A DNA stretch of 64,000 nucleotides from the IMG/VR virus record IMGVR_UViG_3300034072_000926, positions 167,621 through 231,620 of that record, one strand, 5' to 3'. Under the pieces are notes generated by a model. The model made no database searches and was not told where the DNA came from. It saw nothing but the letters and a program-made list of their open reading frames with translations. The stretch comes from a virus. Shown piece by piece: positions 1 through 64,000 of the stretch; positions within the stretch are counted from its first letter, which is position 1; the number at the start of each line of letters is the position of its first letter. The translations under genes and the position numbers were made by a program.

Positions 1-1590
1 TGGGGCACTTCCAGCAAAGCTGTCATCGGCTCCAGTTCCCTTGGTCAGGTCACGATTTTCTTCACGCCACATACGTTCGTTTTCGTTGATCTGTTCTTCA
101 GTCAGACCCAAATACGTGGTCATTAGCCAACGTTTCGAGAAATGCTTCATTTCAGCAAGTGGCTGATAGACGCTGATAGCCGCAGAGTCTCGTTCAATCT
201 TCGCATAAACGCCGAAGTTCTCAGGAGGATTGAAGTTGAGTTCGAACATCGAAACGTCGATGTTGTCAAAGCCACGACGCTTAACAAAGAGCTTGAACTC
301 ATCATCGAATACTGGACTCAGAAGATTCTGTAGACGCTGACAATACTGCGCGAAACGGAACTCCTGAATGTAAGCCGTGCCTACTCGACCATCGTTAAAG
401 GACTGTGTGCCATCCTCAGGACCAGTTGGGAGATAGCTAGAAGGAACACGAAGACCGCGAAGAAGCTTGTTGGTCCAGAACTTCAAGTCGTCAATCTGAC
501 CAAGGTTTTCACCAGCTGGGAGAGTTTCAACTCTCGAACCACGACCTTCGGCCGACTGAGCGAAGAAGAAGTCTTCCATCATGCTCATTGGATTGTAGGT
601 TGCATCGCCCATGTTTGCACCACCGCCGGTCCTGCTTGGGAAACGACGCTGATGAATCTCGTTCTTGACCTTTTCCAAATAGGTACCGACCCTATGCAGA
701 GGCATGCCGCCGACGTCAATGTAGAACACTCGACGTTCAGGGGCTCGCTGGATTCGGTAAATGATGATTGCTTCTTCGAGCAGTCCTTTTTCTCGCCAAA
801 CCTTGTAGACAGACTCGAGAATGCTTGTGCCGAATGGCCAGTTGGAATCAAGACCTTCAGAGAGCGATAGATGCACCACGTGAGTAGCTTCAACAGCCGT
901 CAGAGAGGTTTCTCCATCAAAGCGACTGTTGTTAGGGTTACCATGCCCCCAACGCTTAGAATCCTTTGTAGGGCGTTGGAAAGTCATCTGACTTGTTCCA
1001 CCTACTAGGTTGTTACCATACTTCTCAGGAGCAGTAGCAGTGAAGCTGGACAGATTGAGATCAAGATCACGGAAGACATAAGCCTCAGGTAGCTTGCCTT
1101 CTGCTTCATTGACTAGGATCTTTTCAACCTTTGCTGGATCAACATAAAACCAACGTAGGGTTTCTGGATCACGAACAAAGAACTGATCACCATATTTGAG
1201 GGTGCTACGGAACATCCTCCAAATACGCTTCTTGAAATCGTTAATCTTCGACCACTGCATCAAACAAGTCTTGAGAATCTCAACCTCAGTCTCACTTGCT
1301 TCCTTGCGATACTTGATCTCAAAGACCTCATCGGACTTCTCATCCTTCTGAGTGCAAAAGTCTGCAATCGTATCAAGGGCAGCATTGACCTCAGAGTCGT
1401 TATCCATGTCATCATACTGACCATAACGGTCAATACGCATTGGAGAGCCCTCGTAGACTTCTGGAAGAGGACTGGAGAAATTAGCTGAACTGCTATTGCT
1501 GGACACGTTGCCAAAGTCGCGAGACTTGGCCAGTTGCCTCTGAAGCAACTGTTGAACGGGTACCATTTGCATATGCTTTTTGTAAGACAT
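1..1590 (-). CDS. gp20: T4-like portal vertex protein gp20 (3' end outside window)
   Basis: The 530 codons visible are open from an ATG at 1590 to the window edge, so the C-terminus is missing. The protein should form the dodecameric portal at the capsid vertex through which DNA is packaged and to which the tail attaches. Family hallmarks read from the sequence are the segment RRVFYIDVGGMPLHRVGTYL followed by a basic stretch, and the later segment DSAAISVYQPLAEMKHFSKR, both in the order expected of gp20. The start is supported by an AAGGAA Shine-Dalgarno 6-7 bases upstream. A late-promoter-like CTAAATATC motif lies 26 bases upstream, just beyond the stop of the preceding gene. Identification is by family recognition and is strong. 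Confidence 0.93.
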   Translation of the reverse strand, partial: MSYKKHMQMVPVQQLLQRQLAKSRDFGNVSSNSSSANFSSPLPEVYEGSPMRIDRYGQYDDMDNDSEVNAALDTIADFCTQKDEKSDEVFEIKYRKEASETEVEILKTCLMQWSKINDFKKRIWRMFRSTLKYGDQFFVRDPETLRWFYVDPAKVEKILVNEAEGKLPEAYVFRDLDLNLSSFTATAPEKYGNNLVGGTSQMTFQRPTKDSKRWGHGNPNNSRFDGETSLTAVEATHVVHLSLSEGLDSNWPFGTSILESVYKVWREKGLLEEAIIIYRIQRAPERRVFYIDVGGMPLHRVGTYLEKVKNEIHQRRFPSRTGGGANMGDATYNPMSMMEDFFFAQSAEGRGSRVETLPAGENLGQIDDLKFWTNKLLRGLRVPSSYLPTGPEDGTQSFNDGRVGTAYIQEFRFAQYCQRLQNLLSPVFDDEFKLFVKRRGFDNIDVSMFELNFNPPENFGVYAKIERDSAAISVYQPLAEMKHFSKRWLMTTYLGLTEEQINENERMWREENRDLTKGTGADDSFAGSAP

Positions 1591-1615
1591 CTGGTTCCTT
1601 GAGTCGTAGATACCA

Positions 1616-1625
1616 GATATTTAGC
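1616..1625 (-). promoter_or_regulatory. Late-promoter-like motif before gp20
   Basis: The minus strand reads GCTAAATATC here, immediately downstream of the stop of the neighbouring structural gene and 26 bases before the gp20 start. The same CTAAATAT core precedes other virion genes in the window. T4 late promoters use TATAAATA recognised by gp55, which this phage also encodes, so a variant late promoter is inferred. Confidence 0.5.
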
Positions 1626-4106
1626 TTAGACAGTTTGGTCTGCTACTCGACGAGTGTTCTTATTACCCTCTTCTAGTAGTCGACCAAGACGATCATTCAT
1701 GCTGCGAATAGCTGCAATCTCTTCACGCATCAGTTCAGTCTGCTTTTCTGCTTGGTCCTTTATGACCTTCAAGTGGTTTGCAGAACGATCGCTATGTTCC
1801 ATGATACGGCTTGTCATCTGGTCCACAGACATAGTATTCCTACCCCTCTGAGCGGGTGTAGCGTTGGCAGGCGCATTGTTGTTACGCTGAGTAGCCTGCT
1901 GTGCTGCGGCGCTCTGTGGGTTCTGCTGTTGCGGCTTACGGACCTGTTCAGGCGCCGGTGTCTTTGCAGCATTGGTTGGCTTCTTGATATCGTCTGCGCC
2001 AAAAATAGCATCTGCCAATAGATCACCAGCTTTGTAACCGGCCATACCGCCTGCGACGCCAGTTGCTGCACTCGCGATACCGCCACCAAAAATACCACCA
2101 GCGAGACCGCCGATCGCACCGCCGCCGATACGAAGTGAAGACTTGGCGGCGTTCTTCCAAGACATCTCTTTGTTACCAGTTAGATAATCCAAGCCTTCGA
2201 ACATACCACCAACGAGCGCGTTCTTACCAAGAGCCTTATATGGAATGGCTTTGAGTAAGCCACCGGCGCTGCCTAGAGCCCCTCGTCCACCCTTCATCAA
2301 CTGGCTCAAAATGGTATTACCTGCGCCAGTTCCTGCTCCGCCTGCACCTGCCGGCGGAAGCCCTCGTTGAGCGCGGATAATGTCTGTTGCACTAGCAGGA
2401 GCGCCTCGACCCAATGCACCCGCTGCTCCGGCACCAGCTGCACCCCGACCTGCTGCGCCTGCGGCTCCACGACCCAAACCTGCTAATGCAGCACCGTTTC
2501 GGCCCATCTTAATAGCACCAAGAGTAAGGGCAAGAGCACCAAGACCCAAACCAACATTAGATACAATGCTTGGCCACTTCTGTAAGCCATTGATTGCATC
2601 ATTGATACTCCTGATACCATTGATCAGAGAGTTTGTCATTTCGCCGATCTTCACACCATAGTTGGTTAGAATCGAATTAGCCAAAGTATCAAGAGCACTG
2701 TTGACCGCCGCCACAGCTTCGCGGTCAATCATTTCCTTGTCAAGAACAGGAGCAGCGGTCGGATCTGCTTTCTTGTTCGGATCAAGATTGGCACGGAAAA
2801 TACCACCCTGATTGAAAGTCTGAACAGCTTCCTGATAACCAGAACTTAGAGAGTCTGAGCCGCCAATAGCCAACCTAGTCAGCATATTGCGTCTTGGATC
2901 TGCCCTCATACGATCAGCGGCAGCATTTGCTTGAGCACCTAGTGTCCTAGCATCAATAGCATTACCAGTTTTAACCTGATTAGCAATGTTCTCAAGAAGC
3001 TTTGCCATTTCAGGATTGATAGCTGCAATTTCAGCTGAACGCTTAGTTGTAATTGCACCATTGGCAATAAACTCCTTGAGCATCTGCTGACCAGCATCAC
3101 CAAATTGCTTACCTGCTAGTCCTAGAGCAGAATCAAGCGCATTCTTATTCAGATTCATTGTCTGAATCAATGCTGTTAGATTCGCATCAGCGGCGCTATT
3201 CTTAGCAGCTTCCAATGCTTCCTTACGGGTCATACCGAGGATGTGAGCCGTCTCGTCACTAGATGCAACCAACTGTTCAATACCACTTGCCATCTGACGA
3301 GTAGTTAGATTCTGTAGATTACCCTGCTTGCCCGCGATGTCAACGAAAGCAGCAATTGCATCCTGACGACCTTCAAAGCTCACACCAAGCTCACGAGTTA
3401 GCTTTGCAGAGGTATTGAGAGTCTGAGTCAGAGATGCCCACTTCATGGCACCTAGCTTCCTCGCAGACTCTGAACCCTGATCCATTGCCAAAGCGAGTTC
3501 ACGAGTGCTCATTGCCGCAGAGTTAGCAGCATTGTTCATCTGCTGGATAGAACCAACAGATCCCTCAGATGCCATTAGGGTGCGGTAGTCTTCGGCCTTA
3601 TCATCGATGTAGCCATTGATCTTATCAAACGCGCCGCCGAAGAGCGCGCCCATACCACCAAGGATACCGCCACTCTTAATGGAACTGAAGAAGCCATCCA
3701 TCTTCTTCGTGCCATCACTCAGCTTATTGGAGAATGAGTCTAGTCGCTGACCAAATGTCCTCGAGTAGCCACCTAGTTCATCATTATACGCCTTGATGTC
3801 GTTCTGAGCATCTTGGAGTTCTTTGATGATAGTGCCACGAGGTTGCTGTCCGCCGACAGACTTCTGTTCACGAACTTCTTTGAAAGGATCTTCGGTGCGC
3901 CACTGACGCCAAAACTCGTCAATGAACTTCTTTGGCTCAACTGGCTTTGTGGGATCTTTGTTGTCCATCTGCCTGCCGAGGGCAGACATAATGGTGCGAA
4001 TCTTGGCAAGCTCAGTGTTAGTGAGCTGGTCACCCTTCGTCTTGTCTAGTCGATCTCCAAGGTTTTCGAACAGCGTCTTAAGTTGTTCGATATCAAAATC
4101 AGCCAT
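1626..4106 (-). CDS. Large glycine-rich structural protein, tape-measure-like
   Basis: This 826-residue protein is not recognised as a specific T4 homologue. I place the start at ATG 4106 (MADFDIEQL), which has a GGGGAG Shine-Dalgarno and a CTAAATATC motif 21 bases upstream; an upstream in-frame ATG at 4214 would overlap the divergent gp26 start region. Residues 1 to about 480 are mostly helical and polar. Then come long small-residue hydrophobic segments (about 495-560 and 610-680, rich in Gly and Ala). A proline/glutamine-rich linker and a C-terminal coiled coil follow. This pattern and the position next to the hub genes fit a tail tape measure or hub protein (T4 uses gp29, 590 residues), but an internal virion protein cannot be excluded. 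Confidence 0.6.
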   Translation of the reverse strand: MADFDIEQLKTLFENLGDRLDKTKGDQLTNTELAKIRTIMSALGRQMDNKDPTKPVEPKKFIDEFWRQWRTEDPFKEVREQKSVGGQQPRGTIIKELQDAQNDIKAYNDELGGYSRTFGQRLDSFSNKLSDGTKKMDGFFSSIKSGGILGGMGALFGGAFDKINGYIDDKAEDYRTLMASEGSVGSIQQMNNAANSAAMSTRELALAMDQGSESARKLGAMKWASLTQTLNTSAKLTRELGVSFEGRQDAIAAFVDIAGKQGNLQNLTTRQMASGIEQLVASSDETAHILGMTRKEALEAAKNSAADANLTALIQTMNLNKNALDSALGLAGKQFGDAGQQMLKEFIANGAITTKRSAEIAAINPEMAKLLENIANQVKTGNAIDARTLGAQANAAADRMRADPRRNMLTRLAIGGSDSLSSGYQEAVQTFNQGGIFRANLDPNKKADPTAAPVLDKEMIDREAVAAVNSALDTLANSILTNYGVKIGEMTNSLINGIRSINDAINGLQKWPSIVSNVGLGLGALALTLGAIKMGRNGAALAGLGRGAAGAAGRGAAGAGAAGALGRGAPASATDIIRAQRGLPPAGAGGAGTGAGNTILSQLMKGGRGALGSAGGLLKAIPYKALGKNALVGGMFEGLDYLTGNKEMSWKNAAKSSLRIGGGAIGGLAGGIFGGGIASAATGVAGGMAGYKAGDLLADAIFGADDIKKPTNAAKTPAPEQVRKPQQQNPQSAAAQQATQRNNNAPANATPAQRGRNTMSVDQMTSRIMEHSDRSANHLKVIKDQAEKQTELMREEIAAIRSMNDRLGRLLEEGNKNTRRVADQTV

Positions 4107-4126
4107 GGCGCTCCCCTGTTGTCTTT

Positions 4127-4136
4127 GATATTTAGC
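4127..4136 (-). promoter_or_regulatory. Late-promoter-like motif before the tape-measure-like gene
   Basis: Minus strand GCTAAATATC, 21 bases upstream of the ATG at 4106. It is identical over ten bases to the motif before gp20, which supports a shared late promoter element. Function is inferred from position and from the presence of gp55 in the window. Confidence 0.5.
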
Positions 4137-4195
4137 ACCCTGAAAACTGCGCACTTTAACGGTAGATAAGTAGCTATATAGATTAGGAGAGTTCC

Positions 4196-5038
4196 ATGGC
4201 GAATACCAACCCACTAGCCCAATATTTCAGGACTCCAGGTGTCCATCAGGCAATTCCAACCGGTGGCCAGTTCTTTGGCGAAGGTGAAATTGATCTCGCG
4301 ATCAATGGAGAAGTTGCGGTTCTGCCTATGACTGCCGGAGACGAAATCATTCTCAAGAATCCAGACGCACTCTTGAACGGCGATGCTCTCGAGCGTCTCT
4401 TTAGGTCTTGCGTTCCAGCCATCAAGAATCCTCGTAAGATCAGCGTTCCTGATCTTGACGTCTTGCTTCTTGCAATCAAGCTGGCCAGTTTCGGCGACGC
4501 TCTTGAGATCAACGTCACATGTCCAAAGTGCAAGAAAGAGTTTGAGACCGCTGCGAGCATTCGTGGTCTTCTGAGCACAGTTAGGGAAATCGACCCCATG
4601 GAAGCGGTTGTTCGTATTTCCGACGAAGTGGTCGTAAACGTAAGGCCCTACGACTTTGAAAGCAAGACCAAGTTGGATCTAGCGACCTTCGAAGAGGCAA
4701 AACTTTATCAGTATCTCGTTGATGCAGAAATGGACGATGCTGAGAAGACCAAACGCTTCAATCAATCGTTTGAGAAGATCGCCGGATTGAATCTAGATCT
4801 GATCGCAGAGTGCATTACCAAGGTCTCTGTTCCAGACGCAGATGTTATGGATCCAGAGTTCATCCGTGAGTTTATCCGTAACTCAGATAAGAATTCAGTC
4901 AAGCTAATTCGTGATTGTCTCGCAAAGCTCTCTGATAGCGGCATTGAGAAGGAAATGGATATGGTATGTCCCAATGAGGAATGCCAGCATGAATGGAAGA
5001 CCCCTTTGGTCTTCGATCCTAGCCATTTTTTCGAATAA
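4196..5038 (+). CDS. gp26: Baseplate hub subunit gp26-like
   Basis: A 280-residue protein resembling the T4-type baseplate protein family that includes gp26. It carries two Cys-pair knuckles, CPKCKKEFE around residue 102 and CPNEECQHEW near residue 262, which together look like a zinc-ribbon pair seen in longer gp26 homologues of T4-like phages and absent from the shorter T4 protein. It starts at ATG 4196 behind TTAGGAGAG. A small gene follows after 5 bases, matching the T4 order 26-51. It would act in assembly of the central hub of the baseplate. The family call is fairly secure; the zinc-binding role is inferred from the cysteines. Confidence 0.75.
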   Translation: MANTNPLAQYFRTPGVHQAIPTGGQFFGEGEIDLAINGEVAVLPMTAGDEIILKNPDALLNGDALERLFRSCVPAIKNPRKISVPDLDVLLLAIKLASFGDALEINVTCPKCKKEFETAASIRGLLSTVREIDPMEAVVRISDEVVVNVRPYDFESKTKLDLATFEEAKLYQYLVDAEMDDAEKTKRFNQSFEKIAGLNLDLIAECITKVSVPDADVMDPEFIREFIRNSDKNSVKLIRDCLAKLSDSGIEKEMDMVCPNEECQHEWKTPLVFDPSHFFE

Positions 5039-5043
5039 GGCTC

Positions 5044-5262
5044 TTGAGCACTCCAGCTGAAGAGGTCATGGATTTACTTCAGGAGTATGCGGACGAGGCA
5101 AGAGCCCTTGAGAAAAGCCTGATTAGAATCGCCTGGTATATGAGAGGATCAGTTGATCTCGATGCTGCGTATAGGATGACATACCGTCAAAGGAAGATGT
5201 CGATGGCTTTGATTGAAGAGAACCTAGATAATACCAGCAAGACCGGTATTATGATGCATTAA
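5044..5262 (+). CDS. Small baseplate hub assembly protein (gp51-like position)
   Basis: A 72-residue protein directly after gp26. The segment WYMRGSVDLDAAYRMTYRQR and the ending ENLDNTSKTGIM resemble the short conserved protein that follows gp26 in many T4-like phages and is annotated there as a hub assembly catalyst. The first codon is uncertain. TTG at 5044 has AAGG only 3 bases upstream, while ATG at 5068 would give 64 residues but has only a weak GAAGAGG. It probably helps hub assembly rather than being a large virion component. The exact equivalence to gp51 is inference from position and size. Confidence 0.55.
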   Translation: MSTPAEEVMDLLQEYADEARALEKSLIRIAWYMRGSVDLDAAYRMTYRQRKMSMALIEENLDNTSKTGIMMH

Positions 5263-5639
5263 AGGGCACCATGCTCTAGGTAGATACCGGCAAGATTGGA
5301 ATCGCGAAGAACATGCCTAAACTCAAGTTCAATACCCTGCGAGAGTTGCTTGAACTGTTCGAAAAGGGTGGCAAGCACCTGGTTATTGATCTTCCAAAGA
5401 CCCTGCGCCTGGTTGATAGCCAACTTGCTATCACCGATGATGACACACTTCTGAATGCCATTATCCTTGGCCCAGACGACTGCCCAGATCAAAGCTGACC
5501 ATTCCGCAATATTGTTGGTCCCCTGGCCGAGGTTCTTCATTGTAAGAGCTTCGGCCTTTTCATTTGGCCTGCAGATTACAATGCAGGAACTCATCTTCCC
5601 TGGGTTGGGCGCACATCCGCCGTCAAAGTAAATTTCCAT
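5259..5639 (-). CDS. rnhA: Ribonuclease HI
   Basis: This 126-residue protein would cleave RNA in RNA:DNA hybrids, for example removing primers during phage replication. The first three RNase H carboxylates are visible: D6 in YFDGGCAPNPGK, E46 in NNIAEWSALIWA and D70 in GDSKLAINQ. The usual fourth site (a His loop followed by N-x-x-A-D) is degenerate: the protein ends RDSNLAGIYLEHGAL, with Gly or Ile where Asp is expected. That residue is the least essential in Escherichia coli RNase HI, so activity is still likely. The stop overlaps the end of the convergent small gene by 4 bases. A TTGACT/TAAGTT promoter places +1 exactly on the ATG. Confidence 0.88.
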   Translation of the reverse strand: MEIYFDGGCAPNPGKMSSCIVICRPNEKAEALTMKNLGQGTNNIAEWSALIWAVVWAKDNGIQKCVIIGDSKLAINQAQGLWKINNQVLATLFEQFKQLSQGIELEFRHVLRDSNLAGIYLEHGAL

Positions 5640-5645
5640 ATCGCA

Positions 5646-5673
5646 AACTTAACATCCTGACTAAAAAAGTCAA
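5646..5673 (-). promoter_or_regulatory. Sigma70-like promoter for rnhA, predicted leaderless
   Basis: On the minus strand TTGACT (5673-5668) and TAAGTT (5651-5646) are separated by 16 bases. Counting seven bases past the -10 hexamer puts +1 at 5639, the A of the rnhA ATG. There is no Shine-Dalgarno, consistent with a leaderless transcript. Confidence 0.5.
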
Positions 5674-5691
5674 TCAGTCGTAATGCTTCCA

Positions 5692-6531
5692 GCCGTTATG
5701 AATTTGTATGATTCGATCTACAATCGCCTACAGCTTTGCTGTAGGGACTACGGTGTTTATCCATGTTGGACAAGCCAACATGTCTGCACACCTTCGCATT
5801 TACCTTCGGTTGAACGCTAGAACTTAAAATAGATTATATGGTCATATCATGAAACATAATGCGATTGATATGGGTTCTAAGAACTCAGGACATATATGTG
5901 ATGTAAAATAAGTGCTCAGGTTCCCTGAAGCACTTCGGACTTGCGTCGCAGAGCAAGCAAGGCCGTTTAATTTGTAAGTAATATTCTATAATCTTCCAGT
6001 CACACTGACTTCCCCCGTTCCCGGGAGAAGGTCAAAAAATATATGAAATGTTTGTATTTTCACAATATGACTGGTGTGGACAATTCGAAGGATCCTAGGT
6101 CTGCCATTATATCCTGCACCTTTTCAGTGCTCATTGCCGCTTCTTTGATACTAACCCACCAGCTGGTGTAGCTTTCTCTACAGGACGGTCTGAAGGTCGT
6201 AACACCTTCAACTCAACGCTTCCTTTGCTCACACCAGCGGCTCAGGAAGCTTGCTTTCTACTTTTCATAGAAAGTCTAGTCTTTGACTAGGGCATCCCAC
6301 TGTTTGGTTCAGTTCGGGATCTACCTAGGTTTCCGCGGTTGAAAATTACCACTTACCAAATCAGATCTACTGATTCGTTAAGCCCGCTCGGGGTTTGAAA
6401 TAGTTTAGAAAGCCACTCCTAAAACTTCTTCCACTTTCCCGACCCTAGCCGCGCCCAAATCCGCGGGGAGGGGGTTAGAGGGCATGATCTGCCAACTCAT
6501 GTGCTTTTTACATATGTTGCCAACCAACGGC
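5692..6531 (+). ncRNA. Candidate large structured noncoding RNA
   Basis: Between rnhA (5639) and the gene ending at 6798 there is no credible ORF. The plus strand instead contains a dense series of hairpins with perfect stems: 5728-5744, 5762-5782, 5912-5933, 5940-5957, 6009-6030 (with one C/A internal mismatch), 6191-6210, 6254-6274, 6276-6290, 6294-6320 (two stacked stems), 6359-6375 and 6380-6396. There is also a 12-base palindrome at 6157-6168. GCCGTT at 5692-5697 could pair with AACGGC at 6526-6531 and close the molecule. A G-U pair in the 6380 stem and the U-tract of the terminator at 6625-6656 both favour the plus strand. Size and style resemble the giant ornate RNAs of phages (GOLLD, ROOL), but I cannot match a family. 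The boundaries are approximate and no promoter was recognised. Confidence 0.55.
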
Positions 6532-6624
6532 GGGATAAATACATATGCCACAAAGCGTTTATTAAATTTGGGTTTGGTGTTTGTATCTGTGGGGATATAA
6601 AGAGGTCTAAATTTTGCGCTGTAT

Positions 6625-6656
6625 GCCCGGGTTGGAGACTTATACTCCTCCCGGGC
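6625..6656 (+). terminator. Rho-independent terminator after the structured RNA
   Basis: GCCCGGG...CCCGGGC arms extended by GGAG/CTCC form a strong hairpin, followed on the plus strand by TATTTTTA. On the minus strand no U-tract follows, so it faces plus-strand transcription and would end the candidate noncoding RNA. The flanking 6532-6624 and 6657-6770 hold no gene; two short hairpins (AATCGT/ACGATT near 6727, AATCAG/CTGATT near 6745) lie in the second stretch. Confidence 0.75.
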
Positions 6657-6770
6657 TATTTTTATGGTTTGTAAAAGCTATAAAGTAGAATCTGCATTCC
6701 GTTAAGGATATTTATAAGCAGACTTAATCGTCAAAACGATTACGAATCAGCTACATCTGATTTCGATCTA

Positions 6771-6791
6771 GGAGCCAGAAAAACTGGCTCC
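6771..6791 (-). terminator. Hairpin terminator after the 275-residue gene
   Basis: GGAGCCAG, a five-A loop and CTGGCTCC form a perfect 8-bp stem. The hairpin lies just downstream of the minus-strand gene ending at 6798, and is followed by TTTAA on the plus strand, so it may act on both strands. Confidence 0.6.
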
Positions 6792-6797
6792 TTTAAC

Positions 6798-7625
6798 TTA
6801 ATACGACTTTCTCTTCGCAATTGCAAATATTTGTCCAGTCTTTGGACGATCAACATCTGCATAACGGATCAAATAGGGTGTCTGACTGTTGCGGATTTCA
6901 CACACCCAAGGAGTAGACGCGATTGCTTCAACGCCACCCTGCTGATGCAACAGTAGGAAGTTCCAGTGGTTGTTGGATTCCAGATTGTAACCGTCGATGA
7001 CCAGAGGGTTTTCGGAATATGGATGATAGATGTGAGTCTGATCCTTGGACTCGATAAAGCGAACATCGTTGAGGATGCTGCGAGGCATCTGAAGATGACG
7101 CTTCGTCACCATATCATGCTGGACCAGAAGGTCGATTGGCTTGCTGTAGAGATCCTGCTCGCCGAACGCATCTTCATTGCGCTTGATCAGCTTACCTGAT
7201 TGTTCCTTGTAGAACTCGAGAATCAAGGTCGCCATATACTTGCGAACAGTAGGATGGATGAGAGCAGGAGAACCGGCGACGCTCATAATGTTGAACATGC
7301 GCTCGTTGAGGAAACGTTCACCCTTAGTATCGCGTCCGAGAAGCATCTTGCGGTGAGGTTCGAGATCACTGGGAAGAGGAGCATCTTCCTTGGCACGTTC
7401 ATAGGGCTTCAAAGAATGACCACCGTAGGCCAACGCAGACCACAGGTTTTCCCAATCCTTATGGAGGGCTAAGAGCGTCTCAGGGAATGTGCGAGCACGA
7501 GGTCCGAGACCTTCGACCAGAGCATTATAGTAGCCCAGCTCTTGCTTCATGAATTCTTTGAAGCGGATTTTGTCTGTTGGATGGACATCGACCATCTCAA
7601 TAATTTCTCGGAATCGCGTCTGCAT
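6798..7625 (-). CDS. Unknown 275-residue protein
   Basis: I do not recognise this protein. It starts at ATG 7625 with an AAGGAG Shine-Dalgarno and ends just before a hairpin terminator. It has no signal peptide or membrane segment. It is soluble and mixed alpha/beta in appearance, with many aromatic residues and a C-terminal part (from about residue 190) suggestive of beta strands. It stands alone, head-to-head with the PD-(D/E)XK nuclease gene that begins at 7709, and has no obvious early promoter. Codon use is like its neighbours. Function cannot be assigned. Confidence 0.7.
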   Translation of the reverse strand: MQTRFREIIEMVDVHPTDKIRFKEFMKQELGYYNALVEGLGPRARTFPETLLALHKDWENLWSALAYGGHSLKPYERAKEDAPLPSDLEPHRKMLLGRDTKGERFLNERMFNIMSVAGSPALIHPTVRKYMATLILEFYKEQSGKLIKRNEDAFGEQDLYSKPIDLLVQHDMVTKRHLQMPRSILNDVRFIESKDQTHIYHPYSENPLVIDGYNLESNNHWNFLLLHQQGGVEAIASTPWVCEIRNSQTPYLIRYADVDRPKTGQIFAIAKRKSY

Positions 7626-7677
7626 ATATGCTCCTTTGTGTAAGGCTTATCATGCTGCAAAGCGGTCACCTATGTCA

Positions 7678-7686
7678 CTAAATATC
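7678..7686 (+). promoter_or_regulatory. Late-promoter-like motif before the nuclease gene
   Basis: CTAAATATC, identical to the motifs before gp20 and the tape-measure-like gene, 23 bases before the ATG at 7709. Placement is typical for a late promoter with a short leader containing the Shine-Dalgarno TTAGGAGA. Confidence 0.5.
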
Positions 7687-7708
7687 AGACTATAATTAGG
7701 AGACCATA

Positions 7709-8248
7709 ATGACCTCTAAGGCCAAAGCCAAGGGAAACGCTTGGGAACTAGCGATTTGTAAGTTCCTCGGTGAAACTCTGGGCGGAAATTTCCAGCGCGT
7801 TCCCAACTCGGGTGCATACATGGGCGGTAAGAACTCCTACCGTAAAGAATACCTCAGTGACACTCAGCAGCGCGCTGCGAAGGGCGATATCATCCCACCT
7901 GATGATTTGCCAAAGCTGAACATCGAAGCGAAGAACTACGCTGATATCGCGTTCCATCAGATCATTGATGGCAATTGCAAACAGCTTGACGGATGGATTG
8001 ATCAGACTGAAGAACCCGCCGATGCTGATGATTTCTCGCTGACAATTTTCAAGATCACCCGTAAGGGCAGCTGGGTAGCATTCAAGACTGAATTCCAGGA
8101 TAAGGTCGATCTAACTGGACTTTCTTATGTGATCTACCGCAAGGCATTCGGCACTGAAAAAGCCTGCGATTATGTGATTGTTTCGCACGAACCGTTCTTT
8201 ACTCAGAACAAGGGTGCTGTTCGTAAGCTAGGTGGTGCAGATAATTGA
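7709..8248 (+). CDS. PD-(D/E)XK family nuclease, resolvase-like
   Basis: A 179-residue protein with the arrangement of a small PD-(D/E)XK nuclease. E13 lies in a helix (GNAWELAICKFL), D60 in AAKGDIIPP and E73-x-K75 in NIEAKNYA, matching the E...D...ExK active site. Such enzymes include archaeal-type Holliday junction resolvases and phage DNA-processing nucleases. A role in resolving branched DNA before packaging is plausible, as T4 does with the unrelated gp49. The start has TTAGGAGA and a late-type promoter motif, consistent with late expression. A 13-bp terminator hairpin follows the stop. The precise substrate is unknown. Confidence 0.7.
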   Translation: MTSKAKAKGNAWELAICKFLGETLGGNFQRVPNSGAYMGGKNSYRKEYLSDTQQRAAKGDIIPPDDLPKLNIEAKNYADIAFHQIIDGNCKQLDGWIDQTEEPADADDFSLTIFKITRKGSWVAFKTEFQDKVDLTGLSYVIYRKAFGTEKACDYVIVSHEPFFTQNKGAVRKLGGADN

Positions 8249-8271
8249 CAATGAGTCAATAGCGCCGCTAC

Positions 8272-8303
8272 AAAGAGAGCTGTCCTAAGGGACGGCTTTC
8301 TTT
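8272..8303 (+). terminator. Rho-independent terminator after the nuclease gene
   Basis: A 13-bp stem (AAAGAGAGCTGTCC against GGACGGCTTTCTTT, with two G-U pairs) and a four-base loop, running into five T residues. It lies 24 bases after the nuclease stop and 12 bases before the next ATG. A TTGACA (8245-8250)/TACAAA (8269-8274) pair with 18-base spacing overlaps it and could instead start the next gene. Confidence 0.75.
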
Positions 8304-8314
8304 TTGGAGTTTTC

Positions 8315-8635
8315 ATGAGCAAACTTAGCCTCAAGACATTGGTTCGGAAGAACCTGCCCTATGGGAAGTTCAAGTTCATGGTCCTCTTGGCTCGCGATCA
8401 GCATCGCACCTATAATTGCCTCAGCAATGCTTCGAAAATAGAGGAACTTCGGACCCTTCTGCGAACAACCTGTAAGGGACAACATCGTTTGGATTGGGAA
8501 ACCAACAGTAGAGGTCGTCGTGTTTATACGCACCTCTACCTGACAGATTCTATGGACCTCGCTATGGTCAAACTTGTGCATCACAATAAGCTGCACAAGA
8601 TGTATAAGATCAAGGTTGAACCGAAGCCCGAATGA
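8315..8635 (+). CDS. Small basic protein, possible distant FKL-family member
   Basis: A 106-residue basic protein with no recognised family. It starts at ATG 8315 behind GGAG directly after a terminator, so it may have its own promoter. The C-terminal third reads TDSMDLAMVKLVHHNKLHK, which resembles the D-A-x-x-F-K-L ending found in the small paralogues on the opposite strand downstream. Before that the segment SRGRRVYTHLYLTD looks like paired beta strands, again as in those paralogues. It converges on, and overlaps by 26 bases, the last gene of that array. Function unknown. Confidence 0.6.
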   Translation: MSKLSLKTLVRKNLPYGKFKFMVLLARDQHRTYNCLSNASKIEELRTLLRTTCKGQHRLDWETNSRGRRVYTHLYLTDSMDLAMVKLVHHNKLHKMYKIKVEPKPE

Positions 8636-8837
8636 ATTTTAGGGTTCTATCGAAATGAATCCTTAGTTCGAAGATGACCTGAAGGTCATTGGTAAAGATG
8701 CTGTTTTCGATATAATGCAGGCCATCATATGAACGTGAAGCGAGCCAATCCTTGGCTCGCTTCATTGCTTGATGATCATGAAACTGCGCTTGGTAGCGCG
8801 TATTGTTGTGAAACTTATTCAGCGTTTCCTGATACTT
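8610..8837 (-). CDS. Small protein, degenerate FKL-family member
   Basis: I take ATG 8837 (MKYQETLNK), giving 75 residues; it overlaps the end of the upstream gene by 23 bases and has no clear Shine-Dalgarno, so translation would depend on coupling. The segment ENSIFTNDLQVIFELRIHF corresponds to the shared strand-helix motif of the neighbouring small proteins, but with Glu in place of the usual Lys. A perfect 12-bp inverted repeat (TGAAGCGAGCCA/TGGCTCGCTTCA, 8736-8764) lies inside the coding sequence and may double as an RNA hairpin. It could be a decaying paralogue. Confidence 0.45.
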   Translation of the reverse strand, partial: KYQETLNKFHNNTRYQAQFHDHQAMKRAKDWLASRSYDGLHYIENSIFTNDLQVIFELRIHFDRTLKFIRASVQP

Positions 8838-9168
8838 CATCGAGATTATCCGTATGCTGTTCCACCCGGTCGAACAGCGTAGCAAATTCCTCGTGATTCT
8901 GGAGTTTCCACATGAGAAGGATGCCGGAGCTCTTGAGGTAAACCTCGACTTCGCCAGTCCTGGGGTGCGTCTGCACCATCCAATCCACGTTCTCTTCTCC
9001 GACCTCTCGACGCAGGCGCTTGGTAATGCGCGACCGCTGGTCGATGGCCGTAATCACGTCAGTTGTGCCAGCGAGAACGGCCCGGTGTGTGAAGCCCGAA
9101 AACATTGTCTCAGCATCCCAATCGGCATCATACCGATTGACTTTGATAATTTCAAGCTTGCTGCTCAT
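8815..9168 (-). CDS. Small FKL-like protein, first of a tandem array
   Basis: A 117-residue protein starting at ATG 9168 with a good AGGAG Shine-Dalgarno. It has a TTGACA/TAAAAC promoter about 30 bases upstream. The core reads GEVEVYLKSSGILLMWKLQNHEEF, a variant of the strand then D-A-x-x-F-K-L motif common to about a dozen small proteins in this window. An N-terminal basic segment (about residues 42-60, rich in Arg) precedes it. No catalytic motif is visible. It is soluble and of unknown function. The tandem arrangement with the next small genes argues for repeated duplication within this phage lineage. Confidence 0.6.
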   Translation of the reverse strand: MSSKLEIIKVNRYDADWDAETMFSGFTHRAVLAGTTDVITAIDQRSRITKRLRREVGEENVDWMVQTHPRTGEVEVYLKSSGILLMWKLQNHEEFATLFDRVEQHTDNLDEVSGNAE

Positions 9169-9196
9169 CGCTTACTCCTATATTTAACCATTCTGT

Positions 9197-9224
9197 GTTT
9201 TAGCATAGGACAGGTTAATGTCAA
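9197..9224 (-). promoter_or_regulatory. Sigma70-like promoter for the gene starting at 9168
   Basis: Minus strand TTGACA (9224-9219), 16 bases, then TAAAAC (9202-9197). The predicted +1 near 9190 leaves a 22-base leader that holds the AGGAG Shine-Dalgarno. Confidence 0.5.
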
Positions 9225-9493
9225 AGGAAATAAAGCTTGAACATGATAGCCTTCAGCCTGGGACAGCGGATAGCATAATCGGGCTGGATGTTTCCACCAC
9301 CCCTTGAGATCATAACGATCTTCCAGTCTGTTCCCTCTGCGCCGATTGTTTCTTCACTCCATATCCTGAAACGCCTACGAAGTGTGGGTCGTCGTCGCGC
9401 TTTCCGCTTTGCCGTAGAATCAGTCGGAGGGAACCATGTCAAGATGGCTTTATGTTTGGAGGCAGGTATAATGAGATCAACCGAGTCGACCAT
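9221..9493 (-). CDS. Small FKL-family protein
   Basis: I use ATG 9493 (MVDSVDLIIP), giving 90 residues; longer in-frame starts would overlap most of the preceding gene. The C-terminus is CPRLKAIMFKLYFL, the diagnostic ending of the family, preceded by a strand-like DWKIVMISRGGG segment and a strongly basic stretch (KRKARRRPTLRRRF) that could bind nucleic acid. It overlaps the previous small gene by 17 bases, consistent with translational coupling, and lacks an evident Shine-Dalgarno. Function unknown. Confidence 0.55.
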   Translation of the reverse strand: MVDSVDLIIPASKHKAILTWFPPTDSTAKRKARRRPTLRRRFRIWSEETIGAEGTDWKIVMISRGGGNIQPDYAIRCPRLKAIMFKLYFL

Positions 9494-9707
9494 GCCATGA
9501 CATCTTGAATAGAATGAAATCTTTGGTCTCTCGGAAACAAATCCATTTCTGATGGCGTTCATCAGATATCGCAGTCCAACGCCATTTGCCCGATGAAACA
9601 CTCATATCTCTCTGGCCTAGCGTTGTATTCAGCCAGGCAAACATTTCGCTATAGAGATCATCCTCTAAGAACGTATCAAAGGGATAGCGGTGTTTCCAGC
9701 CTGACAT
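9477..9707 (-). CDS. Small FKL-family protein
   Basis: A 76-residue protein, MSGWKHRYPF at the start and ETKDFILFKMSWHGRLG at the end, the latter matching the family motif with Met for Leu. Between them KWRWTAISDERHQKWICFRE looks like a beta hairpin. It is preceded by 19 bases of spacer and overlaps the following gene. No function can be assigned; family membership is read directly from the C-terminal motif. Confidence 0.55.
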   Translation of the reverse strand: MSGWKHRYPFDTFLEDDLYSEMFAWLNTTLGQRDMSVSSGKWRWTAISDERHQKWICFRETKDFILFKMSWHGRLG

Positions 9708-9726
9708 ATAGGCTGGATAGCATATT

Positions 9727-9927
9727 TTAGAGCCAAGTCAACTTGAACAACATGGCATCAGACTCTTTCTCGAAATAGATATAATCCTGTCCATCTATGG
9801 TTGTGATGGAATGTCTGATACCTTTGGTGGAGAACCAAGTATGAATCTCTTTCTTGAGGACGCACTTATAGCGACCCCTAATGACTTGCCATTCCCACAT
9901 CTCTAAATTCTTAATAGGTAGGATCAT
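9727..9927 (-). CDS. Small FKL-family protein
   Basis: A 66-residue protein. ATG 9927 overlaps the TGA of the upstream gene (ATGA), a classic coupling arrangement; a GTG at 9933 is the alternative. It shows the family pattern cleanly: a central IDGQDYIYFEKESDAMLFKLTWL, in which a strand ending in aromatic residues leads into S-D-A-M-L-F-K-L-x-W-L at the C-terminus. It is short enough to be essentially one domain. Confidence 0.6.
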   Translation of the reverse strand: MILPIKNLEMWEWQVIRGRYKCVLKKEIHTWFSTKGIRHSITTIDGQDYIYFEKESDAMLFKLTWL

Positions 9928-10121
9928 AGCCACTCTAATTTGAAACGGATTGCATCAGCACGTCTGGCAAAATACACAACCGTCTCACCTTCTTCAATAT
10001 AATGATCCCAACACCAACGATCACAACCAAGAGCTGAACCCATAGTATCATGAGCCCATAGTCTGAAATCGGTTGATAGGACAAGATCAAATGAAGACTT
10101 ACTGAAAACGCCAGCCTTCAT
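9924..10121 (-). CDS. Small FKL-family protein
   Basis: From ATG 10121 this is 65 residues ending GETVVYFARRADAIRFKLEWL, a textbook copy of the family motif. The longer open frame reaching 10313 overlaps the radical SAM gene in another frame and is rejected as the start. No Shine-Dalgarno is evident before 10121. The gene lies 16 bases after the radical SAM stop codon (TAG at 10138-10140). Confidence 0.5.
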   Translation of the reverse strand: MKAGVFSKSSFDLVLSTDFRLWAHDTMGSALGCDRWCWDHYIEEGETVVYFARRADAIRFKLEWL

Positions 10122-10137
10122 CCAAGCAGAACGAGTG

Positions 10138-11010
10138 CTATGAACGGCGATCAACGAACATTCCACACGAGGCTTTGACGTCGAATCCGACGCGAGGTAC
10201 GATACGGCTGCTCGGATGACCGAACGCAGAGGAAAGGTAGTCGAAGTTCCGTTGCAGAACTTCCTCACTAGGTTCCTTACCTTGAGCACTGCTGAAAGGA
10301 TTGTATCGGACAAGATTGAACTTTACATCTAGGTTTCGAACCAAGATAGCCATAATGATTTCTTCGAGAGTTTCCAAGTCATCATTCTCACCCTCAATGA
10401 AAGCCCAATGCAACGTCAGGAGTTGTCCTGTCTTCTGTTGCCATTCGACCATCTTCCAAAGAGCTTCATGAGGGTTCATGGCCTTTGGTAGCCAACGCTT
10501 GCGGAAGTGTTCCTTGAGGCTATAGAGGGAGTAATAGATCTGAGCACCCGAGTCTCCAAAAACGTCATAGAGTGAACGTTCTTCCATCTCCTCGGGCATA
10601 ATCGTGCTGATGTTATATTTGGCCACTAACGCATGTTGTTCTGCAATGCCCTGTAAGGGTTTCTTAACGCCCTCCCAGTCATTTAGCACGTTGGGGTTAG
10701 CAAGCGGTTCGCCGCGCGCCATGAAGTTGTAGTTAACCCTGTGGGCATCATCGATCTCTCGATAATGACGGAACACCTGCAAGGCTTGGAGTTCATATTC
10801 CTCCTTGCTTGCAGGTGTCATCATAGTCTGACGAGTTTGCGTCAGATGACAAAAACGACAAGCCTTATTACAGCCGGAATGACTCGATAGATAGGCGATG
10901 AAGTAATCTTGCTCACGCCTAACATAACGAGCTTCGAGTGCCCCACCATCTTGATGAGGCACCACGAAGTTAACACTCGAGTCTTCCGAACTGTATAGGA
11001 CTTCAGTCAT
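10138..11010 (-). CDS. RlmN-like radical SAM protein
   Basis: A 290-residue protein with the radical SAM cluster motif C47-x3-C51-x2-C54 ([11 protein letters not shown]). It also has MARGEP at about 98-102 (compare GMGEP of RlmN) and C282 in CGMF near the C-terminus (compare CGQL). The order and spacing match the RlmN/Cfr group of RNA adenine C2/C8 methyltransferases, which use the distal Cys as methyl carrier. The second functional Cys of those enzymes, in LCVSS just before the cluster, is replaced by Tyr40 (AYLSS). It lacks much of the RlmN N-terminal domain (usual length 350-390). It overlaps gp46 by 8 bases and ends in TAG, one of only two amber stops here. The substrate is unknown. Confidence 0.8.
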
Positions 11011-12787
11011 TCTGTTCTGTATCCGTCACGAACGAGGTGAAATTGTTCTCGAACTGAACCAAGAGAATGCGTGGCACCCTAGAGGTCAGTTCGTCCTTGT
11101 GTGAGATCAGGAAGATGTTCTTTCCACGCTCGCGAGCATTCTTCTTCAGAATCTCAAGAGCGAGGTCCATACCCTTCGAGTCCATGCCAGAGTCGACGAG
11201 CTCGTCAATCATCAGAAGATTGAATGGCTTGTTCATCGTTTCCCAGACATCACGGAAAGACCATGCAAGAGCCAGAACCAGACGGTTTGCCTCGCCATTG
11301 CTCAGCTGAGCAAAGTCATATTCCTTACCGAGTCGTGTAATCTCTACACTCAGGTCACTCTTAAATGCAACTTCATGAGGGAGTTGCAGTTTATCAAGGT
11401 AAGAATTTAGTCGGACGTTCAGGAAGCTGAGGTTCTGATCGATAATCTTCTTACGAATGAAGGAGTTCTTATCAGTTAGTAGCTTCTGCAGGAATTCCTG
11501 GTGCTGCTGAAGAACCGTCAACTCGTTGATGTAATCACGCGACACATCCTGGAGGCCAGAAGTCGACAAGTTGGCAATCTGATCGATGAACGGAGAGTCA
11601 TTTGCACTTTCACGCTGGAAATCACTTTCCAGCTTATCAAGTGTGTGACGGTGGTTTAGAGCCTGTTCAATCGTATCATAGGAAGTTTCTGGCTTGTTAC
11701 CGAGCGCAGACAATTCTCCAATGGCCTTTTCAAGATCCGAACCAGCTGCGAACAATTCATCTTCGGCTGTCTTGCGTTCAGCTTCATACTTGGCTTTGCG
11801 AGCCAACAGATCAGCAAGGATTTCTGCGTGAGTGTCATCGTGAACATCCTGTCCACAGGTATGACACTTTTTCTGTTCAGCCGTTTCAAGTTGTCTCTCA
11901 ACTCGCTGGAAGCTTGCGTCTGCGTTCATGTAGGCTTTCTCGACCCTAGCAGCATCACGCTCAGTTCGCATCATTTCAGCAGTGAGTCGGGTAAACTCTA
12001 CAAGAACCCTTTGGTTATTGATTTCGGTCTCGATATCAATTTCCTTGAGCTGGTCAATTGCCTTTGTGAGCTTCTCGAGCTTCTTCACATGCTCTTGTTC
12101 CCAGACCTTGTTCTTGAACTTGAGTTCGTTGATCGTCTTCTGAATCTTCTCATTCGAATCCAAGACGGTCTTGATACGAATCTCTTCGCCCCTGATCTCA
12201 TCCTTTACCTGTTTGATCAGACCACGAAGTAATTCCGCCTTCGCGCTCAACTGGGTGATACCCAGTAGCTCTTCGATGATCTCACGCTGGTCCTTGGCAT
12301 TCATATCCAAGAAGGGAACTGTCTTAGAGTGCAAGGCAACAATATGCTTGAACAGGAGATGTGAACAGCCGATGGCCTTCTCAATCTCTTCCTGGGTATG
12401 TTTGTTCTCACCATGTGCTTCGTCGGTGCCCTCAGAATTTACGAGGCCATCGTTAACATAGAAGCGGAGGAAGTTTGGCTTACGACCACGTTCAATACGA
12501 TATGACTTGTTGCCAATCTCAAAATCGAGGCTAACAACCATGCCCTTTTGGTTGATCTTGTTGATCAGGTTGTCACGTTTGATGTTTGTGAGAGGTTGAC
12601 CGTAGATTGCGTAGCAGATAGCCTGAATCAGTGTGGTCTTACCCACACCGTTACGACTACCGCCACTACCCTGGTCAATGTTTTCGCCCAAGATGAGAGT
12701 CAAACCATGCTCATCTAGGTTAATAGCCTGAGTCGTATTACCTACGCTCAGGAAGTTCTTAAGAGTAACGGTGCGAGCTCTTATCAT
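11003..12787 (-). CDS. gp46: Recombination endonuclease large subunit gp46 (SbcC/Rad50-like)
   Basis: A 594-residue SMC-like ATPase that with gp47 resects DNA ends for recombination-dependent replication and host DNA degradation. Walker A is at about 42-52 ([11 protein letters not shown]). The central region is a long coiled coil interrupted by a zinc hook, CHTCGQD, at about residue 306. The ABC signature [15 protein letters not shown] and Walker [12 protein letters not shown] lie near the C-terminus. All elements are intact and the length fits T4 gp46 (560). It follows the 126-residue spacer gene by 6 bases and overlaps the radical SAM gene, so these four genes look co-transcribed. Confidence 0.96.
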
Positions 12788-12793
12788 TATCTT

Positions 12794-13174
12794 TTAGCGC
12801 CCCATGAATTTGTTTACCGCATCAAGATTGCTTATGCTAGATGTGACCTGTCCTTTGAAGTTGACACCAGCCGCGAGTTTCACCAACATAGGATTGAAAT
12901 CAATGGGAACCTCGGTAAACACATAGGTTCCGTGCATAAACATCAGTATTCCGCAGTTTACACTCTTTGCATCCAATAAGTCACGAATTGCTTCCAAGGT
13001 TGTCTTGAAATCATACGCGGTCATGACCTGATTGTTCTTCACAAACGCATAGACATGCTGGAATGGCTGTGGTGTGCCATGTGAATCGAACCTGGCAATC
13101 TTTTCCATTTGCCAGGGTTCGAGAATGAAGAGAGCCTCAGAGTCAGACACTTCTATGTTGAATGGATTGCTCAA
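12794..13174 (-). CDS. Unknown protein between gp47 and gp46
   Basis: A 126-residue protein starting at ATG 13174, overlapping the gp47 stop by 4 bases (ATGA), and ending 6 bases before gp46. It has no motif I recognise; predicted strands alternate with two helices, and the segment CGILMFMHGTYVFTEVPIDF suggests a compact beta-rich fold. Tight coupling on both sides suggests a partner or regulator of the gp46/gp47 nuclease, in the position where T4 also carries small genes (46.1/46.2). This is inference from context only. Confidence 0.7.
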   Translation of the reverse strand: MSNPFNIEVSDSEALFILEPWQMEKIARFDSHGTPQPFQHVYAFVKNNQVMTAYDFKTTLEAIRDLLDAKSVNCGILMFMHGTYVFTEVPIDFNPMLVKLAAGVNFKGQVTSSISNLDAVNKFMGR

Positions 13175-14199
13175 GATAGACCTCGATAGATTTCAATGAG
13201 TAGGTTCTTGTCGACGGTCAGGGAGTCAATTCCCTTGAGACCTTCGATGACAATCTGATCAACACTCTGGAAGATAACTTCGTCACCGAACTCTTGCTCA
13301 TCCTGCTCCTTTGCACCCGGCATGACGTCAATCTTACGTGGATTGAAATGTGCCTGGAAGGTGTCCTTGATGAACTGAGCTTCGTCGTGATTGATGTTCA
13401 CATCCGCAGTGATGCGAGCATAGGTCATCTCATCAAGATATTCAGTTGGCGATTCCAAGAGGTCGCTAATCTTGAGAGTGCGATACTTCGGTCCAGCCTT
13501 CCAATTGATGAACTCTGGATCCTTACCCCATTCCAAGAACATCATGCCACGTTCGTCATCCCACGCATCGGCGAAGTTATGAGGAAACGGATTGCCAAGA
13601 TAGCAGATTTTGTTCTTAGCCTGACGCTTGTGGAAATGTCCCGAGAATGCCCAGTAGGTCACATCATCGAAATAGGTGTGATTCAGACCACCATGGTCAG
13701 GCATTTCGACCATTGCGTTCATCATGAAGTGAGGCAATTCGAAGTGACCAAACATATAGTCAGACTTCTTAGCTAACTTCTGGATCTTCTTGAAGTCATC
13801 GCCGACGAGCCAAGGACAGAACGTCACACCACCAACGGTCAAAAAATCGTTGATGATGGTCATGTTGTTCAGGTTACGCCCGATAGCAACGCTGGAAATC
13901 TCACGCTTCTCCTTGTAATAGAGATCGTGGTTTCCGGGAATAAAGTAGAAGTTTGGAAAGGCATTAGCGAGACGTTCCATGTTGCTCAGACTGTAGTTGA
14001 GCGTAGATACATGGATGGCGTGACGATTATCATGCCAGTCGCCCGTGAAGATGATGGTATCAACCTCGCGTGCCTGTGCCTGTTCGATGAACCACTTGAC
14101 AAAGTCTTCGCAGTCCTGGTTATGTTGACGGTCGTTGTTCTTTTTGCCGAAATGGATATCGGTGAAAACAGCGGCCTTCTTAAAGAGCTGGTTGCTCAT
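13171..14199 (-). CDS. gp47: Recombination endonuclease small subunit gp47 (SbcD/Mre11-like)
   Basis: A 342-residue calcineurin-like phosphoesterase, the nuclease partner of gp46. The metal-binding motifs are in order: FTDIHFGK (D and H), FTGDWHDNR (D), IPGNHDLYY (N-H-D), MFGHFELPH and FSGHFHKRQ (the final G-H-x-H). Length matches T4 gp47 (339). It begins at ATG 14199 with TTAGGAGG and a short leader; the upstream intergenic stretch contains no clear promoter consensus. Confidence 0.95.
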   Translation of the reverse strand: MSNQLFKKAAVFTDIHFGKKNNDRQHNQDCEDFVKWFIEQAQAREVDTIIFTGDWHDNRHAIHVSTLNYSLSNMERLANAFPNFYFIPGNHDLYYKEKREISSVAIGRNLNNMTIINDFLTVGGVTFCPWLVGDDFKKIQKLAKKSDYMFGHFELPHFMMNAMVEMPDHGGLNHTYFDDVTYWAFSGHFHKRQAKNKICYLGNPFPHNFADAWDDERGMMFLEWGKDPEFINWKAGPKYRTLKISDLLESPTEYLDEMTYARITADVNINHDEAQFIKDTFQAHFNPRKIDVMPGAKEQDEQEFGDEVIFQSVDQIVIEGLKGIDSLTVDKNLLIEIYRGLS

Positions 14200-14250
14200 A
14201 GATAGCCTCCTAATTTGTGCTGGCTTAGCACCCTGAACAACGAAAAGTCA

Positions 14251-14442
14251 TTATTCAGGGTATCTAGGACCGAGCCATAATCCATAAGGTCGGTGAGAAT
14301 CCATCTTATCTCGGGTAAGCCAGATATAGCTGACGGTGAAGAATGCGATTTTTATCTCAAATTCCTCTACCTTTTTCCAAGGCTTGAGTAGGAGGCGCCT
14401 AACACGCCTCCTACCAGTAAGACTACAAACTTCTCTACCCAT
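14251..14442 (-). CDS. Small protein coupled to gp55
   Basis: A 63-residue ORF whose ATG overlaps the gp55 stop (TAATG), which is why I accept it. Its N-terminal third is encoded by a perfect 10-bp inverted repeat. The C-terminal part, FEIKIAFFTVSYIWLTRDK followed by a Gly/Pro/Tyr-rich tail, could be a short membrane segment or a beta strand pair. No family recognised. The ORF could alternatively be spurious, with the inverted repeat acting as an RNA element after gp55. Confidence 0.45.
   Translation of the reverse strand: MGREVCSLTGRRRVRRLLLKPWKKVEEFEIKIAFFTVSYIWLTRDKMDSHRPYGLWLGPRYPE
14388..14414. repeat. Perfect 10-bp inverted repeat downstream of gp55
   Basis: GTAGGAGGCG, a 7-base loop, CGCCTCCTAC. 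It is not followed by a U-tract on either strand, so it is not a standard terminator; it may be an mRNA stability element or attenuator between gp55 and gp47. Confidence 0.5.
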
Positions 14443-15317
14443 TAGGTTGACTTCTTAGGAGCGCCGCGACGGACGAGCTTCTTCTGCTCTGGAACTTCGC
14501 CATTCGCAAGAGCCTTCTGAGCAAGGCTGTTGTCAATCTGTCGAGTGATCGAAGGAGTAACGCCGTGCATGACAAGCAGGTCATCACGAATGTTTTGGTT
14601 ACGCTTTTCAAGATTCAGAACACGGGTAAAGGCGTTCGAGACTGTGACGGTGTAATAGGCAAACGGGTTGTCGGAACGTGCTTCATTGAACTGGAGACCA
14701 ACGCTCGACAGCTGAAGCAATGCCTGACTACGCATTTCATCCACGTAGGTGTAACCACGCCAGTTGCCGCGCTGCGAATAGCGTTCAACTAGCTTCATGA
14801 ACATAAGAGCAAGACGATTTGTGGTCTTGCCGTGATCCTGACAAAACTCACCGTTCTCAAGTGCATAGCGCCAGTGCGAACGTCCGACTTCCTTTGCACC
14901 ATCGATTTCAGTTAGGATATAGTGCTTGAATGGTGGGAAGTTGAGGCGAACGTGATTATCAGCGGTGCGCTTTGGATTCTTGACACGACCTTCTTCTAAT
15001 GGAATGTGTTCATATGTCATTACGCGCCATACGATATCTTCGATTAGAATGGTCGATGGATCTACGTCGTCGACTTTAATCTGATGGTTCTTGTAACCGG
15101 CATCCTTGAGTTCTTGCTTCAGAGCGCGGGTCATCTTCTTGGCCTTAGCTTCACGGACTGTCTGGACGAGTTCATCGGTAATTTCATCCAGGCTATCTAC
15201 GATATGGTCATAGGCCGAATACTGTTTATCAACGAAATAGGAATAGGTGTTCTTGGACTTGTGGATCTCAGCTAGGAGTTCCTTGTTGGTCAGATAGTTG
15301 ACCTTTTGAGTTGCCAT
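14442..15317 (-). CDS. gp55: Late-transcription sigma factor gp55
   Basis: A 291-residue protein resembling T4 gp55, the sigma-like subunit that directs host RNA polymerase to late promoters together with gp33 and gp45. The region-2-like core is evident: FNEARSDNPFAYYTVTVSNA followed by FTRVLNLEKRNQN, preceded by GYTYVDEMRSQALLQL. It is longer than T4 gp55 (185), with an extra N-terminal region (about 1-170) and a basic C-terminal tail. It starts at ATG 15317 with GGGAG. CTAAATAT-like motifs before virion genes in this window are its likely targets. Confidence 0.88.
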   Translation of the reverse strand: MATQKVNYLTNKELLAEIHKSKNTYSYFVDKQYSAYDHIVDSLDEITDELVQTVREAKAKKMTRALKQELKDAGYKNHQIKVDDVDPSTILIEDIVWRVMTYEHIPLEEGRVKNPKRTADNHVRLNFPPFKHYILTEIDGAKEVGRSHWRYALENGEFCQDHGKTTNRLALMFMKLVERYSQRGNWRGYTYVDEMRSQALLQLSSVGLQFNEARSDNPFAYYTVTVSNAFTRVLNLEKRNQNIRDDLLVMHGVTPSITRQIDNSLAQKALANGEVPEQKKLVRRGAPKKST

Positions 15318-15541
15318 TTGGTCTTGCTCCCTTTTTCTTTTCTTATTGAGCAGGAAAAATATTGTGCCCCGTATAGGTTCTTGCTATCAGTTAGCACTCT
15401 TTCTTTCTAACAGATCGGACACCCTAAATCACTATTCGTGTGACTTTTAGGGCTGCATTCTGTCGCTTTATTGACTTTTCCCTGCTTACTATATAGAGCG
15501 GAGATAGGTGAGTAAAAACTACATATTAAAGGCAAGTAAAT

Positions 15542-16123
15542 ATGAGTGGAGGACTAAACAACGGAGTAGCCCTGGCATTAGGACGGTTGAACCCGCCTAC
15601 CAAAGGTCACGACGTGATGGTCCGAGAGCTCAAGATTACTGCTGCTCGTCTAGGCGTTCGAGCCGTCCTGTATATTGTGGATGGTGAGAAAACTGGTAAG
15701 GACAAAAGTAAGAATCCCTTGACCGCTTTGCAGCGTCTGGAGATTGCTCGAAAGCTCTTCCCAGGAATCACGATTGATGTCGTGAGCAATGCCTATGAAG
15801 CCCTAGAGGTCCTAGACCTTCAGGGATTTAAGGCAAAAGCCTGGGTTGCTGGATCAGACCGTGCCTCCAACTACCGCAAGCTCGTATCCAGTGAGAAACT
15901 GGATTGTGAGATTGTTGAGGTGGATCGCGAGGCAGGTGATGCAGATGGCGTGAGTGCTACCGCAGCCCGACAAGCGGCCCTAGATGGTAACATGAATGAG
16001 TTTGCTCATCATATGCCAGAAACCCTCAATGATTCTGACCTTGCGGACATAGCAAATATGATTCGTGAGGCAGTAAATGGCGATAACACAGGCAGAGCTA
16101 AAAAAACTGGAAGCGGAATATAA
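15542..16123 (+). CDS. Nucleotidyltransferase of the HxGH/cytidylyltransferase-like superfamily
   Basis: A 193-residue protein with the nucleotidyltransferase signature GRLNPPTKGH at 14-23 and the distal VSATAAR at 137-143 (the ISSTxxR-type motif). These mark an NMN or phosphopantetheine adenylyltransferase fold, as in NadM/NadR. The likely reaction transfers a nucleotidyl group from NTP to a phosphorylated acceptor; NAD synthesis or repair is one possibility. It opens the tail operon, and its last 47 bases overlap the tail tube cap gene, so the two are translationally linked. A weak TTGACT (15471)/TATAGA (15492) pair with 15-base spacing lies upstream. Confidence 0.75.
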   Translation: MSGGLNNGVALALGRLNPPTKGHDVMVRELKITAARLGVRAVLYIVDGEKTGKDKSKNPLTALQRLEIARKLFPGITIDVVSNAYEALEVLDLQGFKAKAWVAGSDRASNYRKLVSSEKLDCEIVEVDREAGDADGVSATAARQAALDGNMNEFAHHMPETLNDSDLADIANMIREAVNGDNTGRAKKTGSGI

Positions 16124-17555
16124 CGCCCAGAGGTATAACCTTGATGACATAAAATCACAGGTTAAACAGAAAGAAGAATCTGCAGAACGCAAGCTTCAAC
16201 TTTATGAAGCTGCCTCGATTGCGTATCAGGCAGAAACAGATCCTGACAGAAAAGCCGCTTTACAACAGGCAATGAATAACGCCTTGCAAGTCTATCAGAC
16301 TGCTAATCAAGACTATCTTTCTTTTATCAACAACGTTCAAAAGCCAGCCAGTCAGGCATTACTCGCAGCAGAAACAGCTTATTTTCGTGCGCAAAGCGGC
16401 TATAAAGAAGAACAAAATCAAACCACTGGCAAAATTGACGCAACTCCGAAAACTGTTTCCACTCCAGTAAAAAGTGGTAGCGGTCAGCCTTCGGTAAATG
16501 CTGAAGCAGTTTCGGCGGGCGACTTTGCGTATGGTGATCTAGGTAGCGGCACCGCAGGTGGCATGGGCAATGCTGCTCTGATCAGCACGACTACTATCTT
16601 GCCAAATACCAAGCGAACACAAATCAGCAAGGCTGAGATGGAAGCCGCTGATAAGAACTACACAACTGAGATGAACAAGCTCAGTCAGTTCTGGTCTGTC
16701 AAGGATACTTCCAGTCCGGAATATGAGGCTCAAAAGCAGAATGCAATGCAGAGCCAATATCAGTGGGAATTGGCTAGGAACAATTTGGAAGAAGTTGCTT
16801 CTGATGAACGTGCCAATATCTCCGAAGCCCCAATCACGACTGTTGGCTTGGATGAAGAACTAATCCGACCAGAACTTCCTGAACTTGAACCGGTCGATGG
16901 ATTGTCAACCGAAGCTGAGGCAATAGACGGCGATCCTATTGTTGTGACTGGTGGTAAGAATGACGATCGAATTCGAATCTTTGCCAAAGAAGCAAACCGT
17001 TCTACACTCTACACTGGTGTGATGGCCGCCCTGGCCGAAACCAATGGTGTTGTCTTCCCCTACACACCGACGATCACACATCAGCACCGTGCAGAATATA
17101 GCAAGATGTCTCCGACTCATGCGAACACTGACTATTATGTCTACACCAATAGTCCTGCAGTTCAGATTCAGATTGCTGGCCAGTTTAGTGCTCAGAACCA
17201 AGCTGAGGCTCAATACATGCTTGCCTGTATGCACTTCTTCAGAACGGTAACTAAAATGCACTTTGGTAAATCTGATGTCAATGCAGGTTTGCCGCCACCA
17301 GTTCTAGTCCTGAAGGGTTACGGCGAATTCATGTTCAACAAGCTTGATGTTCTGATTACAGACTTCTCAATGGACTTGCCTAACAATGTGGACTACGTGA
17401 AGACTTCTATTGACGGTTATGTGGGATATGTCCCAGCACTGACTACCTTCAATGTTACCTGTGTGGTTCAGAACACTCCTGCCCAACAGCGAGACGATTT
17501 TAACATTGATCAGTTCGCAAACGGCGACCTATTAAGTCAGGGAGGATTTATCTAA
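16077..17555 (+). CDS. Baseplate tail-tube cap/initiator (gp48/gp54-like)
   Basis: A 492-residue protein. The C-terminal 230 residues carry the pattern shared by gp48 and gp54: FPYTPTITHQHRAEYS, then SAQNQAEAQYMLACMHFFRT, VTKMHFGKSD, PPPVLVLKGYGEFMFN and FNIDQFANGDL. The two T4 proteins are homologous in this region and I cannot choose between them. The N-terminal 150 residues are a coiled coil plus a low-complexity linker absent from the 320-364 residue T4 proteins. It would seat the first tail tube ring on the hub. TAATG coupling leads into gp53. Confidence 0.82.
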   Translation: MAITQAELKKLEAEYNAQRYNLDDIKSQVKQKEESAERKLQLYEAASIAYQAETDPDRKAALQQAMNNALQVYQTANQDYLSFINNVQKPASQALLAAETAYFRAQSGYKEEQNQTTGKIDATPKTVSTPVKSGSGQPSVNAEAVSAGDFAYGDLGSGTAGGMGNAALISTTTILPNTKRTQISKAEMEAADKNYTTEMNKLSQFWSVKDTSSPEYEAQKQNAMQSQYQWELARNNLEEVASDERANISEAPITTVGLDEELIRPELPELEPVDGLSTEAEAIDGDPIVVTGGKNDDRIRIFAKEANRSTLYTGVMAALAETNGVVFPYTPTITHQHRAEYSKMSPTHANTDYYVYTNSPAVQIQIAGQFSAQNQAEAQYMLACMHFFRTVTKMHFGKSDVNAGLPPPVLVLKGYGEFMFNKLDVLITDFSMDLPNNVDYVKTSIDGYVGYVPALTTFNVTCVVQNTPAQQRDDFNIDQFANGDLLSQGGFI

Positions 17556-17860
17556 TGTCTACTGTCCAGTATAAGGCATCTAGTCCATATTATGACACTC
17601 CTCAGACCTCTTGGTATCTGAGCAACTTTGAACCAAGGCACATTCCAAGGGATGGCACTGATAAGTTGAAGATCCTCGAACCTAGGTATGAGAATCGTCC
17701 TGATCTGTTGGCATATGACCTCTATGGAACGCCGAACTTTTGGTGGGTGTTTATGGTCGTGAACCCAAATCAGATCAAAGATCCTATCTACGATTTCAAA
17801 GCAGGCTTGTCGTTCTATACTCCGACGATGACTCGTTTGACCAACATCTTGGGAGTTTAA
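17555..17860 (+). CDS. gp53: Baseplate wedge subunit gp53
   Basis: A 101-residue protein with the gp53 core: RYENRPDLLAYDLYGTPNFW followed by WVFMVVNPNQIKDPIYDFKAG. T4 gp53 is 196 residues; this version consists of the conserved domain alone. gp53 closes the wedge and contacts the hub during baseplate assembly. Its ATG overlaps the preceding stop (TAATG) and the next gene starts one base after its own stop. Confidence 0.9.
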   Translation: MSTVQYKASSPYYDTPQTSWYLSNFEPRHIPRDGTDKLKILEPRYENRPDLLAYDLYGTPNFWWVFMVVNPNQIKDPIYDFKAGLSFYTPTMTRLTNILGV

Positions 17861-17861
17861 G

Positions 17862-20741
17862 ATGACTGAACGTCGCCAATCCATTATTGGCTCCACAAAG
17901 ACAAACCTCGACGCCGGCTTGGTGAAAAGGATCTACGACGATGCAGATAAAGAAGTGGCTAGTTCCTCTTCGGGTAAGAACTCGTCTGGCACAACCACTC
18001 AGACTGTTCAGGGCGAAGATCCTAGCAACATTCAGGATGGAACAAGTAACCCTGACAATTTCCTAAAGGGTTGGACTCCTACCTATAATGAGATGTCTGA
18101 GCTATATCAGCCTTCTTACCACTTCTCATTCTATCTAGATGACGATGTTACCGCCAGTCCGGGTTCGGGAAATGAATTTGTGATCGCTGAGACTGGTTTG
18201 ACTGGCATGAACATTCAAGAAGTCAACATTGACTCGTTTGTTGGTCCCAATGTTCGCACCCGTAATGCGACTGCAACTAATATCGAGATCAAGATCTACG
18301 AGCCGATGGGTGCCATGTTCCCAGACTTGCTCTTCCAGGCAGCGGTTAGGAAGAACATCTACAACTATCTCAAGGCTCCTTGGCATCTGAAGCTGAAGCT
18401 TCATGGTTATGACCAACAGGGCAATTATCGGGTCATCGGTTCGGGATGGACTTGGAAATTAACTCTGCTTGAGATTCAGAGTAAGATTTCTGAGAATGGA
18501 GCGCTTCACACAATTTCGGCTCTACCGATCTCTGAAGTTGCTCTCAATAACCAGTATTGCATGATTCCCGATGGCACCTCTATTGATGGAACGACTGTTG
18601 GCGAAGCAATGGGCAACCTTATGACATCCTTGAACAAGGGTGTGAATAAGAAGTATGGCGAAACAAATCCGCCGTTCATTGAATATGCGATCAAGGACAT
18701 GCCGTATCCCTATGATACTAAGGTCGGCGTCTCGAAGCCATTTGATCACAAGATTACCTCCTCGTCTGAAATTGACTCGAACGTCAAAACGACGACTACC
18801 TACGGAACTCAGACAAGCCAGTATGCTCCTGGCACTGATATTCCTGGCATCCTCGACACTTTGTTCGCAAGGTGCGAAACGGCAGTGAAGATGGCGCGTA
18901 ACAGTCGTGAACTTCCGCCACAATCTAGCCCCGACACCGAATCCACTATTCGAGACGTGGCAAGCTTCTTGCACCGTATTGATACACAGGTGGAATATAC
19001 TGGATACGATGTTGTTCTTGGTGACTATTGTAAGAAGATCACCTATATTGTGAAACCCTATAGCTCGCTTCGTCTTCTGACCTCCATGGGAAGGGCAATG
19101 GCCTTCGACAAGGAAAAGTCGCTGAACAAGAACAAAGCAGCTCATGCGATTGAGAAGAAGTTCCTTCAGAAGCAATACGACTATATCTTCACTGGTCTCA
19201 ACACTGAGGTCGAGAAGTTTGATATTCAGACCAACTTCCGTTGGGCAGTGAGTGTTCCCCAGCTTCAGGGTTGGGTAAGCAATCAGCTAACGGCAGGTCG
19301 AGTTGATCCAACGCTGGTGGCACAGACTCACACAAATCAGCTGGCTTATTTTAATCAGACTCTGGCTGAGACTGATAAGACGATTGCTGAGGTTGATGCA
19401 ATTCGAGCAGCCCAAGGCTATGATAAGGAATCCGAAGAGGGTAAAGCCACTGAAGCAAAACGTGCTCGACTTCAGGCTGCAAGAGATAAGCATGAGAAAG
19501 CAATTGGTGTTCTCAGTAAATCAGTCGGCGCCGAGCGTGATAAGATTAACTCTGCGGCTCAAGAGAAGATCAACAATGCAAGGAAGGCAACACCACAAGG
19601 TCGAATTGTAGACGGCGAAGATGATGTCTACGAGAATGTAAGAGATGGTGGTGCAGGATATGGCGGCGCCGGTCGTGGCGACTCTAGCTATCTACCAATC
19701 ACAATCGTTCAGGATCCTGATGATCCGGCTGCGGCGGTTGCTCCTGGTTCATCCAATGATAACAATGCAAACAAGAGTGTCTACGGTGCTCTCTTGAACC
19801 AGCTCTATGGTTCGATGGACGGCAACCTGCAGGCTATTGAGCTTGATATTAAGGGTGACCCATATTGGCTCGGTCCTGGTAACTCGGGAACACCTTATGA
19901 TGAATGGAGCACATCTTCTACTCCGAACTTTATGAACGGTGAACATATCTTCGTATTCCGATTCAAGCTGCCTTTGGGATATGATTCGGTTACTGGTACA
20001 GTTGCTTTGAACAAGGGTGCAAATGATGGCAATGGTTCATCGGCAACACCTGCAAATGGTGCAGCATCTACAGGCGGTAGCAGCAATATCTTCACTGGGT
20101 TCTACGCAACCACACAGGTAACTCACCACTTCAGAGACGGAGGGTTTAGTCAGACACTATCGGGTGTTCGTATTCCTGGTTGGTATTATGAGAATATCAT
20201 CGAGGGTCGTGAGAACACCGTTGATGAAGATGTTATCTATAGCAACTCACAGAGCCCTGCAAGCCAGTATGGCGCAACTGGAGATGTTAAGACCGTTAGT
20301 CGTGGATCGTCTAGGGTTAACACTACTGGTCTCACTGATCAGGAACTCCTTGCGATCACTCTTGTTGGTGAAGCAGGTGGCGAAGGTCGCCAAGGCATGC
20401 AGGCTGTTGGTAATGTGATCATAAATCGAGTCAATGCAAACTACCGTGGTCAATCTACAGTAAGCGGCGTCATCACAGATCCGTCGCAGTTCTCGGTTTG
20501 GAATGGTATTAACCCTGCATCTAAATATGAAGAATATTCGAGCAGATCTTCATATTCTACGGCTTATGAACTAGCCGGACAAATGTTGGCAGGAGGAACC
20601 TCAGATATTACTGGCGGTGCCACCTCTTATCTCAACGTAACAGTTACAAAGCAGCAGCGCGGCGGCTCTCTACCTAGTTGGTATCAGTCGAGCAAGGTTA
20701 CAACTAAGATTGGTAACCATACGTTCTTGAAAGGTGTATAA
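17862..20741 (+). CDS. Baseplate hub structural protein with C-terminal SleB-type cell wall hydrolase
   Basis: A 959-residue virion protein. Residues about 70-330 form a beta-rich structural domain (YHFSFYLDDDV, EIKIYEPMGAMFPDLLFQAA). A helical coiled region spans 520-600, and a second beta region lies at about 630-780. The last 135 residues match the SleB/hydrolase-2 fold: LLAITLVGEAGGEGRQGMQA (catalytic Glu in GE), VGNVIINRVN, DPSQFSVWNG and a Thr/Ser-rich ending. Such domains cut the glycan strand of peptidoglycan. Its position between gp53 and the gp5-like spike suggests a gp27-like hub role fused to a muralytic domain. I do not see an equivalent in T4. Confidence 0.78.
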   Translation: MTERRQSIIGSTKTNLDAGLVKRIYDDADKEVASSSSGKNSSGTTTQTVQGEDPSNIQDGTSNPDNFLKGWTPTYNEMSELYQPSYHFSFYLDDDVTASPGSGNEFVIAETGLTGMNIQEVNIDSFVGPNVRTRNATATNIEIKIYEPMGAMFPDLLFQAAVRKNIYNYLKAPWHLKLKLHGYDQQGNYRVIGSGWTWKLTLLEIQSKISENGALHTISALPISEVALNNQYCMIPDGTSIDGTTVGEAMGNLMTSLNKGVNKKYGETNPPFIEYAIKDMPYPYDTKVGVSKPFDHKITSSSEIDSNVKTTTTYGTQTSQYAPGTDIPGILDTLFARCETAVKMARNSRELPPQSSPDTESTIRDVASFLHRIDTQVEYTGYDVVLGDYCKKITYIVKPYSSLRLLTSMGRAMAFDKEKSLNKNKAAHAIEKKFLQKQYDYIFTGLNTEVEKFDIQTNFRWAVSVPQLQGWVSNQLTAGRVDPTLVAQTHTNQLAYFNQTLAETDKTIAEVDAIRAAQGYDKESEEGKATEAKRARLQAARDKHEKAIGVLSKSVGAERDKINSAAQEKINNARKATPQGRIVDGEDDVYENVRDGGAGYGGAGRGDSSYLPITIVQDPDDPAAAVAPGSSNDNNANKSVYGALLNQLYGSMDGNLQAIELDIKGDPYWLGPGNSGTPYDEWSTSSTPNFMNGEHIFVFRFKLPLGYDSVTGTVALNKGANDGNGSSATPANGAASTGGSSNIFTGFYATTQVTHHFRDGGFSQTLSGVRIPGWYYENIIEGRENTVDEDVIYSNSQSPASQYGATGDVKTVSRGSSRVNTTGLTDQELLAITLVGEAGGEGRQGMQAVGNVIINRVNANYRGQSTVSGVITDPSQFSVWNGINPASKYEEYSSRSSYSTAYELAGQMLAGGTSDITGGATSYLNVTVTKQQRGGSLPSWYQSSKVTTKIGNHTFLKGV

Positions 20742-22558
20742 TGGCAAGTAATCGAGGCTTTAATCGATCCACAAGGACGCCTGCAGGTTATAGCCATGCG
20801 CCTGGCGGTCGTGTGGCTATGTTCAATCAGACCTATCTTGGTTATGTGAAGCATAATGAGGATGCTTTCAAGATGGGTCGTTTGAAGGTGTGGATTCCAG
20901 AATTCTCCACTGACCCGGATGACGCAAGTCAGTGGTTCACTGTCCAGTATTGCAGTCCAATGGCCGGTGCAACATCGGTCAAGAACAATGTCAAAGAGGG
21001 CCGAACAATGGCTGACACACAGAAGTCCTATGGCTGGTGGTCAGTTGTGCCTGATCTTGAAAATGAAGTTGTGGTCATGTTCCTCAATGGTGACCCTAAT
21101 CGTGGCATCTACATTGGTGGCATGTATCAACAGTTCATGAACCACATGGTTCCTGGTCTGCCCACTAATGCGAGCTACCAAGAAGGACAGGATGGACAGG
21201 ATCCACCGGTTGCAGAATATAACCGCTGGGATCCAAATGCTAGTAACTCTGACAACCACACTAGGGCGCGCTACGAGCCCCTACACGAGGCGCTAGTTAA
21301 CCAGGGGCTCTACACAGACCAACAGCGTGGTCCTTCTACTGCTGGCGCTCGTAGGGACGGGGTGAGCAAAGCTTACGGCTTTCTCAGTCCCGGTGGTTCA
21401 CAATTTGTCTTTGATGACTCTGAAGAGAACAGCTATATCAGGATCCGAACCGCAACTGGCGCACAGGTTCTGATTAATGATTCGGCCGGTTACGTTTATA
21501 TCAACTCTGGCAATGGCAACTCTTGGCTAGAAGTAAGCGATGAAGGTGTTGACGTCTACAGTGCCTATGCGGTTAGCTTACGAGCACAGGGTGACTTCAA
21601 TATCCATTCCGATGCTTCGATCAATATGTATGCCAAGAAGTCGATTAATATGTTCAGCAGTGGCTCTGGAACGATGCAATTCGGTAAGAGTCTAGACACT
21701 ATGGTTGGTTCGGCAATGACCACAAAGGTCACTGGTGACTATGGACTGAAGGTAAACGGCAAAGGTGCCCTGGAAGTCAAGGGAACTCTAGGCATGGGTG
21801 CAAGTGGCGACATCATCATGAAGGCACCACAGATCCAACAGAACGCAGCAACACCTGATAAGCCAAGTGATGCAAAAGGTCCTGAACTATCTGGTCTCGA
21901 AGACCGTGAACTCAATGTAGGATCTGAGTATGAGGAAATCTCTACCAATTCCATCGTGAGTAGGCTTCCCACTCATGAACCTTGGTCTGGTCATCCAAGC
22001 GGTAGATCTGGAGCCGCTCGTGGTCGAGTGGACCTCAATGTGAGTTCACGAAACCAGATTGATGGCAACGGCACGTCGAGTGATAATGCTGGAGATATTC
22101 AACCCGGTGAGGAAGAGTTCATCGCCACAGATAATGCGACCTTCGTGGCTCCAGCTAGTGGTCCAGTGACATCTTTGTTCGGTCCTCGTAACACAGGTAT
22201 CGCAGGCGCTAGTCGTAACCACAAGGGTGTTGACCTTGGCATTCCTCGTGGCAGTTCTGTGGTTGCAATGCGTGACGGAACAGTCACTAAGGCAGGTTGG
22301 GGAACTGGATACGGTAACGTGATCTACATTAAGCATGATGATGGATATGAAACCCGTTACGCTCACTTGACCAGTTTCAATGTGCGCCCAGGCACAAAGG
22401 TCAAGCAGGGACAGGTTATCGCAAAGTCAGGCAACACTGGTGTTGGTAGTGGACCGCATCTTCACTTTGAGATTCGAAAGGGCGGCGTGGCTATGAATCC
22501 AAGCCAGAAGCTCAAGAATATCAGGAAGGGTTCTCGACTTACAGCGGGAAGGAACTAA
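20741..22558 (+). CDS. gp5: Baseplate central spike (gp5/VgrG-like) with C-terminal M23 peptidase
   Basis: A 605-residue protein. Residues 25-140 are an OB-fold region typical of gp5/VgrG (FKMGRLKVWIPEF, GWWSVVPDLENEVVVMFLNG). Residues about 210-380 are repetitive beta-helix spike segments. The C-terminal 130 residues are an M23 (LytM-like) metallopeptidase with Zn ligands in HKGVDLG (about 494), YAHL (about 540) and GPHLHFE (about 573). T4 gp5 instead carries a lysozyme in the middle. The enzyme would cut peptide cross-links during injection. It is coupled to the previous gene by TAATG and followed by a strong terminator. Confidence 0.88.
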   Translation: MASNRGFNRSTRTPAGYSHAPGGRVAMFNQTYLGYVKHNEDAFKMGRLKVWIPEFSTDPDDASQWFTVQYCSPMAGATSVKNNVKEGRTMADTQKSYGWWSVVPDLENEVVVMFLNGDPNRGIYIGGMYQQFMNHMVPGLPTNASYQEGQDGQDPPVAEYNRWDPNASNSDNHTRARYEPLHEALVNQGLYTDQQRGPSTAGARRDGVSKAYGFLSPGGSQFVFDDSEENSYIRIRTATGAQVLINDSAGYVYINSGNGNSWLEVSDEGVDVYSAYAVSLRAQGDFNIHSDASINMYAKKSINMFSSGSGTMQFGKSLDTMVGSAMTTKVTGDYGLKVNGKGALEVKGTLGMGASGDIIMKAPQIQQNAATPDKPSDAKGPELSGLEDRELNVGSEYEEISTNSIVSRLPTHEPWSGHPSGRSGAARGRVDLNVSSRNQIDGNGTSSDNAGDIQPGEEEFIATDNATFVAPASGPVTSLFGPRNTGIAGASRNHKGVDLGIPRGSSVVAMRDGTVTKAGWGTGYGNVIYIKHDDGYETRYAHLTSFNVRPGTKVKQGQVIAKSGNTGVGSGPHLHFEIRKGGVAMNPSQKLKNIRKGSRLTAGRN

Positions 22559-22561
22559 TTG

Positions 22562-22585
22562 GAAGAGCGCCGAAAGGCGCTCTTC
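22562..22585. terminator. Bidirectional terminator between gp5-like and exonuclease genes
   Basis: GAAGAGCGCC, GAAA loop, GGCGCTCTTC: a perfect 10-bp stem with a stable tetraloop, 3 bases after the gp5-like stop and 2 bases from the convergent exonuclease stop. Confidence 0.8.
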
Positions 22586-22587
22586 TG

Positions 22588-23190
22588 TTATCGATTTGGA
22601 ATGCCCTTGATGGGAGCCATTCCTCGAGTTTCTCGGACCATGTTGATAAACATCGCCCCTTGTTCAATGGCGTCGTCAATTGCCACGTGGGTATGTGGCA
22701 AATCATCGAACCAATGCTTTGGCATACTTCGCTTGCTACAGGACTGGAAATGCTTTCCCATAATCGCCCATGCGTAGCTCTTTACGTCTACGCAACGCGA
22801 GAAGCTGAAGGGATTATCGCCCAAGAACTTCACGCAATAGTAGTCAATCCATTTGAAGTCATACGCCGCAGGATAACCAACGAAGATTGGCTTTCCGGGG
22901 AGCGTATCAAGCCATGCAGCGTATTCCTTCATGGCTTCTTCAGGGTCTCGAACATTGACCCTCGTCTTCGCATATGCAGCCTGGTTCTCAGGTGTCTCGT
23001 TCCAAAACTCCATTGTGCTTGGATGAGACTGAGCACCTTCTAGTGTTTCTAGATTGGCTTCAAAAGTTCCAATGAGATTCTTCTCAATGTCGAAAGCGGC
23101 AGTTGCAAAGCTGAGCATACTTGAGAGACCTGGGCATTTGCCGTCGGCCTCGATATCAGTCATACAATAGATTTCGGGTTTGCTACCCAT
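22588..23190 (-). CDS. 3'-5' exonuclease, DEDD (RNase T-like) superfamily
   Basis: A 200-residue protein with the DEDD exonuclease order: D12 and E14 in MTDIEADGKCPG, a later Asp in GYPAAYDFKWID, and the terminal H-x5-D-type motif HVAIDDAIEQG. The Tyr/Trp-rich middle resembles the bacterial 3'-5' exoribonuclease family typified by Rv2179c. It probably trims RNA or DNA 3' ends. I choose ATG 23190, which has AGGAAGG five bases upstream; the GTG at 23196 lies inside that Shine-Dalgarno. It sits against the tail operon, sharing a terminator with the gp5-like gene. Confidence 0.8.
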   Translation of the reverse strand: MGSKPEIYCMTDIEADGKCPGLSSMLSFATAAFDIEKNLIGTFEANLETLEGAQSHPSTMEFWNETPENQAAYAKTRVNVRDPEEAMKEYAAWLDTLPGKPIFVGYPAAYDFKWIDYYCVKFLGDNPFSFSRCVDVKSYAWAIMGKHFQSCSKRSMPKHWFDDLPHTHVAIDDAIEQGAMFINMVRETRGMAPIKGIPNR

Positions 23191-23218
23191 GCTCACCTTC
23201 CTGTCCGTTTTCCGGATC

Positions 23219-23467
23219 TTAGGTTTGTGTGTTAGGATCGCTTTTCACCTTCTTAGCTGCCTTTCGAGCAGCCAAAATTTCCTCAGGGTCAGTAATCCAC
23301 TTGGGATTCTTTTCGTCGGGACTTTTGAGTTCAGGTGCTACGAGAGTGCGCTTCCTCCTTGATCCATTAAGGATCATTGGAGCGGTTTCTACCTTCTTTA
23401 CACTCTCGAATTTTTCGCGATCCGCTTTGGCTTTTGCCTTAGGATCGTCAATATCTGACTTTTCCAT
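23219..23467 (-). CDS. Small highly charged protein of unknown function
   Basis: An 82-residue, Lys/Asp-rich protein with no hydrophobic core (MEKSDIDDPKAKAKADREKF at the start, KVKSDPNTQT at the end). It is likely disordered. It lies 29 bases upstream of the exonuclease on the same strand and shares its promoter. A TTGACA/TATAAA pair places +1 only 2 bases before the ATG, though a GTAGGAGA Shine-Dalgarno-like sequence also lies there. Function unknown. Confidence 0.65.
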   Translation of the reverse strand: MEKSDIDDPKAKAKADREKFESVKKVETAPMILNGSRRKRTLVAPELKSPDEKNPKWITDPEEILAARKAAKKVKSDPNTQT

Positions 23468-23475
23468 TCTCCTAC

Positions 23476-23503
23476 TTTATAGCATCTATTTCCAAACTGT
23501 CAA
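23476..23503 (-). promoter_or_regulatory. Sigma70-like promoter for the exonuclease operon
   Basis: Minus strand TTGACA (23503-23498), 16-base spacer, TATAAA (23481-23476), close to consensus. Predicted +1 is near 23469, almost on the start codon at 23467. Confidence 0.6.
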
Positions 23504-23540
23504 CAAAGAGTATTCCATAAAGTGCATGGTTTATAGCCCA

Positions 23541-23548
23541 CTAAATAT
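23541..23548 (+). promoter_or_regulatory. Late-promoter-like motif before gp25
   Basis: CTAAATAT, 20 bases before the gp25 ATG and its GGAGG Shine-Dalgarno. Same core as the motifs before gp20, the tape-measure-like gene and the nuclease gene. Confidence 0.5.
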
Positions 23549-23568
23549 GGTTACATTGGAGGATAGAT

Positions 23569-23949
23569 ATGGCACGTAGAGCAATTATCGGGTTCAGCAC
23601 CCAAGAGATGCAGGGCAAACGAGGTTGGACAGTATATGACGTCGATCTTATCAAGCGTGACCTCCTAAACCATTTTCACACCCGTAGGGGCGAACGTCTC
23701 ATGCTGCCAACCTATGGCACTATCATTTGGGACAAACTCTTTGAACCCTTCACCGAAGGCACCAAGCAAGAGATTGTTGATGATGTTATAAGGATCGTCA
23801 GAACTGACTCTCGCGTAAAGCTTCAGGCAGTTGATGTTTCTACCAGCACCTATGGAATTTCGGTGGCAATCGAACTGAAGTATGAGCCTTGGGATGCCGT
23901 CGGCACCTTTGCTCTCGAGTTTGACCGTCGCTCTCTTGAGAGGATCTAA
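23569..23949 (+). CDS. gp25: Baseplate wedge subunit gp25
   Basis: A 126-residue protein of the gp25/TssE lysozyme-like fold family: DLIKRDLLNHFHTRRGERLM, PTYGTIIWDKLFEPF and a central VDDVIRIVRTDSRVKL. gp25 nucleates sheath polymerisation at the wedge. Length is close to T4 gp25 (132). It begins the second half of the tail operon with its own late-type motif and is followed by gp6 after 3 bases. Confidence 0.93.
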   Translation: MARRAIIGFSTQEMQGKRGWTVYDVDLIKRDLLNHFHTRRGERLMLPTYGTIIWDKLFEPFTEGTKQEIVDDVIRIVRTDSRVKLQAVDVSTSTYGISVAIELKYEPWDAVGTFALEFDRRSLERI

Positions 23950-23952
23950 CGA

Positions 23953-26900
23953 ATGTCCCAATCACAGCGCCAGAGCGAGTTGTTCGCAGGTAATGACTGG
24001 CTTGCAGTCTATCGTGCATTCACTGAGGTAAACCTCAACGCTTTTGACTTCTCGTCCATCCGTCAGGCTATGGTCGATTACATCCGTCGCAACTATGCTG
24101 AAGATTTCAATGACTGGATTGAATCTTCTGAATTCGTTGCGCTGATTGACTTGCTGGCTTACTTGGGTCAGAGTCTTGCATTCAGGACTGACATTAACGC
24201 CCGTGAGAATTTCCTAGACACGGCTCGTCGTCGTGAATCGGTTCTACGTCTCGCTCGTTCGCTTTCCTACAATCCAAAGCGTAACTACCCTGCTCGTGGC
24301 TTGGCAAAGATCACAGAGATCCGCACTACGCATGACGTCTACGATTCGACTGGTAAGAACCTCAACAATATCGCGATCAAGTGGGACGACGCCAATAACG
24401 CTGATTGGTTTGAACAGTGGGTTCTGGTTCTCAATGCCTCTCTGATTGAAACCAATCCATTCGGCGTTCCTCTCAAGACAGAATCACTCGACGGTATTGA
24501 GACTCAGTTGTATCGAGTTGACAACGTCCAGAATACTCCTGGTAACTATCCGTTCACTACTAACGTGAACAATCAGAGCTATTCCTTCGATGTTGTGAAT
24601 GCCGACTTCAACACTTCGTTTGGTTTCGTTGAGCAGACTCCTAATCCAATCTCTAGCTACCACATGATCTATAGGTCAGATGGTAACGGCAACAGCTCGC
24701 CAAACACTGGCTTCTTTGTTTACTTCAAGCAGGGAACCCTACAGAAGAGCGACTACAAGATTTCGGAACCACAAGAAAACCGAATGATCTATCTCGACAC
24801 CAGCAACGTCAACGAAACTGACGTATGGGTTCAGAGTGTTGATGACTTGGGTTCTATCTTGTCTGCCGGTGAATGGACCCGTGTTGGTCATGTTCCTAGC
24901 GACGATATGGTCAAGGTCTTCCTAACCACTGAGAATATTACCTACAACTCAGTTGATGTGGACGTGCAGAACATCTACCAGGTAATCACACAGGAAGAGG
25001 ATCGCATTGCTCTTCGTTTCGGTGACGGTCGTTTCGGCATGTCTCCAGTCGGTAACCTGCGCGTTTGGTATCGTGTCTCCTCGAATGAGAACTTGAATGT
25101 TCGTCCAGAAGATATTCAGGGTGTGAACATCAACATTCCATTCTATGCAAAGAATAACACCCAGAAGCGTTTGAGCTTAACCTTTAGCCTACAGGAAGCA
25201 GTCAACAATGGTGTTTCAACCGAAACATCGACTGAGATTCGTCGCCGTGCTTCGAGGGTCTACTCAACTCAGGGTCGTATGGTCAGCGGTGCTGACTATA
25301 ACGAACTACCTGTTCAGACCAATCTGGCTGTGAAACTCAAAGCAGTGAATCGTGTCTACTCTGGCCAGTCTCGTTATATCGACCTCAATGATCCAACCGG
25401 TAGCTATCAGAACACTCATGTGTTCGCCGATGACGGCGCATTCTACCTATTGTCGGCCAATGAATCGTCGGAGGTGAACCACACTGTGGCTAACACCGAT
25501 GAGATGATGAACAACTTCATTCAGGATGCCGTTAGCAGTATCGCGCTGAAGGATTTCTACCACAACTATCTCTATGAGAATCTCGCAGATGCAGATGTTG
25601 TTGGTATTACGTCATACTTCTCAACTGAATATCTTGCTAAGAATGAAATCCGACGTCAGGTTCGCGAAAGCCTAGAACTGAATAGGACTTTTGCACTTGG
25701 ATTCAACAACACTACTGCGGCTGATGGCTGGTATGTCTTGGCTTCGAGCGAGATCAATCCTGATCTGTCGGCCAGTTATGCCTTTGATAGCACGGTCGCC
25801 CCTGGTCCAAACAGTTGGCTAGTTCACGTTGAATACACGAGTAACTTCTGGCGTATTACCACTAGGGGACTTTCCTATGTCTTTGAAAGCAAGCAGGATT
25901 GCAAGTTCTTCTTTGCTTCTGAATATAGGTCGATTGACCCCCAGACTGGTAAAGCAGGCAATGACACTGTAAGCCTTTTGAGAAAGCCAAACAATTTCAG
26001 TGGCATTCGTTTGTTCAACTCTGTTGCTGATAAGAATTCGAATATTCCGTTGAAATGCTTAAAGCGAGATCTGATGTTTAAGCTTGAAGGTATGTTTGTT
26101 TATCCAGATGGTTTCAATGAACCATCTAGGGTCAAGGTGCGTTTCAATGATATGAACGGCGATGGTGTTGCCGACGTTCCTTATTCCTATAAGTTGATCA
26201 AGAACATTGATCCAGAACGCAACACGATTGTGCATCAAGACACTTATAGCACGGATGGATACCCGGTTCAGAAGCTAGTCAAGCGTCTTGAACTAGACGA
26301 AGAAGATGACAACAAAATTGCAACCACTCTATTACCTGGCGAGTTTGGTTACGTGGAACTAAGCGACCACACTGTTAAGATTTATAGGGGCAACAGCGTC
26401 AACATTGTTCCAACTGAGGCAGATGTTTGTCGTAACCCAAGCACAGGTGCAGCGGCCATTCTTGGACGTTCTTTGACGTCACAGCAGGTTCTCTATCCAA
26501 CTGGTCAATCGGGTTCCGCAAATTTCACAGTTCGTGAGGGTGTGAACGATTTGATCTTCCAGTGGAGGCACTTTGCTCCAAGTAGCCACCGAATCGATCC
26601 AGCGATCTCGAATATCATTGACATCTTTGTTCTCACTCGCGAATACAATGATGCAATGATCTCTTGGCGCAATGCCGGTGCTGATCCATTGTCTCAGCCA
26701 AAGAGCCCAAGTGAGCTTAACCTGAGGACAACATTCAATCCTCTTGAGGAATTTAAGATGTTCTCGGATGAGATCATTTGGCGTCCTGTGAAGTTCAAGC
26801 TTCTCTTTGGTCAATCGGCAGAAGCAGCCCTGCAGGCAAAGTTCAAGATTGTGAAACTGAGCGGAACCTCTATGAGCGATGGCGAAATTAAGAGCCAGGT

Positions 26901-27165
26901 TATCGCGGCAATGAGGAATTTCTTTGAAGTAAATAACTGGGATTTCGGTGAGACATTCTTCTTCTCTGAACTAGGTGCATATATTCATAGGCAATTGAGC
27001 ACCGCTATTTCGAGTGTAGAAATCGTCCCCGTCCAGAATGATAGTTACTTTGGTAATTTGCGTGAAATTCGATGCGCTCCGGACGAACTGTTCTTCGTAA
27101 CGGCCCAGGTCAATGACATCGACATTATCACCGCAAATACTCCAACGAATCTCAGGATTAGGTAA
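23953..27165 (+). CDS. gp6: Baseplate wedge subunit gp6
   Basis: A 1070-residue protein. Its N-terminus has the gp6/Baseplate-J-like pattern of T4-like phages (RAFTEVNLNAFDFSSIRQAM, then VDYIRRNYAEDFNDWIESSE and VALIDLLAYLGQSLAFRTDI). gp6 forms the inner ring of the baseplate that holds the six wedges together. It is longer than T4 gp6 (660), with extra beta-rich insertions in the C-terminal half. Its stop overlaps the next ATG (TAATG), so wedge proteins are made in step. Confidence 0.92.
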   Translation: MSQSQRQSELFAGNDWLAVYRAFTEVNLNAFDFSSIRQAMVDYIRRNYAEDFNDWIESSEFVALIDLLAYLGQSLAFRTDINARENFLDTARRRESVLRLARSLSYNPKRNYPARGLAKITEIRTTHDVYDSTGKNLNNIAIKWDDANNADWFEQWVLVLNASLIETNPFGVPLKTESLDGIETQLYRVDNVQNTPGNYPFTTNVNNQSYSFDVVNADFNTSFGFVEQTPNPISSYHMIYRSDGNGNSSPNTGFFVYFKQGTLQKSDYKISEPQENRMIYLDTSNVNETDVWVQSVDDLGSILSAGEWTRVGHVPSDDMVKVFLTTENITYNSVDVDVQNIYQVITQEEDRIALRFGDGRFGMSPVGNLRVWYRVSSNENLNVRPEDIQGVNINIPFYAKNNTQKRLSLTFSLQEAVNNGVSTETSTEIRRRASRVYSTQGRMVSGADYNELPVQTNLAVKLKAVNRVYSGQSRYIDLNDPTGSYQNTHVFADDGAFYLLSANESSEVNHTVANTDEMMNNFIQDAVSSIALKDFYHNYLYENLADADVVGITSYFSTEYLAKNEIRRQVRESLELNRTFALGFNNTTAADGWYVLASSEINPDLSASYAFDSTVAPGPNSWLVHVEYTSNFWRITTRGLSYVFESKQDCKFFFASEYRSIDPQTGKAGNDTVSLLRKPNNFSGIRLFNSVADKNSNIPLKCLKRDLMFKLEGMFVYPDGFNEPSRVKVRFNDMNGDGVADVPYSYKLIKNIDPERNTIVHQDTYSTDGYPVQKLVKRLELDEEDDNKIATTLLPGEFGYVELSDHTVKIYRGNSVNIVPTEADVCRNPSTGAAAILGRSLTSQQVLYPTGQSGSANFTVREGVNDLIFQWRHFAPSSHRIDPAISNIIDIFVLTREYNDAMISWRNAGADPLSQPKSPSELNLRTTFNPLEEFKMFSDEIIWRPVKFKLLFGQSAEAALQAKFKIVKLSGTSMSDGEIKSQVIAAMRNFFEVNNWDFGETFFFSELGAYIHRQLSTAISSVEIVPVQNDSYFGNLREIRCAPDELFFVTAQVNDIDIITANTPTNLRIR

Positions 27166-30100
27166 TGGCCAAGAAAAATAATCGTAGCCCCTTCGCATTC
27201 ACACCGATTGTCCTAGATCAGGATAGTCATGAGAAGCGTCGTATTGTCAAGCAGCTTCCTGCAGTCCATCAGACTGAGACTCTGCAGAAGTTCTTTGGCG
27301 CGACCGCTGATCATCTATTCGATCCAGGCAAGGGTCGTGCGATCAATGGTTACGTGGGTCAGAAGCCACTTTGGTATGATCCTGACCAGGACTATTACCT
27401 GGAGGAGAACACTAGCGAGCGCACCTTCTATCAGCTAGAAGCATCGATGGTTAGCAAGGACACTGAGGGCGAACTCTCGGATCTTCTTCCTTATCCTGAC
27501 CTTATCAATCAGCTTCGTTTCCAGGGCGCCTTGACGAACAATCACAATCGTTTGTTCTCGCAGGACTATTACACCTGGTGTCCTCCGATTGATCTGGACA
27601 AGATTGTCAACTTCCGTCAGTATGTCTGGCTTCCTGTAGCGGGACTATCGCCGACTAGCACTTTCGAGGATGACCAGAGCGATGGTTGGATTCTTGAGGA
27701 TGGAACCCCTGCAACTATAAGGGGTCCATGGACTGGTCTGAGCAAGTATATTGGCGACTTTGGTGGAAACCCAACTGGTGCTCAGGTCGTTAGCAAGACC
27801 TTTACCCTCAACAGTTCTGCGACTTCGGCACAGATTGAGTTTGACTTCATCAAGCTAAACTCTTGGGACAGCGTTCCTAATATGTATCAAGCACCTCAAG
27901 CTTATGGTCCTGAGAGCATCTTCGTCCATCTAAATGATGAGTTTGCATTCTCATTCACTCCAGTTGACATTGGTGGTAATGGCGGTGCAAGCTTGGGTTC
28001 GGGATCCTTTGTGGTCGATGGTCTAACTGGTACCTACAATGTGACCTCGCCAGGCGCTGATGCTAATTTGGACACGAACAACCCAGACTCTCAGCAATTC
28101 ACTGATCGCGTTTATCGTGTGACTATGACCGTGCTTGGAACTGGGGCAACTCTCAAGCTAGGTTTCGGATCCAACACTGATGAGCCTTGGCAGAACGAAT
28201 CCTTTGGATTGGATAATATCCGTCTATCGCAGGTGTCTACTGCGGCCGTGATCGTCAATGGCCCAACTCAGACTTATAAGAGTCAGGGCAATACCTCAGT
28301 TTACAATCTGCCAGGATATGGCACTGGTGCGGATGCTGAACTACAGGGTCTCTATGATATTGACATCCTGACCTCTGGTTTGATCCATGCCGAGGTCGAT
28401 GGTGTTTCTCGTCCATTCACTTATGTAACTGGTGAGGACAAAATCACCTTTGCTCAGCGTCCTGCTTTTGATGCTGAGATTTCGATCTCAGTCTACAGCG
28501 ACCTTGAGAACAACGCAATTGGTCTTCCAAGCACTAATGTCAAGGCATTCGGTGGAACTCAGCTATCAAGTGGCATGAGGATCATTGTACGTCTCGACAA
28601 GAACAGTGACTTTAAGAACAATCAGATTTACATCGTTGAAGGTGTTGGTAGGTCGATCTTCCTAATCAAGGAAGAGGACAATGGTGCCAGCGACACCCCT
28701 GACTATATGGTCATGGAACGTGGATCTTCTGATCGTAACGAATGGTCAACCGGTAACCGCTGGTTCCACGTAGATACCCTGCCAGAAAGCCTGGATCCTG
28801 ATTATGTTCTGAGGCAGCGAGCAAATCGTCCAATCATCGAATTCAATCGCGGTCTAGAGCTTTACAACTATGGCTCTACCCGTCGTTTCGATGTAGACAT
28901 TGTGGTTGAGAACATCGAAGATCTCAACGGCTACATGAATCAGAATCCAACTTCGATCACATTGGACGGTGTTACGGTTGTTACCCGTGGAACCAATATG
29001 ATCAGCATGACTGCGGTCGATCCAACCACTGGTGTGACCTATGGTGATCGCACCAGCATCCGTATCATGGTTCGCAACACTGTAAATGAACTCTTGAACA
29101 ATAACATCCTAGTCCTTGTGAACCAGGGCGGCATTCTGAAACTGATCCTAGAGACTGATGGCGACAACCCAAGTGGTCAGCCAATCTATGGCGAAGTCTT
29201 CAAGGTCAAGCTTGGTTCCTATGCGAGCAAGAACCTACATTGGGATGGTGCTTCTTGGATTGTTGGTCAGAATAAGACCAAGGTCAATCAGGCTCCGTTG
29301 TTTGAACTTTATGACCTGAACGGCAACAGCCTCAGGGATGATGGTATCTATCCGAACAGCACCTTCAAGGGTTCGAAATTGTTCAACTACAAGGTTGACA
29401 CAACTGGCACACGAGTAGCAGATGCTGCTCTTGGTATTGCACTTGTTCACGACAACAAGGGTCAGATTCAGTTTGAGAATTTCCTCCACACTGAAGCTTA
29501 CCAGTATGTTGTGGGCGGTAGGTTCCTAGACATCACTGGATTCTACTTCCATAGGTCAGGCGAGCAATTCAGCAATGACTGGTATAAAGGTCCATCCCGC
29601 ACCCGTCAGTTCATGATTGACCGCTACGTGAGCGATGGTCGAACCAAGCTCTTTGCTTTCAGTCAGAATGCAGAAGAACTGTATGTTTCCCTTGGTCGTG
29701 TGAATGAGAGCAAGTCTTTCGAGCGCACTGATCTAGTAGAAGACACTGACTATATCAGGATGGGTCGTCAGATCATGATCCTGAATATCAAGCTTGGCGA
29801 CGTGATCGAGATCCGTTCGTTCAGTTCTGCAAATCCTCCCGTTGATGCCACTGGTCATTATGAGATTCCTCTGAACCTTCAGGCAAACCCTGATAATGAC
29901 GAAGTGACCACTTTGACCAAGGGCGACTTCTATGATCACTTCAGTGAGATCATGAAGAAGCAAGCAGGCTTTGATGGTGCTGAATATGCTCTAAACAACT
30001 ATCGTGATACTGCTAAGGCTATGAACCTCGGCACACATATCATTCAGCACTCGGCTGGTCTATTGAAGACCATGCTTCTGGCTAGCAGTCAGAATCTTGA

Positions 30101-33100
30101 TCTTTCCGCCTCGATCCGTTTTGCTGATTCCGAATATAGCAGGTTCAAGGCTAAGTTCCAGCAGAAGATTGTCAGCTACGTCAATCAAAACCGTCTCACC
30201 AATGCTACTTCGTATGACACTTGGATCAACACAGCTCTTGAAGAGATCAACAAGGGTAAAACAAAGCTCTTCCCATTCTACCTCAGTGGTATGGCAAAGA
30301 ACGAGTCGAATCTATTGCCAACTTTCATTCCACCGACTCCTAGCTTCCTCGGCGTGCATCCCCTGTATGCCCCTGAGATTGTCTCTGACGAGGTCTCGGA
30401 CGAGGATGGCAACACAGTCACTGTCTGGTATGTAAGGGGACATGACGGGTCTCTAACCCTGGGTGAGAACGAGATTAGCGCTCGTGTCTTGATGGCACTC
30501 GAGGAACGCATCTTCAACAGCATTCCTGCTTCGATCCGTATGCGCGAACGTCCTGTTTGTGATCCATTGCTTGCTTATGGTGACCAATTCCGTTCCGCTG
30601 ATTACACCTATGACGAGTATCTTCAGATCCTTCGTCCTTCGTTTGAACGTTGGGCAATTGCAAATCGTCTAGATGTAAGGACGAACGAATACTATGACAG
30701 TGATGACCTATGGACTTGGAATTGGTCTCAGATCCTAACCTCTGATGGTCAGAAGGTTCCAGGTCACTGGCGCGGGATCTACGAGAAGTTCTTTGGAACT
30801 CAGCGTCCTGACATAATGCCTTGGGAAAGCCTTGGTTTCTCGATAAAGCCCGATTGGTGGGATGATCGCTACGGCAGTGCTCCTTACACAAGCGAGAACT
30901 TGGTTCTTTGGAATGACCTTGAGAATGGTTATATCCACAGCGGTCCACGTCAGGGCTTCAATGCTCACTTGGCTCGTCCAGGTCTATCACAGCATATCCC
31001 TGTTGACCTTCGTGGTCGTCTACGTCACCCAGGTCCACGCTGGAGGCCATCTGATACTGGTCCAAATCTAGACCAGTCTTGGACCGAAAGCCAGTATGTT
31101 GAATGGGAAGACACTAGCGCAGATGATGTGGTTCTAGGCTGTGGAATCTTGCCGACCCTTCCGCTAGTCTCTGATCGTAAGGCTGATTGGAACTATGGCG
31201 ACATGGGCCCAACTGAACAGAACTGGAGGCGTTCAAGCACCTTCATGTTTGCCGCTGCTACTGCGAGCTATCTCATGAAGCCAGCTGCTTTCGTCGAACT
31301 TGGTTGGAATACTCAAGACATTGAACTGTTCTTTGCCGGTTCGGTCAATGAGCAGTGGATGAACCAGGATACAATGGGTCGCCCGAGCAACAGCGAACTA
31401 CAAGTTCACGGCGAAGTCTTGGATGATCTCAGCCTTGTGACCAAGGTCGGTATTCAGCAGTGGGTTAGCGATTATTTGGCAAACCGCAATTCGGAGATTA
31501 ATTCGAATCTAGCTGAAAAGGTTCGTGGTTTGGGATCGCAGCTCTCCTATAAGGTAGGTGGGTTCTCGGACGCAACGACTCTCATCACAGTTAGCGATGC
31601 ATTTGGTCGTATTCCAAGCGAAGACGTCACGATCTCAAGCTACAGATCACCAAGCATCCGCGAGGAAACCTATAGCGGTCTAGCAATTGAGTATAAGTCG
31701 AATGGTTATGAGATTTACGGCTATGATACCCTGAATCCATATTTCTATACCATCCCTGCTGATAAGAACGGCAGCAAGATCTCCGTTGGTAGCGGCATTA
31801 AGGCATCTAACCCTACTCCACTTTGGAGGGGCGCGACCTATTATACCGTGAACATCGTTGTGAAGCATGAGGACAACTTCTACCGCGCACTAAAGACCCA
31901 CACAAGCTCTACGTTCTTCGAACCATCTTACTGGACTCAGGTATCTCGTCCGCAGTATGCAGACGGTGGCGCGCTTGTATGGTATCTTGGTCAGCCAGTA
32001 TCTCCGGTAATTGAGAAGGTTGCGTATGGCACTATCCTTAAGACTCCGCAGCAGGTCGCAGATTTTGTCAATGGCTACAACCGCTACCTCGAGTCGAGGG
32101 GTTGGAAGTTTGACTCGTTGAATGATGATCAGGATGATATCCGCGATTGGAGGTCTGCACTTACAAGTTTCATCACTTGGAGCAGTCAGACTGATCGAGA
32201 GGAAGGCGACTTCCTCTCACTTAGCCCAAGTTCTAAGCTGATTCAGTATTCGACTGATCACGGCACTATTCAGCCGGTTGAACAGATCATCAATGGTCTC
32301 TACGCAATCGTGAACCAGAATGGTCAGCCAATTGATCCGAAGGATACTAGGGTCGTTCGTAACGATGGCAGCATCTCGATCTACTGCGATTCGACAACTA
32401 GCGGTGTCTTCGGTCTGCGACTCTACGTGAGCGAGATTGAACATGTTCTTGTGTTCAACAATAAGACGATATTCGGCGATACCATTTATTCGCCGCTGCT
32501 CAACATCAAGCAGCCTCGTATCCGTCTTCAGGGCTTCAAGACTGTTGGTTGGAAGGGTCGTGTTGATGCACCTGGCTTCATTGTAACTGGCGACACTTTG
32601 ACTCCAAACTTCGAGCGTGCTGCGGATGACTTCCGTCGTTTCTTCGAAATTGAGTCGATGGAGAACAAGTCCCTACAGGATCGCGCCCGTGCAAACTTCG
32701 GCTATGAGGAACGTGAATACCTCAACAATCTGCTCTTGACCTCAACTAACCAGTTTGAGTTCTATCAGGGTATGATTCAGCAGAAGGGTTCGCCAACCTC
32801 AATGCGTCGTCTCCTTCGCTCCAACTTCATTCGCCACAACAAGGGTTTGAAGCTGTTTGAGGAATGGGCATTCCGAGTTGGCGACTACGGCGGACAAGAA
32901 GTTACGCCGCAGCTGGATATCCAGATCCGTCAGAGCGAATTCAAGAACAACCCACAGTTGATCAAATTCACTAATGCTTCTGAGGCAAATACCTACGGTG
33001 TCATCAATGTCGTTGACACTAAGAATGCTGATGGCTCCTTGAATGATCTAGATGATCGTTGGAACTGGCGTCCAGATATCGCGGATATCAATTGGCCAAC

Positions 33101-36100
33101 CAAGGACTTTGTTGCTAACGCGACCACTCCAGAAACTGCTGGCCCGGTCAACCTAGATGAAGTTCGCTTCACTGTTGCGACCAATGAAGAGTTTGATGAC
33201 TTTTATGGTTCGCTTTTGGATCAGGACGAAGTAATCAATGATCGTGACCGTGTTTGGGTGTATGGCATTGGTTCAGGTAGTGCATCGACTTCGTGGATGA
33301 CCTACAAGTTCAATTCGACTGGCTTCAATATCGTCGATGTTGCTGCTCCTACCTTTGAGGGTCAGGGTTCGATTGTTCAGCTTGATAAGAATCTGAATGG
33401 CTTCGATGGATCTAATGATCCATGGACCAAACCATTCTATCTCAGCGCCGATATTGACCTGAATGAATATGACGACAATGGTTTTAGGATCTCGGGCGAG
33501 CGTCTTGTTCTCAAGAACATTGAGAACACTGATCTTAACCCACGCATGACCTACGTTCCAGCAACTAGAAATAAGGCAAAGGCTACACTTGAAACCACTG
33601 ATCAGGCTGTTTTGATGGCATTCATGCCTCAAGCAGGACAAATGCTGAAGAGCATCACGGTCATTGTGGACGAAGCCTTCCCAAGTGATGCAACTCTTGA
33701 GATTGGTCATTCTGAAATTCATGACTTCTTCCTACCGGCTGATATGATTAATCTTTCGGTTACAGGAACTTACGAGATCAGCTCGCTCAATAACCCTAAC
33801 TTCCCTTGGAACACTTCCTTGGCCGGCGGTGCTACCTATATGACAGCTGACTTGGTTTCGGCATCGACCTATGGTAGCCTGCGTATTGAAGTTGCCTATT
33901 ATTACACCAAGGGCGTTGAGCTTTTGGAGAATCTCAATGGTAGTTTGGTTCCAAGCTTTGTCAATGTCGATGGCGGCACTGGTGAATTCTATACTTGGTT
34001 GAAGACTCGCTATCCAAACCTCGCCAGCGTTCCAACCACTGCTGGCATTTGGGACGATGGTGATATTGTTGAAGTAGACTCAGGTCCAGAAGATGGTCCA
34101 GATGATGGTCGTTGGTCAACTTATAAGATGATTGGAGGTTCTTGGACCGAGATTCGTCGTCAGAACCGCAAAATCAATAGCGATCTACTGACCAACGCGG
34201 CAATCTTCAACTCGACAGAAAACAAGCTCAAGTTGGTTCTTCAGCTCTACGATCCACTCAAGGGATTCATTCCTGGCACGGCTGATCGCGAACTGGAATA
34301 CAAGACAAAGGCTGACCCTGCAATCTACAATGATGGTTTGATGGTGTGGGGCAAGGAACAAGTCGGCAAGCTGTGGTGGAATCTGTCTACAACTCGTTAC
34401 CTAGATTATGAGATCTATGATGATCTTTCCAATGGTGTGAACTATCGTTGGAAGAACTGGGGTCGTATTGCTCCTAATACGAGCATTGACATTTATGAGT
34501 GGACTTGTAGTCCAGTGACTCCAAACTCCTGGTCGGCATATGTGGAGAGTAAGGCAAATCTGAAGATTGACAACAAGCCATCGGGCGAAGTTGAAGAGAC
34601 TGCACCATACATCATCGATGTTGAATGGAATGATGAAATTCAGGCTGAAGAAACTGTCTATTACTTCTGGGTTAAGAACCCAACTGTCGTTCCGGGCATT
34701 CCAAGCCGCAAGCTTTCTGCACGTCAGGTCAGCAATATCATCAGCAATCCAAGCGCACAGGACATTCCTTACTTCGCAGTCATCGATACCAATAAGGTTG
34801 TTGTTGGTGGTATCAGGCAGTTCCTAAACGAAACAGATACCGTGTTGAAGATCAAGTGGAACTTGGATGCAGACATTCACAACAATCACCATAAGCAGTG
34901 GATGATTCTTCGTGAAGAGGACGAACGCAACACCATCAATGACGTTCTGTGGAACAAGATGCGTGACTCGGTTGTTGGCTGGGACGCAACGCAGGCGTAT
35001 GTGCCGGACACTAAGCTACCAAAGGCCCAGCAGGTCGGTGCGCTAGTCCGTCCTCGCCAGTCTTGGTTCCCGACTGATGCAACTGCAACTGGCCAGCGTC
35101 CAAGCCGCGGTGCTCGCGAAGCATTCGTAGATGTCATGAATGACATCTTGTCGGCTGCTCCATTCACTGAGACTATGCCAAATTGGGAGAATGTATTTGC
35201 ATCCGGCGAAGCATTGCCAACTGAAGACCGCTACATCACTACCGCTCTTGACTTGACCGACCTTGCCAACTTGCTACCTGCAAGCCGCAATATGGTTCAG
35301 CCAGGTGAATGTGTTCTCATTGAGAATACTGTTGATGCAGCTGGTTTCTGGACTCTCTGGAAGCTAGTTGAGATTTCGGGTCAGAGGACTTTCATCCTTG
35401 AAGACTTCCAAAAGTGGAGGATGCAAGAAGGTGAACTATGGAACCTAGCTGACTGGTATGCTGAGGATTGGTCTGCAAAGAACTTCCCTAACTATCGCTT
35501 CGCTACTGAGGATGATCGTAAGGCTGCTGGTAACCTCGACGTTACCCTGCTGAAGGGCACCTTGGTTCAGGTTGACCACAGTGATACCGCAAATCCACAG
35601 TGGACTTGGGATGTCTATACCTCGACAACCAAATATCAGGTCGCTAAGGCAAAGAGCACAATGAAGCTCAGCGATGCGTTCTATGATGCAAGCCGTGTCG
35701 AGTTTGGTCCTAGGGAAGTCTCTGCAATCCTCAATGCAAGCGAGGCAACTCGTATCACTCCGGCGAGGATTCAGGAACTAGCTGATCTGATCAACTATCG
35801 TGATGGTAGCCGTGAAATTGAATACATCCTGAACACTATTAAGTCGGATGTCTTTGATGTTCTACAGAAGAACAAGCTGTTCTTCGGTATGGTCAAGAGT
35901 GCGTTCAAGCAGAGCCAGGTCATCGACTGGGCATTTAAGACGTCCTTCCTCTACCTCGGCGGCTATTCGGAAACTCTACGTCAGAGCCCGGTGGCTTTCA
36001 AGGATCAGATTGACAACGTGATTGCATACTTGGAAGAGGTCAAGCCATACCACGTTAAGATTCGTGAATATGTGCGTCGCCTCTCTTATGGACCCGACGT

Positions 36101-37715
36101 TGCTGATTTGGCTATGACTGACTTTGATAAGCCAGTCTACCCAGACAGTGGTAGCTACCGAGTATTGAATCCAAACAATGCTGCGGATCAGAACATCCTA
36201 GGTCTAAACCGTCCTTGGAAGGATTGGTATGAAAACTTCCAGAAGCCAGTTCAGGAACTAGCTGATTGGAACCTAGAATGGAATGGCGTCCGTAAGATGA
36301 AGGTCAAGATGAAGTTTGACCGTATCGCTTGTGGAACTGTTTCGGGTTGGGATACTTTCCCTTGGGATCCAGCACTCTTGGTCTATAGCCAGATTGGTGG
36401 TGAGACTCAGAGCCTCAGCACTTTGAATGCTATGTATCGTAATAAGAATACTGGCGGCGATCCTGAGTTCTATCGTGACCAGACTGTAGAAACGATTGAG
36501 GATCGTAACTACTTGGTTCGTAAGGGTATCGTGACCGAGGATCGTTCGGGAACCATCGTAACTGTCCTAACAACTGGCGAACACTTCATGTGGACCGGTG
36601 AGGCTTGGGCTAAGTTCGAGGCAATTGGTTGGGATCAGGGTCCAGACATGGGTGCAGTTACCCGTGTCGAGGAATCGTATTATCCACTGCCTGGTATGAC
36701 CCGTGCAGATGATGCAGGCTTGATTGCAGGATGTGACTTTGACGGCACTGTTATCTCGAGCAGCTTTGTCCAGGATGAATGGGATATCTTCGAATGGGAT
36801 TCTACTGGATATAGCCAGGGTATGCGTGAACATATCGGCGTTGATGTTGACAAGATTGACGGTAACACCACTGCCTCGGATGAGAATGATCCTGCGAACA
36901 TTAAAATCTCTGGTAATCAGTTTGCTCAGCCACATCGTGATTCCGGACGTCCGCACGAACTGGTAAGCATTCGTGGCATTGAGAGCATTGTGATCAACGT
37001 GACACAGAATGGTGTTCCATTGCGTAAGAGCTTCATGAACGCACAGAACAAGTGGCAGGACACTGTGATTGGAAACAGTGGTATCTCGTTTGTTGATTGG
37101 GATCAAATCAATAAGCAGGTAACGCTGACCGTTCCGGGTTGGAATGAAGATGGAAATGGATTCACGGCAATCCATGACCCTCAGAATCCATCTAATGGTT
37201 TCATCCGAGATATCATGTTGTCGAAGGGCTACAGGTCAACCAGCAATGTGGATATGACTTCTGCAGGTGTCAAGACCTTCAAGCTTCGTGACATGGCCGA
37301 CATTGATAGCTTGCCAGCTGGTCTGATGGGCGACAATGTTAAGGTTGCAATCGTGAATACTAGGGATCCAAGCAAGCGCGCAATTGGTGTTCTCTCGAAC
37401 AGTAAGGGTAACGAAGTTGGATCTTGGAATGGTTCGATCACGGTAGATTTCACCGATGGCTTCGTGGACATTGGTTCGGGTAAGAGTTGGAACATCATCC
37501 CTGTTGATATGTTCAACGAACCAGGTATCGTCTGGATCGACAATGCTCGTTTCACCTACACTGAAATCGAACGCACTGGTAATACGGCAATCCTCAAGAA
37601 CGCAAGGCTATCGGCAAGCTCGCTAGAATGTCTGAATATTGCTGAGGATAATAGCGTGACTCTAAAGAGCACGGGTCCGGTTTTTGATGGTTCTAAACAT
37701 CGTCAAAACGCCTAA
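27165..37715 (+). CDS. Giant baseplate wedge/peripheral structural protein (gp7 position)
   Basis: A single uninterrupted reading frame of 3516 residues. The N-terminal 150 residues (RRIVKQLPAVHQTETLQKFF, CPPIDLDKIVNFRQYVWLPV) match the start of the very large structural proteins that replace or extend gp7 in marine T4-like phages. The remainder is a succession of beta-rich modules. At about 950-1450 and 2650-3100 helical regions carry paired Trp/Tyr motifs. No catalytic motif was found. The position directly after gp6 equals that of T4 gp7 (1032 residues), which links the wedge to the peripheral baseplate. It is more than three times that length, so it may also form the fibre network. Confidence 0.8.
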   Translation: MAKKNNRSPFAFTPIVLDQDSHEKRRIVKQLPAVHQTETLQKFFGATADHLFDPGKGRAINGYVGQKPLWYDPDQDYYLEENTSERTFYQLEASMVSKDTEGELSDLLPYPDLINQLRFQGALTNNHNRLFSQDYYTWCPPIDLDKIVNFRQYVWLPVAGLSPTSTFEDDQSDGWILEDGTPATIRGPWTGLSKYIGDFGGNPTGAQVVSKTFTLNSSATSAQIEFDFIKLNSWDSVPNMYQAPQAYGPESIFVHLNDEFAFSFTPVDIGGNGGASLGSGSFVVDGLTGTYNVTSPGADANLDTNNPDSQQFTDRVYRVTMTVLGTGATLKLGFGSNTDEPWQNESFGLDNIRLSQVSTAAVIVNGPTQTYKSQGNTSVYNLPGYGTGADAELQGLYDIDILTSGLIHAEVDGVSRPFTYVTGEDKITFAQRPAFDAEISISVYSDLENNAIGLPSTNVKAFGGTQLSSGMRIIVRLDKNSDFKNNQIYIVEGVGRSIFLIKEEDNGASDTPDYMVMERGSSDRNEWSTGNRWFHVDTLPESLDPDYVLRQRANRPIIEFNRGLELYNYGSTRRFDVDIVVENIEDLNGYMNQNPTSITLDGVTVVTRGTNMISMTAVDPTTGVTYGDRTSIRIMVRNTVNELLNNNILVLVNQGGILKLILETDGDNPSGQPIYGEVFKVKLGSYASKNLHWDGASWIVGQNKTKVNQAPLFELYDLNGNSLRDDGIYPNSTFKGSKLFNYKVDTTGTRVADAALGIALVHDNKGQIQFENFLHTEAYQYVVGGRFLDITGFYFHRSGEQFSNDWYKGPSRTRQFMIDRYVSDGRTKLFAFSQNAEELYVSLGRVNESKSFERTDLVEDTDYIRMGRQIMILNIKLGDVIEIRSFSSANPPVDATGHYEIPLNLQANPDNDEVTTLTKGDFYDHFSEIMKKQAGFDGAEYALNNYRDTAKAMNLGTHIIQHSAGLLKTMLLASSQNLDLSASIRFADSEYSRFKAKFQQKIVSYVNQNRLTNATSYDTWINTALEEINKGKTKLFPFYLSGMAKNESNLLPTFIPPTPSFLGVHPLYAPEIVSDEVSDEDGNTVTVWYVRGHDGSLTLGENEISARVLMALEERIFNSIPASIRMRERPVCDPLLAYGDQFRSADYTYDEYLQILRPSFERWAIANRLDVRTNEYYDSDDLWTWNWSQILTSDGQKVPGHWRGIYEKFFGTQRPDIMPWESLGFSIKPDWWDDRYGSAPYTSENLVLWNDLENGYIHSGPRQGFNAHLARPGLSQHIPVDLRGRLRHPGPRWRPSDTGPNLDQSWTESQYVEWEDTSADDVVLGCGILPTLPLVSDRKADWNYGDMGPTEQNWRRSSTFMFAAATASYLMKPAAFVELGWNTQDIELFFAGSVNEQWMNQDTMGRPSNSELQVHGEVLDDLSLVTKVGIQQWVSDYLANRNSEINSNLAEKVRGLGSQLSYKVGGFSDATTLITVSDAFGRIPSEDVTISSYRSPSIREETYSGLAIEYKSNGYEIYGYDTLNPYFYTIPADKNGSKISVGSGIKASNPTPLWRGATYYTVNIVVKHEDNFYRALKTHTSSTFFEPSYWTQVSRPQYADGGALVWYLGQPVSPVIEKVAYGTILKTPQQVADFVNGYNRYLESRGWKFDSLNDDQDDIRDWRSALTSFITWSSQTDREEGDFLSLSPSSKLIQYSTDHGTIQPVEQIINGLYAIVNQNGQPIDPKDTRVVRNDGSISIYCDSTTSGVFGLRLYVSEIEHVLVFNNKTIFGDTIYSPLLNIKQPRIRLQGFKTVGWKGRVDAPGFIVTGDTLTPNFERAADDFRRFFEIESMENKSLQDRARANFGYEEREYLNNLLLTSTNQFEFYQGMIQQKGSPTSMRRLLRSNFIRHNKGLKLFEEWAFRVGDYGGQEVTPQLDIQIRQSEFKNNPQLIKFTNASEANTYGVINVVDTKNADGSLNDLDDRWNWRPDIADINWPTKDFVANATTPETAGPVNLDEVRFTVATNEEFDDFYGSLLDQDEVINDRDRVWVYGIGSGSASTSWMTYKFNSTGFNIVDVAAPTFEGQGSIVQLDKNLNGFDGSNDPWTKPFYLSADIDLNEYDDNGFRISGERLVLKNIENTDLNPRMTYVPATRNKAKATLETTDQAVLMAFMPQAGQMLKSITVIVDEAFPSDATLEIGHSEIHDFFLPADMINLSVTGTYEISSLNNPNFPWNTSLAGGATYMTADLVSASTYGSLRIEVAYYYTKGVELLENLNGSLVPSFVNVDGGTGEFYTWLKTRYPNLASVPTTAGIWDDGDIVEVDSGPEDGPDDGRWSTYKMIGGSWTEIRRQNRKINSDLLTNAAIFNSTENKLKLVLQLYDPLKGFIPGTADRELEYKTKADPAIYNDGLMVWGKEQVGKLWWNLSTTRYLDYEIYDDLSNGVNYRWKNWGRIAPNTSIDIYEWTCSPVTPNSWSAYVESKANLKIDNKPSGEVEETAPYIIDVEWNDEIQAEETVYYFWVKNPTVVPGIPSRKLSARQVSNIISNPSAQDIPYFAVIDTNKVVVGGIRQFLNETDTVLKIKWNLDADIHNNHHKQWMILREEDERNTINDVLWNKMRDSVVGWDATQAYVPDTKLPKAQQVGALVRPRQSWFPTDATATGQRPSRGAREAFVDVMNDILSAAPFTETMPNWENVFASGEALPTEDRYITTALDLTDLANLLPASRNMVQPGECVLIENTVDAAGFWTLWKLVEISGQRTFILEDFQKWRMQEGELWNLADWYAEDWSAKNFPNYRFATEDDRKAAGNLDVTLLKGTLVQVDHSDTANPQWTWDVYTSTTKYQVAKAKSTMKLSDAFYDASRVEFGPREVSAILNASEATRITPARIQELADLINYRDGSREIEYILNTIKSDVFDVLQKNKLFFGMVKSAFKQSQVIDWAFKTSFLYLGGYSETLRQSPVAFKDQIDNVIAYLEEVKPYHVKIREYVRRLSYGPDVADLAMTDFDKPVYPDSGSYRVLNPNNAADQNILGLNRPWKDWYENFQKPVQELADWNLEWNGVRKMKVKMKFDRIACGTVSGWDTFPWDPALLVYSQIGGETQSLSTLNAMYRNKNTGGDPEFYRDQTVETIEDRNYLVRKGIVTEDRSGTIVTVLTTGEHFMWTGEAWAKFEAIGWDQGPDMGAVTRVEESYYPLPGMTRADDAGLIAGCDFDGTVISSSFVQDEWDIFEWDSTGYSQGMREHIGVDVDKIDGNTTASDENDPANIKISGNQFAQPHRDSGRPHELVSIRGIESIVINVTQNGVPLRKSFMNAQNKWQDTVIGNSGISFVDWDQINKQVTLTVPGWNEDGNGFTAIHDPQNPSNGFIRDIMLSKGYRSTSNVDMTSAGVKTFKLRDMADIDSLPAGLMGDNVKVAIVNTRDPSKRAIGVLSNSKGNEVGSWNGSITVDFTDGFVDIGSGKSWNIIPVDMFNEPGIVWIDNARFTYTEIERTGNTAILKNARLSASSLECLNIAEDNSVTLKSTGPVFDGSKHRQNA

Positions 37716-37722
37716 ATAAATA
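37711..37722 (+). promoter_or_regulatory. Late-promoter-like motif after the giant gene
   Basis: CCTAAATAAATA overlaps the stop codon of the giant gene and precedes the next ATG by 26 bases. It contains TAAATA as in the other motifs, less perfectly (AATAAATA alternative). Confidence 0.35.
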
Positions 37723-37747
37723 CACTTATAATAGGATTGGAGAGGTC

Positions 37748-38311
37748 ATGAGCGAAGAATTCCAGGATGATGTTCTGCCCAAGATGACAGGTCACGTTTT
37801 GATTCGTGACCCTGAATCTGGTCAGGTAATCCTCGATAAGAAAAACGCAATTCACTATGAAAACATGAGCCTTGCAATTGGATATGCTCTCGCGAATAAA
37901 GGCGAGGGCATCATCTACAGCATGGCTTTTGGTAATGGCGGTAGCGCGGTTAGTGGAACGGGTGCAATCACCTATTTCCCTACCAACACAGTTGATCCCA
38001 AGGCAGATCTCTATGATCCTACTTACAATAAGATCATTGATGCCTCCTCGACTAACTTCATCGAAGTGAAGCACCTTCTTGGCACACCTTACACTGACAT
38101 TGTTGTGACCTGTACTCTAGATTACAATGAACCAAGTGGTCAAGAGGCATTTGACGACGCCTCTCATACCGATGGCACCTATGTATTCGACGAGCTAGGC
38201 CTCAAGACCAGCGAAGGTCTATTGCTCACTCATGTTGTGTTCAATCCAATCCAGAAGGCTCTGAATCGACTAATTGAGGTTGTCTACACACTACGAGTCC
38301 AGATGAATTAA
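37748..38311 (+). CDS. Baseplate structural protein, gp8-like position
   Basis: A 187-residue protein. Its opening MTGHVLIRDPESGQVILDKK followed by NAIHYENMSLAIGYALANKG resembles a conserved virion protein found after the giant wedge protein in T4-like marine phages. It is beta-rich with no signal peptide. ATG 37748 has GGAGAGG. The context between the wedge and fibre genes suggests a peripheral baseplate or fibre-attachment component. Equivalence with T4 gp8 is not shown by sequence. Confidence 0.65.
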   Translation: MSEEFQDDVLPKMTGHVLIRDPESGQVILDKKNAIHYENMSLAIGYALANKGEGIIYSMAFGNGGSAVSGTGAITYFPTNTVDPKADLYDPTYNKIIDASSTNFIEVKHLLGTPYTDIVVTCTLDYNEPSGQEAFDDASHTDGTYVFDELGLKTSEGLLLTHVVFNPIQKALNRLIEVVYTLRVQMN

Positions 38312-38330
38312 CCATGTGCTTTATCGGGCA

Positions 38331-38339
38331 ATAAATATC
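38331..38339 (+). promoter_or_regulatory. Late-promoter-like motif before the first fibre gene
   Basis: ATAAATATC, 19 bases before the ATG at 38358 and its strong CAGGAGG Shine-Dalgarno. Closest in the window to the canonical T4 TATAAATA. Confidence 0.5.
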
Positions 38340-38357
38340 TGAGATTCAGGAGGGTAT

Positions 38358-39473
38358 ATGAGTTACAAGATCAACAAAGCAGATGGCAAATCTGTCATTG
38401 TCAAAGACCTTGAGAGTGAGATCGTTGGTGGTCTAAACCTTCTCGGTTACGGCTTTGCTAACTATGGCGATGAAATTGCTCAGAACTTTGTCAAAGACTT
38501 AGAGAACAATGCAGGCACCGCAGAACCCACTAACCCGGTTCTCGGTCAGTTCTGGTTCCAGATTCCACTAAACTTGACTAGTGAAAATCGTAATCTGAGG
38601 ATTTGCACCAACACAAACGGCACCTCGCTTGATGGTCGTTGGAAGACATTGTTCTCGATTACCCCTGCGGGCGAGATACAGCTTGATGCTTGGACTCTTA
38701 GGGGTAAGGCACCCGTGACACCCGGTGGTGGTTCTACGGGCATGGGACAACCCGTAGTGCTAGATTCCAATGGTAAGATCAACGCTGCCTATCTTACTGC
38801 GACTACGAGTGTCGGCACCGCTGACGTTGCAAATCGTCTAGCCAATGCTAGAACTTTTGGTTCAAGGAACGGTGGTCTAAGCTTTGATGGAACGCAGAAT
38901 GTTCCTCTAACGACTGCTCACATTGGCGAAGGTGATCAGCAGTATTTTACAACTGCTCGTGCTCGTTCCACTCTTTCGGGTGGTCGTTATATTACCTATA
39001 ACTCGACCACTGGTGAGATTGCTTTCAATGGTCCAGATCCAACAAGTGGCGAAACTGGTCCACAAGGACCGGCCGGTCCACAAGGACCCCAAGGTCCGCA
39101 GGGGGAAACTGGTCCACAGGGTCCCCAGGGTCCCGCCGGCGCCACTGGACCACAAGGTCCAGAAGGTCCAACCGGTCAGATCGGTAATGGTATTACTGGT
39201 CAAGGCGCTAATTGGGTCATGTTCTCAAATGGCTATAAGATCCAATGGGGATTCCAGTCCACATATGGTTCAAACGTAATGGCATATGTTACGTATCCTG
39301 TGGCCTTTTCGAGCCTACCAAGCTTTACCGTATCCGGCGCGTATTCGACTGGTGGTAACGCAAAGGATAACTGGCCTGGAACGCTTCACGCAAACAGTTC
39401 AACAACTCGAGGCTGCATGAAGAGTGCATCCGACGAAAGTGGCACATTCCACTGGGTAGCAATGGGATTCTAA
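38358..39473 (+). CDS. Collagen-like tail fibre protein 1
   Basis: A 371-residue fibre protein. Residues 1-75 form the attachment module also seen in the paralogue at 39857 ([43 protein letters not shown]). A beta-rich middle follows. Then comes a collagen-like block of about 15 Gly-x-y triplets (around 233-277, mostly GPQ, GPA, GET). The C-terminal domain has [22 protein letters not shown] and a terminal WVAMGF typical of phage fibre tips. It likely binds the host receptor. It is followed after 3 bases by the fibre chaperone gene. Confidence 0.82.
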
Positions 39474-39476
39474 ACG

Positions 39477-39857
39477 ATGAAATATTTCTACAGTCCATCA
39501 ACAGCTGGCTTCTATATTGAGGGTGTCAACACGTTTATTCCTGACGATGTATTTGAAGTCCCTGAAGCTGATTACAATGCTCTGTTTGAAGGGCAATCAA
39601 CTGGCAAGCAGATTGTCTACAAGTCTCGCAAGCTTCAACTAGCTGACCATGAAATTATCAAGAAGACATGGGACGATGTTCGCGCTCGTCGTGATGCTCT
39701 TTTGACCGCTTGTGATTGGACGCAAATGCCTGATGCCCCCTTGACAGATGAAGTAAAGGCACTTTGGCGCACCTATCGTCAGAAGCTTCGCGATATTACT
39801 GAAATCTATAGTGATCCCGATAAGGTTGTTTGGCCACTTGCTCCTGGGGAGGAATAA
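39477..39857 (+). CDS. Tail fibre assembly chaperone
   Basis: A 126-residue protein. The C-terminal half has the pattern of phage tail fibre assembly chaperones: RARRDALLTACDWTQMPDAP then LWRTYRQKLRDI and an acidic, Trp-containing end. The N-terminal part (FYSPSTAGFYIEG, IPDDVFEVPEADYNALFEGQ) is the typical region of such proteins that contacts the fibre tip. It lies between two related fibre genes and its stop overlaps the second fibre start by one base (TAATG), so it probably serves both. Confidence 0.82.
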   Translation: MKYFYSPSTAGFYIEGVNTFIPDDVFEVPEADYNALFEGQSTGKQIVYKSRKLQLADHEIIKKTWDDVRARRDALLTACDWTQMPDAPLTDEVKALWRTYRQKLRDITEIYSDPDKVVWPLAPGEE

Positions 39858-40966
39858 TGAGCTATACAGTCAATAAATCCAATGGTGATATCGCGACAGT
39901 TGTTAATGACTTTCGTAAGGAAATTGTCGGCGGACTGAATATCCTCGGACTTGGCTATGTCAACTATGGCGAAGACATTGCGAACAACTTCGTAAGAGTT
40001 GCAGAAAACTTTGCCCATAGTGTTCCGCCATCTGATCCTTTGAAGGGACAGATTTGGTATGATATCTCAGTCGCAAATCCAGTTCTACGTGTTTTCAACG
40101 GCACAACCTGGACTCCTATGTTCTCAATTGACCTTGCGAACAATAGGGCATTGATCTTCTTCAACGGTAACCCAATTGCTCCTAGTCTCGATCCTACACC
40201 CGCGACTCTAGTTGTCCGTGGCAGCGATGGTAAGATTCCATCAAGCAGCATTCCTAGTGGATTGACCGCTGGTAGCTCGACCACTGCGGCTCGTTTGGAT
40301 CCTGGTGCAAAGATCAACGGCACTCAGTTCACCGGTGCAACCGATATCACGATTAACTCAGGACAAATTCCTGAGAATGGCAATCTCTATTACAGTGATG
40401 GTCGTGTTCGTGCAGCTCTATCGGGCGGACGTTACATCAACATCAATACCACAACCGGCGAAGTTTCCTACACTGGTCCGGATCCGACACAGGGCGGTGA
40501 TGGTGCAACTGGTCCTCAAGGTCCAAAAGGCGATAAGGGCGACAAGGGAGATACTGGTAGTCAGGGACCAGCCGGACAAGACGGTGCCCAGGGGCCACAA
40601 GGACCAGAAGGTCCACAGGGTATTCCCGGAACAGCAGCTCAAGTTATCACGGCTCAGAATTTGAATAAGAATGGATACGTGGTATTCAGTGGCGGATTCT
40701 GTATTCAGTGGGGTAACAGTCGCACTCGAGTCGGTGACGAATATGCCTATAATGTGACCTTCAACATTGCAATGCAGGGTGCAGCATGGGCAGTGTCTAT
40801 TACACCTTATATTGCCGCTCCTAGCATTTCGCGAGATATTTGGTTCCAGCGAGCCAGCGAAGGCGGTAGTCCGGCAGGAACTGGTGTTGTTATTCAGGCA
40901 CAGAGTTCGACTAAGAACAATAACAACTGTGACGGTTACGACTGGATCGCAATCGGCATCGTTTAA
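39857..40966 (+). CDS. Collagen-like tail fibre protein 2
   Basis: A 369-residue paralogue of the fibre at 38358. It has the same N-terminal module (NKSNGDIATVVNDFRKEIVG, LNILGLGYVNYGEDIANNFV, PSDPLKGQIWYD), a shorter collagen-like block (about 222-265, GPQ, GPK, GDK triplets) and a related C-terminal tip (GYVVFSGGFCIQWG, ending YDWIAIGIV). I take ATG 39857, which overlaps the chaperone stop. The two fibres diverge most in the tip, as expected for receptor binding proteins of different specificity. A strong terminator follows. Confidence 0.82.
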   Translation: MSYTVNKSNGDIATVVNDFRKEIVGGLNILGLGYVNYGEDIANNFVRVAENFAHSVPPSDPLKGQIWYDISVANPVLRVFNGTTWTPMFSIDLANNRALIFFNGNPIAPSLDPTPATLVVRGSDGKIPSSSIPSGLTAGSSTTAARLDPGAKINGTQFTGATDITINSGQIPENGNLYYSDGRVRAALSGGRYININTTTGEVSYTGPDPTQGGDGATGPQGPKGDKGDKGDTGSQGPAGQDGAQGPQGPEGPQGIPGTAAQVITAQNLNKNGYVVFSGGFCIQWGNSRTRVGDEYAYNVTFNIAMQGAAWAVSITPYIAAPSISRDIWFQRASEGGSPAGTGVVIQAQSSTKNNNNCDGYDWIAIGIV

Positions 40967-40973
40967 TCAAAGA

Positions 40974-41003
40974 AAAAGCCCGGTATTTCTACCGGGCTTT
41001 TTT
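40974..41003. terminator. Rho-independent terminator at the end of the tail operon
   Basis: AAAAGCCCGGTA, TTTC loop, TACCGGGCTTTTTT. Perfect GC-rich stem with A-tract and T-tract, so it functions in both directions, separating the fibre operon from the convergent thyX gene. Confidence 0.9.
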
Positions 41004-41010
41004 GTGACTA

Positions 41011-41949
41011 TCAGACCTTGAAAGTCGTCTTGAACTCACCTAGTTCACGCTTGCTCATTCGGAAATGCTCAAGGAATGCAGCTTCGTTCTCAAACTGTGC
41101 CTGAATATGATCATATGCTTCCGAGAAGCTGAGATCAAACTCGTTGGAACGAGTGATCAGAGCCTGGAGCAGTTCCACTTCCATACCCGAGAAGGTCTTC
41201 GCATCGCGAATGTAATCCTCATAGGCTTCGCAAGCTGCGGGGAACAGAGGCTGAACCAGCTTGTAAATCGCACGAGCAAATTCCTGGATTTCCCACTGAG
41301 CGTGAGAGTCTTCGCGCAGCTTCAGCATGTGGAACAGGTTATGGAGGTTCTGCTTCCAGTAAAGCTCGGTGTAACCAGCAACTGGCATAACAGTGCGAGC
41401 AATCTCACGCGAGATACCGGCTTCTGGAAACTCTTCCGAGAAACCATAATGCTCGACTAGACCGCCTTCATTGAGAAGGGTCTGGTAAATCTTGTGACTG
41501 TGGGTGGTTGCCTGACGAATCAGATCCTGAGCAGCCTGCTTGTCAGCATCGGTCATATCGCCGCCACGACCCTGCTTGTTGGTCGAGCTCTGAGGCAGGA
41601 TATTCTCGAGCAGAGGCACATACATTTCATCAGTCAGAACCGAATAGCGACCCGAATACTCGTTCAGGCTCGAAGTGCGGTGACGCACCAGCTGACGCAT
41701 GACAAAGATTGGAAGCTTGAGGTGCAGCTTTACTTCGCACATCTCAAGAGGACTGGTATGCTTGTGGCGTACCAAGTAACGGATGAGTCCACGGTCTTCA
41801 CGGACACTCTTCGTGCCGTTACCATAGGAAACTCGAGCAGCACTAACGATATCAGCGTCACTGCCCATATGATCGACCAGGCCTACAAAGCCGTGATCGA
41901 GAACTGGGACATATTTGTTATCGCCAGTTACTTCGCTCTGAAGGGTCAT
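41011..41949 (-). CDS. thyX: FAD-dependent thymidylate synthase ThyX
   Basis: A 312-residue protein with the ThyX signature RHRTSSLNEYSGRY at 89-102 (pattern RHRxxSxNExSxRY), preceded by LVRHKHTSPLEMCEVKLHLK. It makes dTMP from dUMP using methylenetetrahydrofolate and reduced FAD, supplying thymidine for phage DNA. T4 uses the unrelated ThyA (Td). It is longer than many ThyX proteins (210-250), with a C-terminal extension of about 60 residues. It starts at ATG 41949 with AGGAG. An 11-bp inverted repeat lies just upstream. Confidence 0.95.
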   Translation of the reverse strand: MTLQSEVTGDNKYVPVLDHGFVGLVDHMGSDADIVSAARVSYGNGTKSVREDRGLIRYLVRHKHTSPLEMCEVKLHLKLPIFVMRQLVRHRTSSLNEYSGRYSVLTDEMYVPLLENILPQSSTNKQGRGGDMTDADKQAAQDLIRQATTHSHKIYQTLLNEGGLVEHYGFSEEFPEAGISREIARTVMPVAGYTELYWKQNLHNLFHMLKLREDSHAQWEIQEFARAIYKLVQPLFPAACEAYEDYIRDAKTFSGMEVELLQALITRSNEFDLSFSEAYDHIQAQFENEAAFLEHFRMSKRELGEFKTTFKV

Positions 41950-41967
41950 TCTACACTCCTAGTATGT

Positions 41968-41997
41968 TCTGGATTGAGTGTTTGTTCTCAATCCAGA
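41968..41997. repeat. Perfect 11-bp inverted repeat upstream of thyX
   Basis: TCTGGATTGAG, 8-base loop, CTCAATCCAGA, 19 bases before the thyX ATG. No U-tract follows on the minus strand, so it may be a leader hairpin or operator affecting thyX rather than a terminator. Confidence 0.5.
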
Positions 41998-42005
41998 CTA
42001 TACAC

Positions 42006-42281
42006 TCAGAGCGCTATATCCTTCAATATGATTTCGGAGAAATGTCGGATACAATCTTTCACTTCTGCGAGATTTAGGATAAGGCCAATCTCAGAGATTC
42101 CCTGGTCCTCAAGAGATGCTTCGTCCATCATAATCTCCTCGAGTTCTTCTCGGGTGATGATGCGAACATCGTCATCAAGGTCGGTCACACACGCTGCCGA
42201 AACAAATTCGGAAGGCACATGATCAGGTTCAATTTCAGCTAGGATCTTATCGAGAAGGTCCTCAAACTCCGGTGTCGCCAT
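42006..42281 (-). CDS. Small acidic protein of unknown function
   Basis: A 91-residue strongly acidic protein (MATPEFEDLLDKILAEIEPD, then DDDVRIITREELEEIMMDEA). ATG 42281 is chosen because a GGAG Shine-Dalgarno lies 8 bases upstream; a GTG at 42290 is too close to it. It overlaps the upstream gene by 20 bases, so the two are coupled. Acidic helical proteins of this sort in phages are sometimes DNA mimics or inhibitors, but nothing here shows that. Confidence 0.6.
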   Translation of the reverse strand: MATPEFEDLLDKILAEIEPDHVPSEFVSAACVTDLDDDVRIITREELEEIMMDEASLEDQGISEIGLILNLAEVKDCIRHFSEIILKDIAL

Positions 42282-42723
42282 TGTCGTCACTCCTAACGAG
42301 TTTGACCGCTACTTGGTAGCGCTCATACATTGAGCGAACGGCATGATTTTCTTTGATCAACTTCCGTTCACTAATGTATTTAATCAATTCGTCACGAGTA
42401 ACGGTCTCATACGAACCGTCCTTCATCTCAATATCAATCTCGTCATGCTGCTTCCTTAGCGTTGGAGCAGCATGATAATAGTCGTATGACACAGGATTAC
42501 CAAACAATCTGATCATATCGTCTGTGTTATTGACATTACTGAGAGTCTGATAGGATCTAGATGTGGAAGTGATTCCAAGGGATGACGGTGTCTCTATGAT
42601 ATCTTTGATGGCCTGCTGCTGATAGGGATAAAGCATATCAGTGAAGGAATGATCCTTGGTTTCCTTGTATAGATCCATCACTGATTCAGCAGTGGTCTTC
42701 TTTGTTTCGACTCGCTTAATCAT
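42262..42723 (-). CDS. Unknown 153-residue protein
   Basis: Not recognised. ATG 42723 (MIKRVETKK) follows an AGGTGG Shine-Dalgarno; it overlaps the previous stop by 8 bases. The middle contains HSFTDMLYPYQQQAIKDIIE, reminiscent of the beginning of helicase or large terminase cores (Y-Q..I), but there is no Walker motif in its 153 residues. The rest is helical and charged. It is part of a run of overlapping small genes from 44239 to 42006. Confidence 0.55.
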   Translation of the reverse strand: MIKRVETKKTTAESVMDLYKETKDHSFTDMLYPYQQQAIKDIIETPSSLGITSTSRSYQTLSNVNNTDDMIRLFGNPVSYDYYHAAPTLRKQHDEIDIEMKDGSYETVTRDELIKYISERKLIKENHAVRSMYERYQVAVKLVRSDDNGDTGV

Positions 42724-43066
42724 TCTTATCGCCACCTACAAGACGGATACTAGCAGTTAGCCTATCCCACTGGCTCTGAAGTAGCTCATTAGTCTGAATA
42801 AGATCCATAACCTTCTTGAGCTTTTGAAACTCGAGAAGTTGCTCATCCAAAGTATTGAGAACATCATCGAGACTTGGGTGCGCGTCGGTGCTAGATTTGA
42901 TAGTGGTCAAAGTATTCAGACGATGATGGATCTTAGCCCATTTTGCCTCCTTGGTCCTAACATCCTGCATCTGCTGTTCTACACGAGCATAAGCCTCTTG
43001 GTATTCAGCGCGAACATTAGCCTCGGCCTGTTCCTGAAGGGCTACGATATCAATTTCCTGTGTCAT
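42716..43066 (-). CDS. Coiled-coil small protein, WD/MR-family paralogue
   Basis: A 116-residue mostly helical protein starting at ATG 43066 (GAGGATGACAG upstream), overlapping the previous gene by 17 bases. The N-terminal 90 residues are heptad-like (ALQEQAEANVRAEYQEAYAR). It ends QTNELLQSQWDRLTASIRLV, which aligns with the ends of the two genes upstream (N-x4-x-x-W-D/E-R/K-x4-x-R). Those shared ends identify a small paralogous family in tandem. Function unknown; oligomerisation by coiled coil is likely. Confidence 0.6.
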   Translation of the reverse strand: MTQEIDIVALQEQAEANVRAEYQEAYARVEQQMQDVRTKEAKWAKIHHRLNTLTTIKSSTDAHPSLDDVLNTLDEQLLEFQKLKKVMDLIQTNELLQSQWDRLTASIRLVGGDKND

Positions 43067-43535
43067 CTGTCATCCTCATCATAACTAAAATTCTTTCCCA
43101 CTGGGCTTTGACCATTGGATTGGATTCGAAGGCATCTAAGAGGATCTGGAAATCTTGAGCTTTTCTCAATTGATAGAGAAGTGCCATACCAAACTCGTCC
43201 CTATCGAGCGGAAGGTCAATTGGTGTGATAGATGGATCTCTCCATGTCTCCCTCTCTCCCTTTATCGTTTTGTTACCAAAGACGCTATGGTATTGGTAAT
43301 GATTAGCGGTTCGATTGGGATCTTTATCCTTGATGATTGTCCAAGACTGACGAATCCAATCCAGAGCCTTATGCCATGAATCGATAGTTCGTTCCAGCCC
43401 TAGCTTTTCCCGACTGATTTGATCCGACAGTCTGACCATATCGTCAGATGCCTTATTAAAACCTGCCTGGTAAGCTTCGTGCTTTATTGCCTCTAGCTCG
43501 TTACTAAGAGCATTCCAATCATTCGGATTTGTCAT
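43050..43535 (-). CDS. Coiled-coil small protein, WD/MR-family paralogue
   Basis: A 161-residue protein from ATG 43535 (MTNPNDW), overlapping the previous gene by 17 bases. Its N-terminal 60 residues are heptad-like. A charged region (GERETWRDPSITPIDLPLDR) is inserted before the shared C-terminal motif FESNPMVKAQWERILVMMRM. It is the longest member of the tandem family. AAGGATTGCAGG upstream gives a moderate Shine-Dalgarno. Confidence 0.6.
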   Translation of the reverse strand: MTNPNDWNALSNELEAIKHEAYQAGFNKASDDMVRLSDQISREKLGLERTIDSWHKALDWIRQSWTIIKDKDPNRTANHYQYHSVFGNKTIKGERETWRDPSITPIDLPLDRDEFGMALLYQLRKAQDFQILLDAFESNPMVKAQWERILVMMRMTDDTGN

Positions 43536-43797
43536 AGCCTGCAATCCTTAATGCCATCATGAACTTGTCCCAGGCCCCGCTCACAATTGAATTCTCCTTG
43601 ATGGCTTTGATCAAGATATCAAAGTGTTGAGCCTTTGGTTCGGCGGCTTCTATTCGTTTATTGAGGAGTTCAATTCTCATTTTAAGCTGACGGACAGTTT
43701 CTTCCAAACCTGCAACTCTCGTCTGAGATTTTTCAAGGGCAAGAATTGCTTCTTCTCGATTTAGATTAGAATACATTTCATCCAAATCCTTAGACAT
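43519..43797 (-). CDS. Coiled-coil small protein, WD/MR-family paralogue
   Basis: A 92-residue protein from ATG 43797 (MSKDLDEMYSN). The middle is a clear coiled coil (GLEETVRQLKMRIELLNKRI) and the end, KENSIVSGAWDKFMMALRIA, carries the shared motif. It overlaps the previous gene by 8 bases. A longer frame to 43872 starts inside the upstream gene and lacks support. Confidence 0.6.
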   Translation of the reverse strand: MSKDLDEMYSNLNREEAILALEKSQTRVAGLEETVRQLKMRIELLNKRIEAAEPKAQHFDILIKAIKENSIVSGAWDKFMMALRIAGYDKSE

Positions 43798-44239
43798 TGT
43801 CAGAACCAGACATCTTCCTGAAGAGCTGCATGTCCTTGAACATCTTCTTGATCTGTTCGTTACCCTCAACATCCTCCATGAGGTAGTGCCATTTCAAGGC
43901 GTGATGGCACATGACATTGTAGGCACGATTCAGCTTCTTGAGACGGTGACGAAGCTGAGCTTCGACTTCCTCTGATGTTTCAAGTTCGAGATCACCCTGA
44001 TACCTGAAATGATAGCTCTGGAGTTCGCCGTCAAACAGATCTGCGTCGTCAAGTTTTGAACTAGGGTAATACGAATCTTCTATCTCATCACTGACGCATT
44101 CACCGTCGAGATCATAATAGCGAGCGTCGAAGATGCTTTCGGCCATATCCGGACCAAAGGGATGATAATTCGCATGCCAAGGTCCAGAAGAACTAGCGGC
44201 GGAGACAGAAGCTTTGCGAATGCGGTTTAGTCGTGACAT
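43790..44239 (-). CDS. Unknown 149-residue protein, first of the 44-42 kb array
   Basis: A protein with an acidic first half (DGECVSDEIEDSYYPSSKLD) and a helical second half ending GNEQIKKMFKDMQLFRKMSG, a distant version of the motif in the next three genes. ATG 44239 (MSRLNRIRK) lies only 3 bases after a 13-bp hairpin whose 3' arm occupies the place of a Shine-Dalgarno, so initiation here must be unusual or the true start is internal (ATG near residue 32). Function unknown. Confidence 0.55.
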   Translation of the reverse strand: MSRLNRIRKASVSAASSSGPWHANYHPFGPDMAESIFDARYYDLDGECVSDEIEDSYYPSSKLDDADLFDGELQSYHFRYQGDLELETSEEVEAQLRHRLKKLNRAYNVMCHHALKWHYLMEDVEGNEQIKKMFKDMQLFRKMSGSDNV

Positions 44240-44242
44240 AAA

Positions 44243-44272
44243 GAATCCTGGAAAATTGCTTTTCCAGGATTC
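44243..44272 (-). terminator. 13-bp hairpin at the start of the 44-42 kb array
   Basis: GAATCCTGGAAAA, 4-base loop, TTTTCCAGGATTC, followed on the minus strand by TTTATG. It follows the upstream gene's stop at 44297 and resembles an intrinsic terminator, but it also abuts the next start codon, so it could be an attenuator. Confidence 0.6.
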
Positions 44273-44296
44273 TAACACATTAGGCTTTGAGGTGCA

Positions 44297-44554
44297 TTAT
44301 TGCAGTTCGCCTCGTTGCTTCATCGTTGTCACATTTTCCAATGCAGCAATGATGACAGCAGCGGCTTTTACAAGATTGTCCTCAAACTCTTCAGTCTCAG
44401 GAACAATTCCATTACGACGAACCTCGGAGCTCACGTAATGGGTAATCATTGCAACCCAGTCGCCGGGTGTGTTCTTTGCATCCCATTCCGAACCAGGCAG
44501 ATCATTCTGCCTAGCACGTTCATCTGCGATGCGTTCAAGAATAGCAGAGAGCAT
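44297..44554 (-). CDS. Small conserved phage protein of unknown function
   Basis: An 85-residue helical protein. The segments RIADERARQNDLPGSEWDAK, NTPGDWVAMITHYVSSEVRR and NLVKAAAVIIAALE recall a short protein found in many phages of proteobacteria, without known function. Its ATG overlaps the stop of the AT-hook gene (TAATG), so it is co-translated. A hairpin terminator follows. Confidence 0.65.
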   Translation of the reverse strand: MLSAILERIADERARQNDLPGSEWDAKNTPGDWVAMITHYVSSEVRRNGIVPETEEFEDNLVKAAAVIIAALENVTTMKQRGELQ

Positions 44555-45567
44555 TACTTCTTAGCCTTTGGTGGACGACCACGCTTCTTAGGAGCAGCTT
44601 CCTTGGAACCAGCTGGGGTGCCATCCTTGCGAGGACGACCAACTGGATTCTTAGGCTGCATTGCGGCCCAAGCTTCCTTGTCTGCTTTGTCTTCCCTGAG
44701 AGCAGCACGATCCAGAAACTCCTGGATGGCTAGGTCAGAGGTATCAACCTGATTGCCTTCAACGACTTCGGCTTCGACAGGAGGAACATATGCCTGGAAG
44801 TCAAATGCCGCTGCCTGAAGAGCTGCCTGAACGTCAGCTGGCAAAGTAGGGTCGATTTCAACTGCGACGTTCTCTGGCAGGGTTTCTGCTTCCGAGACTT
44901 GTGCAGTTGCTTCGATAGCTTCTTCCTGCTCTACGGGAGCCTGAGGGGCTTCTAGGGCAGTCTCAGTCGCAATCTCCGATGCCTCGGTTACTTCTGGACT
45001 AGCCGTCACCTGTGGTTCAGCATTTTCGACCGGACGCAGTTCGGGAACCAGACGATAGGCCCGCTCACGCTTTGCGGCGGCAGCATCCTCGAGGTCCTGT
45101 GCCTGCTGGAGAATGTTCTGGGCAATATCCATCTGTGCCTGTGCAGAATCAGACTTCTGATTCTCGAGGATCCTGTTCTCCAACTGAACGTCAGGGGTCT
45201 TAGGAGCATCTTCGCCGTTCATGTAGTCCACGATGGTGCGGAGCGGACATGGGGCGTTAGGTGCTGGATACATGACCACGTTGTCGATTTCAACAGCGCG
45301 AAGCAGACCATAGGTGTGCAGGGCGTTCATCATGTCCAGACCCAGATCAGGCAGGATCCTGCGCTGAAGCAGAGAGTGAAGGTGTGGGGTCTGCTGACCC
45401 TCGGTGGAATCGATGATATCCATCAGTGCGTCATGGAAACGATCCGGCAGAGCGTCAGTGTCTACAACTAGAGCATTCTCCTCGTTGCCGGGGATCTGCA
45501 TGTAAACCACTACGCAGCGGCGGTCAGTGTTCCTGATGCGACCAACGTGCTTCTTGAATGTGCTCAT
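44554..45567 (-). CDS. AT-hook DNA-binding protein
   Basis: A 337-residue protein. The N-terminal 120 residues are a compact domain (CVVVYMQIPGNEENALVVDT, LHSLLQRRILPDLGLDMMNA). Residues about 140-300 are Ala/Glu/Val-rich and probably disordered. The tail carries two AT-hook-like motifs, VGRPRKDGT and KKRGRPPKAKK, which bind the minor groove of AT-rich DNA. ATG 45567 is chosen for its AAGGAG; an upstream ATG at 45591 lacks one. It may organise phage or host DNA, or recruit a partner through the N-terminal domain. The N-terminal domain is not recognised. Confidence 0.65.
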   Translation of the reverse strand: MSTFKKHVGRIRNTDRRCVVVYMQIPGNEENALVVDTDALPDRFHDALMDIIDSTEGQQTPHLHSLLQRRILPDLGLDMMNALHTYGLLRAVEIDNVVMYPAPNAPCPLRTIVDYMNGEDAPKTPDVQLENRILENQKSDSAQAQMDIAQNILQQAQDLEDAAAAKRERAYRLVPELRPVENAEPQVTASPEVTEASEIATETALEAPQAPVEQEEAIEATAQVSEAETLPENVAVEIDPTLPADVQAALQAAAFDFQAYVPPVEAEVVEGNQVDTSDLAIQEFLDRAALREDKADKEAWAAMQPKNPVGRPRKDGTPAGSKEAAPKKRGRPPKAKK

Positions 45568-45580
45568 TATTGAGTTCTCC

Positions 45581-45862
45581 TTATTGGACAATACGGAAGG
45601 TTCGAGTTCCCACAGGTGCTAGTTGATCTTCTCTAACCAGCGCGAGGCCCTTACCTTCTTCAATGTCAATCTTTGCCTTCTCAATCGGAATCACAAGATG
45701 ATTCATAGAGAAGATTTCTTGGTTGCCGATGACGACATACCAAAGCGTTCCAGTATGATTATTCGGTCGAACAATCTTGACGAAGCTGGAACACTGATTG
45801 CCATGCTCGTCTTGATATACGAGCATGGCAGAGGTGTCTGGCAGATATTTGCAATCTACCAT
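45581..45862 (-). CDS. Unknown 93-residue beta-rich protein
   Basis: Starts at ATG 45862 (MVDCKYLPD) with GAAGG 11 bases upstream and 7 bases after the previous stop. Residues 10-75 read as beta strands (SAMLVYQDEHGNQCSSFVKI, GTLWYVVIGNQEIF). It ends 13 bases before the AT-hook start. Not recognised. A longer open frame to 46069 is a frame shadow of the preceding gene. Confidence 0.6.
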   Translation of the reverse strand: MVDCKYLPDTSAMLVYQDEHGNQCSSFVKIVRPNNHTGTLWYVVIGNQEIFSMNHLVIPIEKAKIDIEEGKGLALVREDQLAPVGTRTFRIVQ

Positions 45863-45869
45863 AGCCGTA

Positions 45870-46076
45870 TTAGCCTTCGGCTTCGTCTTCAGCAGGCGCT
45901 TCCTTGGGAAGCGTTGCATCGAGGAATACGGCAATCTTGTCGCGAACCGAGCCAACGCTCGAGAGTTCGCCGCCCTTGAATGCGCCGCGTTCAGCAGCGA
46001 TATCGATGATGCGAAGGGCATTCTGCAGATCAACCAGAGTGATCTGAGGGGTGGTATCCGGGGTCTCATCTGCCAT
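45870..46076 (-). CDS. Small conserved T4-like phage protein of unknown function
   Basis: A 68-residue protein with ALRIIDIAAERGAFKGGELS followed by SVGSVRDKIAVFLDA, a pattern I associate with short proteins of T4-like marine phages of unknown role. The ends are acidic. ATG 46076 has TAGGAGA. A CTAAATATG motif inside an inverted repeat lies about 85 bases upstream. Confidence 0.65.
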   Translation of the reverse strand: MADETPDTTPQITLVDLQNALRIIDIAAERGAFKGGELSSVGSVRDKIAVFLDATLPKEAPAEDEAEG

Positions 46077-46147
46077 GAGTTATTCTCCTATTGCGGCATG
46101 TCCGATCTATGGAGAATACTAGATATTGAGCAAATACTCAATATTCT

Positions 46148-46181
46148 GGCAGCATCCGACCATATTTAGTCAAATGCTGCC
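46148..46181 (-). promoter_or_regulatory. Inverted repeat enclosing a late-promoter-like motif
   Basis: GGCAGCAT (46148-46155) and ATGCTGCC (46174-46181) flank CTAAATATG on the minus strand (46169-46161). It lies just after the HNH gene stop and upstream of the gene at 46076. It may be a terminator for the HNH gene, a controlled late promoter, or both. Confidence 0.4.
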
Positions 46182-46189
46182 AGGAAAGA

Positions 46190-46765
46190 TTAGAGAGCTG
46201 TCCTGCGACGCTTCTTGGGCTTCACAGTCACGATGTCAGGGTTCCAACCCGTGAACTGAACCCAAGACTCATGAGGCACTTCGATGGCAATGTTCTGCGC
46301 CTTGGCTACCAACTGGTAGTAGTCAGGACGCTTCGGTGTGCCACAGTTAGGCTTCATGGTCATGAAGTGCGCCTTCTGATGGTTGCACTCACCACAAGCG
46401 GCTACGACGTTCTCCCAGCGGGTCTTACCGCCGTGGAAACGAGGAACAACGTGGTCGATTGTCAGCGGACCCTTGATCTCGCTTTCGTGCTGACCACAGT
46501 ATTGACACTTGTGATCGTCACGGAGCAGGACGTTGGTGCGGCTGAACTTTACCCCACGGTTGACCTTCACGTAGTCACGAAGCAGAAGCACTGCAGGCAC
46601 TTCGATTGTAGTCGAAGGGCTGTGGACTTCCCAATCTTCGTAAGTCGCCATAACTTCGGCGTTCTCGAGGAACATGAGCTTTATGGACTGTTGCCACGGA
46701 AGTGTGCTCAGGGGCACGACGCTCAGTGGCAAACCGTCTGCATTCAAGATTAGCGTGTCAGACAT
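46190..46765 (-). CDS. HNH endonuclease
   Basis: A 191-residue protein with a complete HNH core at about 84-133. It consists of C87-x2-C90 (CQYCG), the D104-H105 pair in LTIDHVVPRFHGG, N119 in WENVVAACGECNHQKAHF, and C124-x2-C127. This is the Zn-knuckle HNH type (PF01844/HNH_5-like) found in restriction enzymes, phage packaging nucleases and homing enzymes. It stands alone with a TTGACT/TATAAG promoter and a 37-base leader. It is not inserted in another gene, so homing activity cannot be inferred. Confidence 0.88.
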   Translation of the reverse strand: MSDTLILNADGLPLSVVPLSTLPWQQSIKLMFLENAEVMATYEDWEVHSPSTTIEVPAVLLLRDYVKVNRGVKFSRTNVLLRDDHKCQYCGQHESEIKGPLTIDHVVPRFHGGKTRWENVVAACGECNHQKAHFMTMKPNCGTPKRPDYYQLVAKAQNIAIEVPHESWVQFTGWNPDIVTVKPKKRRRTAL

Positions 46766-46808
46766 GATTCACCAGATTTCTACGTTGTTTTGTACCCCTA
46801 CAGTTCTA

Positions 46809-46836
46809 CTTATACTGGTAGACAGACAAGAGTCAA
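46809..46836 (-). promoter_or_regulatory. Sigma70-like promoter for the HNH gene
   Basis: Minus strand TTGACT (46836-46831), 16-base spacer, TATAAG (46814-46809). Predicted +1 near 46802, 37 bases before the ATG. Confidence 0.6.
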
Positions 46837-46870
46837 CCTATTAGTAGCCAAGGAGTCGTTTTCCTTTAAG

Positions 46871-48142
46871 TTAATGACTCTTAAAGTTTTTTATGACGAG
46901 ATTGTCACCTTCGAACAAAATATCAGCCGAAGTTAATCGACCTCCTTTGCCGCAACCAGTGTCCATGAAATAGGCTTCTCCGCCGCCAGTTCCCTTTACA
47001 ACCAGTGGCTTAAAGGTGTCCCTGATATCATGGCCGACCATCACTCGTTTACCCTGGGGGATCCTATTCACCCATTCGTAGATGCGTGTAGGGTAACCAT
47101 CTGCCCTCGGCGGTGCCGAATTGTCAACTTCGCCAAAGAGAGCCATAGTCTCAAAGCGACCATTCAATCTTGCACTCCTGATGTCAAACATCTCAGGTTC
47201 TGCTGCACCGTGTGTGAACAAAGTGTCGCCGATAATCCAGTGATGTCTGGAGAATCCGAGAAGTGCCTTGTAGCGATTCTCGAACTTCTTCCTTGCTTCG
47301 CTACTAAGTGCCTCAATGGCCGCAGTGGTGACCTTGTTGCCATCACTGAGACGAAGACGAACATCGTTGAATCGAACCTGTTCGAGCCAGCGCTCAATCT
47401 TACGTTCGTGGTTACCAATGAGACATACGCCGCGACCTCGAGTCACAACGTCATAGACGTGGTCTACACACTCAAGGGAATTTGGTCCATAGTCCACAAC
47501 ATCTCCTAGGAAGACACAGAAGAGATTTCTCTGACTTGCCCACTCGGTTGCATTCTTGAGAGGCTCCAACATGCCATGAACATCGCCGACGACCATCACT
47601 CCTCGGAAGCCACGAAACTCGATGGCCTTTTTGAGGTCATGATTGTCTAGCTTGGGAATGACCTGGAAATCATCCTTCCTTGTGTCAATGACATTGGCGA
47701 TTGAATCGCCCCTGAGAATGTCTCGCTCGTTAGTTCGGAAAATGTGCTCATGCTTTGTGATTGCACCTGATGCACCTGCACGCCAGCTTCTATTGGAATT
47801 AGACAGCTTTATATCGAGATCACGATTGCAGACGACGTAGAAGATAGGAACGCCGACTTTTGTTCCAATATCAGCAAGAGTCAGACGATCCTTTTTGCGG
47901 AGATTGGTTGCATCAACGACCACGCGCTCGCCAAGCTCTAGCTTCAGCTGGGTGCGACGATGAATCTCACGGAATACAGTATCGTTGGCATCAAGACGCT
48001 GGTAGTCGCCTGTCAGCTCATAACGAATGTCTTCGCTGCTCATAACCTCATAGGGAGCGAACTTGAGATTGGACCAATAGGTTTTGCCACCGCCTGCGGG
48101 GCCGACCATAATGACCAGGCTATGGAGTGGAATCTTTTTCAT
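46871..48142 (-). CDS. pnkp: Polynucleotide kinase-phosphatase (bacterial Pnkp type, no ligase domain)
   Basis: A 423-residue two-domain RNA/DNA end-healing enzyme. Residues 1-160 are a P-loop kinase (GPAGGGKT at 14-21) that phosphorylates 5'-OH ends. Residues about 175-415 are a calcineurin-like phosphoesterase (VVGDVHGML, FLGDVVDYG, LIGNHERKIE, MVGHDIRD) that removes 3' phosphates. T4 Pnk pairs its kinase with an unrelated HAD phosphatase, so this is the bacterial Pnkp architecture without its C-terminal ligase. The RNA ligase 1 at 59646 could supply sealing. Together they could repair tRNAs cut by host anticodon nucleases. There is no Shine-Dalgarno; a TTGACA promoter puts +1 within one base of the ATG. 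Confidence 0.88.
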   Translation of the reverse strand: MKKIPLHSLVIMVGPAGGGKTYWSNLKFAPYEVMSSEDIRYELTGDYQRLDANDTVFREIHRRTQLKLELGERVVVDATNLRKKDRLTLADIGTKVGVPIFYVVCNRDLDIKLSNSNRSWRAGASGAITKHEHIFRTNERDILRGDSIANVIDTRKDDFQVIPKLDNHDLKKAIEFRGFRGVMVVGDVHGMLEPLKNATEWASQRNLFCVFLGDVVDYGPNSLECVDHVYDVVTRGRGVCLIGNHERKIERWLEQVRFNDVRLRLSDGNKVTTAAIEALSSEARKKFENRYKALLGFSRHHWIIGDTLFTHGAAEPEMFDIRSARLNGRFETMALFGEVDNSAPPRADGYPTRIYEWVNRIPQGKRVMVGHDIRDTFKPLVVKGTGGGEAYFMDTGCGKGGRLTSADILFEGDNLVIKNFKSH

Positions 48143-48147
48143 AACTC

Positions 48148-48177
48148 AGTTTACTTGGTATTTGACTCGGGTGTCAA
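48148..48177 (-). promoter_or_regulatory. Sigma70-like promoter for pnkp, predicted leaderless
   Basis: Minus strand TTGACA (48177-48172) with an 18-base spacer to TAAACT (48153-48148), or 17 to GTAAAC. Either choice sets +1 at 48141-48142, the start codon. Confidence 0.45.
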
Positions 48178-48212
48178 TTTTGTTGCATAATAGGTTAACA
48201 TTGAGGATCCTT

Positions 48213-48662
48213 ATGCGCCGCGCACTTCTTATGACAGGTATTGCTGCAGGAACGGCAATTCTATTTACTGTTGGACTTCTGACGTCTCCTAACAAAGACG
48301 AGAAACTCAAACAACATATGGACAAAGTCCGAGCGATCGCGTTGTGCCAAAAGGGCTACGAGATCGCGAGTTCCTTCCCGTCCTATGCGAGTCGAAATGT
48401 TCAGGACGTTGATCTCAAAATTGCCCTTGTGAATAGGGCTGATTCCCTAGAAGCAAAGAGCAAGGAACTTGAACTGCTCCTCACTGAGGACTTTAAGCAA
48501 GAAGCCAAAGACCTTGGCCTGGATAGTATTACCTATGATGCACAATTGGCTAGCATCATAAGTGAGGCAGAAGTTCAGGCTGTCATGGCTTTCCAGCAGA
48601 CTGAGGAACCCCTAGAGGTCCTCAGCCAGCTGGATGAAGTTTGCCAATCCATTACCGAATAA
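48213..48662 (+). CDS. Membrane-anchored or secreted helical protein
   Basis: A 149-residue protein and the only confident plus-strand gene right of 41 kb. It starts at ATG 48213 (TTGAGGATCC upstream). It has an N-terminal hydrophobic segment (LLMTGIAAGTAILFTVGLLT, about 5-25) after two Arg residues, which is a signal anchor. The rest is periplasmic-type helix and coiled coil, rich in Glu and Leu. Size and layout would suit an inner-membrane spanin-like protein or an envelope modifier, but there is no matching outer partner beside it. It converges with the next minus gene, overlapping by 11 bases. Confidence 0.65.
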   Translation: MRRALLMTGIAAGTAILFTVGLLTSPNKDEKLKQHMDKVRAIALCQKGYEIASSFPSYASRNVQDVDLKIALVNRADSLEAKSKELELLLTEDFKQEAKDLGLDSITYDAQLASIISEAEVQAVMAFQQTEEPLEVLSQLDEVCQSITE

Positions 48663-49230
48663 CCGCGTTACCCTCAGCATCAATGCTCAGGGTGCCACGC
48701 TTGACCCGCAGAGAACCCTTGGTCGCCGGATGATCAGGGGTTTCTCGCGTTGAGAAGCCAGTCTGACAATCCATGTGGTTGACATAATAGGTTTTACCCT
48801 TAGCCTTCACAACCCACATCGGCACGAAGTCGTATTCGATGGATTTCTTATTAAAGTGGAAGTCGATGTTCTTGGATTCGACCTCGAGGGGATATTCCTT
48901 CTTCTGCTCCTCAATACCCTTACGCATGTTCCTAATGTTCTGCCAGTGAATCTTAGCTTCCTCGAGAACAGTGAGCAGCTTGCGGGCAGTGACACGCTTG
49001 TAATGGTGCTCGCTCTGACGACGGGCTAGAGCCGTTGCAATCTCGTCATAGATTTCATCACGACCATCTTCATCCCAGGCAGATTCCAGTCGACGAGACA
49101 AGTCCTTGATCTTTTTGCGGTTATGCCGAATGTCCAGGCTGGCGTAAGCATAGAGCTTACGCCATTCCGAACGCCACGCCATATAGCCCTGATAGTCCTT
49201 GAAATTGGGCTTCATACCATGAACGCTCAT
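48652..49230 (-). CDS. Unknown 192-residue protein, N-terminal domain shared with its neighbour
   Basis: ATG 49230 (MSVHGMKPN) is preceded by AGGAGGT. Residues 10-95 (YQGYMAWRSEWRKLYAYASL, then a Arg/Lys-rich helix and LLTVLEEAK) resemble the whole of the following small protein at 49241-49495. The C-terminal 90 residues are beta-rich (YDFVPMWVVKAKGKTYYVNH, SLRVKRGTLSIDAEGN). Not recognised as a known family. It may bind nucleic acid, given its high positive charge in the helical domain. Confidence 0.65.
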   Translation of the reverse strand: MSVHGMKPNFKDYQGYMAWRSEWRKLYAYASLDIRHNRKKIKDLSRRLESAWDEDGRDEIYDEIATALARRQSEHHYKRVTARKLLTVLEEAKIHWQNIRNMRKGIEEQKKEYPLEVESKNIDFHFNKKSIEYDFVPMWVVKAKGKTYYVNHMDCQTGFSTRETPDHPATKGSLRVKRGTLSIDAEGNAVIR

Positions 49231-49240
49231 CTGGACCTCC

Positions 49241-49495
49241 TTAGGCTTCAACGGCAGCAGCGAGCTGCTCGTTCTTGAAGGTCTTGGCTGCTTCCAGTTC
49301 CAACATGAGGTTGTTGGCCTTGCGACGCAGCAGATGCAGGCTATACTGCTCGCTCGAAACGTCCTTGCCCTTCATGGAAGCCATAACCTTCTTGAGGTCA
49401 CGGATCTCCTGCGAGATCTGTGCATACTTGAAGCGCCATGCTGCACGGTAGACCAGGTAGGTTTCACGCGAATTGAAATCGAAAGTATAAGTCAT
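49241..49495 (-). CDS. Small helical protein related to the next gene
   Basis: An 84-residue helical protein. RETYLVYRAAWRFKYAQISQ, a central Lys-rich turn, and LLRRKANNLMLELEAAKTFK align with the N-terminal half of the protein encoded at 48652-49230, pointing to a duplication. The ATG at 49495 overlaps the stop of the upstream gene (TAATG). Function unknown. Confidence 0.6.
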   Translation of the reverse strand: MTYTFDFNSRETYLVYRAAWRFKYAQISQEIRDLKKVMASMKGKDVSSEQYSLHLLRRKANNLMLELEAAKTFKNEQLAAAVEA

Positions 49496-49797
49496 TAGAT
49501 TGCTCCTCCAAAAGTCAGTTTGAAAAGTAGGGCGGTGTCGTGGTTCTCGAAATACCATTTGTCACCACCGCCGTTGTGCCAAAAGCTACCATTGTGTTCA
49601 TTACACCAGGGCATCATCTCAGAGGTTTTCTCTTTGACAGTTACCGTGGTGCATTCAGGCCAAGCTTCACGAAGCCTCTTGCTCCAATGCTTGTCTCGGG
49701 TTGAGACTCCTACTGGTTGGCAAAACTTCATACCGCATTCACGCCATGCCTTGATGTAGGCTTGGGTTGCGATAGTTTGAGCTGTTTTGAAATCCAT
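49495..49797 (-). CDS. FKL-family small protein
   Basis: A 100-residue protein ending GGGDKWYFENHDTALLFKLTFGGAI (quoted only in part here as WYFENHDTALLFKLTFGG), the full family motif. The N-terminal half is a helix plus a Cys-containing region. It lies 3 bases after the Pth2 stop and overlaps the following small gene. Same family as the array at 8.6-10.1 kb and single copies at 50-51, 57-62 kb. Confidence 0.6.
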   Translation of the reverse strand: MDFKTAQTIATQAYIKAWRECGMKFCQPVGVSTRDKHWSKRLREAWPECTTVTVKEKTSEMMPWCNEHNGSFWHNGGGDKWYFENHDTALLFKLTFGGAI

Positions 49798-49800
49798 CGG

Positions 49801-50259
49801 TCACTCCACTGCGCTGAAACGCTTGGTGATCGCATGTGCCTGTTCGCGGGTGCAAGGGCCAATACCCAGGGCAGTCACGATGGGCGAACCATCGAACTCG
49901 GTGCCGGGGATAATGTGGTTCTTGTCCACGATGAGGGAAGTGATCAGACCAGCAGCCTGGGCCTCTTCGTAAGCGCGCTGGATAGCGGCTTCGTTCTTGG
50001 CCTTGAGGATGACTTGGGTGCCGATGAAGTCCGGGCCCTGGTAAACACGCAGGAGTTCCGGTTCGCGCCGACTAGCGAGAAGCACACAATTCTTGGCCGC
50101 ATGACAAGCCTGGCTTGCCAGCTTACCGGGCTTCATAGCCAGGTCGCCTCGAATGATGCTATAGATGCGAAGCTTTTCAGAGGCAGCTTCGAAGGCCTCG
50201 TCGTCATTATCCGCTTCGTAGCGAGCAATGGCTTCCTACAAGAACGAGTTCGTCAGCAT
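49801..50259 (-). CDS. pth2: Peptidyl-tRNA hydrolase 2, with in-frame amber codon at position 8
   Basis: The Pth2 fold is clear: YSIIRGDLAMKPGKLASQAC followed by HAA, then DFIGTQVILKAKN, GLITSLIVD and GSPIVTALGIGP. Pth2 frees tRNA from peptidyl-tRNA lost by ribosomes. The only good start, ATG 50259 behind AAGGA, reads MLTNSFL, then TAG (50238-50236), then EAIARYEADNDDEAFEAASE and on in frame into the enzyme. Reading TAG as an amino acid gives 152 residues. Starting at the next ATG (50136) would remove the conserved beta strand and half of the K-x-x-A-Q-x-x-H-A region lead-in. A less likely alternative is an ATT start right after the TAG with AGGA four bases upstream. An amber-reading tRNA is encoded at 54590-54662. 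It has its own promoter at 50300-50327. Confidence 0.8.
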
Positions 50260-50299
50260 TTGCAGTCCTTTCTATTTGCGTCCAACATCGGACGTCCTC

Positions 50300-50327
50300 A
50301 ACATAAGACACTTTTAGGATGTGTCAA
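50300..50327 (-). promoter_or_regulatory. Sigma70-like promoter for pth2
   Basis: Minus strand TTGACA (50327-50322), 16-base spacer, TATGTT (50305-50300). Predicted +1 near 50293 gives a 34-base leader containing AAGGA before ATG 50259, supporting that ATG as the real start upstream of the amber codon. Confidence 0.6.
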
Positions 50328-50341
50328 CACTTAAATTGAAA

Positions 50342-50674
50342 TTATTTTGCCTCGGTTTCTTTCAAGGCTTCAATCTCTTCCCTGGTGTAATATTTCGTCG
50401 TATCAGGGCTAGTACAACCATGTGGACTATGGTATTTCATTTTCCACATCAATGCACCTTTCTCAGTTGGAAAGATAACCTCCAATGCAGGACCTTCCCA
50501 ACGTCCGCCCCAAGCCTCAATATCAGCAAGGACTTCTGGCTTTAGATCAGGTGTAAACTTATCAGCCCAGTGACCTATAATCAAACCTTCTTTCCAGAGG
50601 TTGATCGTGCCATACCCGAAATGATGTTCCGTTGGTTCATCATCGTTTATGCCATTCCAGGTATAATAGGTCAT
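50342..50674 (-). CDS. FKL-family small protein
   Basis: A 110-residue protein whose ATG overlaps the stop of the previous gene (ATGA). The motif appears as ALEVIFPTEKGALMWKMKY, with Trp and Met substituted for Phe and Leu, and is unusually followed by about 28 further residues including a helical tail. A Trp/Gly-rich N-terminus (MTYYTWNGINDD) precedes it. Function unknown. Confidence 0.55.
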   Translation of the reverse strand: MTYYTWNGINDDEPTEHHFGYGTINLWKEGLIIGHWADKFTPDLKPEVLADIEAWGGRWEGPALEVIFPTEKGALMWKMKYHSPHGCTSPDTTKYYTREEIEALKETEAK

Positions 50675-51003
50675 CGCCACCTCAGCTTAAACATCATCGC
50701 ATCGCGCGAATGGCTAAACACCACACCGACACTATACGAGCAACCTGTCTCCCAGCCAACTTTCTTCCACTCGCCATGCTTGACATTTTCCTTACACCAT
50801 TCCTCAACAGGAATGAATGTGGACCAGGAAAAGCCTAGCATCTTGACCAGATACCAGTTCGGGAACTTCTTATGGATTGATTCGACGAAATCTCCGTCTT
50901 CCCATTCGTCTTCTTCGAATAGGTTTGAGGTCTCCACGTCTTCGGAAATTTGGCCATCGTGGTAACCGAGATCGTCCCACAGCCAGGTAACATCATTATT
51001 CAT
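50671..51003 (-). CDS. FKL-family small protein
   Basis: A 110-residue acidic protein ending VVFSHSRDAMMFKLRWR. The first half (DLGYHDGQISEDVETSNLFE) is very acidic. ATG 51003 has TGGAGGA. A TTGACT/TATAAG promoter starts about 83 bases upstream, so the leader is long for this genome. Couples to the next FKL gene. Confidence 0.6.
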   Translation of the reverse strand: MNNDVTWLWDDLGYHDGQISEDVETSNLFEEDEWEDGDFVESIHKKFPNWYLVKMLGFSWSTFIPVEEWCKENVKHGEWKKVGWETGCSYSVGVVFSHSRDAMMFKLRWR

Positions 51004-51092
51004 TATATCCTCCAGTCAGTAATGTTGTTGAAACATTCTGTGGAGGAGGGCCTCGTTGGACCTAGTGATGCTTATTCGTGTTCATGTAACTA

Positions 51093-51121
51093 CTTATAAG
51101 ACACTAGGTCCGCAGAGTCAA
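51093..51121 (-). promoter_or_regulatory. Sigma70-like promoter for two FKL genes
   Basis: Minus strand TTGACT (51121-51116), 17-base spacer, TATAAG (51098-51093). +1 near 51086. Confidence 0.6.
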
Positions 51122-51123
51122 AA

Positions 51124-51567
51124 TTAAATCAGTTCCTGATCGGCCGCAGCATTCAGAATACCGCGATAGACCCGCATGTTGGGACGATACGGTCCACTGG
51201 CGCTGAAATAGCGCATATCGTCCCCGTTGAAGATCTTGTCCAACGCAGCAGCGACCGCAGCACTCCTGCACTGTCCCATGAGACAATGAACGTATAAGAC
51301 GCTCACATCCTTCTCTACCATTTCGTGATAGAAATCCAGGACTTGCTTGGCATGATCATCATCGAACAGGATACGGGTTTCCTCTTCGGGTTCCCCGTTC
51401 TTATACTGATCAATGTCGTGGAACTGTAGGTTCAGCCTACCCATGAGGTATTCATTCTCATGGATAGTGGGAAACTCGCCCTTCTCACAGATGCTGACTA
51501 CTGCCCAAGGCTTCTCGGGCGGATTGGCAACTTCCATGATGGCTCGGCTATATACTACAAACTTCAT
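51124..51567 (-). CDS. Tyrosine/dual-specificity phosphatase-like protein
   Basis: A 147-residue protein with the Cys-phosphatase loop HC95-x5-R101-S (VHCLMGQCRSAA) after a strand, and a plausible general-acid Asp in FHDIDQYKNGEPEEE (about 49-63). This is the compact dual-specificity phosphatase layout. It could dephosphorylate host proteins or small phosphorylated molecules. It has no Shine-Dalgarno, and a TTGACA/TAAAAC promoter inside the preceding gene sets +1 exactly on its ATG. It overlaps the upstream stop by 4 bases. Confidence 0.78.
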   Translation of the reverse strand: MKFVVYSRAIMEVANPPEKPWAVVSICEKGEFPTIHENEYLMGRLNLQFHDIDQYKNGEPEEETRILFDDDHAKQVLDFYHEMVEKDVSVLYVHCLMGQCRSAAVAAALDKIFNGDDMRYFSASGPYRPNMRVYRGILNAAADQELI

Positions 51568-51917
51568 GCACCAGTTTTATTCTGTTCTGGAGCACCTGTC
51601 AACTTCTTAAAAGCTTCGACTTCCCTGTCGAGAATTTCGAGAGCAATAGGAATATCTGCGCCTGCAACTCGAATGTCGAAAAAGCCCCAATGACATTCAT
51701 CGTCGCCGTCCGAATCGTAGCACTGATATTCAGTGCCGGTCTTCTCGTCGAGGAAATGGTTATCCAGAGAATACCAGAGATCTTCATCAATAGCACCGAC
51801 TGGAATTTTGATGCGACATGTGAGCTCGATGATAGGTTTCTCGGCATCATGCACGAAAATCCAATCGGTCGGGACAACCAGCTTAGAATCCCGAACCAAG
51901 ATCGCAAAGATGCTCAT
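51564..51917 (-). CDS. Unknown 117-residue protein
   Basis: A beta-rich soluble protein (MSIFAILVRDSKLVVPTDWI, HWGFFDIRVAGADIPIALEI) with Cys and Asp clusters in the middle (CYDSDGDDECHWG). The ATG overlaps the stop of the aminoacyl-tRNA synthetase-like gene (ATGA), so it may be a partner of that enzyme, but no family is recognised. Confidence 0.6.
   Translation of the reverse strand: MSIFAILVRDSKLVVPTDWIFVHDAEKPIIELTCRIKIPVGAIDEDLWYSLDNHFLDEKTGTEYQCYDSDGDDECHWGFFDIRVAGADIPIALEILDREVEAFKKLTGAPEQNKTGA
51574..51602 (-). promoter_or_regulatory. Sigma70-like promoter for the phosphatase gene, predicted leaderless
   Basis: Minus strand TTGACA (51602-51597), 17-base spacer, TAAAAC (51579-51574), within the end of the upstream coding sequence. 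+1 falls at 51567, the A of the ATG. Confidence 0.5.
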
Positions 51918-52714
51918 TCGTCACTGCCATTTGCGTGACGAGTGACATGCAGAGCGTTATCGGCCTGATACTTCTCGACCTGCTGCCAATTGTAGATGCA
52001 GCGATCCAGACCGATGGCAATCTCGAGCACAAGTGCGTCCTTCTCAACAAGACCTTTCTTGCTCTGGAACTTCAGCTTCTCAGGGAAATCAGTTCGCAGG
52101 CTGATGCTGCAAACTTCCATCCACTTGTCACCGTTCCAGACTTCAACGTCCATCGTCTTCAGCGAATAGGCCGGCAGACGATCCGACTCAACAAGACGGG
52201 TCGGTAAATGAACCATAGAGGCGATCATCTTCCGAACGGGTTCGAGGATCGCAGCATGATAGTCGTTCGCTGTGTCTGCACTGTAGATGCACTGGAACTC
52301 TTGCTGGTAGAACTCCTTAAGGCGCATGTGCTTGGTCGGCTGCACGATTTCCCGACGGAAGCTCTTACCCGCCTGCCAAACCACAAAGGGCGGGGAAACG
52401 CCAAGATGGTTGTTGAGCAGGTATTGCGCGTAGGCATAGCTACCGGGAGTGGTTTCGGGTCGCAGCGTCAACGGCGCTTCGCCGGACATGGCCGGGACCT
52501 GCTGATCCCATACATCCTCAGATGTGTAGTTGACATTGAGTAGATCACGCGGAGTGAGTAACGGGGCCTCGACGAAATGGAACTTCCACTGCGGGTTCAA
52601 GGCCAGCAATGCGTTTTGAATGGTCCGAGCAAAATAGTCCCGGAAGGTTTCGCGAAGGCGGATCTCTTCCTCATTCCAGAAGACCAGACCATTGATGTTA
52701 TAGGGATTCTGCAT
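51914..52714 (-). CDS. Class II aminoacyl-tRNA synthetase catalytic domain, GlyRS-like, no anticodon domain
   Basis: A 266-residue protein consisting of one class II catalytic core. Motif 2 is FRREIVQPTKHMRLKEF (119-135), matching the archaeal-type glycyl-tRNA synthetase FRNEIsPR...RxREF. LRPETTPGSYAYAQYLL (84-100) matches the GlyRS LRPETAQG segment. Motif 3 is EIAIGLDR (231-238). Full GlyRS has 450-600 residues with a C-terminal anticodon-binding domain, which is absent here. It could charge a tRNA without reading its anticodon, aminoacylate something else, or make an aminoacyl-adenylate. ATG 52714 follows an AAGG. It is 4 kb from cysS and 2 kb from the amber tRNA. Confidence 0.8.
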   Translation of the reverse strand: MQNPYNINGLVFWNEEEIRLRETFRDYFARTIQNALLALNPQWKFHFVEAPLLTPRDLLNVNYTSEDVWDQQVPAMSGEAPLTLRPETTPGSYAYAQYLLNNHLGVSPPFVVWQAGKSFRREIVQPTKHMRLKEFYQQEFQCIYSADTANDYHAAILEPVRKMIASMVHLPTRLVESDRLPAYSLKTMDVEVWNGDKWMEVCSISLRTDFPEKLKFQSKKGLVEKDALVLEIAIGLDRCIYNWQQVEKYQADNALHVTRHANGSDE

Positions 52715-52722
52715 AATGGGCC

Positions 52723-53232
52723 TTACTGGTTGAGAATGAAGATGAAGGAAACAACTGCCATCATAACACCGCCCCAGAAGAATGGGCTCTTCAGCAGCGC
52801 GGGCTTGATATCTGGGATAGCGATGGGTTCTGGTTCCGGCCTCGGTTCCCGAACATTTCTGAGCCCGAGGAAGGCTTGCCATTCCCATTCCGAAGAAGGC
52901 CGGTCATTGTTGTTCGTACTAGCCGCACCAGCATAGCCGATATACAGGCCTTCGCTGGCCGCCCATGTCCTCAGCTCTTCCCATACGGGCTGATATGCAG
53001 ATTTCTCATCTTCCATATCCCATCGAGAACCATAGCAGGGCATTTCGAAGAGATGCCGGATAGCCTTTGGGGCAGTCACTGGCGCATATTCACTGCCGTG
53101 CTTTACTGCCTCTTGTAGGGCTTCGAGCAAGGTGGACTTTACGAAGAACCGAAGGAGGTCTGCATTCTCCTTCAGTTCATTATGGATGGCTTCGCGCTTG
53201 GTCTTGCGAAGATCATCTGCGAGCGTTGCCAT
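52723..53232 (-). CDS. Tail-anchored membrane protein of unknown function
   Basis: A 169-residue protein with a soluble N-terminal helical domain (residues 1-55), a Trp-rich region (SSEWEWQAFLGLR), a Pro/Glu linker (EPRPEPEPIAIPDIKP) and one C-terminal membrane segment (FFWGGVMMAVVSFIFIL, about 150-167). It starts with TAATG overlap on the antiporter stop, so it probably works with that transporter at the inner membrane. Not recognised as a family. Confidence 0.65.
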   Translation of the reverse strand: MATLADDLRKTKREAIHNELKENADLLRFFVKSTLLEALQEAVKHGSEYAPVTAPKAIRHLFEMPCYGSRWDMEDEKSAYQPVWEELRTWAASEGLYIGYAGAASTNNNDRPSSEWEWQAFLGLRNVREPRPEPEPIAIPDIKPALLKSPFFWGGVMMAVVSFIFILNQ

Positions 53233-54551
53233 TAGTCTTCAATCCTCAAGTGATCTGCCTTGTATTCAGCTTCGAAGACATCCTTATAGGTTTTGATGAT
53301 TAGAATCAATACCGCAGGATACAGGAAGGTGGACAGAAGGACATTGCCGACCACAATAGCCTCGAAGAGTTCCAGGTATTCAAAGTCCCTGGGAATCATA
53401 TGCAACATGAGCAGCGAGAACGCACCCTTCACACCGGCAGCAGTCAATACCTTCCACCAATGCAGCGGGATGGTCACAACTTTATCAGTCCGCTGACTCA
53501 TCCAAGCAAACCCGCCCAACATGACCATTCGAATGATCGTCGAACCTACGAATACTGCCATGATCTCGCCCCAATACTTCACAAGCAACTGGAGATTGAT
53601 CAGATTAGCCATCGTAATGAACAAGACCGTCGAGGCAATGATTGCAATGAACTGGATGTTACCGATGACGACTTGATAGGCATAGGAATCCTTGATCATG
53701 TTGTCGAAACGAGGAATGATCTTCCCAATGGTCCGACCACGTTCGCCAGTGTCCTCAACAGCATTCTCGAGTTCACTCGATAGTCGCTTGGTGATGATAT
53801 TGTTGGCGAAGAGGATCGCAACGATAACAGCAAAGATGCCAGAAGCATGATAGTGTTCAGCAATCGCGAACGCGCCTAGGGCCATGAGCAGGACAATCAT
53901 CGTCTCAGTCATTGCATCGTGGATATAACGCAGAGCAATAAGACCCACGTAACCAACGACCAGACCAATGCCAAGTGCGCCGACGACCATCTTGACCGCG
54001 TAGAGGGTGGGGTTATCCGCTACATGCTCGGGGCCATGACCCATATAGACTAGCGCGATACTGAATACAATCAGGGCACTTGCGTCGTTGAACAAACTCT
54101 CACCCTCTGCGAGGACTTTGAGATTGTGAGGCAAATGCGACCGACCGAACACCGCAGAGACCGAAACTGGATCCGTTGCAAGGATCATACAGAACAATGC
54201 TGCGACCGCCGGGGCCGTCAGATGGTAGTCAGGTAGAATGTGTCGATTGACCATGATTGCAAGGCCGACCGAAAGGACGATCATAATGCCTGCAATGTAG
54301 AACAAGCTTAGGGCATTGCGCTTGAGCTCATCCCAGCGGAGCATCATAGCGTCAACGCATATCAGGATGGGAAGCATGAGGAAGACCAGATGGTCAAATG
54401 TTTGATCACTAATCTCGATGGGACGATGCCCGGAAAGTGAAACCAGAACCACCGAGGCGATAATTGTTATCGGGGTGGGAACGCCTAGCTTTTGCTGGAC
54501 GAAAAGAGCCGTAGCGGCTATGAGCACAACAAAGATAGCTAGTTCTAGCAT
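53232..54551 (-). CDS. Na+/H+ antiporter, CPA1 (NhaP/NHE) family
   Basis: A 439-residue polytopic inner-membrane protein with about 12 hydrophobic segments. The CPA1 hallmarks are present: ATDPVSVSAV at about 125-134 and EGESLFNDASALIVF at about 149-163 with the Asn155-Asp156 pair that carries ions, plus a conserved Arg-bearing region later (VGSTIIRMVMLGG). It should exchange Na+ (or K+) for protons. Full length, with no disruption. The gene starts 38 bases after the 3' end of the amber tRNA, so both may lie on one transcript. Such a transporter is not part of any phage core gene set I know. Confidence 0.9.
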   Translation of the reverse strand: MLELAIFVVLIAATALFVQQKLGVPTPITIIASVVLVSLSGHRPIEISDQTFDHLVFLMLPILICVDAMMLRWDELKRNALSLFYIAGIMIVLSVGLAIMVNRHILPDYHLTAPAVAALFCMILATDPVSVSAVFGRSHLPHNLKVLAEGESLFNDASALIVFSIALVYMGHGPEHVADNPTLYAVKMVVGALGIGLVVGYVGLIALRYIHDAMTETMIVLLMALGAFAIAEHYHASGIFAVIVAILFANNIITKRLSSELENAVEDTGERGRTIGKIIPRFDNMIKDSYAYQVVIGNIQFIAIIASTVLFITMANLINLQLLVKYWGEIMAVFVGSTIIRMVMLGGFAWMSQRTDKVVTIPLHWWKVLTAAGVKGAFSLLMLHMIPRDFEYLELFEAIVVGNVLLSTFLYPAVLILIIKTYKDVFEAEYKADHLRIED

Positions 54552-54589
54552 CTACTTTCCTATTCTGTTTGACCTCATAAAATGTTGAG

Positions 54590-54662
54590 CGCGCCTAGCG
54601 AGGCTCGAACTCGCGACCCGCGGATTTAGAGTCCGCTGCTCTACCAACTGAGCTATAAGCGC
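54590..54662 (-). tRNA. tRNA with anticodon CUA (amber suppressor tRNA)
   Basis: The minus strand folds as a complete 73-nt class I tRNA. Acceptor stem GCGCTTA/TAGGCGC is fully paired with one G-U, the D stem is GCTC/GAGC, and the anticodon stem is GCGGA/TCCGC with loop CTCTAAA. T33 is followed by CTA at 34-36. The T stem is GCGAG/CTCGC with loop TTCGAGC. The discriminator is G73 and no CCA is encoded. Anticodon CUA reads UAG. The body resembles ordinary elongator tRNAs (for example tRNALys and some tRNAArg). G73 argues against Cys as the charged amino acid; which amino acid it carries cannot be read from sequence. A promoter 9 bases upstream sets +1 two bases before the mature 5' end. Confidence 0.95.
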
Positions 54663-54670
54663 ATGTAACC

Positions 54671-54699
54671 TTTTTAGGACTTATTCTCCAGCCTGTCAA
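54671..54699 (-). promoter_or_regulatory. Sigma70-like promoter for the amber tRNA
   Basis: Minus strand TTGACA (54699-54694) with exactly 17 bases to TAAAAA (54676-54671), inside the last codons of the K+ channel gene. +1 near 54664 lies two bases before the tRNA. Confidence 0.65.
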
Positions 54700-55132
54700 G
54701 ACGTTCCATGATTTCTCGGAGAAGTTCTACCTGCTCCCTGGATTGATTCTTGAGAAGTTCCTGTTCCTCGTGCGTGAATGCATCGCTGTTGACGATCAGA
54801 TGTGCGGCAAACTTAGCCGTGATGATCGGTGCGATGATAAAGGTGCAAACGTGCATGAACACGCCTGCAAGAAACTTGCTCCAGGGATGCGTGGGAAACA
54901 TATCCCCGTATCCAACAGTGGTCGCTGTCACGGTCGCCCACCAAAAGCTGTCAGTGATGTCCTTGCCTTCGATGAAGCTGAACATAAGAGCAGCTATGGT
55001 CATGATCAGGCCATATGCAATTGCAAGGCTTATGACCCGATTGAACAGTTTCTGCATCAGCGTCAATTCTTGACCAGCCCCGGCTGCGGCGGTCCACAAA
55101 TCACTACCGGCTTGTTCGATCTTTCTACGCAT
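54674..55132 (-). CDS. Two-transmembrane K+ channel with TVGYGD selectivity filter
   Basis: A 152-residue KcsA/MthK-type channel subunit. It has an N-terminal amphipathic helix, TM1 at about 32-53, a pore helix (SFWWATVTAT), the canonical K+ filter TTVGYGD at 71-77, and TM2 at about 86-108. A C-terminal cytoplasmic coiled coil of about 40 residues (REQVELLREIMERLDRLENK) would help tetramerise it. All pore elements are intact, so a functional K+ channel in the host inner membrane is expected. ATG 55132 has TAGGAGG; a TTGACA with a weak -10 (TACGAG) lies upstream. The last codons contain the promoter of the amber tRNA. Confidence 0.92.
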   Translation of the reverse strand: MRRKIEQAGSDLWTAAAGAGQELTLMQKLFNRVISLAIAYGLIMTIAALMFSFIEGKDITDSFWWATVTATTVGYGDMFPTHPWSKFLAGVFMHVCTFIIAPIITAKFAAHLIVNSDAFTHEEQELLKNQSREQVELLREIMERLDRLENKS

Positions 55133-55194
55133 AAGAATACCTCCTACACCACTCTCGTAGCATAGGAGGTTTCTTTGTCAACCAGTATTAGCGA

Positions 55195-55788
55195 TTAGTT
55201 GAGTTCGCTATACTGGCTGGCCATCTTGTCCGACATTGCCTGGAGCATGCCGTGGATGCCCTTGTAGATGGTCGTGAACACACGGTAGAGGAAATCACCG
55301 AAGAACGTGCCGATGATCGACCAGGGCCAGAACACCATCCAGGTCGTCACGCGACCCTTGTTGTAGCGCACCATACGAGTGTTGTTGATGTCCAGGTAAG
55401 ACACATCACGACGCTTGTTGAATTCATCCCGCACCGCCGGATCGGCGGGGAAATCATTCAGTCCCTTTTCCTTCAAGAAGGCCGAACGCAGTTCGTCATA
55501 CTTCTCGAACAGTGCCGGCAGGAAGAACGCACGCCATTTGACGATAGCCCAGAGGCCGGCGATCACGAAATAGCCGATGACTCCGTAGAGGACGTAGATC
55601 GGATGTTCCTTGACCGTTGCAATGATCGGCGTAGTCGTGAAGGCCAGGATGACACCGATTCCGACCAGCGAGGTCAGAATTGCATAGCCGGTCTTTTCCT
55701 GACTAACCTGCCCGGCGAGGACCAGGGTGAGCAGCGCGATGAGGCTCCAGAACAGGACGCCTCCAAATTCAATAAAACTATAAATCAT
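55195..55788 (-). CDS. Polytopic membrane protein of unknown function
   Basis: A 197-residue protein with three N-terminal membrane segments (about 9-26, 33-52, 66-86) and a possible fourth near 150-170 (WMVFWPWSIIGTFFGDFLYR), joined by a charged cytoplasmic region (SAFLKEKGLNDFPADPAVRD). It starts at the base adjacent to the cysS stop with AGGAAA inside the cysS end, so it is translated from the cysS transcript. It precedes the K+ channel gene. Not recognised; a role in envelope or ion physiology is suggested only by its neighbours. Confidence 0.7.
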   Translation of the reverse strand: MIYSFIEFGGVLFWSLIALLTLVLAGQVSQEKTGYAILTSLVGIGVILAFTTTPIIATVKEHPIYVLYGVIGYFVIAGLWAIVKWRAFFLPALFEKYDELRSAFLKEKGLNDFPADPAVRDEFNKRRDVSYLDINNTRMVRYNKGRVTTWMVFWPWSIIGTFFGDFLYRVFTTIYKGIHGMLQAMSDKMASQYSELN

Positions 55789-57138
55789 TTAGAGTTTCCT
55801 CCATTCGGTGCCGTGAACGCCATCGGCAAGCGCGATTCCTGCATCAGTAAGCTGCTGACGAATCTGATCCGCTCTCTCGTAATCTCGATTCGCACGAGCA
55901 GCTTGACGTGCCGCTATTAGCGACTCTACCCACACCTTGTCAACACCAAAGGTGCGCCACTGGTGAGGAGTTTGGTTAAAGAAACCAAGGAACTGAGCAC
56001 ATTTGATCAGTTGAGCCTTAGATTTTGCCTTTTCATTTCCACTTTCCAACGCATCAGCGAGTTCGTGGAGAATGGCAATAGCTTTGGTGGTATTCAGATC
56101 ATGCTGGAGAGCATTCAGGAAATTCTCCGGCAGATCACAATCTTCGGCATAATTGACATCATCGTGCCGGTAGATCGTCTCATATAGACGATCCAACGAC
56201 TTATAGGCCACATCCAGTTTCGACAATGTGAAGTCCATCGGACTACGATAATGTGACTGGAGGAAGAGATAACGAACTGCCTCGCCGGGATATTGCTCGA
56301 CCAGCTCATTGAGGTAGATTACATTGCCCCGACTCTTCGACATCTTTTCGCTGTCGACGGTCAAAAGACCATTATGGATCCAGTTATTGGCCAGTGGCTT
56401 ACCAATGGCGCAATGACTCTGAGCACATTCGGCTTCATGATGTGGAAAGCGAAGATCCTGTCCGCCGCCATGAATGTCGATGGTCTGTTCATTAAACTCA
56501 GCAGCAATCATAGCTGAGCATTCAATATGCCAACCCGGTCGACCTTGACCCCAAGGACTATTCCACCAAGGCTCGCCCTCTTTTGCGGGCTTCCAGAGAA
56601 TGAAGTCCCTTGGATCCTTTTTCTTTGGATCAACTTCGACTCGCGAACCACTTTCAAGGCTCTTGTGATTAGCAAGTCCAGGATGCGGGTTACTGGGAAC
56701 ATGGAAGAATACCTCACCCTTGCGGACATACGCATACTTCTGTTCAACGAGACGCTTAATTAGCGTCAGCATCCCTCTAATGTTCTCTGTGGCTTTAGGC
56801 TCTACCGTTGGAGCCAAGCAATTGAGGGCAGCAAGGTCAGCGTGATATGCCTCGAGAGCCGGCTCGGTTATGGCCGAGATATCGACACCTTGCTCAATCG
56901 AAGCGTTGATGATCTTGTCATCAATATCCGTGACATTACGAGCATATCTGACTGCATTTTCACCATATGTATAGCGGAGCAATCGGAAGAGCTGGTCGAA
57001 TACGATAGCGGGGCGAGCATTGCCAATGTGGGCCGGGCCATAAACGGTTGGTCCACAGACATACATGCTCACGTGATTTGGATCGAGCGGTGTGAACTCT
57101 CGCAGAGAACGCGACTGACTATCATAGAGTTTAATCAT
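55789..57138 (-). CDS. cysS: Cysteinyl-tRNA synthetase
   Basis: A 449-residue complete class I CysRS. It has the Zn ligand Cys28 and signature HIGN (37-40) in CGPTVYGPAHIGNARPAI. Further Zn-site residues lie in WHIECSAM and GGGQDLRFPHHEAECAQSHC, and KMSKSRGN at about 264-271. Length equals bacterial CysRS (461). It makes Cys-tRNACys; why a phage carries it is unknown. No tRNACys is visible in the window, and the amber tRNA has G73 rather than the U73 that CysRS needs. A TTGACA/TAAGCT promoter sets +1 exactly on the ATG, with no Shine-Dalgarno. Confidence 0.96.
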   Translation of the reverse strand: MIKLYDSQSRSLREFTPLDPNHVSMYVCGPTVYGPAHIGNARPAIVFDQLFRLLRYTYGENAVRYARNVTDIDDKIINASIEQGVDISAITEPALEAYHADLAALNCLAPTVEPKATENIRGMLTLIKRLVEQKYAYVRKGEVFFHVPSNPHPGLANHKSLESGSRVEVDPKKKDPRDFILWKPAKEGEPWWNSPWGQGRPGWHIECSAMIAAEFNEQTIDIHGGGQDLRFPHHEAECAQSHCAIGKPLANNWIHNGLLTVDSEKMSKSRGNVIYLNELVEQYPGEAVRYLFLQSHYRSPMDFTLSKLDVAYKSLDRLYETIYRHDDVNYAEDCDLPENFLNALQHDLNTTKAIAILHELADALESGNEKAKSKAQLIKCAQFLGFFNQTPHQWRTFGVDKVWVESLIAARQAARANRDYERADQIRQQLTDAGIALADGVHGTEWRKL

Positions 57139-57144
57139 ACTGCC

Positions 57145-57172
57145 AGCTTACAGGAAAAAGGTTAGCTGTCAA
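57145..57172 (-). promoter_or_regulatory. Sigma70-like promoter for cysS, predicted leaderless
   Basis: Minus strand TTGACA (57172-57167), 16-base spacer, TAAGCT (57150-57145). +1 falls at 57138, the A of ATG. Confidence 0.55.
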
Positions 57173-57573
57173 CCAAAAGTCAATTTGAACAGAATAGCCA
57201 TCCTGCGATCAGAGAACCTAGCAGTGAGTCGAAACTCAACTTTGCTATTGCGACCTGAAATTGCTTCTTCAAATGGATCACCGGCATCAACTAGGAAACT
57301 GAAATGAACATTGCCTTGTGTTATGGTTTCCTTTGCCCATTCCATGATATTGATACCATTGAGATGGAAGTCAGGGCGACACAGAACATTGCGATGAGCC
57401 TGGTAGTCTGCCAGAGTTCCATATTCAACAGTTAGGAATGGAACCTTAACAGTTGCTCGATAGGGTTCGAGACGCCTCCACCACTTATCGCGAAAGGCAT
57501 AGACGTAATATCGCTCGTCACGATAGGGAATATCACCTCCACCGCGATGAAATGTTTTCTGCGTCCAGCTCAT
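57169..57573 (-). CDS. FKL-family small protein
   Basis: A 134-residue protein ending RFSDRRMAILFKLTFG. The N-terminal part (MSWTQKTFHRGGGDIPYRDE, YYVYAFRDKWWRRLEPY) is aromatic and basic. ATG overlaps the TGA of the upstream FKL gene. Its own 3' end contains the -35 of the cysS promoter. One of the longer family members; the extra length is N-terminal. Confidence 0.6.
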   Translation of the reverse strand: MSWTQKTFHRGGGDIPYRDERYYVYAFRDKWWRRLEPYRATVKVPFLTVEYGTLADYQAHRNVLCRPDFHLNGINIMEWAKETITQGNVHFSFLVDAGDPFEEAISGRNSKVEFRLTARFSDRRMAILFKLTFG

Positions 57574-57911
57574 CGTCCACCCATCTGAAGTTTGAACATC
57601 AATGCACTATTGGGATCAGTGAATCGAACCCGAATAATGCAAGGATCTTCTTTAAGAAAAGAATAGCTTTTTGCGGGATAGACATCAAAGATGTATGATC
57701 CCTTTGCATTGTCTTTCAGCCACTCCTCTAGATCTTCGCCATTTGCATTGAAGAAGCTGCACTCGTTATTCCGACGTCTTGGACAGAGAAAGGTCTTGAT
57801 TGTTCCTCCACGAACAATCGCTTCGGTCCAGGGCTTGAAGACTTTATGGAGACTGAACAAACGCAGATGCATCTTTGTGATATGAACGTCTGTGTAGCGT
57901 CTAAATATCAT
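57570..57911 (-). CDS. FKL-family small protein
   Basis: A 113-residue protein ending IIRVRFTDPNSALMFKLQMG. ATG 57911 overlaps the amber stop of the ATP-grasp gene; an internal ATG at 57872 (MHLRLFSL) is an alternative. The middle has Cys pairs separated by Arg (CPRRRNNEC), not a clear zinc motif. Coupled to the next FKL gene by ATGA. Confidence 0.55.
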   Translation of the reverse strand: MIFRRYTDVHITKMHLRLFSLHKVFKPWTEAIVRGGTIKTFLCPRRRNNECSFFNANGEDLEEWLKDNAKGSYIFDVYPAKSYSFLKEDPCIIRVRFTDPNSALMFKLQMGGR

Positions 57912-58734
57912 CCCCGAGATATTCCTTCAATGCAGCGGCACTGATTCCCTTGACAACCTTCTCCAGATCACAAGCGTAGAGACCAGCACAACTGAAACCA
58001 TTCAGTTCGACCAGTTTAGCACCATTATCCGTAAGAGCAACATCACAGGTGTAGGCAATGTCAACTTGCCAAGGATGTTCTGCCACCTTCTGTGCTAGTT
58101 CTTCACATTCGGGGAGCCAATCACGACGAATGTCTAGTTTTCCATCCCAGCGATATTCAGAACCGGCAATGATCTTGCCATCTGCGATTACAAAACGAAA
58201 CTCGCCCTGGATATTCCTCAACGGAGCCATGAAGCAAAGGGTGTCGTTCATAACACCGCTAGTCTGTTCGAGTGTAGAGATGTCATGGTCCACATTCTCG
58301 GACACCATACGCTGTCCGGCAAATGTCTTGTAACCACTATTGGGGCGAACGAACACCCCATTTGGACTCTGGTGGATTATGAAATCTTTGACACGTTCTT
58401 TGAACATGGCCCAGGTCAAGAACTGTCCATCCGAATTCATGAACCAATCGAGTGGCAGATTGCTCATGTAGGAAGTAACCTGCGTGTTCAGGTTTACCCC
58501 GAGAGGACCAGGCTGTATCTTTGGAGACTGGACAGCTTTTACGAATTGATGAGAGCCATACATGACCACACACTTATTCTCAAGACCAGGTGGTTCACTA
58601 TAGGTGCCATCGTCGTGACGATCGACAAAGATCACTTCGTGCCCAGCCGCCTGTGCATAGTGATCGATGGTATGGCGGTCATACGAGAGTTTCTCGAGAA
58701 TGCCGCGGTCTAAGAGCCAGATAACAGGAGCCAT
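57901..58734 (-). CDS. ATP-grasp domain protein
   Basis: A 277-residue protein with the ATP-grasp arrangement. GVFVRPNSGYKTFAGQ is the nucleotide-binding loop region, GEFRFVIADGKIIAGSEYRW the central sheet, and VDIAYTCDVALTDNGAKLVE with LNGFSCAGLY the metal-binding end (Glu-x-Asn). This group ligates a carboxylate to an amine or thiol; its substrate is unknown. It ends in TAG (57903-57901). Amber readthrough would add 19 residues, ending TLHRRSYHKDASAFVQSP after the inserted residue. A TTGACA/TAGATA promoter puts +1 on the ATG, within a 12-bp inverted repeat. Confidence 0.8.
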   Translation of the reverse strand: MAPVIWLLDRGILEKLSYDRHTIDHYAQAAGHEVIFVDRHDDGTYSEPPGLENKCVVMYGSHQFVKAVQSPKIQPGPLGVNLNTQVTSYMSNLPLDWFMNSDGQFLTWAMFKERVKDFIIHQSPNGVFVRPNSGYKTFAGQRMVSENVDHDISTLEQTSGVMNDTLCFMAPLRNIQGEFRFVIADGKIIAGSEYRWDGKLDIRRDWLPECEELAQKVAEHPWQVDIAYTCDVALTDNGAKLVELNGFSCAGLYACDLEKVVKGISAAALKEYLGDDI

Positions 58735-58769
58735 CCGTCCTATCTAAGGACGGATGGCCTATCTGTCAA
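58730..58769 (-). promoter_or_regulatory. Promoter and 12-bp inverted repeat over the ATP-grasp start
   Basis: Minus strand TTGACA (58769-58764), 17-base spacer, TAGATA (58746-58741), +1 at 58734 = ATG. GCCATCCGTCCT (58730-58741) and its exact complement AGGACGGATGGC (58747-58758) flank a 5-base centre, so the repeat covers the -10 and start codon: a likely operator, or a hairpin hiding the start in any longer transcript. Confidence 0.55.
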
Positions 58770-58775
58770 CCACAT

Positions 58776-59105
58776 TTAAGCGGCGTAACGCTGCTCAAAA
58801 GGGAGTTCGGTTTGGATTTCTGTCGCCTCATCAATCGGAGTGACGACGAGATTGGCTTCTGCCATGATGCCGAACATGATCTTGCGAAGCTGTTGCGCCA
58901 TCTTGATCGCCTTAACATCCGAATCCATTACTGGATCGGTTCGGATCTTGTGGAGCTCTGCCTTCGCCGACTTTCTGGCATCGTTGAGGAGCATTGTTGT
59001 GAATGCTTCTTCGACTTGGTCCGGAGTAACCGGCTTCCCCTCAGCTAGTAACTCAGGGGCAATGTGCTGGATATCCATATTGAACGAAATATTGAACTTG
59101 GACAC
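58776..59105 (-). CDS. Unknown 109-residue helical protein
   Basis: Starts at GTG 59105 (MSKFNISFN) with GGAG 9 bases upstream. Mostly helical and charged (DQVEEAFTTMLLNDARKSAK, DVKAIKMAQQLRKIMFGIMA). Not recognised. It ends 42 bases before the ATP-grasp start, whose promoter lies between. The 164 bases upstream, to 59270, hold no gene that I can support. Confidence 0.6.
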   Translation of the reverse strand: MSKFNISFNMDIQHIAPELLAEGKPVTPDQVEEAFTTMLLNDARKSAKAELHKIRTDPVMDSDVKAIKMAQQLRKIMFGIMAEANLVVTPIDEATEIQTELPFEQRYAA

Positions 59106-59269
59106 ATTCGATCTCCACTGTGAAGCGTCTCGACTTAGAGCACAAACCCATTATTCGACGATTAACAATAGTTCTAAGCCGATCTCTTGCCAGTGGCATC
59201 TGCCCTAGCACTTCTCGATTTATATGGTTACAGGATAGAGTCAAGCGGAAATATGACTATTACGGGAAA

Positions 59270-59587
59270 TTAAGTATTACTACGGAAATATGACAAAAAC
59301 AAAGGTATCTGTGGTTTGTCGTGGAGGAAGTAAGGACTCAGCTTGAAATAGAGAGCTTCTCGCACATCGATGAACAAAATTCGGATATATGTATGATTTG
59401 TATGGTCTTCTTGCTGCACCTCCTCAAGGTGCTCAAGGGTCCACTCGCTCTTACAGTTCTTCAAGAGCCAGATCTCTATGAAACTATAGAGTAAATCTAC
59501 TTTTAACTTTGTTAGGTGCGAAACTTCGAGAACGACGGTAAAGCCGTTTTCCAAGATCTGAGGATGAGTTGTCCGCAGTAGGTGCAT
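59270..59587 (-). CDS. FKL-family small protein
   Basis: A 105-residue protein from ATG 59587 (MHLLRTTHPQ). An upstream ATG at 59629 lies within a probable promoter (ATGACT, 16 bases, TATAGT, +1 near 59594), so I reject it as the start. The motif is IRILFIDVREALYFKLSPYF, followed by a 17-residue tail. Leu-rich helix in the middle. Function unknown. Confidence 0.55.
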   Translation of the reverse strand: MHLLRTTHPQILENGFTVVLEVSHLTKLKVDLLYSFIEIWLLKNCKSEWTLEHLEEVQQEDHTNHTYIRILFIDVREALYFKLSPYFLHDKPQIPLFLSYFRSNT

Positions 59588-59645
59588 ACTGTATTTATGA
59601 ACTATAACACAGTCCACAAATACAGTCATGCTTCGAAGGAGGAAG

Positions 59646-60851
59646 TTATTCCGTATCCTTTGCGTCCCTCAAGGCATACCAGCTTTGGCCGCCCCAAAGA
59701 TGACGGATATTATCCACTTTGCCTTGACTGGAAAGGCTATTTCCTACGAGGTTGACCAAATACTCGTAGAGGCTAGCCTCTCCTTCTTCTAGGTGATCCC
59801 ACATCCAGAACTTCACACCATTGGTGATCTTGTCTGAACCCTGAAGGTTCTTCTCCGCAAACTTCTTTTTGCTACCGTTGAAGTTGTCGAAGTCGGCCTG
59901 AACCTCCCAGTAGAGATCACTTGCAAGCTTCTTAAGGCTTTCGAAGATTATTTTGCCAAATGTCTCGGTCTTCTCGATGAGATCCTCAGGCAAGAATGGC
60001 TTTGCGTCATCGAGCTTGTTCTCAATGATTAAGCGAATGACATCCTTCTCAAGGGTTAGATGCTCAAGCGTCTTATGAAGCTGAGAATACCATTCGCCCT
60101 TGAGCTTCAGCATCGTGCCATCGGCCCAACGGAAGACGTCGCCTTCCTCGCCCTCTAGCGCACGAATCTCCTCAATGACTTCCTCGTCAAAGCCTTCCAG
60201 TTCATAGGAGAAGCTGCATACAGGAATACCATATGCCTCAGCTTCTTCCTTGAGCATCGGAGCATTCATATACTCACCGGATTCGTTCTCACGAAGCGCA
60301 GTTAGGATCAGACTGGTCACTGGATAGTCGATGACGATACGCTGAATGCGCGAGCACCATTCGAAGATTGGTGTCCAACCCTGGCTCATCCAATACTTAC
60401 AGAACTCGTGATACTCAACTTTGTCCGCTGCCCAGGTATCCACAGGAGCAGCAACTCCGGTCAAACCCATCTTGGTGCAGAAACGAACACTACCGTCAAT
60501 CAACAGAGGAGTGATCATCGAACCATCGAGCTTCTTGAAGCGACGGTATGGCGAATCCCAATCCACGGCCGAAATCTGAGTCTCAGGACGCTCTCCAAGA
60601 TTGAAGAACTTGTGATATTTGCGTGACAGCACCTTGCCCGTAGCGGTATCGAAGGTAATACCACGACACTCGCGAAGGATAGCGGTGCGCTCATCGACTA
60701 CCGGAGGGAAGGTATCCTCAAAATTAACGAGATAGTTGATTACCGTGTAGCCGTGCTCTTCATCGACCTTAACAACGAACTCGTCCCGGCCTTCAATCGC
60801 ACTGAGCACTTGATTGATGTGAGTGATGCGAGGAAAGGTATAGGCAGTCAT
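59646..60851 (-). CDS. rnlA: RNA ligase 1 (T4 Rnl1-like)
   Basis: A 401-residue ATP-dependent RNA ligase. The nucleotidyl-acceptor lysine is K107 in KKLDGSM (K-x-D-G-S). FEWCSRIQRIVIDYP is motif III/IIIa, and FRWADGTMLKLKGEWYSQLH matches motif IV/V of Rnl1, including the K-x-K. T4 Rnl1 has 374 residues and reseals tRNA cut in the anticodon loop by host nucleases. Here the Pnkp at 46871 would prepare the ends. ATG 60851 is preceded by AGGGG. A 24-base palindrome lies just upstream. Confidence 0.9.
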   Translation of the reverse strand: MTAYTFPRITHINQVLSAIEGRDEFVVKVDEEHGYTVINYLVNFEDTFPPVVDERTAILRECRGITFDTATGKVLSRKYHKFFNLGERPETQISAVDWDSPYRRFKKLDGSMITPLLIDGSVRFCTKMGLTGVAAPVDTWAADKVEYHEFCKYWMSQGWTPIFEWCSRIQRIVIDYPVTSLILTALRENESGEYMNAPMLKEEAEAYGIPVCSFSYELEGFDEEVIEEIRALEGEEGDVFRWADGTMLKLKGEWYSQLHKTLEHLTLEKDVIRLIIENKLDDAKPFLPEDLIEKTETFGKIIFESLKKLASDLYWEVQADFDNFNGSKKKFAEKNLQGSDKITNGVKFWMWDHLEEGEASLYEYLVNLVGNSLSSQGKVDNIRHLWGGQSWYALRDAKDTE

Positions 60852-60891
60852 GTGTGGCCCCTAGGCTGAAAATCGATCTAGGAGTAAGAGT

Positions 60892-60915
60892 GTGGGGAGT
60901 CCTAGGACTCCCCAC
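60892..60915. repeat. 24-base perfect palindrome between clpP and RNA ligase genes
   Basis: GTGGGGAGTCC TA GGACTCCCCAC reads the same on both strands. It lies 25 bases after the clpP stop and 41 bases before the ligase ATG. No U-tract follows, so it may be a protein-binding operator or a rho-assisted terminator. Confidence 0.55.
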
Positions 60916-60939
60916 ATGGCCACACAATGTGGTTAGGAA

Positions 60940-61557
60940 TTAACGGTGTTCTTTGACTTCGTCGCCGAGACCCATCTCAACAGCTTCCTGTGCCGAGAGG
61001 AAGGTGTCGAACTTCATCGTCTCAAACATCTCGTCATAGGACTTGCCTGCAGTGTTGTGACGCACATACAGTTCAGTCAGGCGTTCGTTGATGCGCTTGC
61101 TCTCTTCCATCGAACGAACAGCATCTTCGAACTGGAGTTCCTGAACGTGAACCGAACCCGAAGTGCCACGAGTGCCCGACGACACACGATGGATCATCGT
61201 GCGCGACTCGGGAAGCAGATAACGCTTACCAGCTGCGCCTGCCTGAGCCAGGAAGGAACCCATCGAACAAGCCTGACCCATAACGAGGGTGCAAACGTCA
61301 GGCTTGATGAAGCGCATGGTGTCGTAGATTGCCAGACCGGCAGTCACTGCGCCACCTGGCGAGTTGATGTAGAGCCAGATGTCCTTTTCCGAATCTTCCG
61401 ATTCGAGGAAGAGAAGCTGGGCGCACACAATCTGAGCCATGTGGTCTTCAACCTCACCATTGAGGAAGATGATGCGCTCCTTGAGCAAACGGGAGTAGAT
61501 ATCGTATGCGCGTTCGCCACGATTGGTAGTTTCGATGACTGTTGGAACCAGTGCCAT
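60940..61557 (-). CDS. clpP: ATP-dependent Clp protease proteolytic subunit
   Basis: A 205-residue ClpP with an intact triad: Ser98 ([12 protein letters not shown]), His123 ([11 protein letters not shown]) and Asp184 ([11 protein letters not shown]). The N-terminal Pro/Glu/Arg region and the [20 protein letters not shown] handle-forming segment are standard. Length equals bacterial ClpP. It would form a tetradecamer working with a host ClpX/ClpA or form mixed rings; no Clp ATPase is in the window. ATG 61557 has TAAGGAG. Phage ClpP proteins occur in some T4-like marine phages. Confidence 0.94.
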
Positions 61558-61624
61558 AATACGTAGAACTCCTTAATTGCTCAATCGGTTTAGCACCGCG
61601 TATTTCTTACTATCAATATTCTTT

Positions 61625-61939
61625 TTAAGAAATTTGCCACGCCTGGTGACCACCGCGTAGCTTGAACATCAACGCGTCATTCTTGTCCTGAAACCGAACA
61701 ACCATCGTATGATCGTTGGTCTTGCGGGACTTTGGATGTTGGTAGCAGTAAGAAGCCCATTGACCCGGATTGTTCTCACGGAGCCAGTCCTGGACTTTCT
61801 TTATTGATTCCCAGCTATCGGGAATATTGAACTGAACGCGAGTCCAGTTGAGGTTCATTGGACCCTGACTATGTTGTCTAAATAGCTCAGTTGTCGGGAC
61901 TTCAAAGTTTGTGAATGTAATCTGTTCGGGCTGTTCCAT
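61625..61939 (-). CDS. FKL-family small protein
   Basis: A 104-residue protein. The motif is MVVRFQDKNDALMFKLRGGH, followed by a short tail. Trp-rich middle (WTRVQFNIPDSWESIKKVQD, NNPGQWASYCYQHP) suggests a compact alpha/beta fold in which helix and strand elements precede the motif. This member shows the general family layout best: strand, helix (VQDWLRENN), strand, D-A-L-M-F-K-L. ATG 61939 has TAGGA. Confidence 0.6.
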   Translation of the reverse strand: MEQPEQITFTNFEVPTTELFRQHSQGPMNLNWTRVQFNIPDSWESIKKVQDWLRENNPGQWASYCYQHPKSRKTNDHTMVVRFQDKNDALMFKLRGGHQAWQIS

Positions 61940-61977
61940 AATCCTATGTTATGGTTTCTGCACTACAGATGTCTATA

Positions 61978-62094
61978 ATGTCTTACAACTTTTACAGCTT
62001 TGAAACGCTCAACGAGCACGACAAGCAACCCTTGCGATCATGTGGTCTAGCAGGGCAATATCGACGGTTAGCGGGCTTGATAGCGCAGTCATGA
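61978..62094 (+). CDS. Possible 38-residue ORF
   Basis: MSYNFYSFETLNEHDKQPLR and 18 further residues, ending TGA at 62094. No Shine-Dalgarno; a TATAAT sequence overlaps the start. Composition looks protein-like but support is thin, and the stretch 61940-62096 may be simply intergenic. Confidence 0.2.
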   Translation: MSYNFYSFETLNEHDKQPLRSCGLAGQYRRLAGLIAQS

Positions 62095-62096
62095 GA

Positions 62097-62124
62097 ACAA
62101 GAGGGAAGTTGCCTCCCCTCTTGT
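62097..62124 (-). terminator. Hairpin after the VWA-metallopeptidase gene
   Basis: ACAAGAGGG and CCCTCTTGT form a 9-bp stem 21 bases after the minus-strand stop at 62145; on that strand it is followed by TCTCATG, a weak U-tract. Confidence 0.5.
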
Positions 62125-62144
62125 CCTTGTGTTGGTCGAAGCTG

Positions 62145-63434
62145 TTACGCGGCGCGCTTGGCCTCGTCCTTCACATAATATGCGGTCATGCCGAAGGGAG
62201 CAACGATGTTGGTGTTGCCGTGGACCACGAACAGCGTGTCGCAGTAGTCCTCTTCGCCCCACGTGCCGCAGGGATAACCGTCCGTGAACATGACGAACTT
62301 CTTGGGTTCGATTGCATCGCCCAGACCCTCGACATCGCCGAAGCCATAGCCGGCCGGATCGCGCATGAACTCCCAGTTGCACTCAAACATGGTGCCACCG
62401 CCACCCTTGGGATCATAGCTCATGATCTCGTCCAGGTTGTTTGCCGTGAAGACCGCCGGGTTATAGACGCGAGTGTCGAACGTCCACAGGGTCAGCTTGA
62501 ACTCGTCGAACGTCTCCATGATGCCCTTAGTTTCCGAAAGGAAGTCGCGGAGCATTTCGTCGGTCATCGAACCCGAGGTGTCGATGCAGACTGCAACGTC
62601 GACGGTGTCCTTGAAGTTGCTGCCGGGCAGGATGACCGTTGCGCCACCGTCCACGCCCCACGAGCGCTTGCTCGGACGGTTGAAGGTGTAGTCGTCCTTG
62701 ATCGAGGACTGGATGTGCATTTCCAGAAGGGTGCGCCAGTCCATGATGGGGTTGGTGAAGTCCTCGATGAGACGCTTGACGCCCGCAGGGACCTTGCCGG
62801 CGCCCACGGCCTGAGCAGCATTGATCGTCGCAGCCTTGATTTCGTTGCGGATCTTTTGCTTGTCCTCTTCGGTCAGCTGGGGAGGACCATCGGGGCCGCC
62901 CTGGACAGTAACCGTAACGGTCTTGCCGCCGCTGTTGCCATCTTCGTCGCCTTCGCCGTCGCTGCCGTCCATTTCCAGATGCTCGTCCAGGGTCATCTGG
63001 AACTTGGTCTGGTTCTGTTCGAGCAGGCGATACACCTCTTCCGACGTCATTTCGTCGGTGTATTTGTCGTCATACAGGCCGCCCTGGGGCATCTTGCCCA
63101 GCTTTTCCTTGACGAGGGTGTAATTGACGATATAGTCGTTCGCCATGTTCCACAGTTTGTGTTCACGCGAGCCCTTGCGACCAAGGTGGTCGTAAACGCA
63201 GTGAAGCACTTCGTGGCCAATGAGGAACAGCAGTTCGTCGGGCGTCAGCGCCTTGATGAATTCGCGGTTGTAATAGAGCTTGCGGCCGTCGGTTGCAGCG
63301 GTCTTGCACCACTTGGTTGCATCGACGAGCTCCATGCGCGTAGCGAGGTTACCGAAGAACGGCTGGTTGAAGAGAAGACCCACACGCGCCTGCACAATGG
63401 CCTGGACGACGGGATCTGACATATTTGCTGCCAT
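62145..63434 (-). CDS. Metallopeptidase-VWA protein (DUF2201 type), partner of a MoxR ATPase
   Basis: A 429-residue protein in two parts. The N-terminal part carries HEVLH at 74-78 within FLIGHEVLHCVYDHLGRKG, a zinc metallopeptidase helix. The C-terminal part has a VWA-like fold with MIDAS motif DTSGSM at about 290 (VAVCIDTSGSMTDE), followed by a Gly-rich second metal site (GGGGTMFE). The linker at about 175-200 is acidic and Gly-rich. The N-terminal start is set at ATG 63434 (AAGGAAGG), because ATG 63461 overlaps the -10. Proteins of this type work with MoxR-like AAA ATPases as chaperone or maturation systems, and the gene upstream is such an ATPase. GC content is visibly higher here than elsewhere. 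Confidence 0.88.
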   Translation of the reverse strand: MAANMSDPVVQAIVQARVGLLFNQPFFGNLATRMELVDATKWCKTAATDGRKLYYNREFIKALTPDELLFLIGHEVLHCVYDHLGRKGSREHKLWNMANDYIVNYTLVKEKLGKMPQGGLYDDKYTDEMTSEEVYRLLEQNQTKFQMTLDEHLEMDGSDGEGDEDGNSGGKTVTVTVQGGPDGPPQLTEEDKQKIRNEIKAATINAAQAVGAGKVPAGVKRLIEDFTNPIMDWRTLLEMHIQSSIKDDYTFNRPSKRSWGVDGGATVILPGSNFKDTVDVAVCIDTSGSMTDEMLRDFLSETKGIMETFDEFKLTLWTFDTRVYNPAVFTANNLDEIMSYDPKGGGGTMFECNWEFMRDPAGYGFGDVEGLGDAIEPKKFVMFTDGYPCGTWGEEDYCDTLFVVHGNTNIVAPFGMTAYYVKDEAKRAA

Positions 63435-63459
63435 GGAAACCTTCCTTTCTTGTCTGCCC

Positions 63460-63487
63460 ATTATAACATGAGCAAACTCTTTGTCAA
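63460..63487 (-). promoter_or_regulatory. Consensus sigma70 promoter for the VWA-metallopeptidase gene
   Basis: Minus strand TTGACA (63487-63482), 16-base spacer, TATAAT (63465-63460): both hexamers perfect. +1 near 63453 leaves a 19-base leader with AAGGAAGG. Confidence 0.8.
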
Positions 63488-63560
63488 CCTATTTGGCATA
63501 AAAACGGGGTGGAATGTTGCCACTCCACCCCGTCCCGTTAGGCCACGGGAACCGTTTGGA

Positions 63561-64000
63561 TCAAGCGCCCAGGATCAGGTCCTGATACTTGTCCGAGAAG
63601 TCGTCCCAGTTCTTCATGCCCGAAGGATCGAACTGGATCTTGAAGATCGCCAGTGCGGTGCGCGCACCCATGATCACCATTTCGGACTGGAAGTTGCCCA
63701 TCATGAAGCCGAGGAAGTTATCCACGTTCGTGTTGAACTTCTTCTTGTCTTCGGCCTTGGCGCCCTTGCCGGCGTTGGTGTCGAAGCGGTCCTTCAGCTC
63801 GTAGCACAGAGCGGTCGTCAGTGCATACATCAGCGAGATGTCAGCGCCCTTCTTCAGCTCAGTGACCTTGCCTTCCAGAATGTCGCTGGCGGCGGGCAGG
63901 TTTGCCGCGTTCTTGCGGTATTCCAGGAACTTGACCGCGATACCGTCGCCGACGGCGCCGGCGATCAGTGCCATCTGGACGCTTTCCGGCAGATTCGGAT
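63561..64000 (-). CDS. MoxR-family AAA+ ATPase, C-terminal part (5' end outside window)
   Basis: The reading frame is open to the right edge; the first visible residues are PNLPESVQMALIAGAVGDGI, so the ATG at 63974 is internal. The 146 residues seen correspond to the C-terminal lid region of MoxR-like ATPases (AVKFLEYRKNAANLPAASDI, then LEGKVTELKKGADISLMYAL). The Walker motifs must lie outside. The stop at 63561 is 74 bases before the VWA-gene promoter. With the next gene it would form a MoxR-VWA pair that remodels or matures an unknown client. Confidence 0.75.
   Translation of the reverse strand, partial: PNLPESVQMALIAGAVGDGIAVKFLEYRKNAANLPAASDILEGKVTELKKGADISLMYALTTALCYELKDRFDTNAGKGAKAEDKKKFNTNVDNFLGFMMGNFQSEMVIMGARTALAIFKIQFDPSGMKNWDDFSDKYQDLILGA

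Follow-up and report, generated by a model that had tools for sequence, protein, structure and literature searches.

A predicted large structured RNA with an EGFOA-like core, encoded beside RNase HI in T4-like jumbo phages

Results

The window, by which we mean the whole 64 kb stretch of DNA analysed here, spans positions 167621-231620 of a 465,259-base virus record and encodes the T4-like proteins gp26-type baseplate protein, baseplate wedge, SbcC/SbcD-like gp46/47 and RNase HI. Because comparison of the baseplate protein gives Agrobacterium phage Atu_ph07 and Sinorhizobium phage Phosso as the closest isolates, the source is judged to be a T4-like jumbo phage, probably with a soil bacterium as its host. 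At positions 5640-6797 lies a gap of 1.16 kb, the longest ORF-free gap of the window by far (the runner-up is 366 nt), which bears out the first-pass annotation's report of a gene-free region of about 1.1 kb. The neighbourhood contains RNase HI, a resolvase-like protein and SbcC/SbcD-like proteins, and the genes that matter most here are the following.

5259-5639, minus: RNase HI gene, downstream of the RNA
6798-7625, minus: gene for a 275-aa protein of unassigned family, upstream of the RNA; absent beside the RNA in Phosso
14442-15317, minus: late transcription sigma factor, T4 gp55-like (PHROG 12791, E 5.6e-94; T4 gp55 by tblastn, E 6.5e-6)

The 275-aa protein has no relative in Pfam, PHROG or GenBank phages and is kept among related jumbo phages. 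Further along, a radical SAM protein is encoded at 10138-11010 (minus), between the SbcC-like gene and small genes without assignment. The single tRNA of the window (54589-54662, minus) is 48 kb from the RNA region; it has the anticodon CUA, is called tRNA-Pyl by ARAGORN, and is possibly an amber suppressor of the phage.

The many perfect hairpins described in the first-pass annotation are indeed in excess of chance: the gap holds 9 with stems of at least 6 bp, versus 1.8 ± 1.4 in dinucleotide shuffles (none of 200 reaches 9), and 18 with stems of at least 5 bp, versus 6.4. Folding of the gap compared with shuffles gives z scores of -3.9 for the plus strand and -5.6 for the minus strand. Moreover, no short ORF conserved in register was found across the homologues described below, in agreement with the absence of a protein-coding signal that had been claimed.

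Homologues were gathered through the two flanking proteins, as contigs with a relative of RNase HI and/or of the 275-aa protein, and in every contig holding both genes the interval between them is 1.2-1.5 kb. In five other metagenomic jumbo phages (L001, L002, L006, L010 and, assigned by pattern, L026) about 710 nt of this interval, from about 6702 to 5996 in window coordinates, is conserved as in the window; we refer to this as the type A RNA. The conserved part of the RNA stops near 5996, and the sequence at 5640-5995 is not conserved among the homologues. Because L010 and L026 hardly differ in the core and L001 closely resembles the window sequence, the six metagenomic sequences amount to about four effective lineages. 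The 5' end, about 6702, is placed by the promoter, and structure is conserved to 5996. The features of the RNA and its surroundings, in the order of transcription, are as follows.

6743-6765, minus: hairpin H1, AGATCGAnnTCAGATGTAGCTGAnTCG, on the upstream side of the promoter; almost unchanged across type A and type B loci, with one compensatory A-U/U-A pair
6709-6716, minus: late promoter box of the T4 type, TATAAATA, shortly before the RNA; sole exact copy in the 64 kb window
5996-6702, minus: predicted type A large structured ncRNA (six-phage alignment, covariation, and consensus energies of both strands against shuffles)
6678-6688, minus: CUACUUUAUAG element near the predicted 5' end, kept in type A and type B loci
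6625-6656, minus: hairpin H2 (GCCCGGG...CCCGGGC), 3 compensatory pairs; resembles a terminator when read on the plus strand
6511-6547, minus: helix H3, 4 compensatory pairs
6291-6442, minus: 5' domain helices H4-H7, 17 compensatory pairs
6254-6290, minus: hairpins H8 (CUAGUC/GACUAG, invariant) and H9 (5 compensatory pairs), from covariation
6214-6253, minus: hairpin H10 with the near-invariant loop GAGCCGCUGGYRUGAGCAA (covariation; covariance model match in Phosso)
6191-6210, minus: hairpin H11 with the loop GUAACGA (covariation)
6076-6190, minus: EGFOA-like core, comprising single-stranded GACCGUCC, hairpin H12 and a three-way junction E1/E2/E3 (RF02955 match, covariation)
6180-6183, minus: 5' side of the pseudoknot, CUGU
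6101-6104, minus: 3' side of the pseudoknot, GCAG, in the E3 loop (covariation with the 5' side)
5996-6074, minus: 3' terminal helix T1 (CCAGUCA/UGACUGG) enclosing hairpin T2 (6009-6030); conserved, without compensatory changes
5910-5935, minus: possible terminator hairpin, then AUUUUA (from sequence; weak excess over chance)

For the six type A sequences, RNAalifold gave a consensus energy of -180.6 kcal/mol, versus -75.3 ± 5.9 in column shuffles that preserved the gap pattern and conservation class. The curated structure comprises 17 helices and 120 pairs, with standard pairs in 98.6% of 718 cells, and sliding the partners by 1-3 columns lowers pairing to about 35-44%. The first-pass annotation had proposed a covariation analysis on homologous loci; carried out here, it found compensatory double changes at 41 of the 120 pairs, a count that none of 500 shuffles equalled.

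The comparison extends to a cultured phage. A covariance model of the 3' core of the type A RNA, R1, matched Sinorhizobium phage Phosso, an independent fifth lineage, with 80.7 bits (E about 1e-22; 4e-22 in the 12.4 kb around RNase HI). The match is unique within the 469 kb Phosso genome and lies in an unannotated 1014-nt gap immediately upstream of RNase HI; there the H10 stem is mostly rewritten with its pairing retained. The predicted Phosso transcript would span about 229790-230400 of PV764938.1. When Phosso is included, the core alignment has double changes at 20 of 36 pairs and 97.1% of cells paired, values that lean towards pairing because the alignment was fitted to the model. On these alignments, the type A RNA appears to be kept in at least seven related giant viruses, the cultured Phosso included.

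By blastn, the window region had no match in 50,697 phage records, and the L010 copy found the Phosso core among them (E 1e-4). R1 gave no match in Atu_ph07, fENko-Kae01, Munch, 121Q, PA5oct or Vibrio phage 2.275.O. An unannotated 989-nt gap in Atu_ph07 (NC_042013.1, 152997-153985) was a promising candidate but matched neither type A nor type B. Five unrelated contigs came up in a 15-mer scan as well, and 15 more with an 18-mer of the H10 loop, the latter all unrelated and mostly coding. A literature search, with the original EGFOA and large-ncRNA review papers outside its reach, found no description of this RNA.

The late promoter, the asymmetry between G-U and A-C, the strand of the EGFOA match and the consensus energy all place the predicted type A RNA on the minus strand. 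The curated helices contain 43 G-U cells versus 8 A-C cells, a count biased by the choice of helices on the minus strand, and the consensus energy is -180.6 on the minus strand versus -157.6 on the plus strand, where the reverse-complement fold was chosen freely. It is also the minus strand that carries both flanking genes, the TAAATA box and the EGFOA match. Thus the giant structured RNA of the first-pass annotation stands as to structure, with strong comparative support, and falls as to strand, since it had been read on the plus strand with a terminator near 6624-6664, where a hairpin precedes TATTTTTA. The plus strand, too, has a better fold than its shuffles; however, its consensus energy is weaker, A-C cells take the place of G-U, and the promoter box, the EGFOA match and the genes on either side are on the other strand, so that we give a plus-strand RNA ending at this hairpin practically no credence. 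What looks like a terminator is the reverse reading of helix H2 in the minus-strand RNA, the A-rich leader of H2 supplying the T run. The suggested closing helix had to be given up as well: in the inverted repeat 6358-6369/6752-6763, one arm is part of H6 and the other of H1.

Inverted repeats in such number, next to genes for RNase HI, a resolvase-like protein and SbcC/SbcD-like proteins, might instead act as DNA, in a replication origin or a packaging or recombination site. The compensatory changes, however, are mixed with the strand-favouring G-U pairs counted above, loops and single-stranded motifs are conserved along with an RNA-type pseudoknot, and a search of the region found no direct-repeat families or iterons. 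We therefore consider a DNA element very improbable.

Almost every type A or type B locus, and Phosso too, has the TAAATA core of the promoter box at this position. Several structural ORFs of the window are preceded, at 27-36 nt, by [AC]TAAATA, and TAAATA ranks first among the hexamers in front of ORFs (4 versus 0.3 expected). Exact TATAAATA showed no enrichment across the genome; near gene starts the looser [AC]TAAATA is enriched. The phage has both a TATAAATA-type box and a gp55-like sigma factor, as expected for a T4-type late promoter. With a TAAATA box upstream, the same motif before structural genes and a late sigma factor in the window, late transcription from about 6702 is likely. Hairpin H1, which has a single copy in the 465 kb genome, may serve as a 3' element in the upstream gene's mRNA. 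No clear intrinsic terminator was found directly past the type A 3' end, and the RNA could extend to the terminator-like hairpin near 5910.

At the gathering score, Rfam recognizes only a tRNA in the whole window. In 5500-6900, the search against Rfam that the first-pass annotation had also proposed gave EGFOA (RF02955) as the sole meaningful match up to E 10, with GOLLD, ROOL and the intron families unmatched. In each of the six type A phages EGFOA is the top-scoring Rfam family at this position, with 37.5 bits in the window and 34.8-36.1 bits in the others (the gathering score is 37.7), and it reaches 39.0 bits when the search is limited to 261 nt of the window. Across the whole 465 kb genome, the best EGFOA match by far is at the RNA locus (E 5.7e-6; the next has E 1.1). 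Three matches of an EGFOA 17-mer in genome contigs were coding or chance.

Type A shares with EGFOA the single-stranded CCGUC, the E1/E2/E3 three-way junction, the E3 loop AGACCUrG and a covarying 4-bp pseudoknot. In the pseudoknot the tetranucleotide that follows CCGUC (CCGUN in certain EGFOA copies) can pair with the one preceding ACCU, as CUGU/GCAG in type A, CUGA/UCAG in Phosso and CUAG/CUAG in four EGFOA loci, and the register is not freely chosen, because invariant neighbours fix both sides. An RNAalifold pairing of part of this core with far 5' columns was rejected, as E1-E3 covary with Phosso. The EGFOA E3 loop is GUAAAGCUAGACCUGGG; in type A the junction and AGACCUrG are present, with covariation, and the GUAAAGCU part differs (AUAAUGGC). 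The EGFOA model did not find the Phosso RNA, and in the reciprocal search R1 had no match up to E 10 in the EGFOA loci L031-L035, which is why we call the core EGFOA-like rather than a proven EGFOA member. Whereas the EGFOA model is 108 nt long, its type A counterpart is the 3' part of an RNA of ~700 nt. The EGFOA loci examined sit in ORF-free gaps that exceed the motif in length (467 and 791 nt for the complete gaps). Three of them (L031, L034 and L035) have a common GUUAUC...GAUAAC stem downstream of the motif, which suggests that EGFOA RNAs extend beyond the Rfam model.

In four further contigs (L003, L004, L005 and L009) the interval begins with the same ~170 nt as in type A and then continues with a different conserved sequence, type B, of roughly 500-650 nt (L003:4851-5560 and the same place in the others). 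Type B has 41 covarying pairs in four sequences and a consensus energy with z -11.8 on the gene strand versus -7.7 on the other, has no match in Rfam, and is by these predictions a second large structured RNA, unrelated to type A. Its model, R2, found one further copy, with 102.6 bits, in genome G001 (locus L104; core at G001:224734-224873, minus), in another intergenic region away from RNase HI and without the H1/H2 leader. G001 also carries type A at its RNase HI locus, so A and B would be separate RNAs that can take up the same site or coexist.

At every type A or type B RNase H locus, and in Phosso, RNase HI lies downstream of the RNA on the same strand. No strong terminator comes right after the RNA, and the arrangement would suit a very long structured 5' leader regulating RNase HI in cis, as a riboswitch or an RNase-responsive leader. 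In the window, however, the RNA and the start of RNase HI are ~360 nt apart, with no sequence conservation in between, and related phages have whole ORFs in between, including an endonuclease VII-like one, RNase HI then having its own nearby TAAATA box. Type B in G001 is away from RNase HI, and 700 nt would be an exceptional length for a leader. We regard a cis leader as unlikely; the inserted ORFs and the position of type B in G001 suggest that the RNA is independent of RNase HI. The endonuclease VII-like ORF adjoining type B, and the occurrence of type B at two different places, could also mean that the RNA belongs to, or is left over from, a mobile ribozyme element, for example a group I intron with its homing endonuclease. 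Yet no Rfam intron family matches up to E 10, the RNA is located between complete genes and not within one, and type A is beside RNase HI in every case examined, all of which makes a mobile element hardly credible.

Discussion

To our knowledge, only a handful of large structured bacterial or phage RNAs are known (GOLLD, ROOL and OLE). Large phage ncRNAs of the GOLLD/ROOL kind are often located in tRNA islands, and the level of GOLLD rises during lysis. The type A RNA falls within their range, being 600-900 nt long, structured, phage-encoded and ORF-free. GOLLD is often longer than 800 nt, ROOL is about 660 nt, phage-borne and rich in helices and pseudoknots, and both form RNA-only cages (PMC12286853). 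With GOLLD, type A has in common that it is large and phage-borne, with a conserved 3' part and a variable 5' part, and with ROOL its size, phage setting, many helices and a pseudoknot. It matches the Rfam model of neither up to E 10 and is outside any tRNA island, with the window's one tRNA far away and none found at L001, L010 or Phosso; from GOLLD it differs also in its sequence motifs. Thus the likeness to GOLLD and ROOL drawn in the first-pass annotation holds for size and phage setting and fails for membership, and of its two proposals, a new class or a divergent member, the second is not borne out: in place of a GOLLD or ROOL match there is an EGFOA-like 3' core.

Large ORF-less spaces in lytic phages have yielded abundant transcripts elsewhere, namely an ncRNA of about 800 nt in phage ICP1 (PMC7567579) and lncRNAs in phage K (PMC9241854), and type A occupies a space of this kind. 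By blastn of the phage collection, neither the ICP1 ncRNA nor the phage K lncRNAs match type A in sequence.

We think it likely that the locus encodes, on the minus strand, a free-standing structured ncRNA of ~700 nt that is transcribed late and acts in trans as a scaffold or particle. In the mechanism we propose, the gp55-dependent T4-type promoter at 6709-6716 would drive late transcription of the RNA, and the transcript would fold into a string of 5' domains followed by a conserved 3' core of H10, H11 and the pseudoknotted EGFOA-related three-way junction. The folded RNA, serving neither as messenger nor as guide, would then act in trans late in infection as a stable scaffold or particle, alone or with protein, as proposed for GOLLD and ROOL. 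We infer transcription, its lateness, its independence from other genes and action in trans; the scaffold or particle reading is suggested by the size of the RNA, its series of helices, its invariant loops and its pseudoknot, which fit a fold of this kind as in GOLLD and ROOL. A new class of large phage ncRNA working like GOLLD and ROOL is, on this analysis, the best reading. More tentatively, type A may be the first representative of a hitherto undescribed class of large, ornate phage RNAs that self-assemble or form an RNP late in infection, with EGFOA as the conserved pseudoknotted core of a wider superfamily of them and types A and B interchangeable behind a shared leader and promoter; we hold this wider proposal to be possible rather than probable.

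These findings suggest that EGFOA, an orphan motif of 108 nt, belongs to a larger phage RNA, and two such large RNAs can, as predicted for G001, coexist in one jumbo phage. The covariation is firm, the promoter is of the late type and one carrier, Phosso, is cultured on Sinorhizobium meliloti, which now makes the generality of cage formation and of a role late in infection directly testable.

Follow-up and report, generated by a model that had tools for sequence, protein, structure and literature searches.

An early in-frame stop codon in the Pth2 genes of a jumbo phage clade is matched by the anticodon of phage suppressor tRNAs

In a clade of jumbo phages, the gene for peptidyl-tRNA hydrolase 2 (Pth2) opens with a leader of a few codons that ends at an in-frame stop, after which the same frame continues into the enzyme. 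Judged by sequence comparison, the conserved feature of the clade is this early stop itself, which may be TAG or TGA but in no case is TAA. The comparison reveals coding sequence in one frame on both sides of it, and a stop identity that matches the anticodon of a suppressor tRNA encoded by the phage. We consider it very probable that readthrough by this tRNA gates the synthesis of Pth2, and that Pth2 is the dedicated readthrough gene of the clade. That suppression takes place, with what efficiency and with which amino acid, is something that we infer from these patterns, and the purpose proposed for it, the timing or tuning of peptidyl-tRNA recycling, is more speculative.

The window, which is the whole stretch of 64,000 nucleotides analysed here, corresponds to positions 167621-231620 of a virus record of 465,259 bases. 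It belongs to a jumbo phage (~465 kb) whose nearest named relatives are Rhizobiales jumbo phages available as isolates: the Sinorhizobium phage Phosso, on S. meliloti, and the Agrobacterium phage Atu_ph07, on A. tumefaciens C58. The features of the Pth2 locus are collected in Table 1. The initial annotation had described a TAG at codon 8 of Pth2, and this description holds: AAGGA is followed by the ATG at 50259, six sense codons, the TAG and an open frame (TAG GAA GCC...) that runs to the TGA at 49801. It had also placed the TAG ahead of the N-terminal β-strand of the enzyme with no ATG between the two, which is borne out by the position of β1 (residues 30-37); the first ATG, GTG or TTG in frame past the TAG is the ATG at 50136 (M42), beyond β1. 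Initiation at codon 42 would therefore cost the enzyme this strand.

Upstream of the leader, the promoter elements TTGAC and TATGTTGA/TAAGTTGA are retained across 8/8 close orthologs. Among the orthologs, the hairpin in the 5' UTR shows changes on both sides at three of its seven pairs, with 91% of cells paired. The hairpin motif TCCGATGTTGGA (GTCC-loop-GGAC) has a single occurrence in the genome.

Table 1. Features at and around the Pth2 locus, in window coordinates.
Feature	Position	Strand	Description and basis
σ70-like promoter	50300..50327	-	TTGACA (50327-50322), 16-nt spacer, TATGTT (50305-50300); read from sequence
5' UTR hairpin, between Pth2 promoter and Shine-Dalgarno	50278..50294	-	CGTCC..GGACG; compensatory changes among orthologs
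Shine-Dalgarno	50266..50270	-	AAGGA; sequence; SD-like element precedes leader ATG in 18 IMG/VR loci
Leader and stop	50236..50259	-	ATG CTG ACG AAC TCG TTC TTG, then in-frame TAG (50238-50236)
Post-stop open frame	49801..50235	-	Linker and Pth2 domain, terminates with TGA; PF01981 PTH2
β1 strand of Pth2	50149..50172	-	Codons 30-37; AlphaFold model; between TAG and internal ATG 50136
Small-protein motif family	49495-49797, 50342-50680, 50671-51003, 57169-57573, 57570-57911, 61625-61939	-	By eye
Minimal class II aminoacyl-tRNA synthetase-like gene	51914..52888	-	Pfam tRNA-synt_2b 5e-9; PDB GlyRS 1e-9
Suppressor tRNA, anticodon CUA	54589..54662	-	ARAGORN; Rfam tRNA 69.9 bits
Cysteinyl-tRNA synthetase	55789-57138	-	

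The product is Pth2 by its PTH2 domain and its fold, and is a predicted peptidyl-tRNA hydrolase. The frame after the stop matches PF01981 PTH2 with an E-value of 7e-20, and on comparison with solved Pth2 structures the profile alignment to M. jannaschii Pth2 starts at β1. AlphaFold was run on the read-through product with the TAG written as Q and an alignment of 17 rows, and gave a model with a pLDDT of 90, which Foldseek finds to resemble archaeal and human Pth2 (TM-score up to 0.90, normalised by 2zv3). The stop-bearing genes of Atu_ph07 (gp256) and Phosso are annotated from an internal ATG and hence without β1. A second, divergent Pth2-like gene with a normal start and no stop is present elsewhere in the window's genome (positions 406023-406367).

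The ATG, six codons and TAG recur in all seven IMG/VR orthologs of 87-91% identity, all metagenomic, which confirms that the TAG is neither chance nor a sequencing error. Phosso has ATG AAG TAT TAG and Atu_ph07 has ATG ATT GGC GAA CAC TTT TGA, each followed by Pth2 in frame. A profile made from the Pth2 domain only (alignment A3), in which the stop was not used, returned 18 IMG/VR loci, one being the Atu_ph07 genome itself and seven the close orthologs found previously. Together with the window and Phosso these make a clade of 20. The initial annotation had proposed that homologous loci be compared for a stop or a sense codon at this place, and the outcome is uniform: every member of the clade has a Shine-Dalgarno sequence, an ATG, 1-6 further codons, an in-frame stop and then Pth2, the stop being TAG in 17 and TGA in three. 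Leader and Pth2 are in frame 0 in all 20, with no shift of the prfB type. On the tree the 20 stop-bearing proteins form a single clade (support 100/100), separate from six stop-less phage Pth2s, which have normal starts and no early in-frame stop, and at least two switches between TAG and TGA are required.

Apart from the stop, the beginning of the gene is variable. The leaders are unrelated between subclades (MLTNSFL, MTAFT, MSY, MIGEHF, MKHLDHR, MKEL, MSL, MS, ML, MRDTEVV and MNNDKNW), and the tail from the stop to the Pth2 domain may be only a few residues long or reach about 36 and more. The base directly 3' of the stop is never U in the clade; a U in this position is reported to lower readthrough (PMC5289835). 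A search of bacterial genomes found no relative. One phage of the clade, G008, has near its intact stop-bearing gene a decayed second copy (around 353640-353723) with a leader and TAG of its own (MTHISAADT-TAG-...), so that TAG is present in both copies.

The stop is paired with a suppressor tRNA. A CUA tRNA had been noted near the gene, and ARAGORN and Rfam place it 4.3 kb upstream of Pth2; the genome has a second one elsewhere. All seven close orthologs have a CUA tRNA near the Pth2 locus. Among the informative genomes with TAG, 14 of 15 encode a CUA tRNA (the window's, the seven close orthologs, Phosso, G009, G022, G025, G026 and G027), the short TAG fragments L202 and L211 being uninformative in this respect; in G025 the tRNA adjoins Pth2. 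The exception is G008, where ARAGORN and a looser local scan found no CUA tRNA in the 543-kb record. The three genomes with TGA (Atu_ph07, G020 and G021) all have a UCA tRNA, and CUA was found in none of them. For G020 (locus L204) and G021 (L205) the UCA tRNA was predicted beforehand and then found, in each case ~4 kb downstream of Pth2; the tRNA search of G021 covered a part of the record chosen to include its listed tRNA places. Close orthologs are not independent, and the independent units are the switches of stop codon. The strength of the match therefore lies in the two or more separate switches read from the tree, after which stop and anticodon agree.

The particular amino acid inserted is probably not the point, given that the stop lies in a variable tail and that the bodies of the suppressor tRNAs resemble different isoacceptors (by nearest-isoacceptor comparison, which is weak evidence). 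As regards pyrrolysine decoding, PylS gave no match over the curated cut-off in the window's genome, Phosso, G021 or G026. As regards selenocysteine, no phage-encoded SelB and no long tRNASec were found, and the UCA tRNAs are cloverleaves of 75-77 nt.

We propose the following mechanism. Ribosomes would initiate at the ATG led by the Shine-Dalgarno sequence, read 1-6 more codons and reach the TAG or TGA, where the host release factor would normally terminate. Given a charged phage tRNA whose anticodon, CUA or UCA, fits the stop, the codon would be decoded, and the ribosome would proceed in frame through the variable N-terminal tail into the Pth2 domain. The output of Pth2 would be the result of competition between the phage suppressor tRNA and the release factor, so that the enzyme would not appear before the phage's supply of tRNA is functional. 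The initial annotation had suggested that Pth2 synthesis depends on suppression; the conservation in 20/20 members, the joint change of stop and anticodon and the coding sequence on both sides all argue for this dependence. Against it count G008, with TAG and no CUA tRNA found, the presence of suppressor tRNAs in the jumbo phage XacN1, whose Pth2 has no stop, and the second, stop-less Pth2-like gene of the window's genome. A feedback loop between suppression and tRNA recycling is plausible. In its fullest form the proposal is a switch of one gene, in which the suppressor tRNA and the Pth2 stop co-evolve, Pth2 senses the competition between suppressor and release factor and tunes peptidyl-tRNA recycling, and dependence alone is selected, whichever residue is inserted; we judge the case for and against this to be evenly balanced.

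Two purposes compatible with gating by readthrough may be considered. The first is one of timing, with no feedback: Pth2 would stay off until the phage tRNAs have been made, matured and charged, and would be synthesised after the phage tRNA set has taken over translation. The genomes with a stop-bearing Pth2 encode about 30-65 tRNAs, and the suppressor tRNA is in many of them within 5 kb of Pth2, but it is far away in Atu_ph07, G009 and G022, and we place this purpose slightly on the doubtful side of even. The second, which we put forward more tentatively and with doubt outweighing belief, is that the leader acts as a sensor. Where release factor is limiting or drop-off frequent, ribosomes would dwell at the stop, with more readthrough and more Pth2, in a feedback like that of prfB, the suppressor tRNA setting the gain. 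The leader of 2-7 codons resembles the minigenes that cause peptidyl-tRNA drop-off relieved by Pth (PMC8012679; PMC10192219), the product is exactly the enzyme that deals with such drop-off, and prfB likewise has an early in-frame stop (PMC12421855). Against this, the leaders vary between subclades with no conserved signal besides the stop, and it is our inference that drop-off would raise readthrough.

The readthrough of the stop itself has to be weighed against initiation downstream of it. In the eight close orthologs, differences in the leader fall 32/13/67 by codon position (64 synonymous, 25 not) and those in the linker 79/52/222, many of them synonymous, and the pattern is lost in the other two frames. 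This implies selection at the protein level on leader and linker, in the same frame, as would be expected of one read-through protein; the stop is conserved in frame and flanked on either side by sequence under coding selection, which is a mark of programmed readthrough. The alternative is that the leader from ATG to TAG constitutes a short ORF upstream of the gene proper, with Pth2 arising by reinitiation or from a non-AUG start past the stop. Short leaders that end just upstream of genes are common regulators, and candidate starts after the stop do exist in L204, L205, L208 and L210, with a GTG immediately 3' of the TGA in L204 and L205 and ATG codons in the linker of L210, so that reinitiation is possible in L204, L205 and L210. 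Most members of the clade, however, have no ATG, GTG or TTG between the stop and the Pth2 domain, and there is none from the stop to β1 in the window, the close orthologs, Phosso, L201, L202, L207, L211 and L212. The ATT at 50235, which the initial annotation had named as a possible start, is disfavoured, being GCT in most orthologs. Leader, stop and domain share a frame in 20/20, for which an upstream ORF has no need, and the tracking of the suppressor anticodon by the stop would be left unexplained. We therefore regard an upstream ORF as very unlikely. That the stop marks a decaying gene or an assembly error can, on comparative grounds, be practically dismissed: the decayed copy in G008 would fit, but the same architecture recurs in 20 homologs, which come from separately assembled records and include two isolate genomes, codon differences in the domain (988 synonymous, 293 not) show strong purifying selection, and the stop switches type and is never lost.

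Synonymous changes appear constrained in codons 9-37 (p 0.014). A stimulatory RNA structure near the stop, which is common in programmed readthrough but not universal, was considered and is not part of the proposed mechanism: the minimum-energy fold has the stop within one long-range stem in 6/8 sequences of the window clade, with z-scores for the most part close to 0, and a stem pairing with the stop was not seen beyond that clade.

The rest of the genome uses the standard code. Of 249 genes with conserved counterparts in Phosso or Atu_ph07, 19 end in TAG, as do 67 of the 636 genes of a wider conserved set, and long genes are open under table 11, one example being an ORF of 3516 aa. Scans for in-frame stops were anchored on genes, as tblastn scans over all stops were swamped by antisense frames, and in them an early in-frame TAG is clear in just one conserved gene, Pth2, among the few relatives compared and with poorly conserved genes liable to be missed. 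An ATG led by a Shine-Dalgarno sequence within 10 codons before a preceding in-frame stop is found in three of the 636 conserved genes, and in the other two the stop is TAA. The genome therefore has the CUA suppressor tRNA of a code-15 phage, but neither the loss of TAG as terminator nor many in-frame TAGs in late and structural genes. It is not stop-recoded, and TAG is an ordinary terminator elsewhere.

The neighbouring synthetase-like gene encodes a GlyRS-like catalytic core of about 250 aa with no anticodon-binding domain. It occurs at 25 IMG/VR loci and in 19 phage records, some of them from Caulobacter and Brevundimonas phages, and is in many cases annotated as hypothetical. It was considered as an obligate partner and rejected. 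The gene is absent from Atu_ph07, G020, G021, G022 and G026, so the enzyme is not needed, and many phages that carry it have no suppressor tRNA nearby. In six records that lack a stop-bearing Pth2 or give no clear call for one, the tRNAs around the synthetase gene, about 88 in total, include no suppressor. The cysteinyl-tRNA synthetase gene lies near the CUA tRNA, and the adjacency is kept in close relatives and Phosso. Proteins of about 190-200 aa with an RF-1 domain are found in three phages with stop-bearing Pth2 (G021 449777, G026 282069 and G027 528362). Several small proteins whose C-termini share, by eye, a motif approximating A(L/M)MFKL(R/Q/T)..G form an apparent repeated family around the Pth2 and tRNA genes.

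In the literature covered, which is incomplete and excludes preprints, phage Pth2 was not found to be linked to suppressor tRNAs. Suppressor-tRNA-dependent expression is known from recoded phages; what appears to be new is its confinement to a single gene whose stop changes in step with the anticodon. In code-15 crAss-like and jumbo phages (PMC9523058, PMC10607447, PMC13037316) a phage CUA tRNA likewise decodes in-frame TAG, whereas here TAG still serves as a normal terminator, the late genes run without interruption, and a single gene carries the stop, conserved at one site near its start. The autoregulation of prfB, which encodes release factor 2 (PMC12421855), is similar in that a translation factor is placed behind an early in-frame stop and its output would report on termination conditions. 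It requires a programmed frameshift, whereas here leader and Pth2 share one frame, TAG or TGA serves as the stop, and the phage has a tRNA whose anticodon matches it. The bar minigenes of lambda (PMC8012679) also consist of ATG, a few codons and a stop and involve peptidyl-tRNA hydrolase, but they are harmful at low host Pth and unfused to pth, whereas here the short ORF forms the beginning of the Pth2 gene itself.

Further close systems are the jumbo phages XacN1, Atu_ph07 and AP-J-162 (PMC5852040, PMC6102473, PMC11242549), which likewise combine a CUA or UCA suppressor tRNA with a peptidyl-tRNA hydrolase, and for which the accessible text of the reports names no target gene of the suppressor. 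In that text, the CUA tRNA of AP-J-162 is labelled tRNA-Pyl (PMC11242549), the authors of XacN1 sought targets for its two CUA tRNAs and found none (PMC5852040), and those of Atu_ph07 report a UCA suppressor and two Pth genes, of which gp256 is the stop-bearing Pth2, without connecting them (PMC6102473). The Pth2 of XacN1 has a normal start and no stop and therefore does not explain its suppressors; suppressor tRNAs thus also occur without a stop-bearing Pth2. For Atu_ph07 we propose gp256 as the target, in a gene whose stop-bearing start, as in Phosso, standard annotation misses. The lone suppressor tRNAs of standard-code jumbo phages would thereby acquire, in one large clade, a specific conserved target and a codon-anticodon rule, and a stop codon could be maintained in the long term as a working element of one gene, without the genome-wide reassignment seen in code-15 phages.

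Follow-up and report, generated by a model that had tools for sequence, protein, structure and literature searches.

A complete CPA1-type cation:proton antiporter gene beside an amber tRNA in a T4-like megaphage genome

Phage-encoded secondary ion transporters have scarcely been studied, and a full-length Na+/H+ antiporter gene on a virus contig raises the questions of whether it encodes a working transporter and whether it belongs to a set of genes with which a phage controls the ions of the infected cell. A sequence-only reading of the window, the 64,000-nucleotide stretch of DNA analysed here, had suggested a working transporter. It described an antiporter that, with a K+ channel, a polytopic membrane protein and a tail-anchored protein, makes up a cluster of membrane and ion genes broken by nothing but an amber tRNA, and considered that control of cytoplasmic pH and K+/Na+ by a phage during infection would be new. 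The neighbouring genes are all present where that reading placed them (Table 1).

The window is part of a 465,259-base virus contig that carries T4-like tail, baseplate, RNA ligase and polynucleotide-kinase-like genes. Judged by the baseplate wedge protein the nearest isolates are Agrobacterium phage Atu_ph07 and Sinorhizobium phage Phosso, and the genome is that of a T4-like megaphage related to these two. Since they are its nearest isolates, we infer that the host is likely to be rhizobial or otherwise alphaproteobacterial. A megablast search of the region against phages gave no match. A scan of IMG/VR with the class II synthetase of the region identified five closer relatives (L098–L102, here called the siblings) and two distant ones (L103 and L104).

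Table 1. Positions in the window of the antiporter gene and of the features around it.
Feature	Position	Strand	Basis and remarks
Class II aminoacyl-tRNA synthetase-like core, 266 aa	51914..52714	(-)	PF00587 3e-9; directly downstream of insertion
169-aa protein with one C-terminal TM segment	52723..53232	(-)	Hydrophobic segment 149-169 of 169
CPA1/NhaP-type cation:proton antiporter, intact	53232..54551	(-)	PF00999, motifs, fold model
tRNA with CUA (amber) anticodon	54589..54662	(-)	ARAGORN; same place in five siblings and Phosso
2-TM K+ channel with TVGYGD filter, 152 aa	54674..55132	(-)	PF07885 1.9e-12; PHROG 14690 3.7e-29
14-bp hairpin taking in GGAGG of the K+ channel start	55139..55170	(-)	
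197-aa membrane protein	55195..55788	(-)	Three hydrophobic segments by hydropathy
Cysteinyl-tRNA synthetase CysS	55789..57138	(-)	TIGR00435 467 bits vs 340 cut-off

The antiporter gene is a complete and intact CPA1 gene of host type. Its open reading frame begins with ATG, ends with TAA and encodes 439 amino acids; at the base composition of the window the chance of 439 stop-free codons is approximately 3e-10 per frame. In a Pfam profile search the protein matches PF00999 with an E value of 3.8e-26 and a score of 92.3 bits (cut-off 26.2), and the alignment takes in residues 10–415 and positions 2–369 of the 375 in the profile. The full length described by the sequence-only reading is borne out by this near-complete coverage, as are the CPA1 hallmarks by the score and by intact TD, ES and ND motifs. 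No other PF00999 match occurs in the 465,259-base record. The NCBIfam equivalog TIGR00831 (a_cpa1) stays below its cut-off, with 103.5 bits against 279.6 over the N-terminal half only. The GC3 of the gene is 0.59 against a mean of 0.49, and with neighbours that span 0.49 to 0.74 this gives no clear signal of a foreign base composition.

In the archaeal antiporters PaNhaP and MjNhaP1 the key residues are a TD pair in an unwound helix and ES and ND pairs in the ion site. The phage protein has the same residues, with TD in the unwound helix, an ion pair that is ND and not DD as in CPA2, and ES before it. T126, D127, E151, S152, N155, D156, R341, G373 and G376 are invariant across 24 aligned sequences. 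Two positions depart from the usual pattern: K375 replaces the arginine that most CPA1 proteins carry in the G-x-R-G motif of the second unwound helix, and D67 lies in TM3 where many CPA1 proteins have a glutamate. These substitutions could mean a changed ion coupling, though the nearest cellular clade has both; at the 375 site the more distant L024 has a glutamine.

The predicted structure of the antiporter is a confident one (pLDDT 84.7, pTM 0.84), and its helices break at 125–127 and 372–376, as crossed unwound helices would give. Profile searches of the PDB place the protein with plant SOS1, sperm SLC9C1, NHE1 and the archaeal NhaP proteins, and Foldseek TM-scores of the model against such antiporters, by query length, are about 0.64–0.75. 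In VIA-align the closest correspondence is to Arabidopsis SOS1 (Z 40.1 over 402 residues, rmsd 2.8), with Z values of 35–38.5 for NHE1, PaNhaP and MjNhaP1. All four resemble the phage protein in fold (Z 35–40), in the breaks of the unwound helices and in the ND motif, but they share only 16–20% identity with it and carry an arginine in TM11 in place of its lysine, and NHE1 and SOS1 have a large C-terminal regulatory domain that it lacks. A fold search of BFVD with the model returned nothing at E 1e-3. Intact gene, motifs, fold and the residue constraint described below together predict a protein that is probably a working transporter, as the sequence-only reading had suggested.

The nearest relatives of the antiporter are cellular proteins of Campylobacterota and Zetaproteobacteria, with 37–41% identity. 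The CPA1 clade to which these belong (for example L009, L010, L012 and L002, a Sulfurovum mangrovi plasmid) matches over the full length at 29–41% identity and has in common with the phage protein the TD, ES and ND motifs and the lysine in TM11. In the tree the phage protein is placed in this branch, away from the other viral antiporters, with 100/100 support. The clade is otherwise cellular, whereas the phage protein, which sits on a long branch (length 1.73), is the sole viral member found in it.

Scans of IMG/VR with the single protein or with a two-sequence query found no antiporter relative, while a scan with the 24-sequence alignment found eight loci. One complete phage genome, that of the plaque-forming Pseudomonas phage isolate vB_PpS_SYP (OQ183418), carries such a gene as gene 178, which is annotated as hypothetical and encodes a 418-aa protein matching PF00999 at 3.8e-57. 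IMG/VR adds five further copies of full length (G008–G012), in records that range from 38 to 457 kb and of which four also have a terminase match; in G008 the gene comes after tail-fibre genes. The protein of G010 is nearly identical to that of SYP, and the six viral proteins group together on the tree. Like the window protein they are intact, match PF00999 and come from phage or virus records, but they form a separate branch with about 20–30% identity to it, stand in other gene neighbourhoods and, in SYP, have an arginine in the TM11 motif (GLRG) where the window protein has a lysine. Because the window protein branches with cellular proteins and apart from these six, the tree suggests, within a limited cellular sampling, that phages acquired antiporters on at least two separate occasions. 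Little was found in the literature on phage antiporters, but an estuarine survey reports viral sequences with genes for K+(Na+)/H+ antiporters (PMC13288924). With the isolate, the five IMG/VR records and the estuarine sequences, a phage antiporter is in itself no novelty; the gene of the window is a real accessory gene and not an unprecedented one. The presence of an antiporter gene in the plaque-forming isolate SYP makes the question of whether phages steer host ion balance testable at the bench. The SYP gene lies near a nicotinamide phosphoribosyltransferase gene (L003 17-5032).

Apart from SYP, the phage-record matches from tblastn whose neighbours were inspected lie among ordinary cellular genes. 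With open reading frames judged by eye, we rejected L004 as cellular contamination, since menaquinone-pathway-like genes adjoin, and L005 likewise for an adjoining PII-uridylyltransferase-like gene. The records MD-2021a and OR84xxxx were set aside as contamination from annotation, names and lengths only.

To ask whether the antiporter belongs to an ion cluster it is necessary to consider the genes that surround it in related phages. The order in Phosso matches that of the window: RNA ligase, ATP-grasp, CysS, membrane protein, tRNA-CUA, class II synthetase-like gene, phosphatase and peptidyl-tRNA hydrolase. This block, with its CUA tRNA, is kept in all five siblings. The class II synthetase-like core has 72–81% identity in the siblings and 63% in Phosso, and the corresponding values for CysS are 70% and 46%. 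The 197-aa membrane protein is present in every sibling at 48–61% identity, and on this comparison it is assigned to the old block and not to the insertion described below. The tRNA and the synthetase-like gene that follows the insertion, both kept in the five siblings and Phosso, are thus the conserved core of the region, and the description of the tRNA as the only interruption of a membrane and ion cluster is not supported.

The interval between the tRNA and the synthetase is where the phages differ. In the siblings it measures about 50 to 390 bases and holds nothing recognisable in L101, a short single-TM open reading frame in L098, and an open reading frame for a soluble protein in L099, L100 and L102. 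In the window the antiporter and the 169-aa protein occupy this interval. None of the records of the five siblings, Phosso and Atu_ph07, some of which are fragments, contains the antiporter. This absence and the differing contents of the slot therefore mark the pair, by comparison of the sequences, as an insertion private to this phage and seated in a variable slot. No direct repeats were found flanking it. An assembly chimera was considered and rejected, as both flanks of the insertion align with the siblings within one 465-kb contig; the overlap of the antiporter with the next gene also speaks against it.

The 169-aa protein is probably translationally coupled to the antiporter, because its start codon shares bases with the stop codon of the antiporter gene (TAATG). 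It has no relative in phages, in the sibling records searched or elsewhere in its own genome, and it matches no Pfam, PHROG or NCBIfam family. It may be a partner or regulator of the antiporter.

The K+ channel has a different history. It matches KvAP, KcsA and MthK, and it occurs in L098, L101 and L102 at 59–61% identity with its filter kept, each time without the antiporter, while L099, L100 and Phosso lack it. The phages of PHROG 14690 (Acinetobacter ME3, Aeromonas LAh and Pseudomonas phiPsa) carry channels of the same family but, unlike the window phage, show no antiporter match by tblastn. Conversely, five of the six other antiporter-bearing virus records have no such channel, and in the sixth it lies about 358 kb away; the retrieved sequence on either side of the antiporter genes in the cellular relatives showed no K+ filter motif. 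As far as these comparisons reach, there is no conserved ion cluster, and channel and antiporter do not form a unit elsewhere. Because the antiporter pair is private, the channel is shared independently and the 197-aa protein is old, the region is better understood as a translation block that transport genes entered, probably on separate occasions, to both sides of the tRNA. What appears to be an operon-like cluster dissolves on comparison with relatives.

It could still be that in this one phage the two genes act as a single module, in which K+ permeability and membrane potential would depend on the channel, the antiporter would exchange H+ with Na+ or K+, and the phage would in this way impose a new ionic state on the cell. 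They are adjacent and intact, on one strand and either side of the tRNA, and the ribosome site of the channel lies inside a hairpin that hints at timed expression. Such a hairpin is possibly a translational control; a comparable but weaker one occurs in L098 and none is obvious in L101 or L102. Consensus promoters are no more frequent in the region than in shuffles. A joint module is possible but not favoured, because channel and antiporter are not a unit elsewhere, each being found without the other in the sibling, virus and cellular records described above, and we regard it as unlikely.

The private nature of the insertion also raises the possibility that the antiporter is a passenger, an acquired and still intact gene that brings the phage no benefit and is heading for loss. 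Among the six related viruses the gene is at this place in one and absent elsewhere in their partly fragmentary records, as a passenger would be. Against this, antiporters recur in unrelated phages, and the sequence carries the marks of constraint. With one phage copy only, constraint was gauged against cellular relatives and not as dN/dS among phages. Of 137 positions that are invariant in the 11 nearest cellular relatives the phage protein keeps 94 (69%), with mostly conservative changes at the others, while more variable positions are kept at 20–31%. Such a contrast would not long be retained by a gene decaying unconstrained since its capture, though part of the long branch, and with it part of the constraint, may predate the capture. 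A passenger gene is improbable to a similar degree.

The explanation that we favour, with some confidence, is that the gene encodes a host-type cation/H+ antiporter, acquired horizontally, and that in the infected cell this protein would adjust the balance between Na+(K+) and H+. One phage lineage would have acquired it from a cellular clade now known mainly from Campylobacterota and Zetaproteobacteria, and it would have landed with its coupled single-TM partner in the variable slot between the amber-suppressor tRNA and the class II synthetase. The protein would most likely be made during infection and form a dimer in the inner membrane of the host. Working, like other CPA1 proteins, as an alternating-access elevator, it would there be expected to swap Na+ (or K+) against H+, with one cation bound at N155, D156 and S152 beside the unwound helices T126–D127 and G373–G376. 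Cytoplasmic pH and Na+/K+ could in this way be held steady in a cell under stress from infection or from a saline or alkaline habitat. A more ambitious form of the same idea is an ion-control kit of the phage's own in the inner membrane, in which the K+ channel and an antiporter with a private coupled subunit would reset pH and K+/Na+ during infection and the 169-aa protein would be the regulator; this seems to us quite improbable. Several abortive-infection effectors depolarise the membrane, and an antiporter that offsets such depolarisation or ion leak so that infection can finish would suit a private gain in a variable slot, as expected of an accessory gene under local selection, but no defence-related neighbour was identified and an antiporter that runs on the proton gradient would not on its own bring that gradient back after a collapse; we hold this to be the least probable of the explanations considered.

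Some further features of the translation block may be recorded. The class II synthetase-like core, apparently without an anticodon-binding domain, is among its most conserved genes. It lies near a CUA tRNA in the window phage, L098–L102 and Phosso (L006 11013-12169); in the distant L103 and L104 the gene stands among ordinary tRNAs. A tRNA-Pyl with a CUA anticodon has been reported in AP-J-162, a related Sinorhizobium phage (PMC11242549). Wholesale amber recoding was considered and set aside: there is no sign of it within the window, where reading TAG through extended no real gene and the conserved ATP-grasp gene ends in TAG. An R2K-type ATP-grasp ligase (57901-58734(-)) lies between RNA ligase and CysS in all relatives, and the PTH2 peptidyl-tRNA hydrolase (49801-50136(-)), about 90% identical across the siblings, is the most conserved protein of the block. 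For the 197-aa membrane protein the structural model was unusable (pLDDT 52, no fold assigned). The protein has distant homologues in LR756511 and in Rhizobium phages, and in the latter (L008 3953-4585) they adjoin tellurite-resistance-type genes (TerD-like, toxic anion resistance and DUF475).

Follow-up and report, generated by a model that had tools for sequence, protein, structure and literature searches.

A phage-encoded amber suppressor tRNA and, as its probable target, a conserved early stop codon in the phage gene for peptidyl-tRNA hydrolase 2

A tRNA predicted to read UAG is encoded in the window analysed here, a stretch of 64,000 nucleotides of viral DNA (positions 167621-231620 of a 465,259-base virus record), and raises the question of which UAG codon such a tRNA would serve. 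In this study, we propose that it probably acts as an amber suppressor of the phage, with codon 8 of the phage's own pth2, a UAG, as its conserved phage target; reading this codon would license full-length peptidyl-tRNA hydrolase 2 (Pth2).

The tRNA, its promoter and its neighbours

The original prediction had described a structurally complete tRNA with the loop CTCTAAA and anticodon CUA, giving no strand. ARAGORN reported a single tRNA in the window, at 54589-54662 of the minus strand with anticodon cta, and the Rfam model RF00005 matched 54590-54662 over 71/71 model positions (69.9 bits, E 3e-13), as for a full cloverleaf; tRNA software thus accepts the structure, and loop and anticodon are as described (Table 1). 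Fold energy showed no advantage over shuffled sequences (z -0.62), so it is the match to the family model, together with conservation, that supports the tRNA. The label 'tRNA-Pyl' given by ARAGORN follows the anticodon; the D arm is ordinary (GCTCAGTTGGTAGAGC), and the reduced D loop that is a feature of tRNA-Pyl is absent. Among 28 distinct host tRNA sequences, taken from 30/47 host tRNA loci, the nearest by similarity were Rhizobium tRNA-Lys(CTT) and tRNA-Trp(CCA), at only 78% and 76%, thus the amino acid of the window tRNA cannot be named. By its anticodon it is a predicted amber suppressor.

Table 1. Features of the tRNA and pth2 region, in window coordinates
Feature	Position	Strand	Remarks
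pth2	49801..50259	minus	ATG + 6 codons (MLTNSFL), UAG, 144 codons of peptidyl-tRNA hydrolase 2
Internal ATG	50134..50136	minus	where ORF callers start pth2; product without first PTH2 domain strand
In-frame UAG, codon 8 of pth2	50236..50238	minus	identical in L038-L044
Shine-Dalgarno-like AAAGGA	50266..50271	minus	before MLTNSFL start
5'-leader hairpin of pth2	50279..50294	minus	CGTCC-GATGTT-GGACG; 2/5 pairs changed on both sides, 6 distinct rows; weak
Mini class II aminoacyl-tRNA synthetase	51914..52714	minus	GlyRS-like core without anticodon-binding domain; may charge the tRNA
Na+/H+ exchanger family protein	53232..54551	minus	
Amber-reading tRNA	54590..54662	minus	anticodon CUA, loop CTCTAAA, G73, CCA not encoded; ARAGORN, Rfam, conservation
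tRNA promoter	about 54671..54699	minus	TTGACA-17 nt-TAAAAA; kept in 6/8 relatives
Two-helix ion channel	54674..55132	minus	Ion_trans_2
197-aa membrane-like protein	55195..55788	minus	Phosso: 198-aa protein in same place between CysRS and tRNA
Cysteinyl-tRNA synthetase (CysRS)	55789..57138	minus	conserved neighbour

The promoter of its own with 17-base spacing that had been claimed for the tRNA was likewise found. L038 and L040-L044 have it too, 8-9 nt ahead of the corresponding tRNA; it is absent in L039 and in phage Phosso, and was not among the matches of a generic sigma-70 scan. Sites of a TTGACR-N16-18-TAAA phage promoter class number five in the window vs 0.82 expected (e.g. 51576-51602 and 54673-54699, minus strand). 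The whole record (G000) yielded 53 Rfam tRNA matches, mostly in arrays near its two ends, and the CUA tRNA of the window stands alone. A second CUA tRNA of the record, at 441571-441647 of the minus strand, has A73 and a different body (C1; L016, L036). G001, G003, G005, G007 and Phosso likewise have a second CUA tRNA, located apart from the mini synthetase.

Along the minus strand the order of genes is CysRS, the 197-aa membrane-like protein, the ion channel, the tRNA, the Na+/H+ exchanger, a 169-aa protein, the mini class II synthetase and, at a greater distance, pth2. In Phosso, CysRS (46% identical), the 198-aa protein, the tRNA and the mini synthetase are retained; the tRNA is annotated there as undetermined, and ARAGORN reads CUA in it. 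An ion-transport context had been proposed for the tRNA; the neighbours constant in Phosso and the window are instead CysRS, the small membrane protein, the mini synthetase and the stop-bearing pth2, the last two being constant in L038-L044 as well. The exchanger, with one weak phage match only, and the two-helix channel flank the tRNA as neighbours and are not a conserved context across relatives, and a link to ion transport was rejected.

The mini synthetase was found in 25 IMG/VR loci. A lone CUA tRNA lies just upstream of it in 8/8 cases comprising Phosso and the seven closest loci (L038-L044), and in 0/18 other loci within the flanks examined; the tRNAs of those eight share the loop CTCTAAA and G73 and differ in the acceptor stem. 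Some records of more distant relatives (G010, G011, G018 and XbC2) also have CUA tRNAs, at other places. In Xanthomonas phage XbC2, a tRNA-Ser(GCT) directly before the mini synthetase replaces the CUA tRNA (L063, 9893-9980), and L055 carries a phage-encoded tmRNA (5854-6268) near a tRNA array and the mini synthetase.

The core of this enzyme corresponds to tRNA-synt_2b, and its class II motif residues vary little or not at all across 30 rows. By profile it is nearest GlyRS, at 60.6 bits vs a cut-off of 312, the core alone matching, and GlyRS folds ranked top for its structural model (pLDDT 88.7; 8slg, Z 22.2, rmsd 4.9, 243 aligned); matches to PylRS were weak, GlyRS being closer in both profile and fold. 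In 9/9 close phages it lies 0.05-1.9 kb from the CUA tRNA, and a dedicated synthetase/tRNA pair in one lineage is possible on this arrangement. Such GlyRS-like mini synthetases without an anticodon domain are common to many jumbo phages and alphaproteobacterial contigs. Relatives at 56-62% identity come from contigs whose titles name Rhizobium, Devosia, Phenylobacterium and others (63 loci, L136-L198), with tRNAs near 0/63 of these chromosomal-type loci, and a CUA tRNA was found by pattern in 0/10 genomes with mini synthetase relatives, the pattern being one that misses some real CUA tRNAs, that of the window included. The enzyme was sought and not found in Agrobacterium phage Atu_ph07 and in the contig of L288; one list of matches named 19 other records and not Atu_ph07. 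The enzyme is missing from other phages with the early pth2 stop and occurs elsewhere without a CUA tRNA nearby; a dedicated pair is apparently not needed for the proposed control of pth2 by its stop.

An early in-frame stop in pth2

The pth2 candidate, 4.3 kb from the CUA tRNA in the window, was found by comparing TAG-readthrough frames between relatives. In the window and 7/7 close relatives the gene begins M[LI][TSI]NSFL-UAG-EA, and the Pth2 core follows in the same frame. Further members of the group have MKY-UAG (Phosso), MTM-UAG (L235), MSY-UAG (L236) and MTAFT-UAG (L288), and in Atu_ph07 the stop at the same place is UGA (MIGEHF-UGA). An early stop after 3-7 codons was present in 13/13 phages found with this Pth2 (UAG in 12, UGA in one), a count that excludes the duplicates L280/L290 (the same as Atu_ph07), L229-L234, L237, L281-L287, L289 and L291. 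The base after the stop was never U in members of the group. Altogether 17 phage records matched Pth2, with Phosso and Atu_ph07 (two records) belonging to the group and 14 being weaker matches; in two of these 14, XacN1 and phiM12, the distant Pth2 has no early stop.

The codons around this stop suggest that it is passed. Pairwise differences in the seven lead codons before the UAG were 64 synonymous to 25 not in the reading frame, vs 20:81 and 1:102 in the other frames, and in the 33 codons from the UAG to the internal ATG they were 177:138 in frame across eight phages, vs 48:269 and 43:275; these counts are pairwise among related sequences and hence not independent. The UAG itself was identical in all 28 pairs of the eight close phages. 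By these comparisons, selection at the protein level acts on the codons before and after the UAG, and since the same frame is selected on both sides, a programmed frameshift at the stop is not supported. No in-frame ATG, GTG or TTG occurs within the 33 codons after the UAG in the eight close phages. The Pth2 profile (PF01981) scores 71.8 bits against a curated cut-off of 23 and matches from position 3 when the frame is read through the UAG; with translation begun at the internal ATG, the match starts at position 13 and still scores 59.9 bits. Between UAG and internal ATG lies the first strand of the domain, LRIYSIIRGDL, from which solved Pth2 structures align. The comparison shows, at the level of sequence, that ORF callers mis-start pth2 in these genomes. 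Folding of the readthrough product as a single sequence gave a pLDDT of 42, and this model was discarded; for the 5'-leader hairpin shuffles equalled the observed covariation in 31/500 cases, a weak signal.

UAG elsewhere and the match of stop and anticodon

A scan for TAG-split genes found none in the window, and in Phosso 1-246000, searched for general recoding, no TAG-split gene was accepted, the candidates being mostly antisense. We also scanned for a start with Shine-Dalgarno, a short lead, a stop, a coding-like gap (gap score >3) and a gene. In the window, L038-L044, half of Phosso and the Atu_ph07 locus, this pattern gave nine TAG cases, all pth2, and 0 TGA and 0 TAA cases, missing the UGA case of Atu_ph07; across all of Phosso, with its 527 called genes, the pattern was matched by pth2 and by a single weaker TAG case that runs antisense to an annotated gene. 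Among 47 TAG positions conserved in at least two relatives, 41 were antisense to called genes, and the other six were pth2, two opposite its extended start, one opposite local genes and two apparent leaders just before start codons, judged by eye. Only in pth2 does the TAG have the sense orientation of the gene and coding sequence before and after it, thus within the sequence scanned it is, by these scans, the only gene with a conserved in-frame UAG.

UAG also remains in use as a terminator, ending 37/527 called genes in Phosso. It ends 25/432 genes in CUA-type sequence vs 34/375 elsewhere (p 0.08), in automatic gene calls that include some antisense artefacts, and the avoidance of UAG as a sign of a strong suppressor is thus unsupported; since UAG is not avoided, strong suppression would lengthen further proteins as well. 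There is no broad recoding of UAG by the phage in the sequence scanned. Altered UAG reading during infection, as had been predicted, stays a plausible effect and now has a candidate target in pth2, without extending to a general recoding.

A CUA tRNA was found in 10/10 UAG-type records that could be judged (G000-G007, Phosso and G032, the contig of L288), G030 and G031, fragments of 38 and 25 kb, standing outside the ten with no tRNA in the loci examined and a CUA candidate unconfirmed. Atu_ph07, with its UGA stop, carries a UCA tRNA (L258), an opal tRNA that has been reported for this phage (PMC6102473), and a CUA tRNA was absent among 30/31 of its Rfam tRNA loci, none being confirmed among seven pattern matches. 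With UGA and a UCA tRNA present and no CUA tRNA found, the pth2 stop and the suppressor anticodon are, as judged from these genomes, changed together, one event in one genome of the sample. In Atu_ph07 and G032 tRNA and pth2 are far apart, so linkage is not the cause of the match. On the other hand, XacN1 has CUA tRNAs though its distant Pth2 lacks the early stop, and in several phages with the mini synthetase CUA tRNAs lacking a known target lie elsewhere, thus a CUA tRNA alone does not imply a stop in pth2. The record of the window has, in addition to its second CUA tRNA, a second Pth2 without the stop, and these could make either dispensable.

Proposed mechanism, alternatives and known systems

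In a host that is uninfected, or at an early stage of infection, translation from the true pth2 start would end at the UAG with release of a 7-residue peptide. After the phage tRNA has been transcribed from its own promoter and, as we infer, charged, some ribosomes would insert an amino acid at the UAG and go on to full-length Pth2. The stop would tie Pth2 output to the level of suppressor against release factor 1 and delay Pth2 until the tRNA has built up, putatively for timing or feedback control of Pth2, or else for insertion of a special residue. Peptidyl-tRNA hydrolase recycles peptidyl-tRNAs fallen off ribosomes, often early in the message (PMC10192219). A fuller circuit, in which the early stop serves as a sensor of how suppressor tRNA and release factor are balanced and one lineage has its own synthetase/suppressor pair that may insert a chosen residue, is put forward as a tentative and rather doubtful extension; the stop lies in the short-peptide zone where drop-off is common, thus in such a circuit the supply of enzyme would follow demand.

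Other explanations need no suppression of pth2 or give the tRNA another role. The frame ending at the UAG might be a leader peptide, with Pth2 made without a suppressor by reinitiation or internal initiation, either at a non-AUG codon or at the internal ATG (50136). This ATG is indeed where gene callers and the annotations of Phosso and Atu_ph07 begin the gene, and the product from there is still well recognised as PTH2; however, the 33 codons before this ATG are selected in frame, they contain the first domain strand and none of the usual start codons in the eight close phages, and the UGA/UCA match in Atu_ph07 would be chance, so that we hold this to be improbable. A suppressor directed at the host, reading UAG in host genes to disturb termination, with pth2 tolerating or using the side effect, would suit a tRNA that has a promoter of its own and lies outside the tRNA arrays, but the phages themselves terminate genes with UAG and the conserved in-frame UAG of pth2 would be left unexplained; we give it very little credence. 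Least credible, by a narrow difference, is a tRNA charged by the mini synthetase to donate its amino acid off the ribosome, with the CUA anticodon serving to exclude it from translation. The closeness of tRNA and GlyRS-like core in all close phages and the conserved catalytic motif residues speak for such a role, yet none of the 18 other mini synthetase loci has a CUA tRNA nearby, the enzyme stands on Rhizobiales-type chromosomes in genomes of which 10/10 gave no CUA tRNA by pattern, and neither Atu_ph07 nor the contig of L288 was found to have it.

Suppression of the pth2 stop by a phage tRNA, the reading that we prefer, bears on several known systems. The titles and abstracts searched hold no description of a stop-gated pth2, or of a single-gene stop on a translation enzyme with a matched suppressor. 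The original prediction knew of no amber-reading tRNA in a T4-like phage of this kind; CUA tRNAs have been reported in the jumbo phages XacN1 (PMC5852040) and RsoM2USA (PMC8504454) and in Sinorhizobium phage AP-J-162, where it is called tRNA-Pyl (PMC11242549), thus the window phage is not the first. These are likewise large phages with many tRNAs, and no general recoding is described for them. They differ in that no target is named there, the XacN1 authors having read through 18 amber stops and found none (PMC5852040), whereas a conserved target is proposed here. Several standard-code giant phages carry stop-reading tRNAs without a known target, and pth2 can now be named as a candidate for one. 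The question is testable in the cultured phages Phosso and Atu_ph07, and if the mini synthetase does charge the tRNA, the two would form a natural phage-borne synthetase/suppressor pair.

In code-15 phages a phage suppressor tRNA also opens genes with in-frame UAG, and timing of lytic genes by stop codons and suppressors has been proposed for recoded phages (PMC10879173, citing Borges 2022). The stops there lie inside structural and lysis genes, whereas here a single UAG stands at the start of one enzyme gene and UAG still terminates others; UAG inside many genes, the mark of code 15, was not found, pth2 being the sole coding-scored in-frame TAG gene in the sequence scanned. The RF2 gene prfB has an early in-frame stop that needs a frameshift (PMC12421855). 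In prfB, as would be the case here with a stop conserved in all 13 phages, the output of a translation-factor gene is governed by a stop within its first codons, but the frame is unchanged in pth2 and a phage tRNA would read the stop. In Atu_ph07 (PMC6102473), UGA/UCA replaces UAG/CUA, tRNA and gene lie far apart and no mini synthetase was found, yet the suppressor again matches the early stop of an orthologous pth2.
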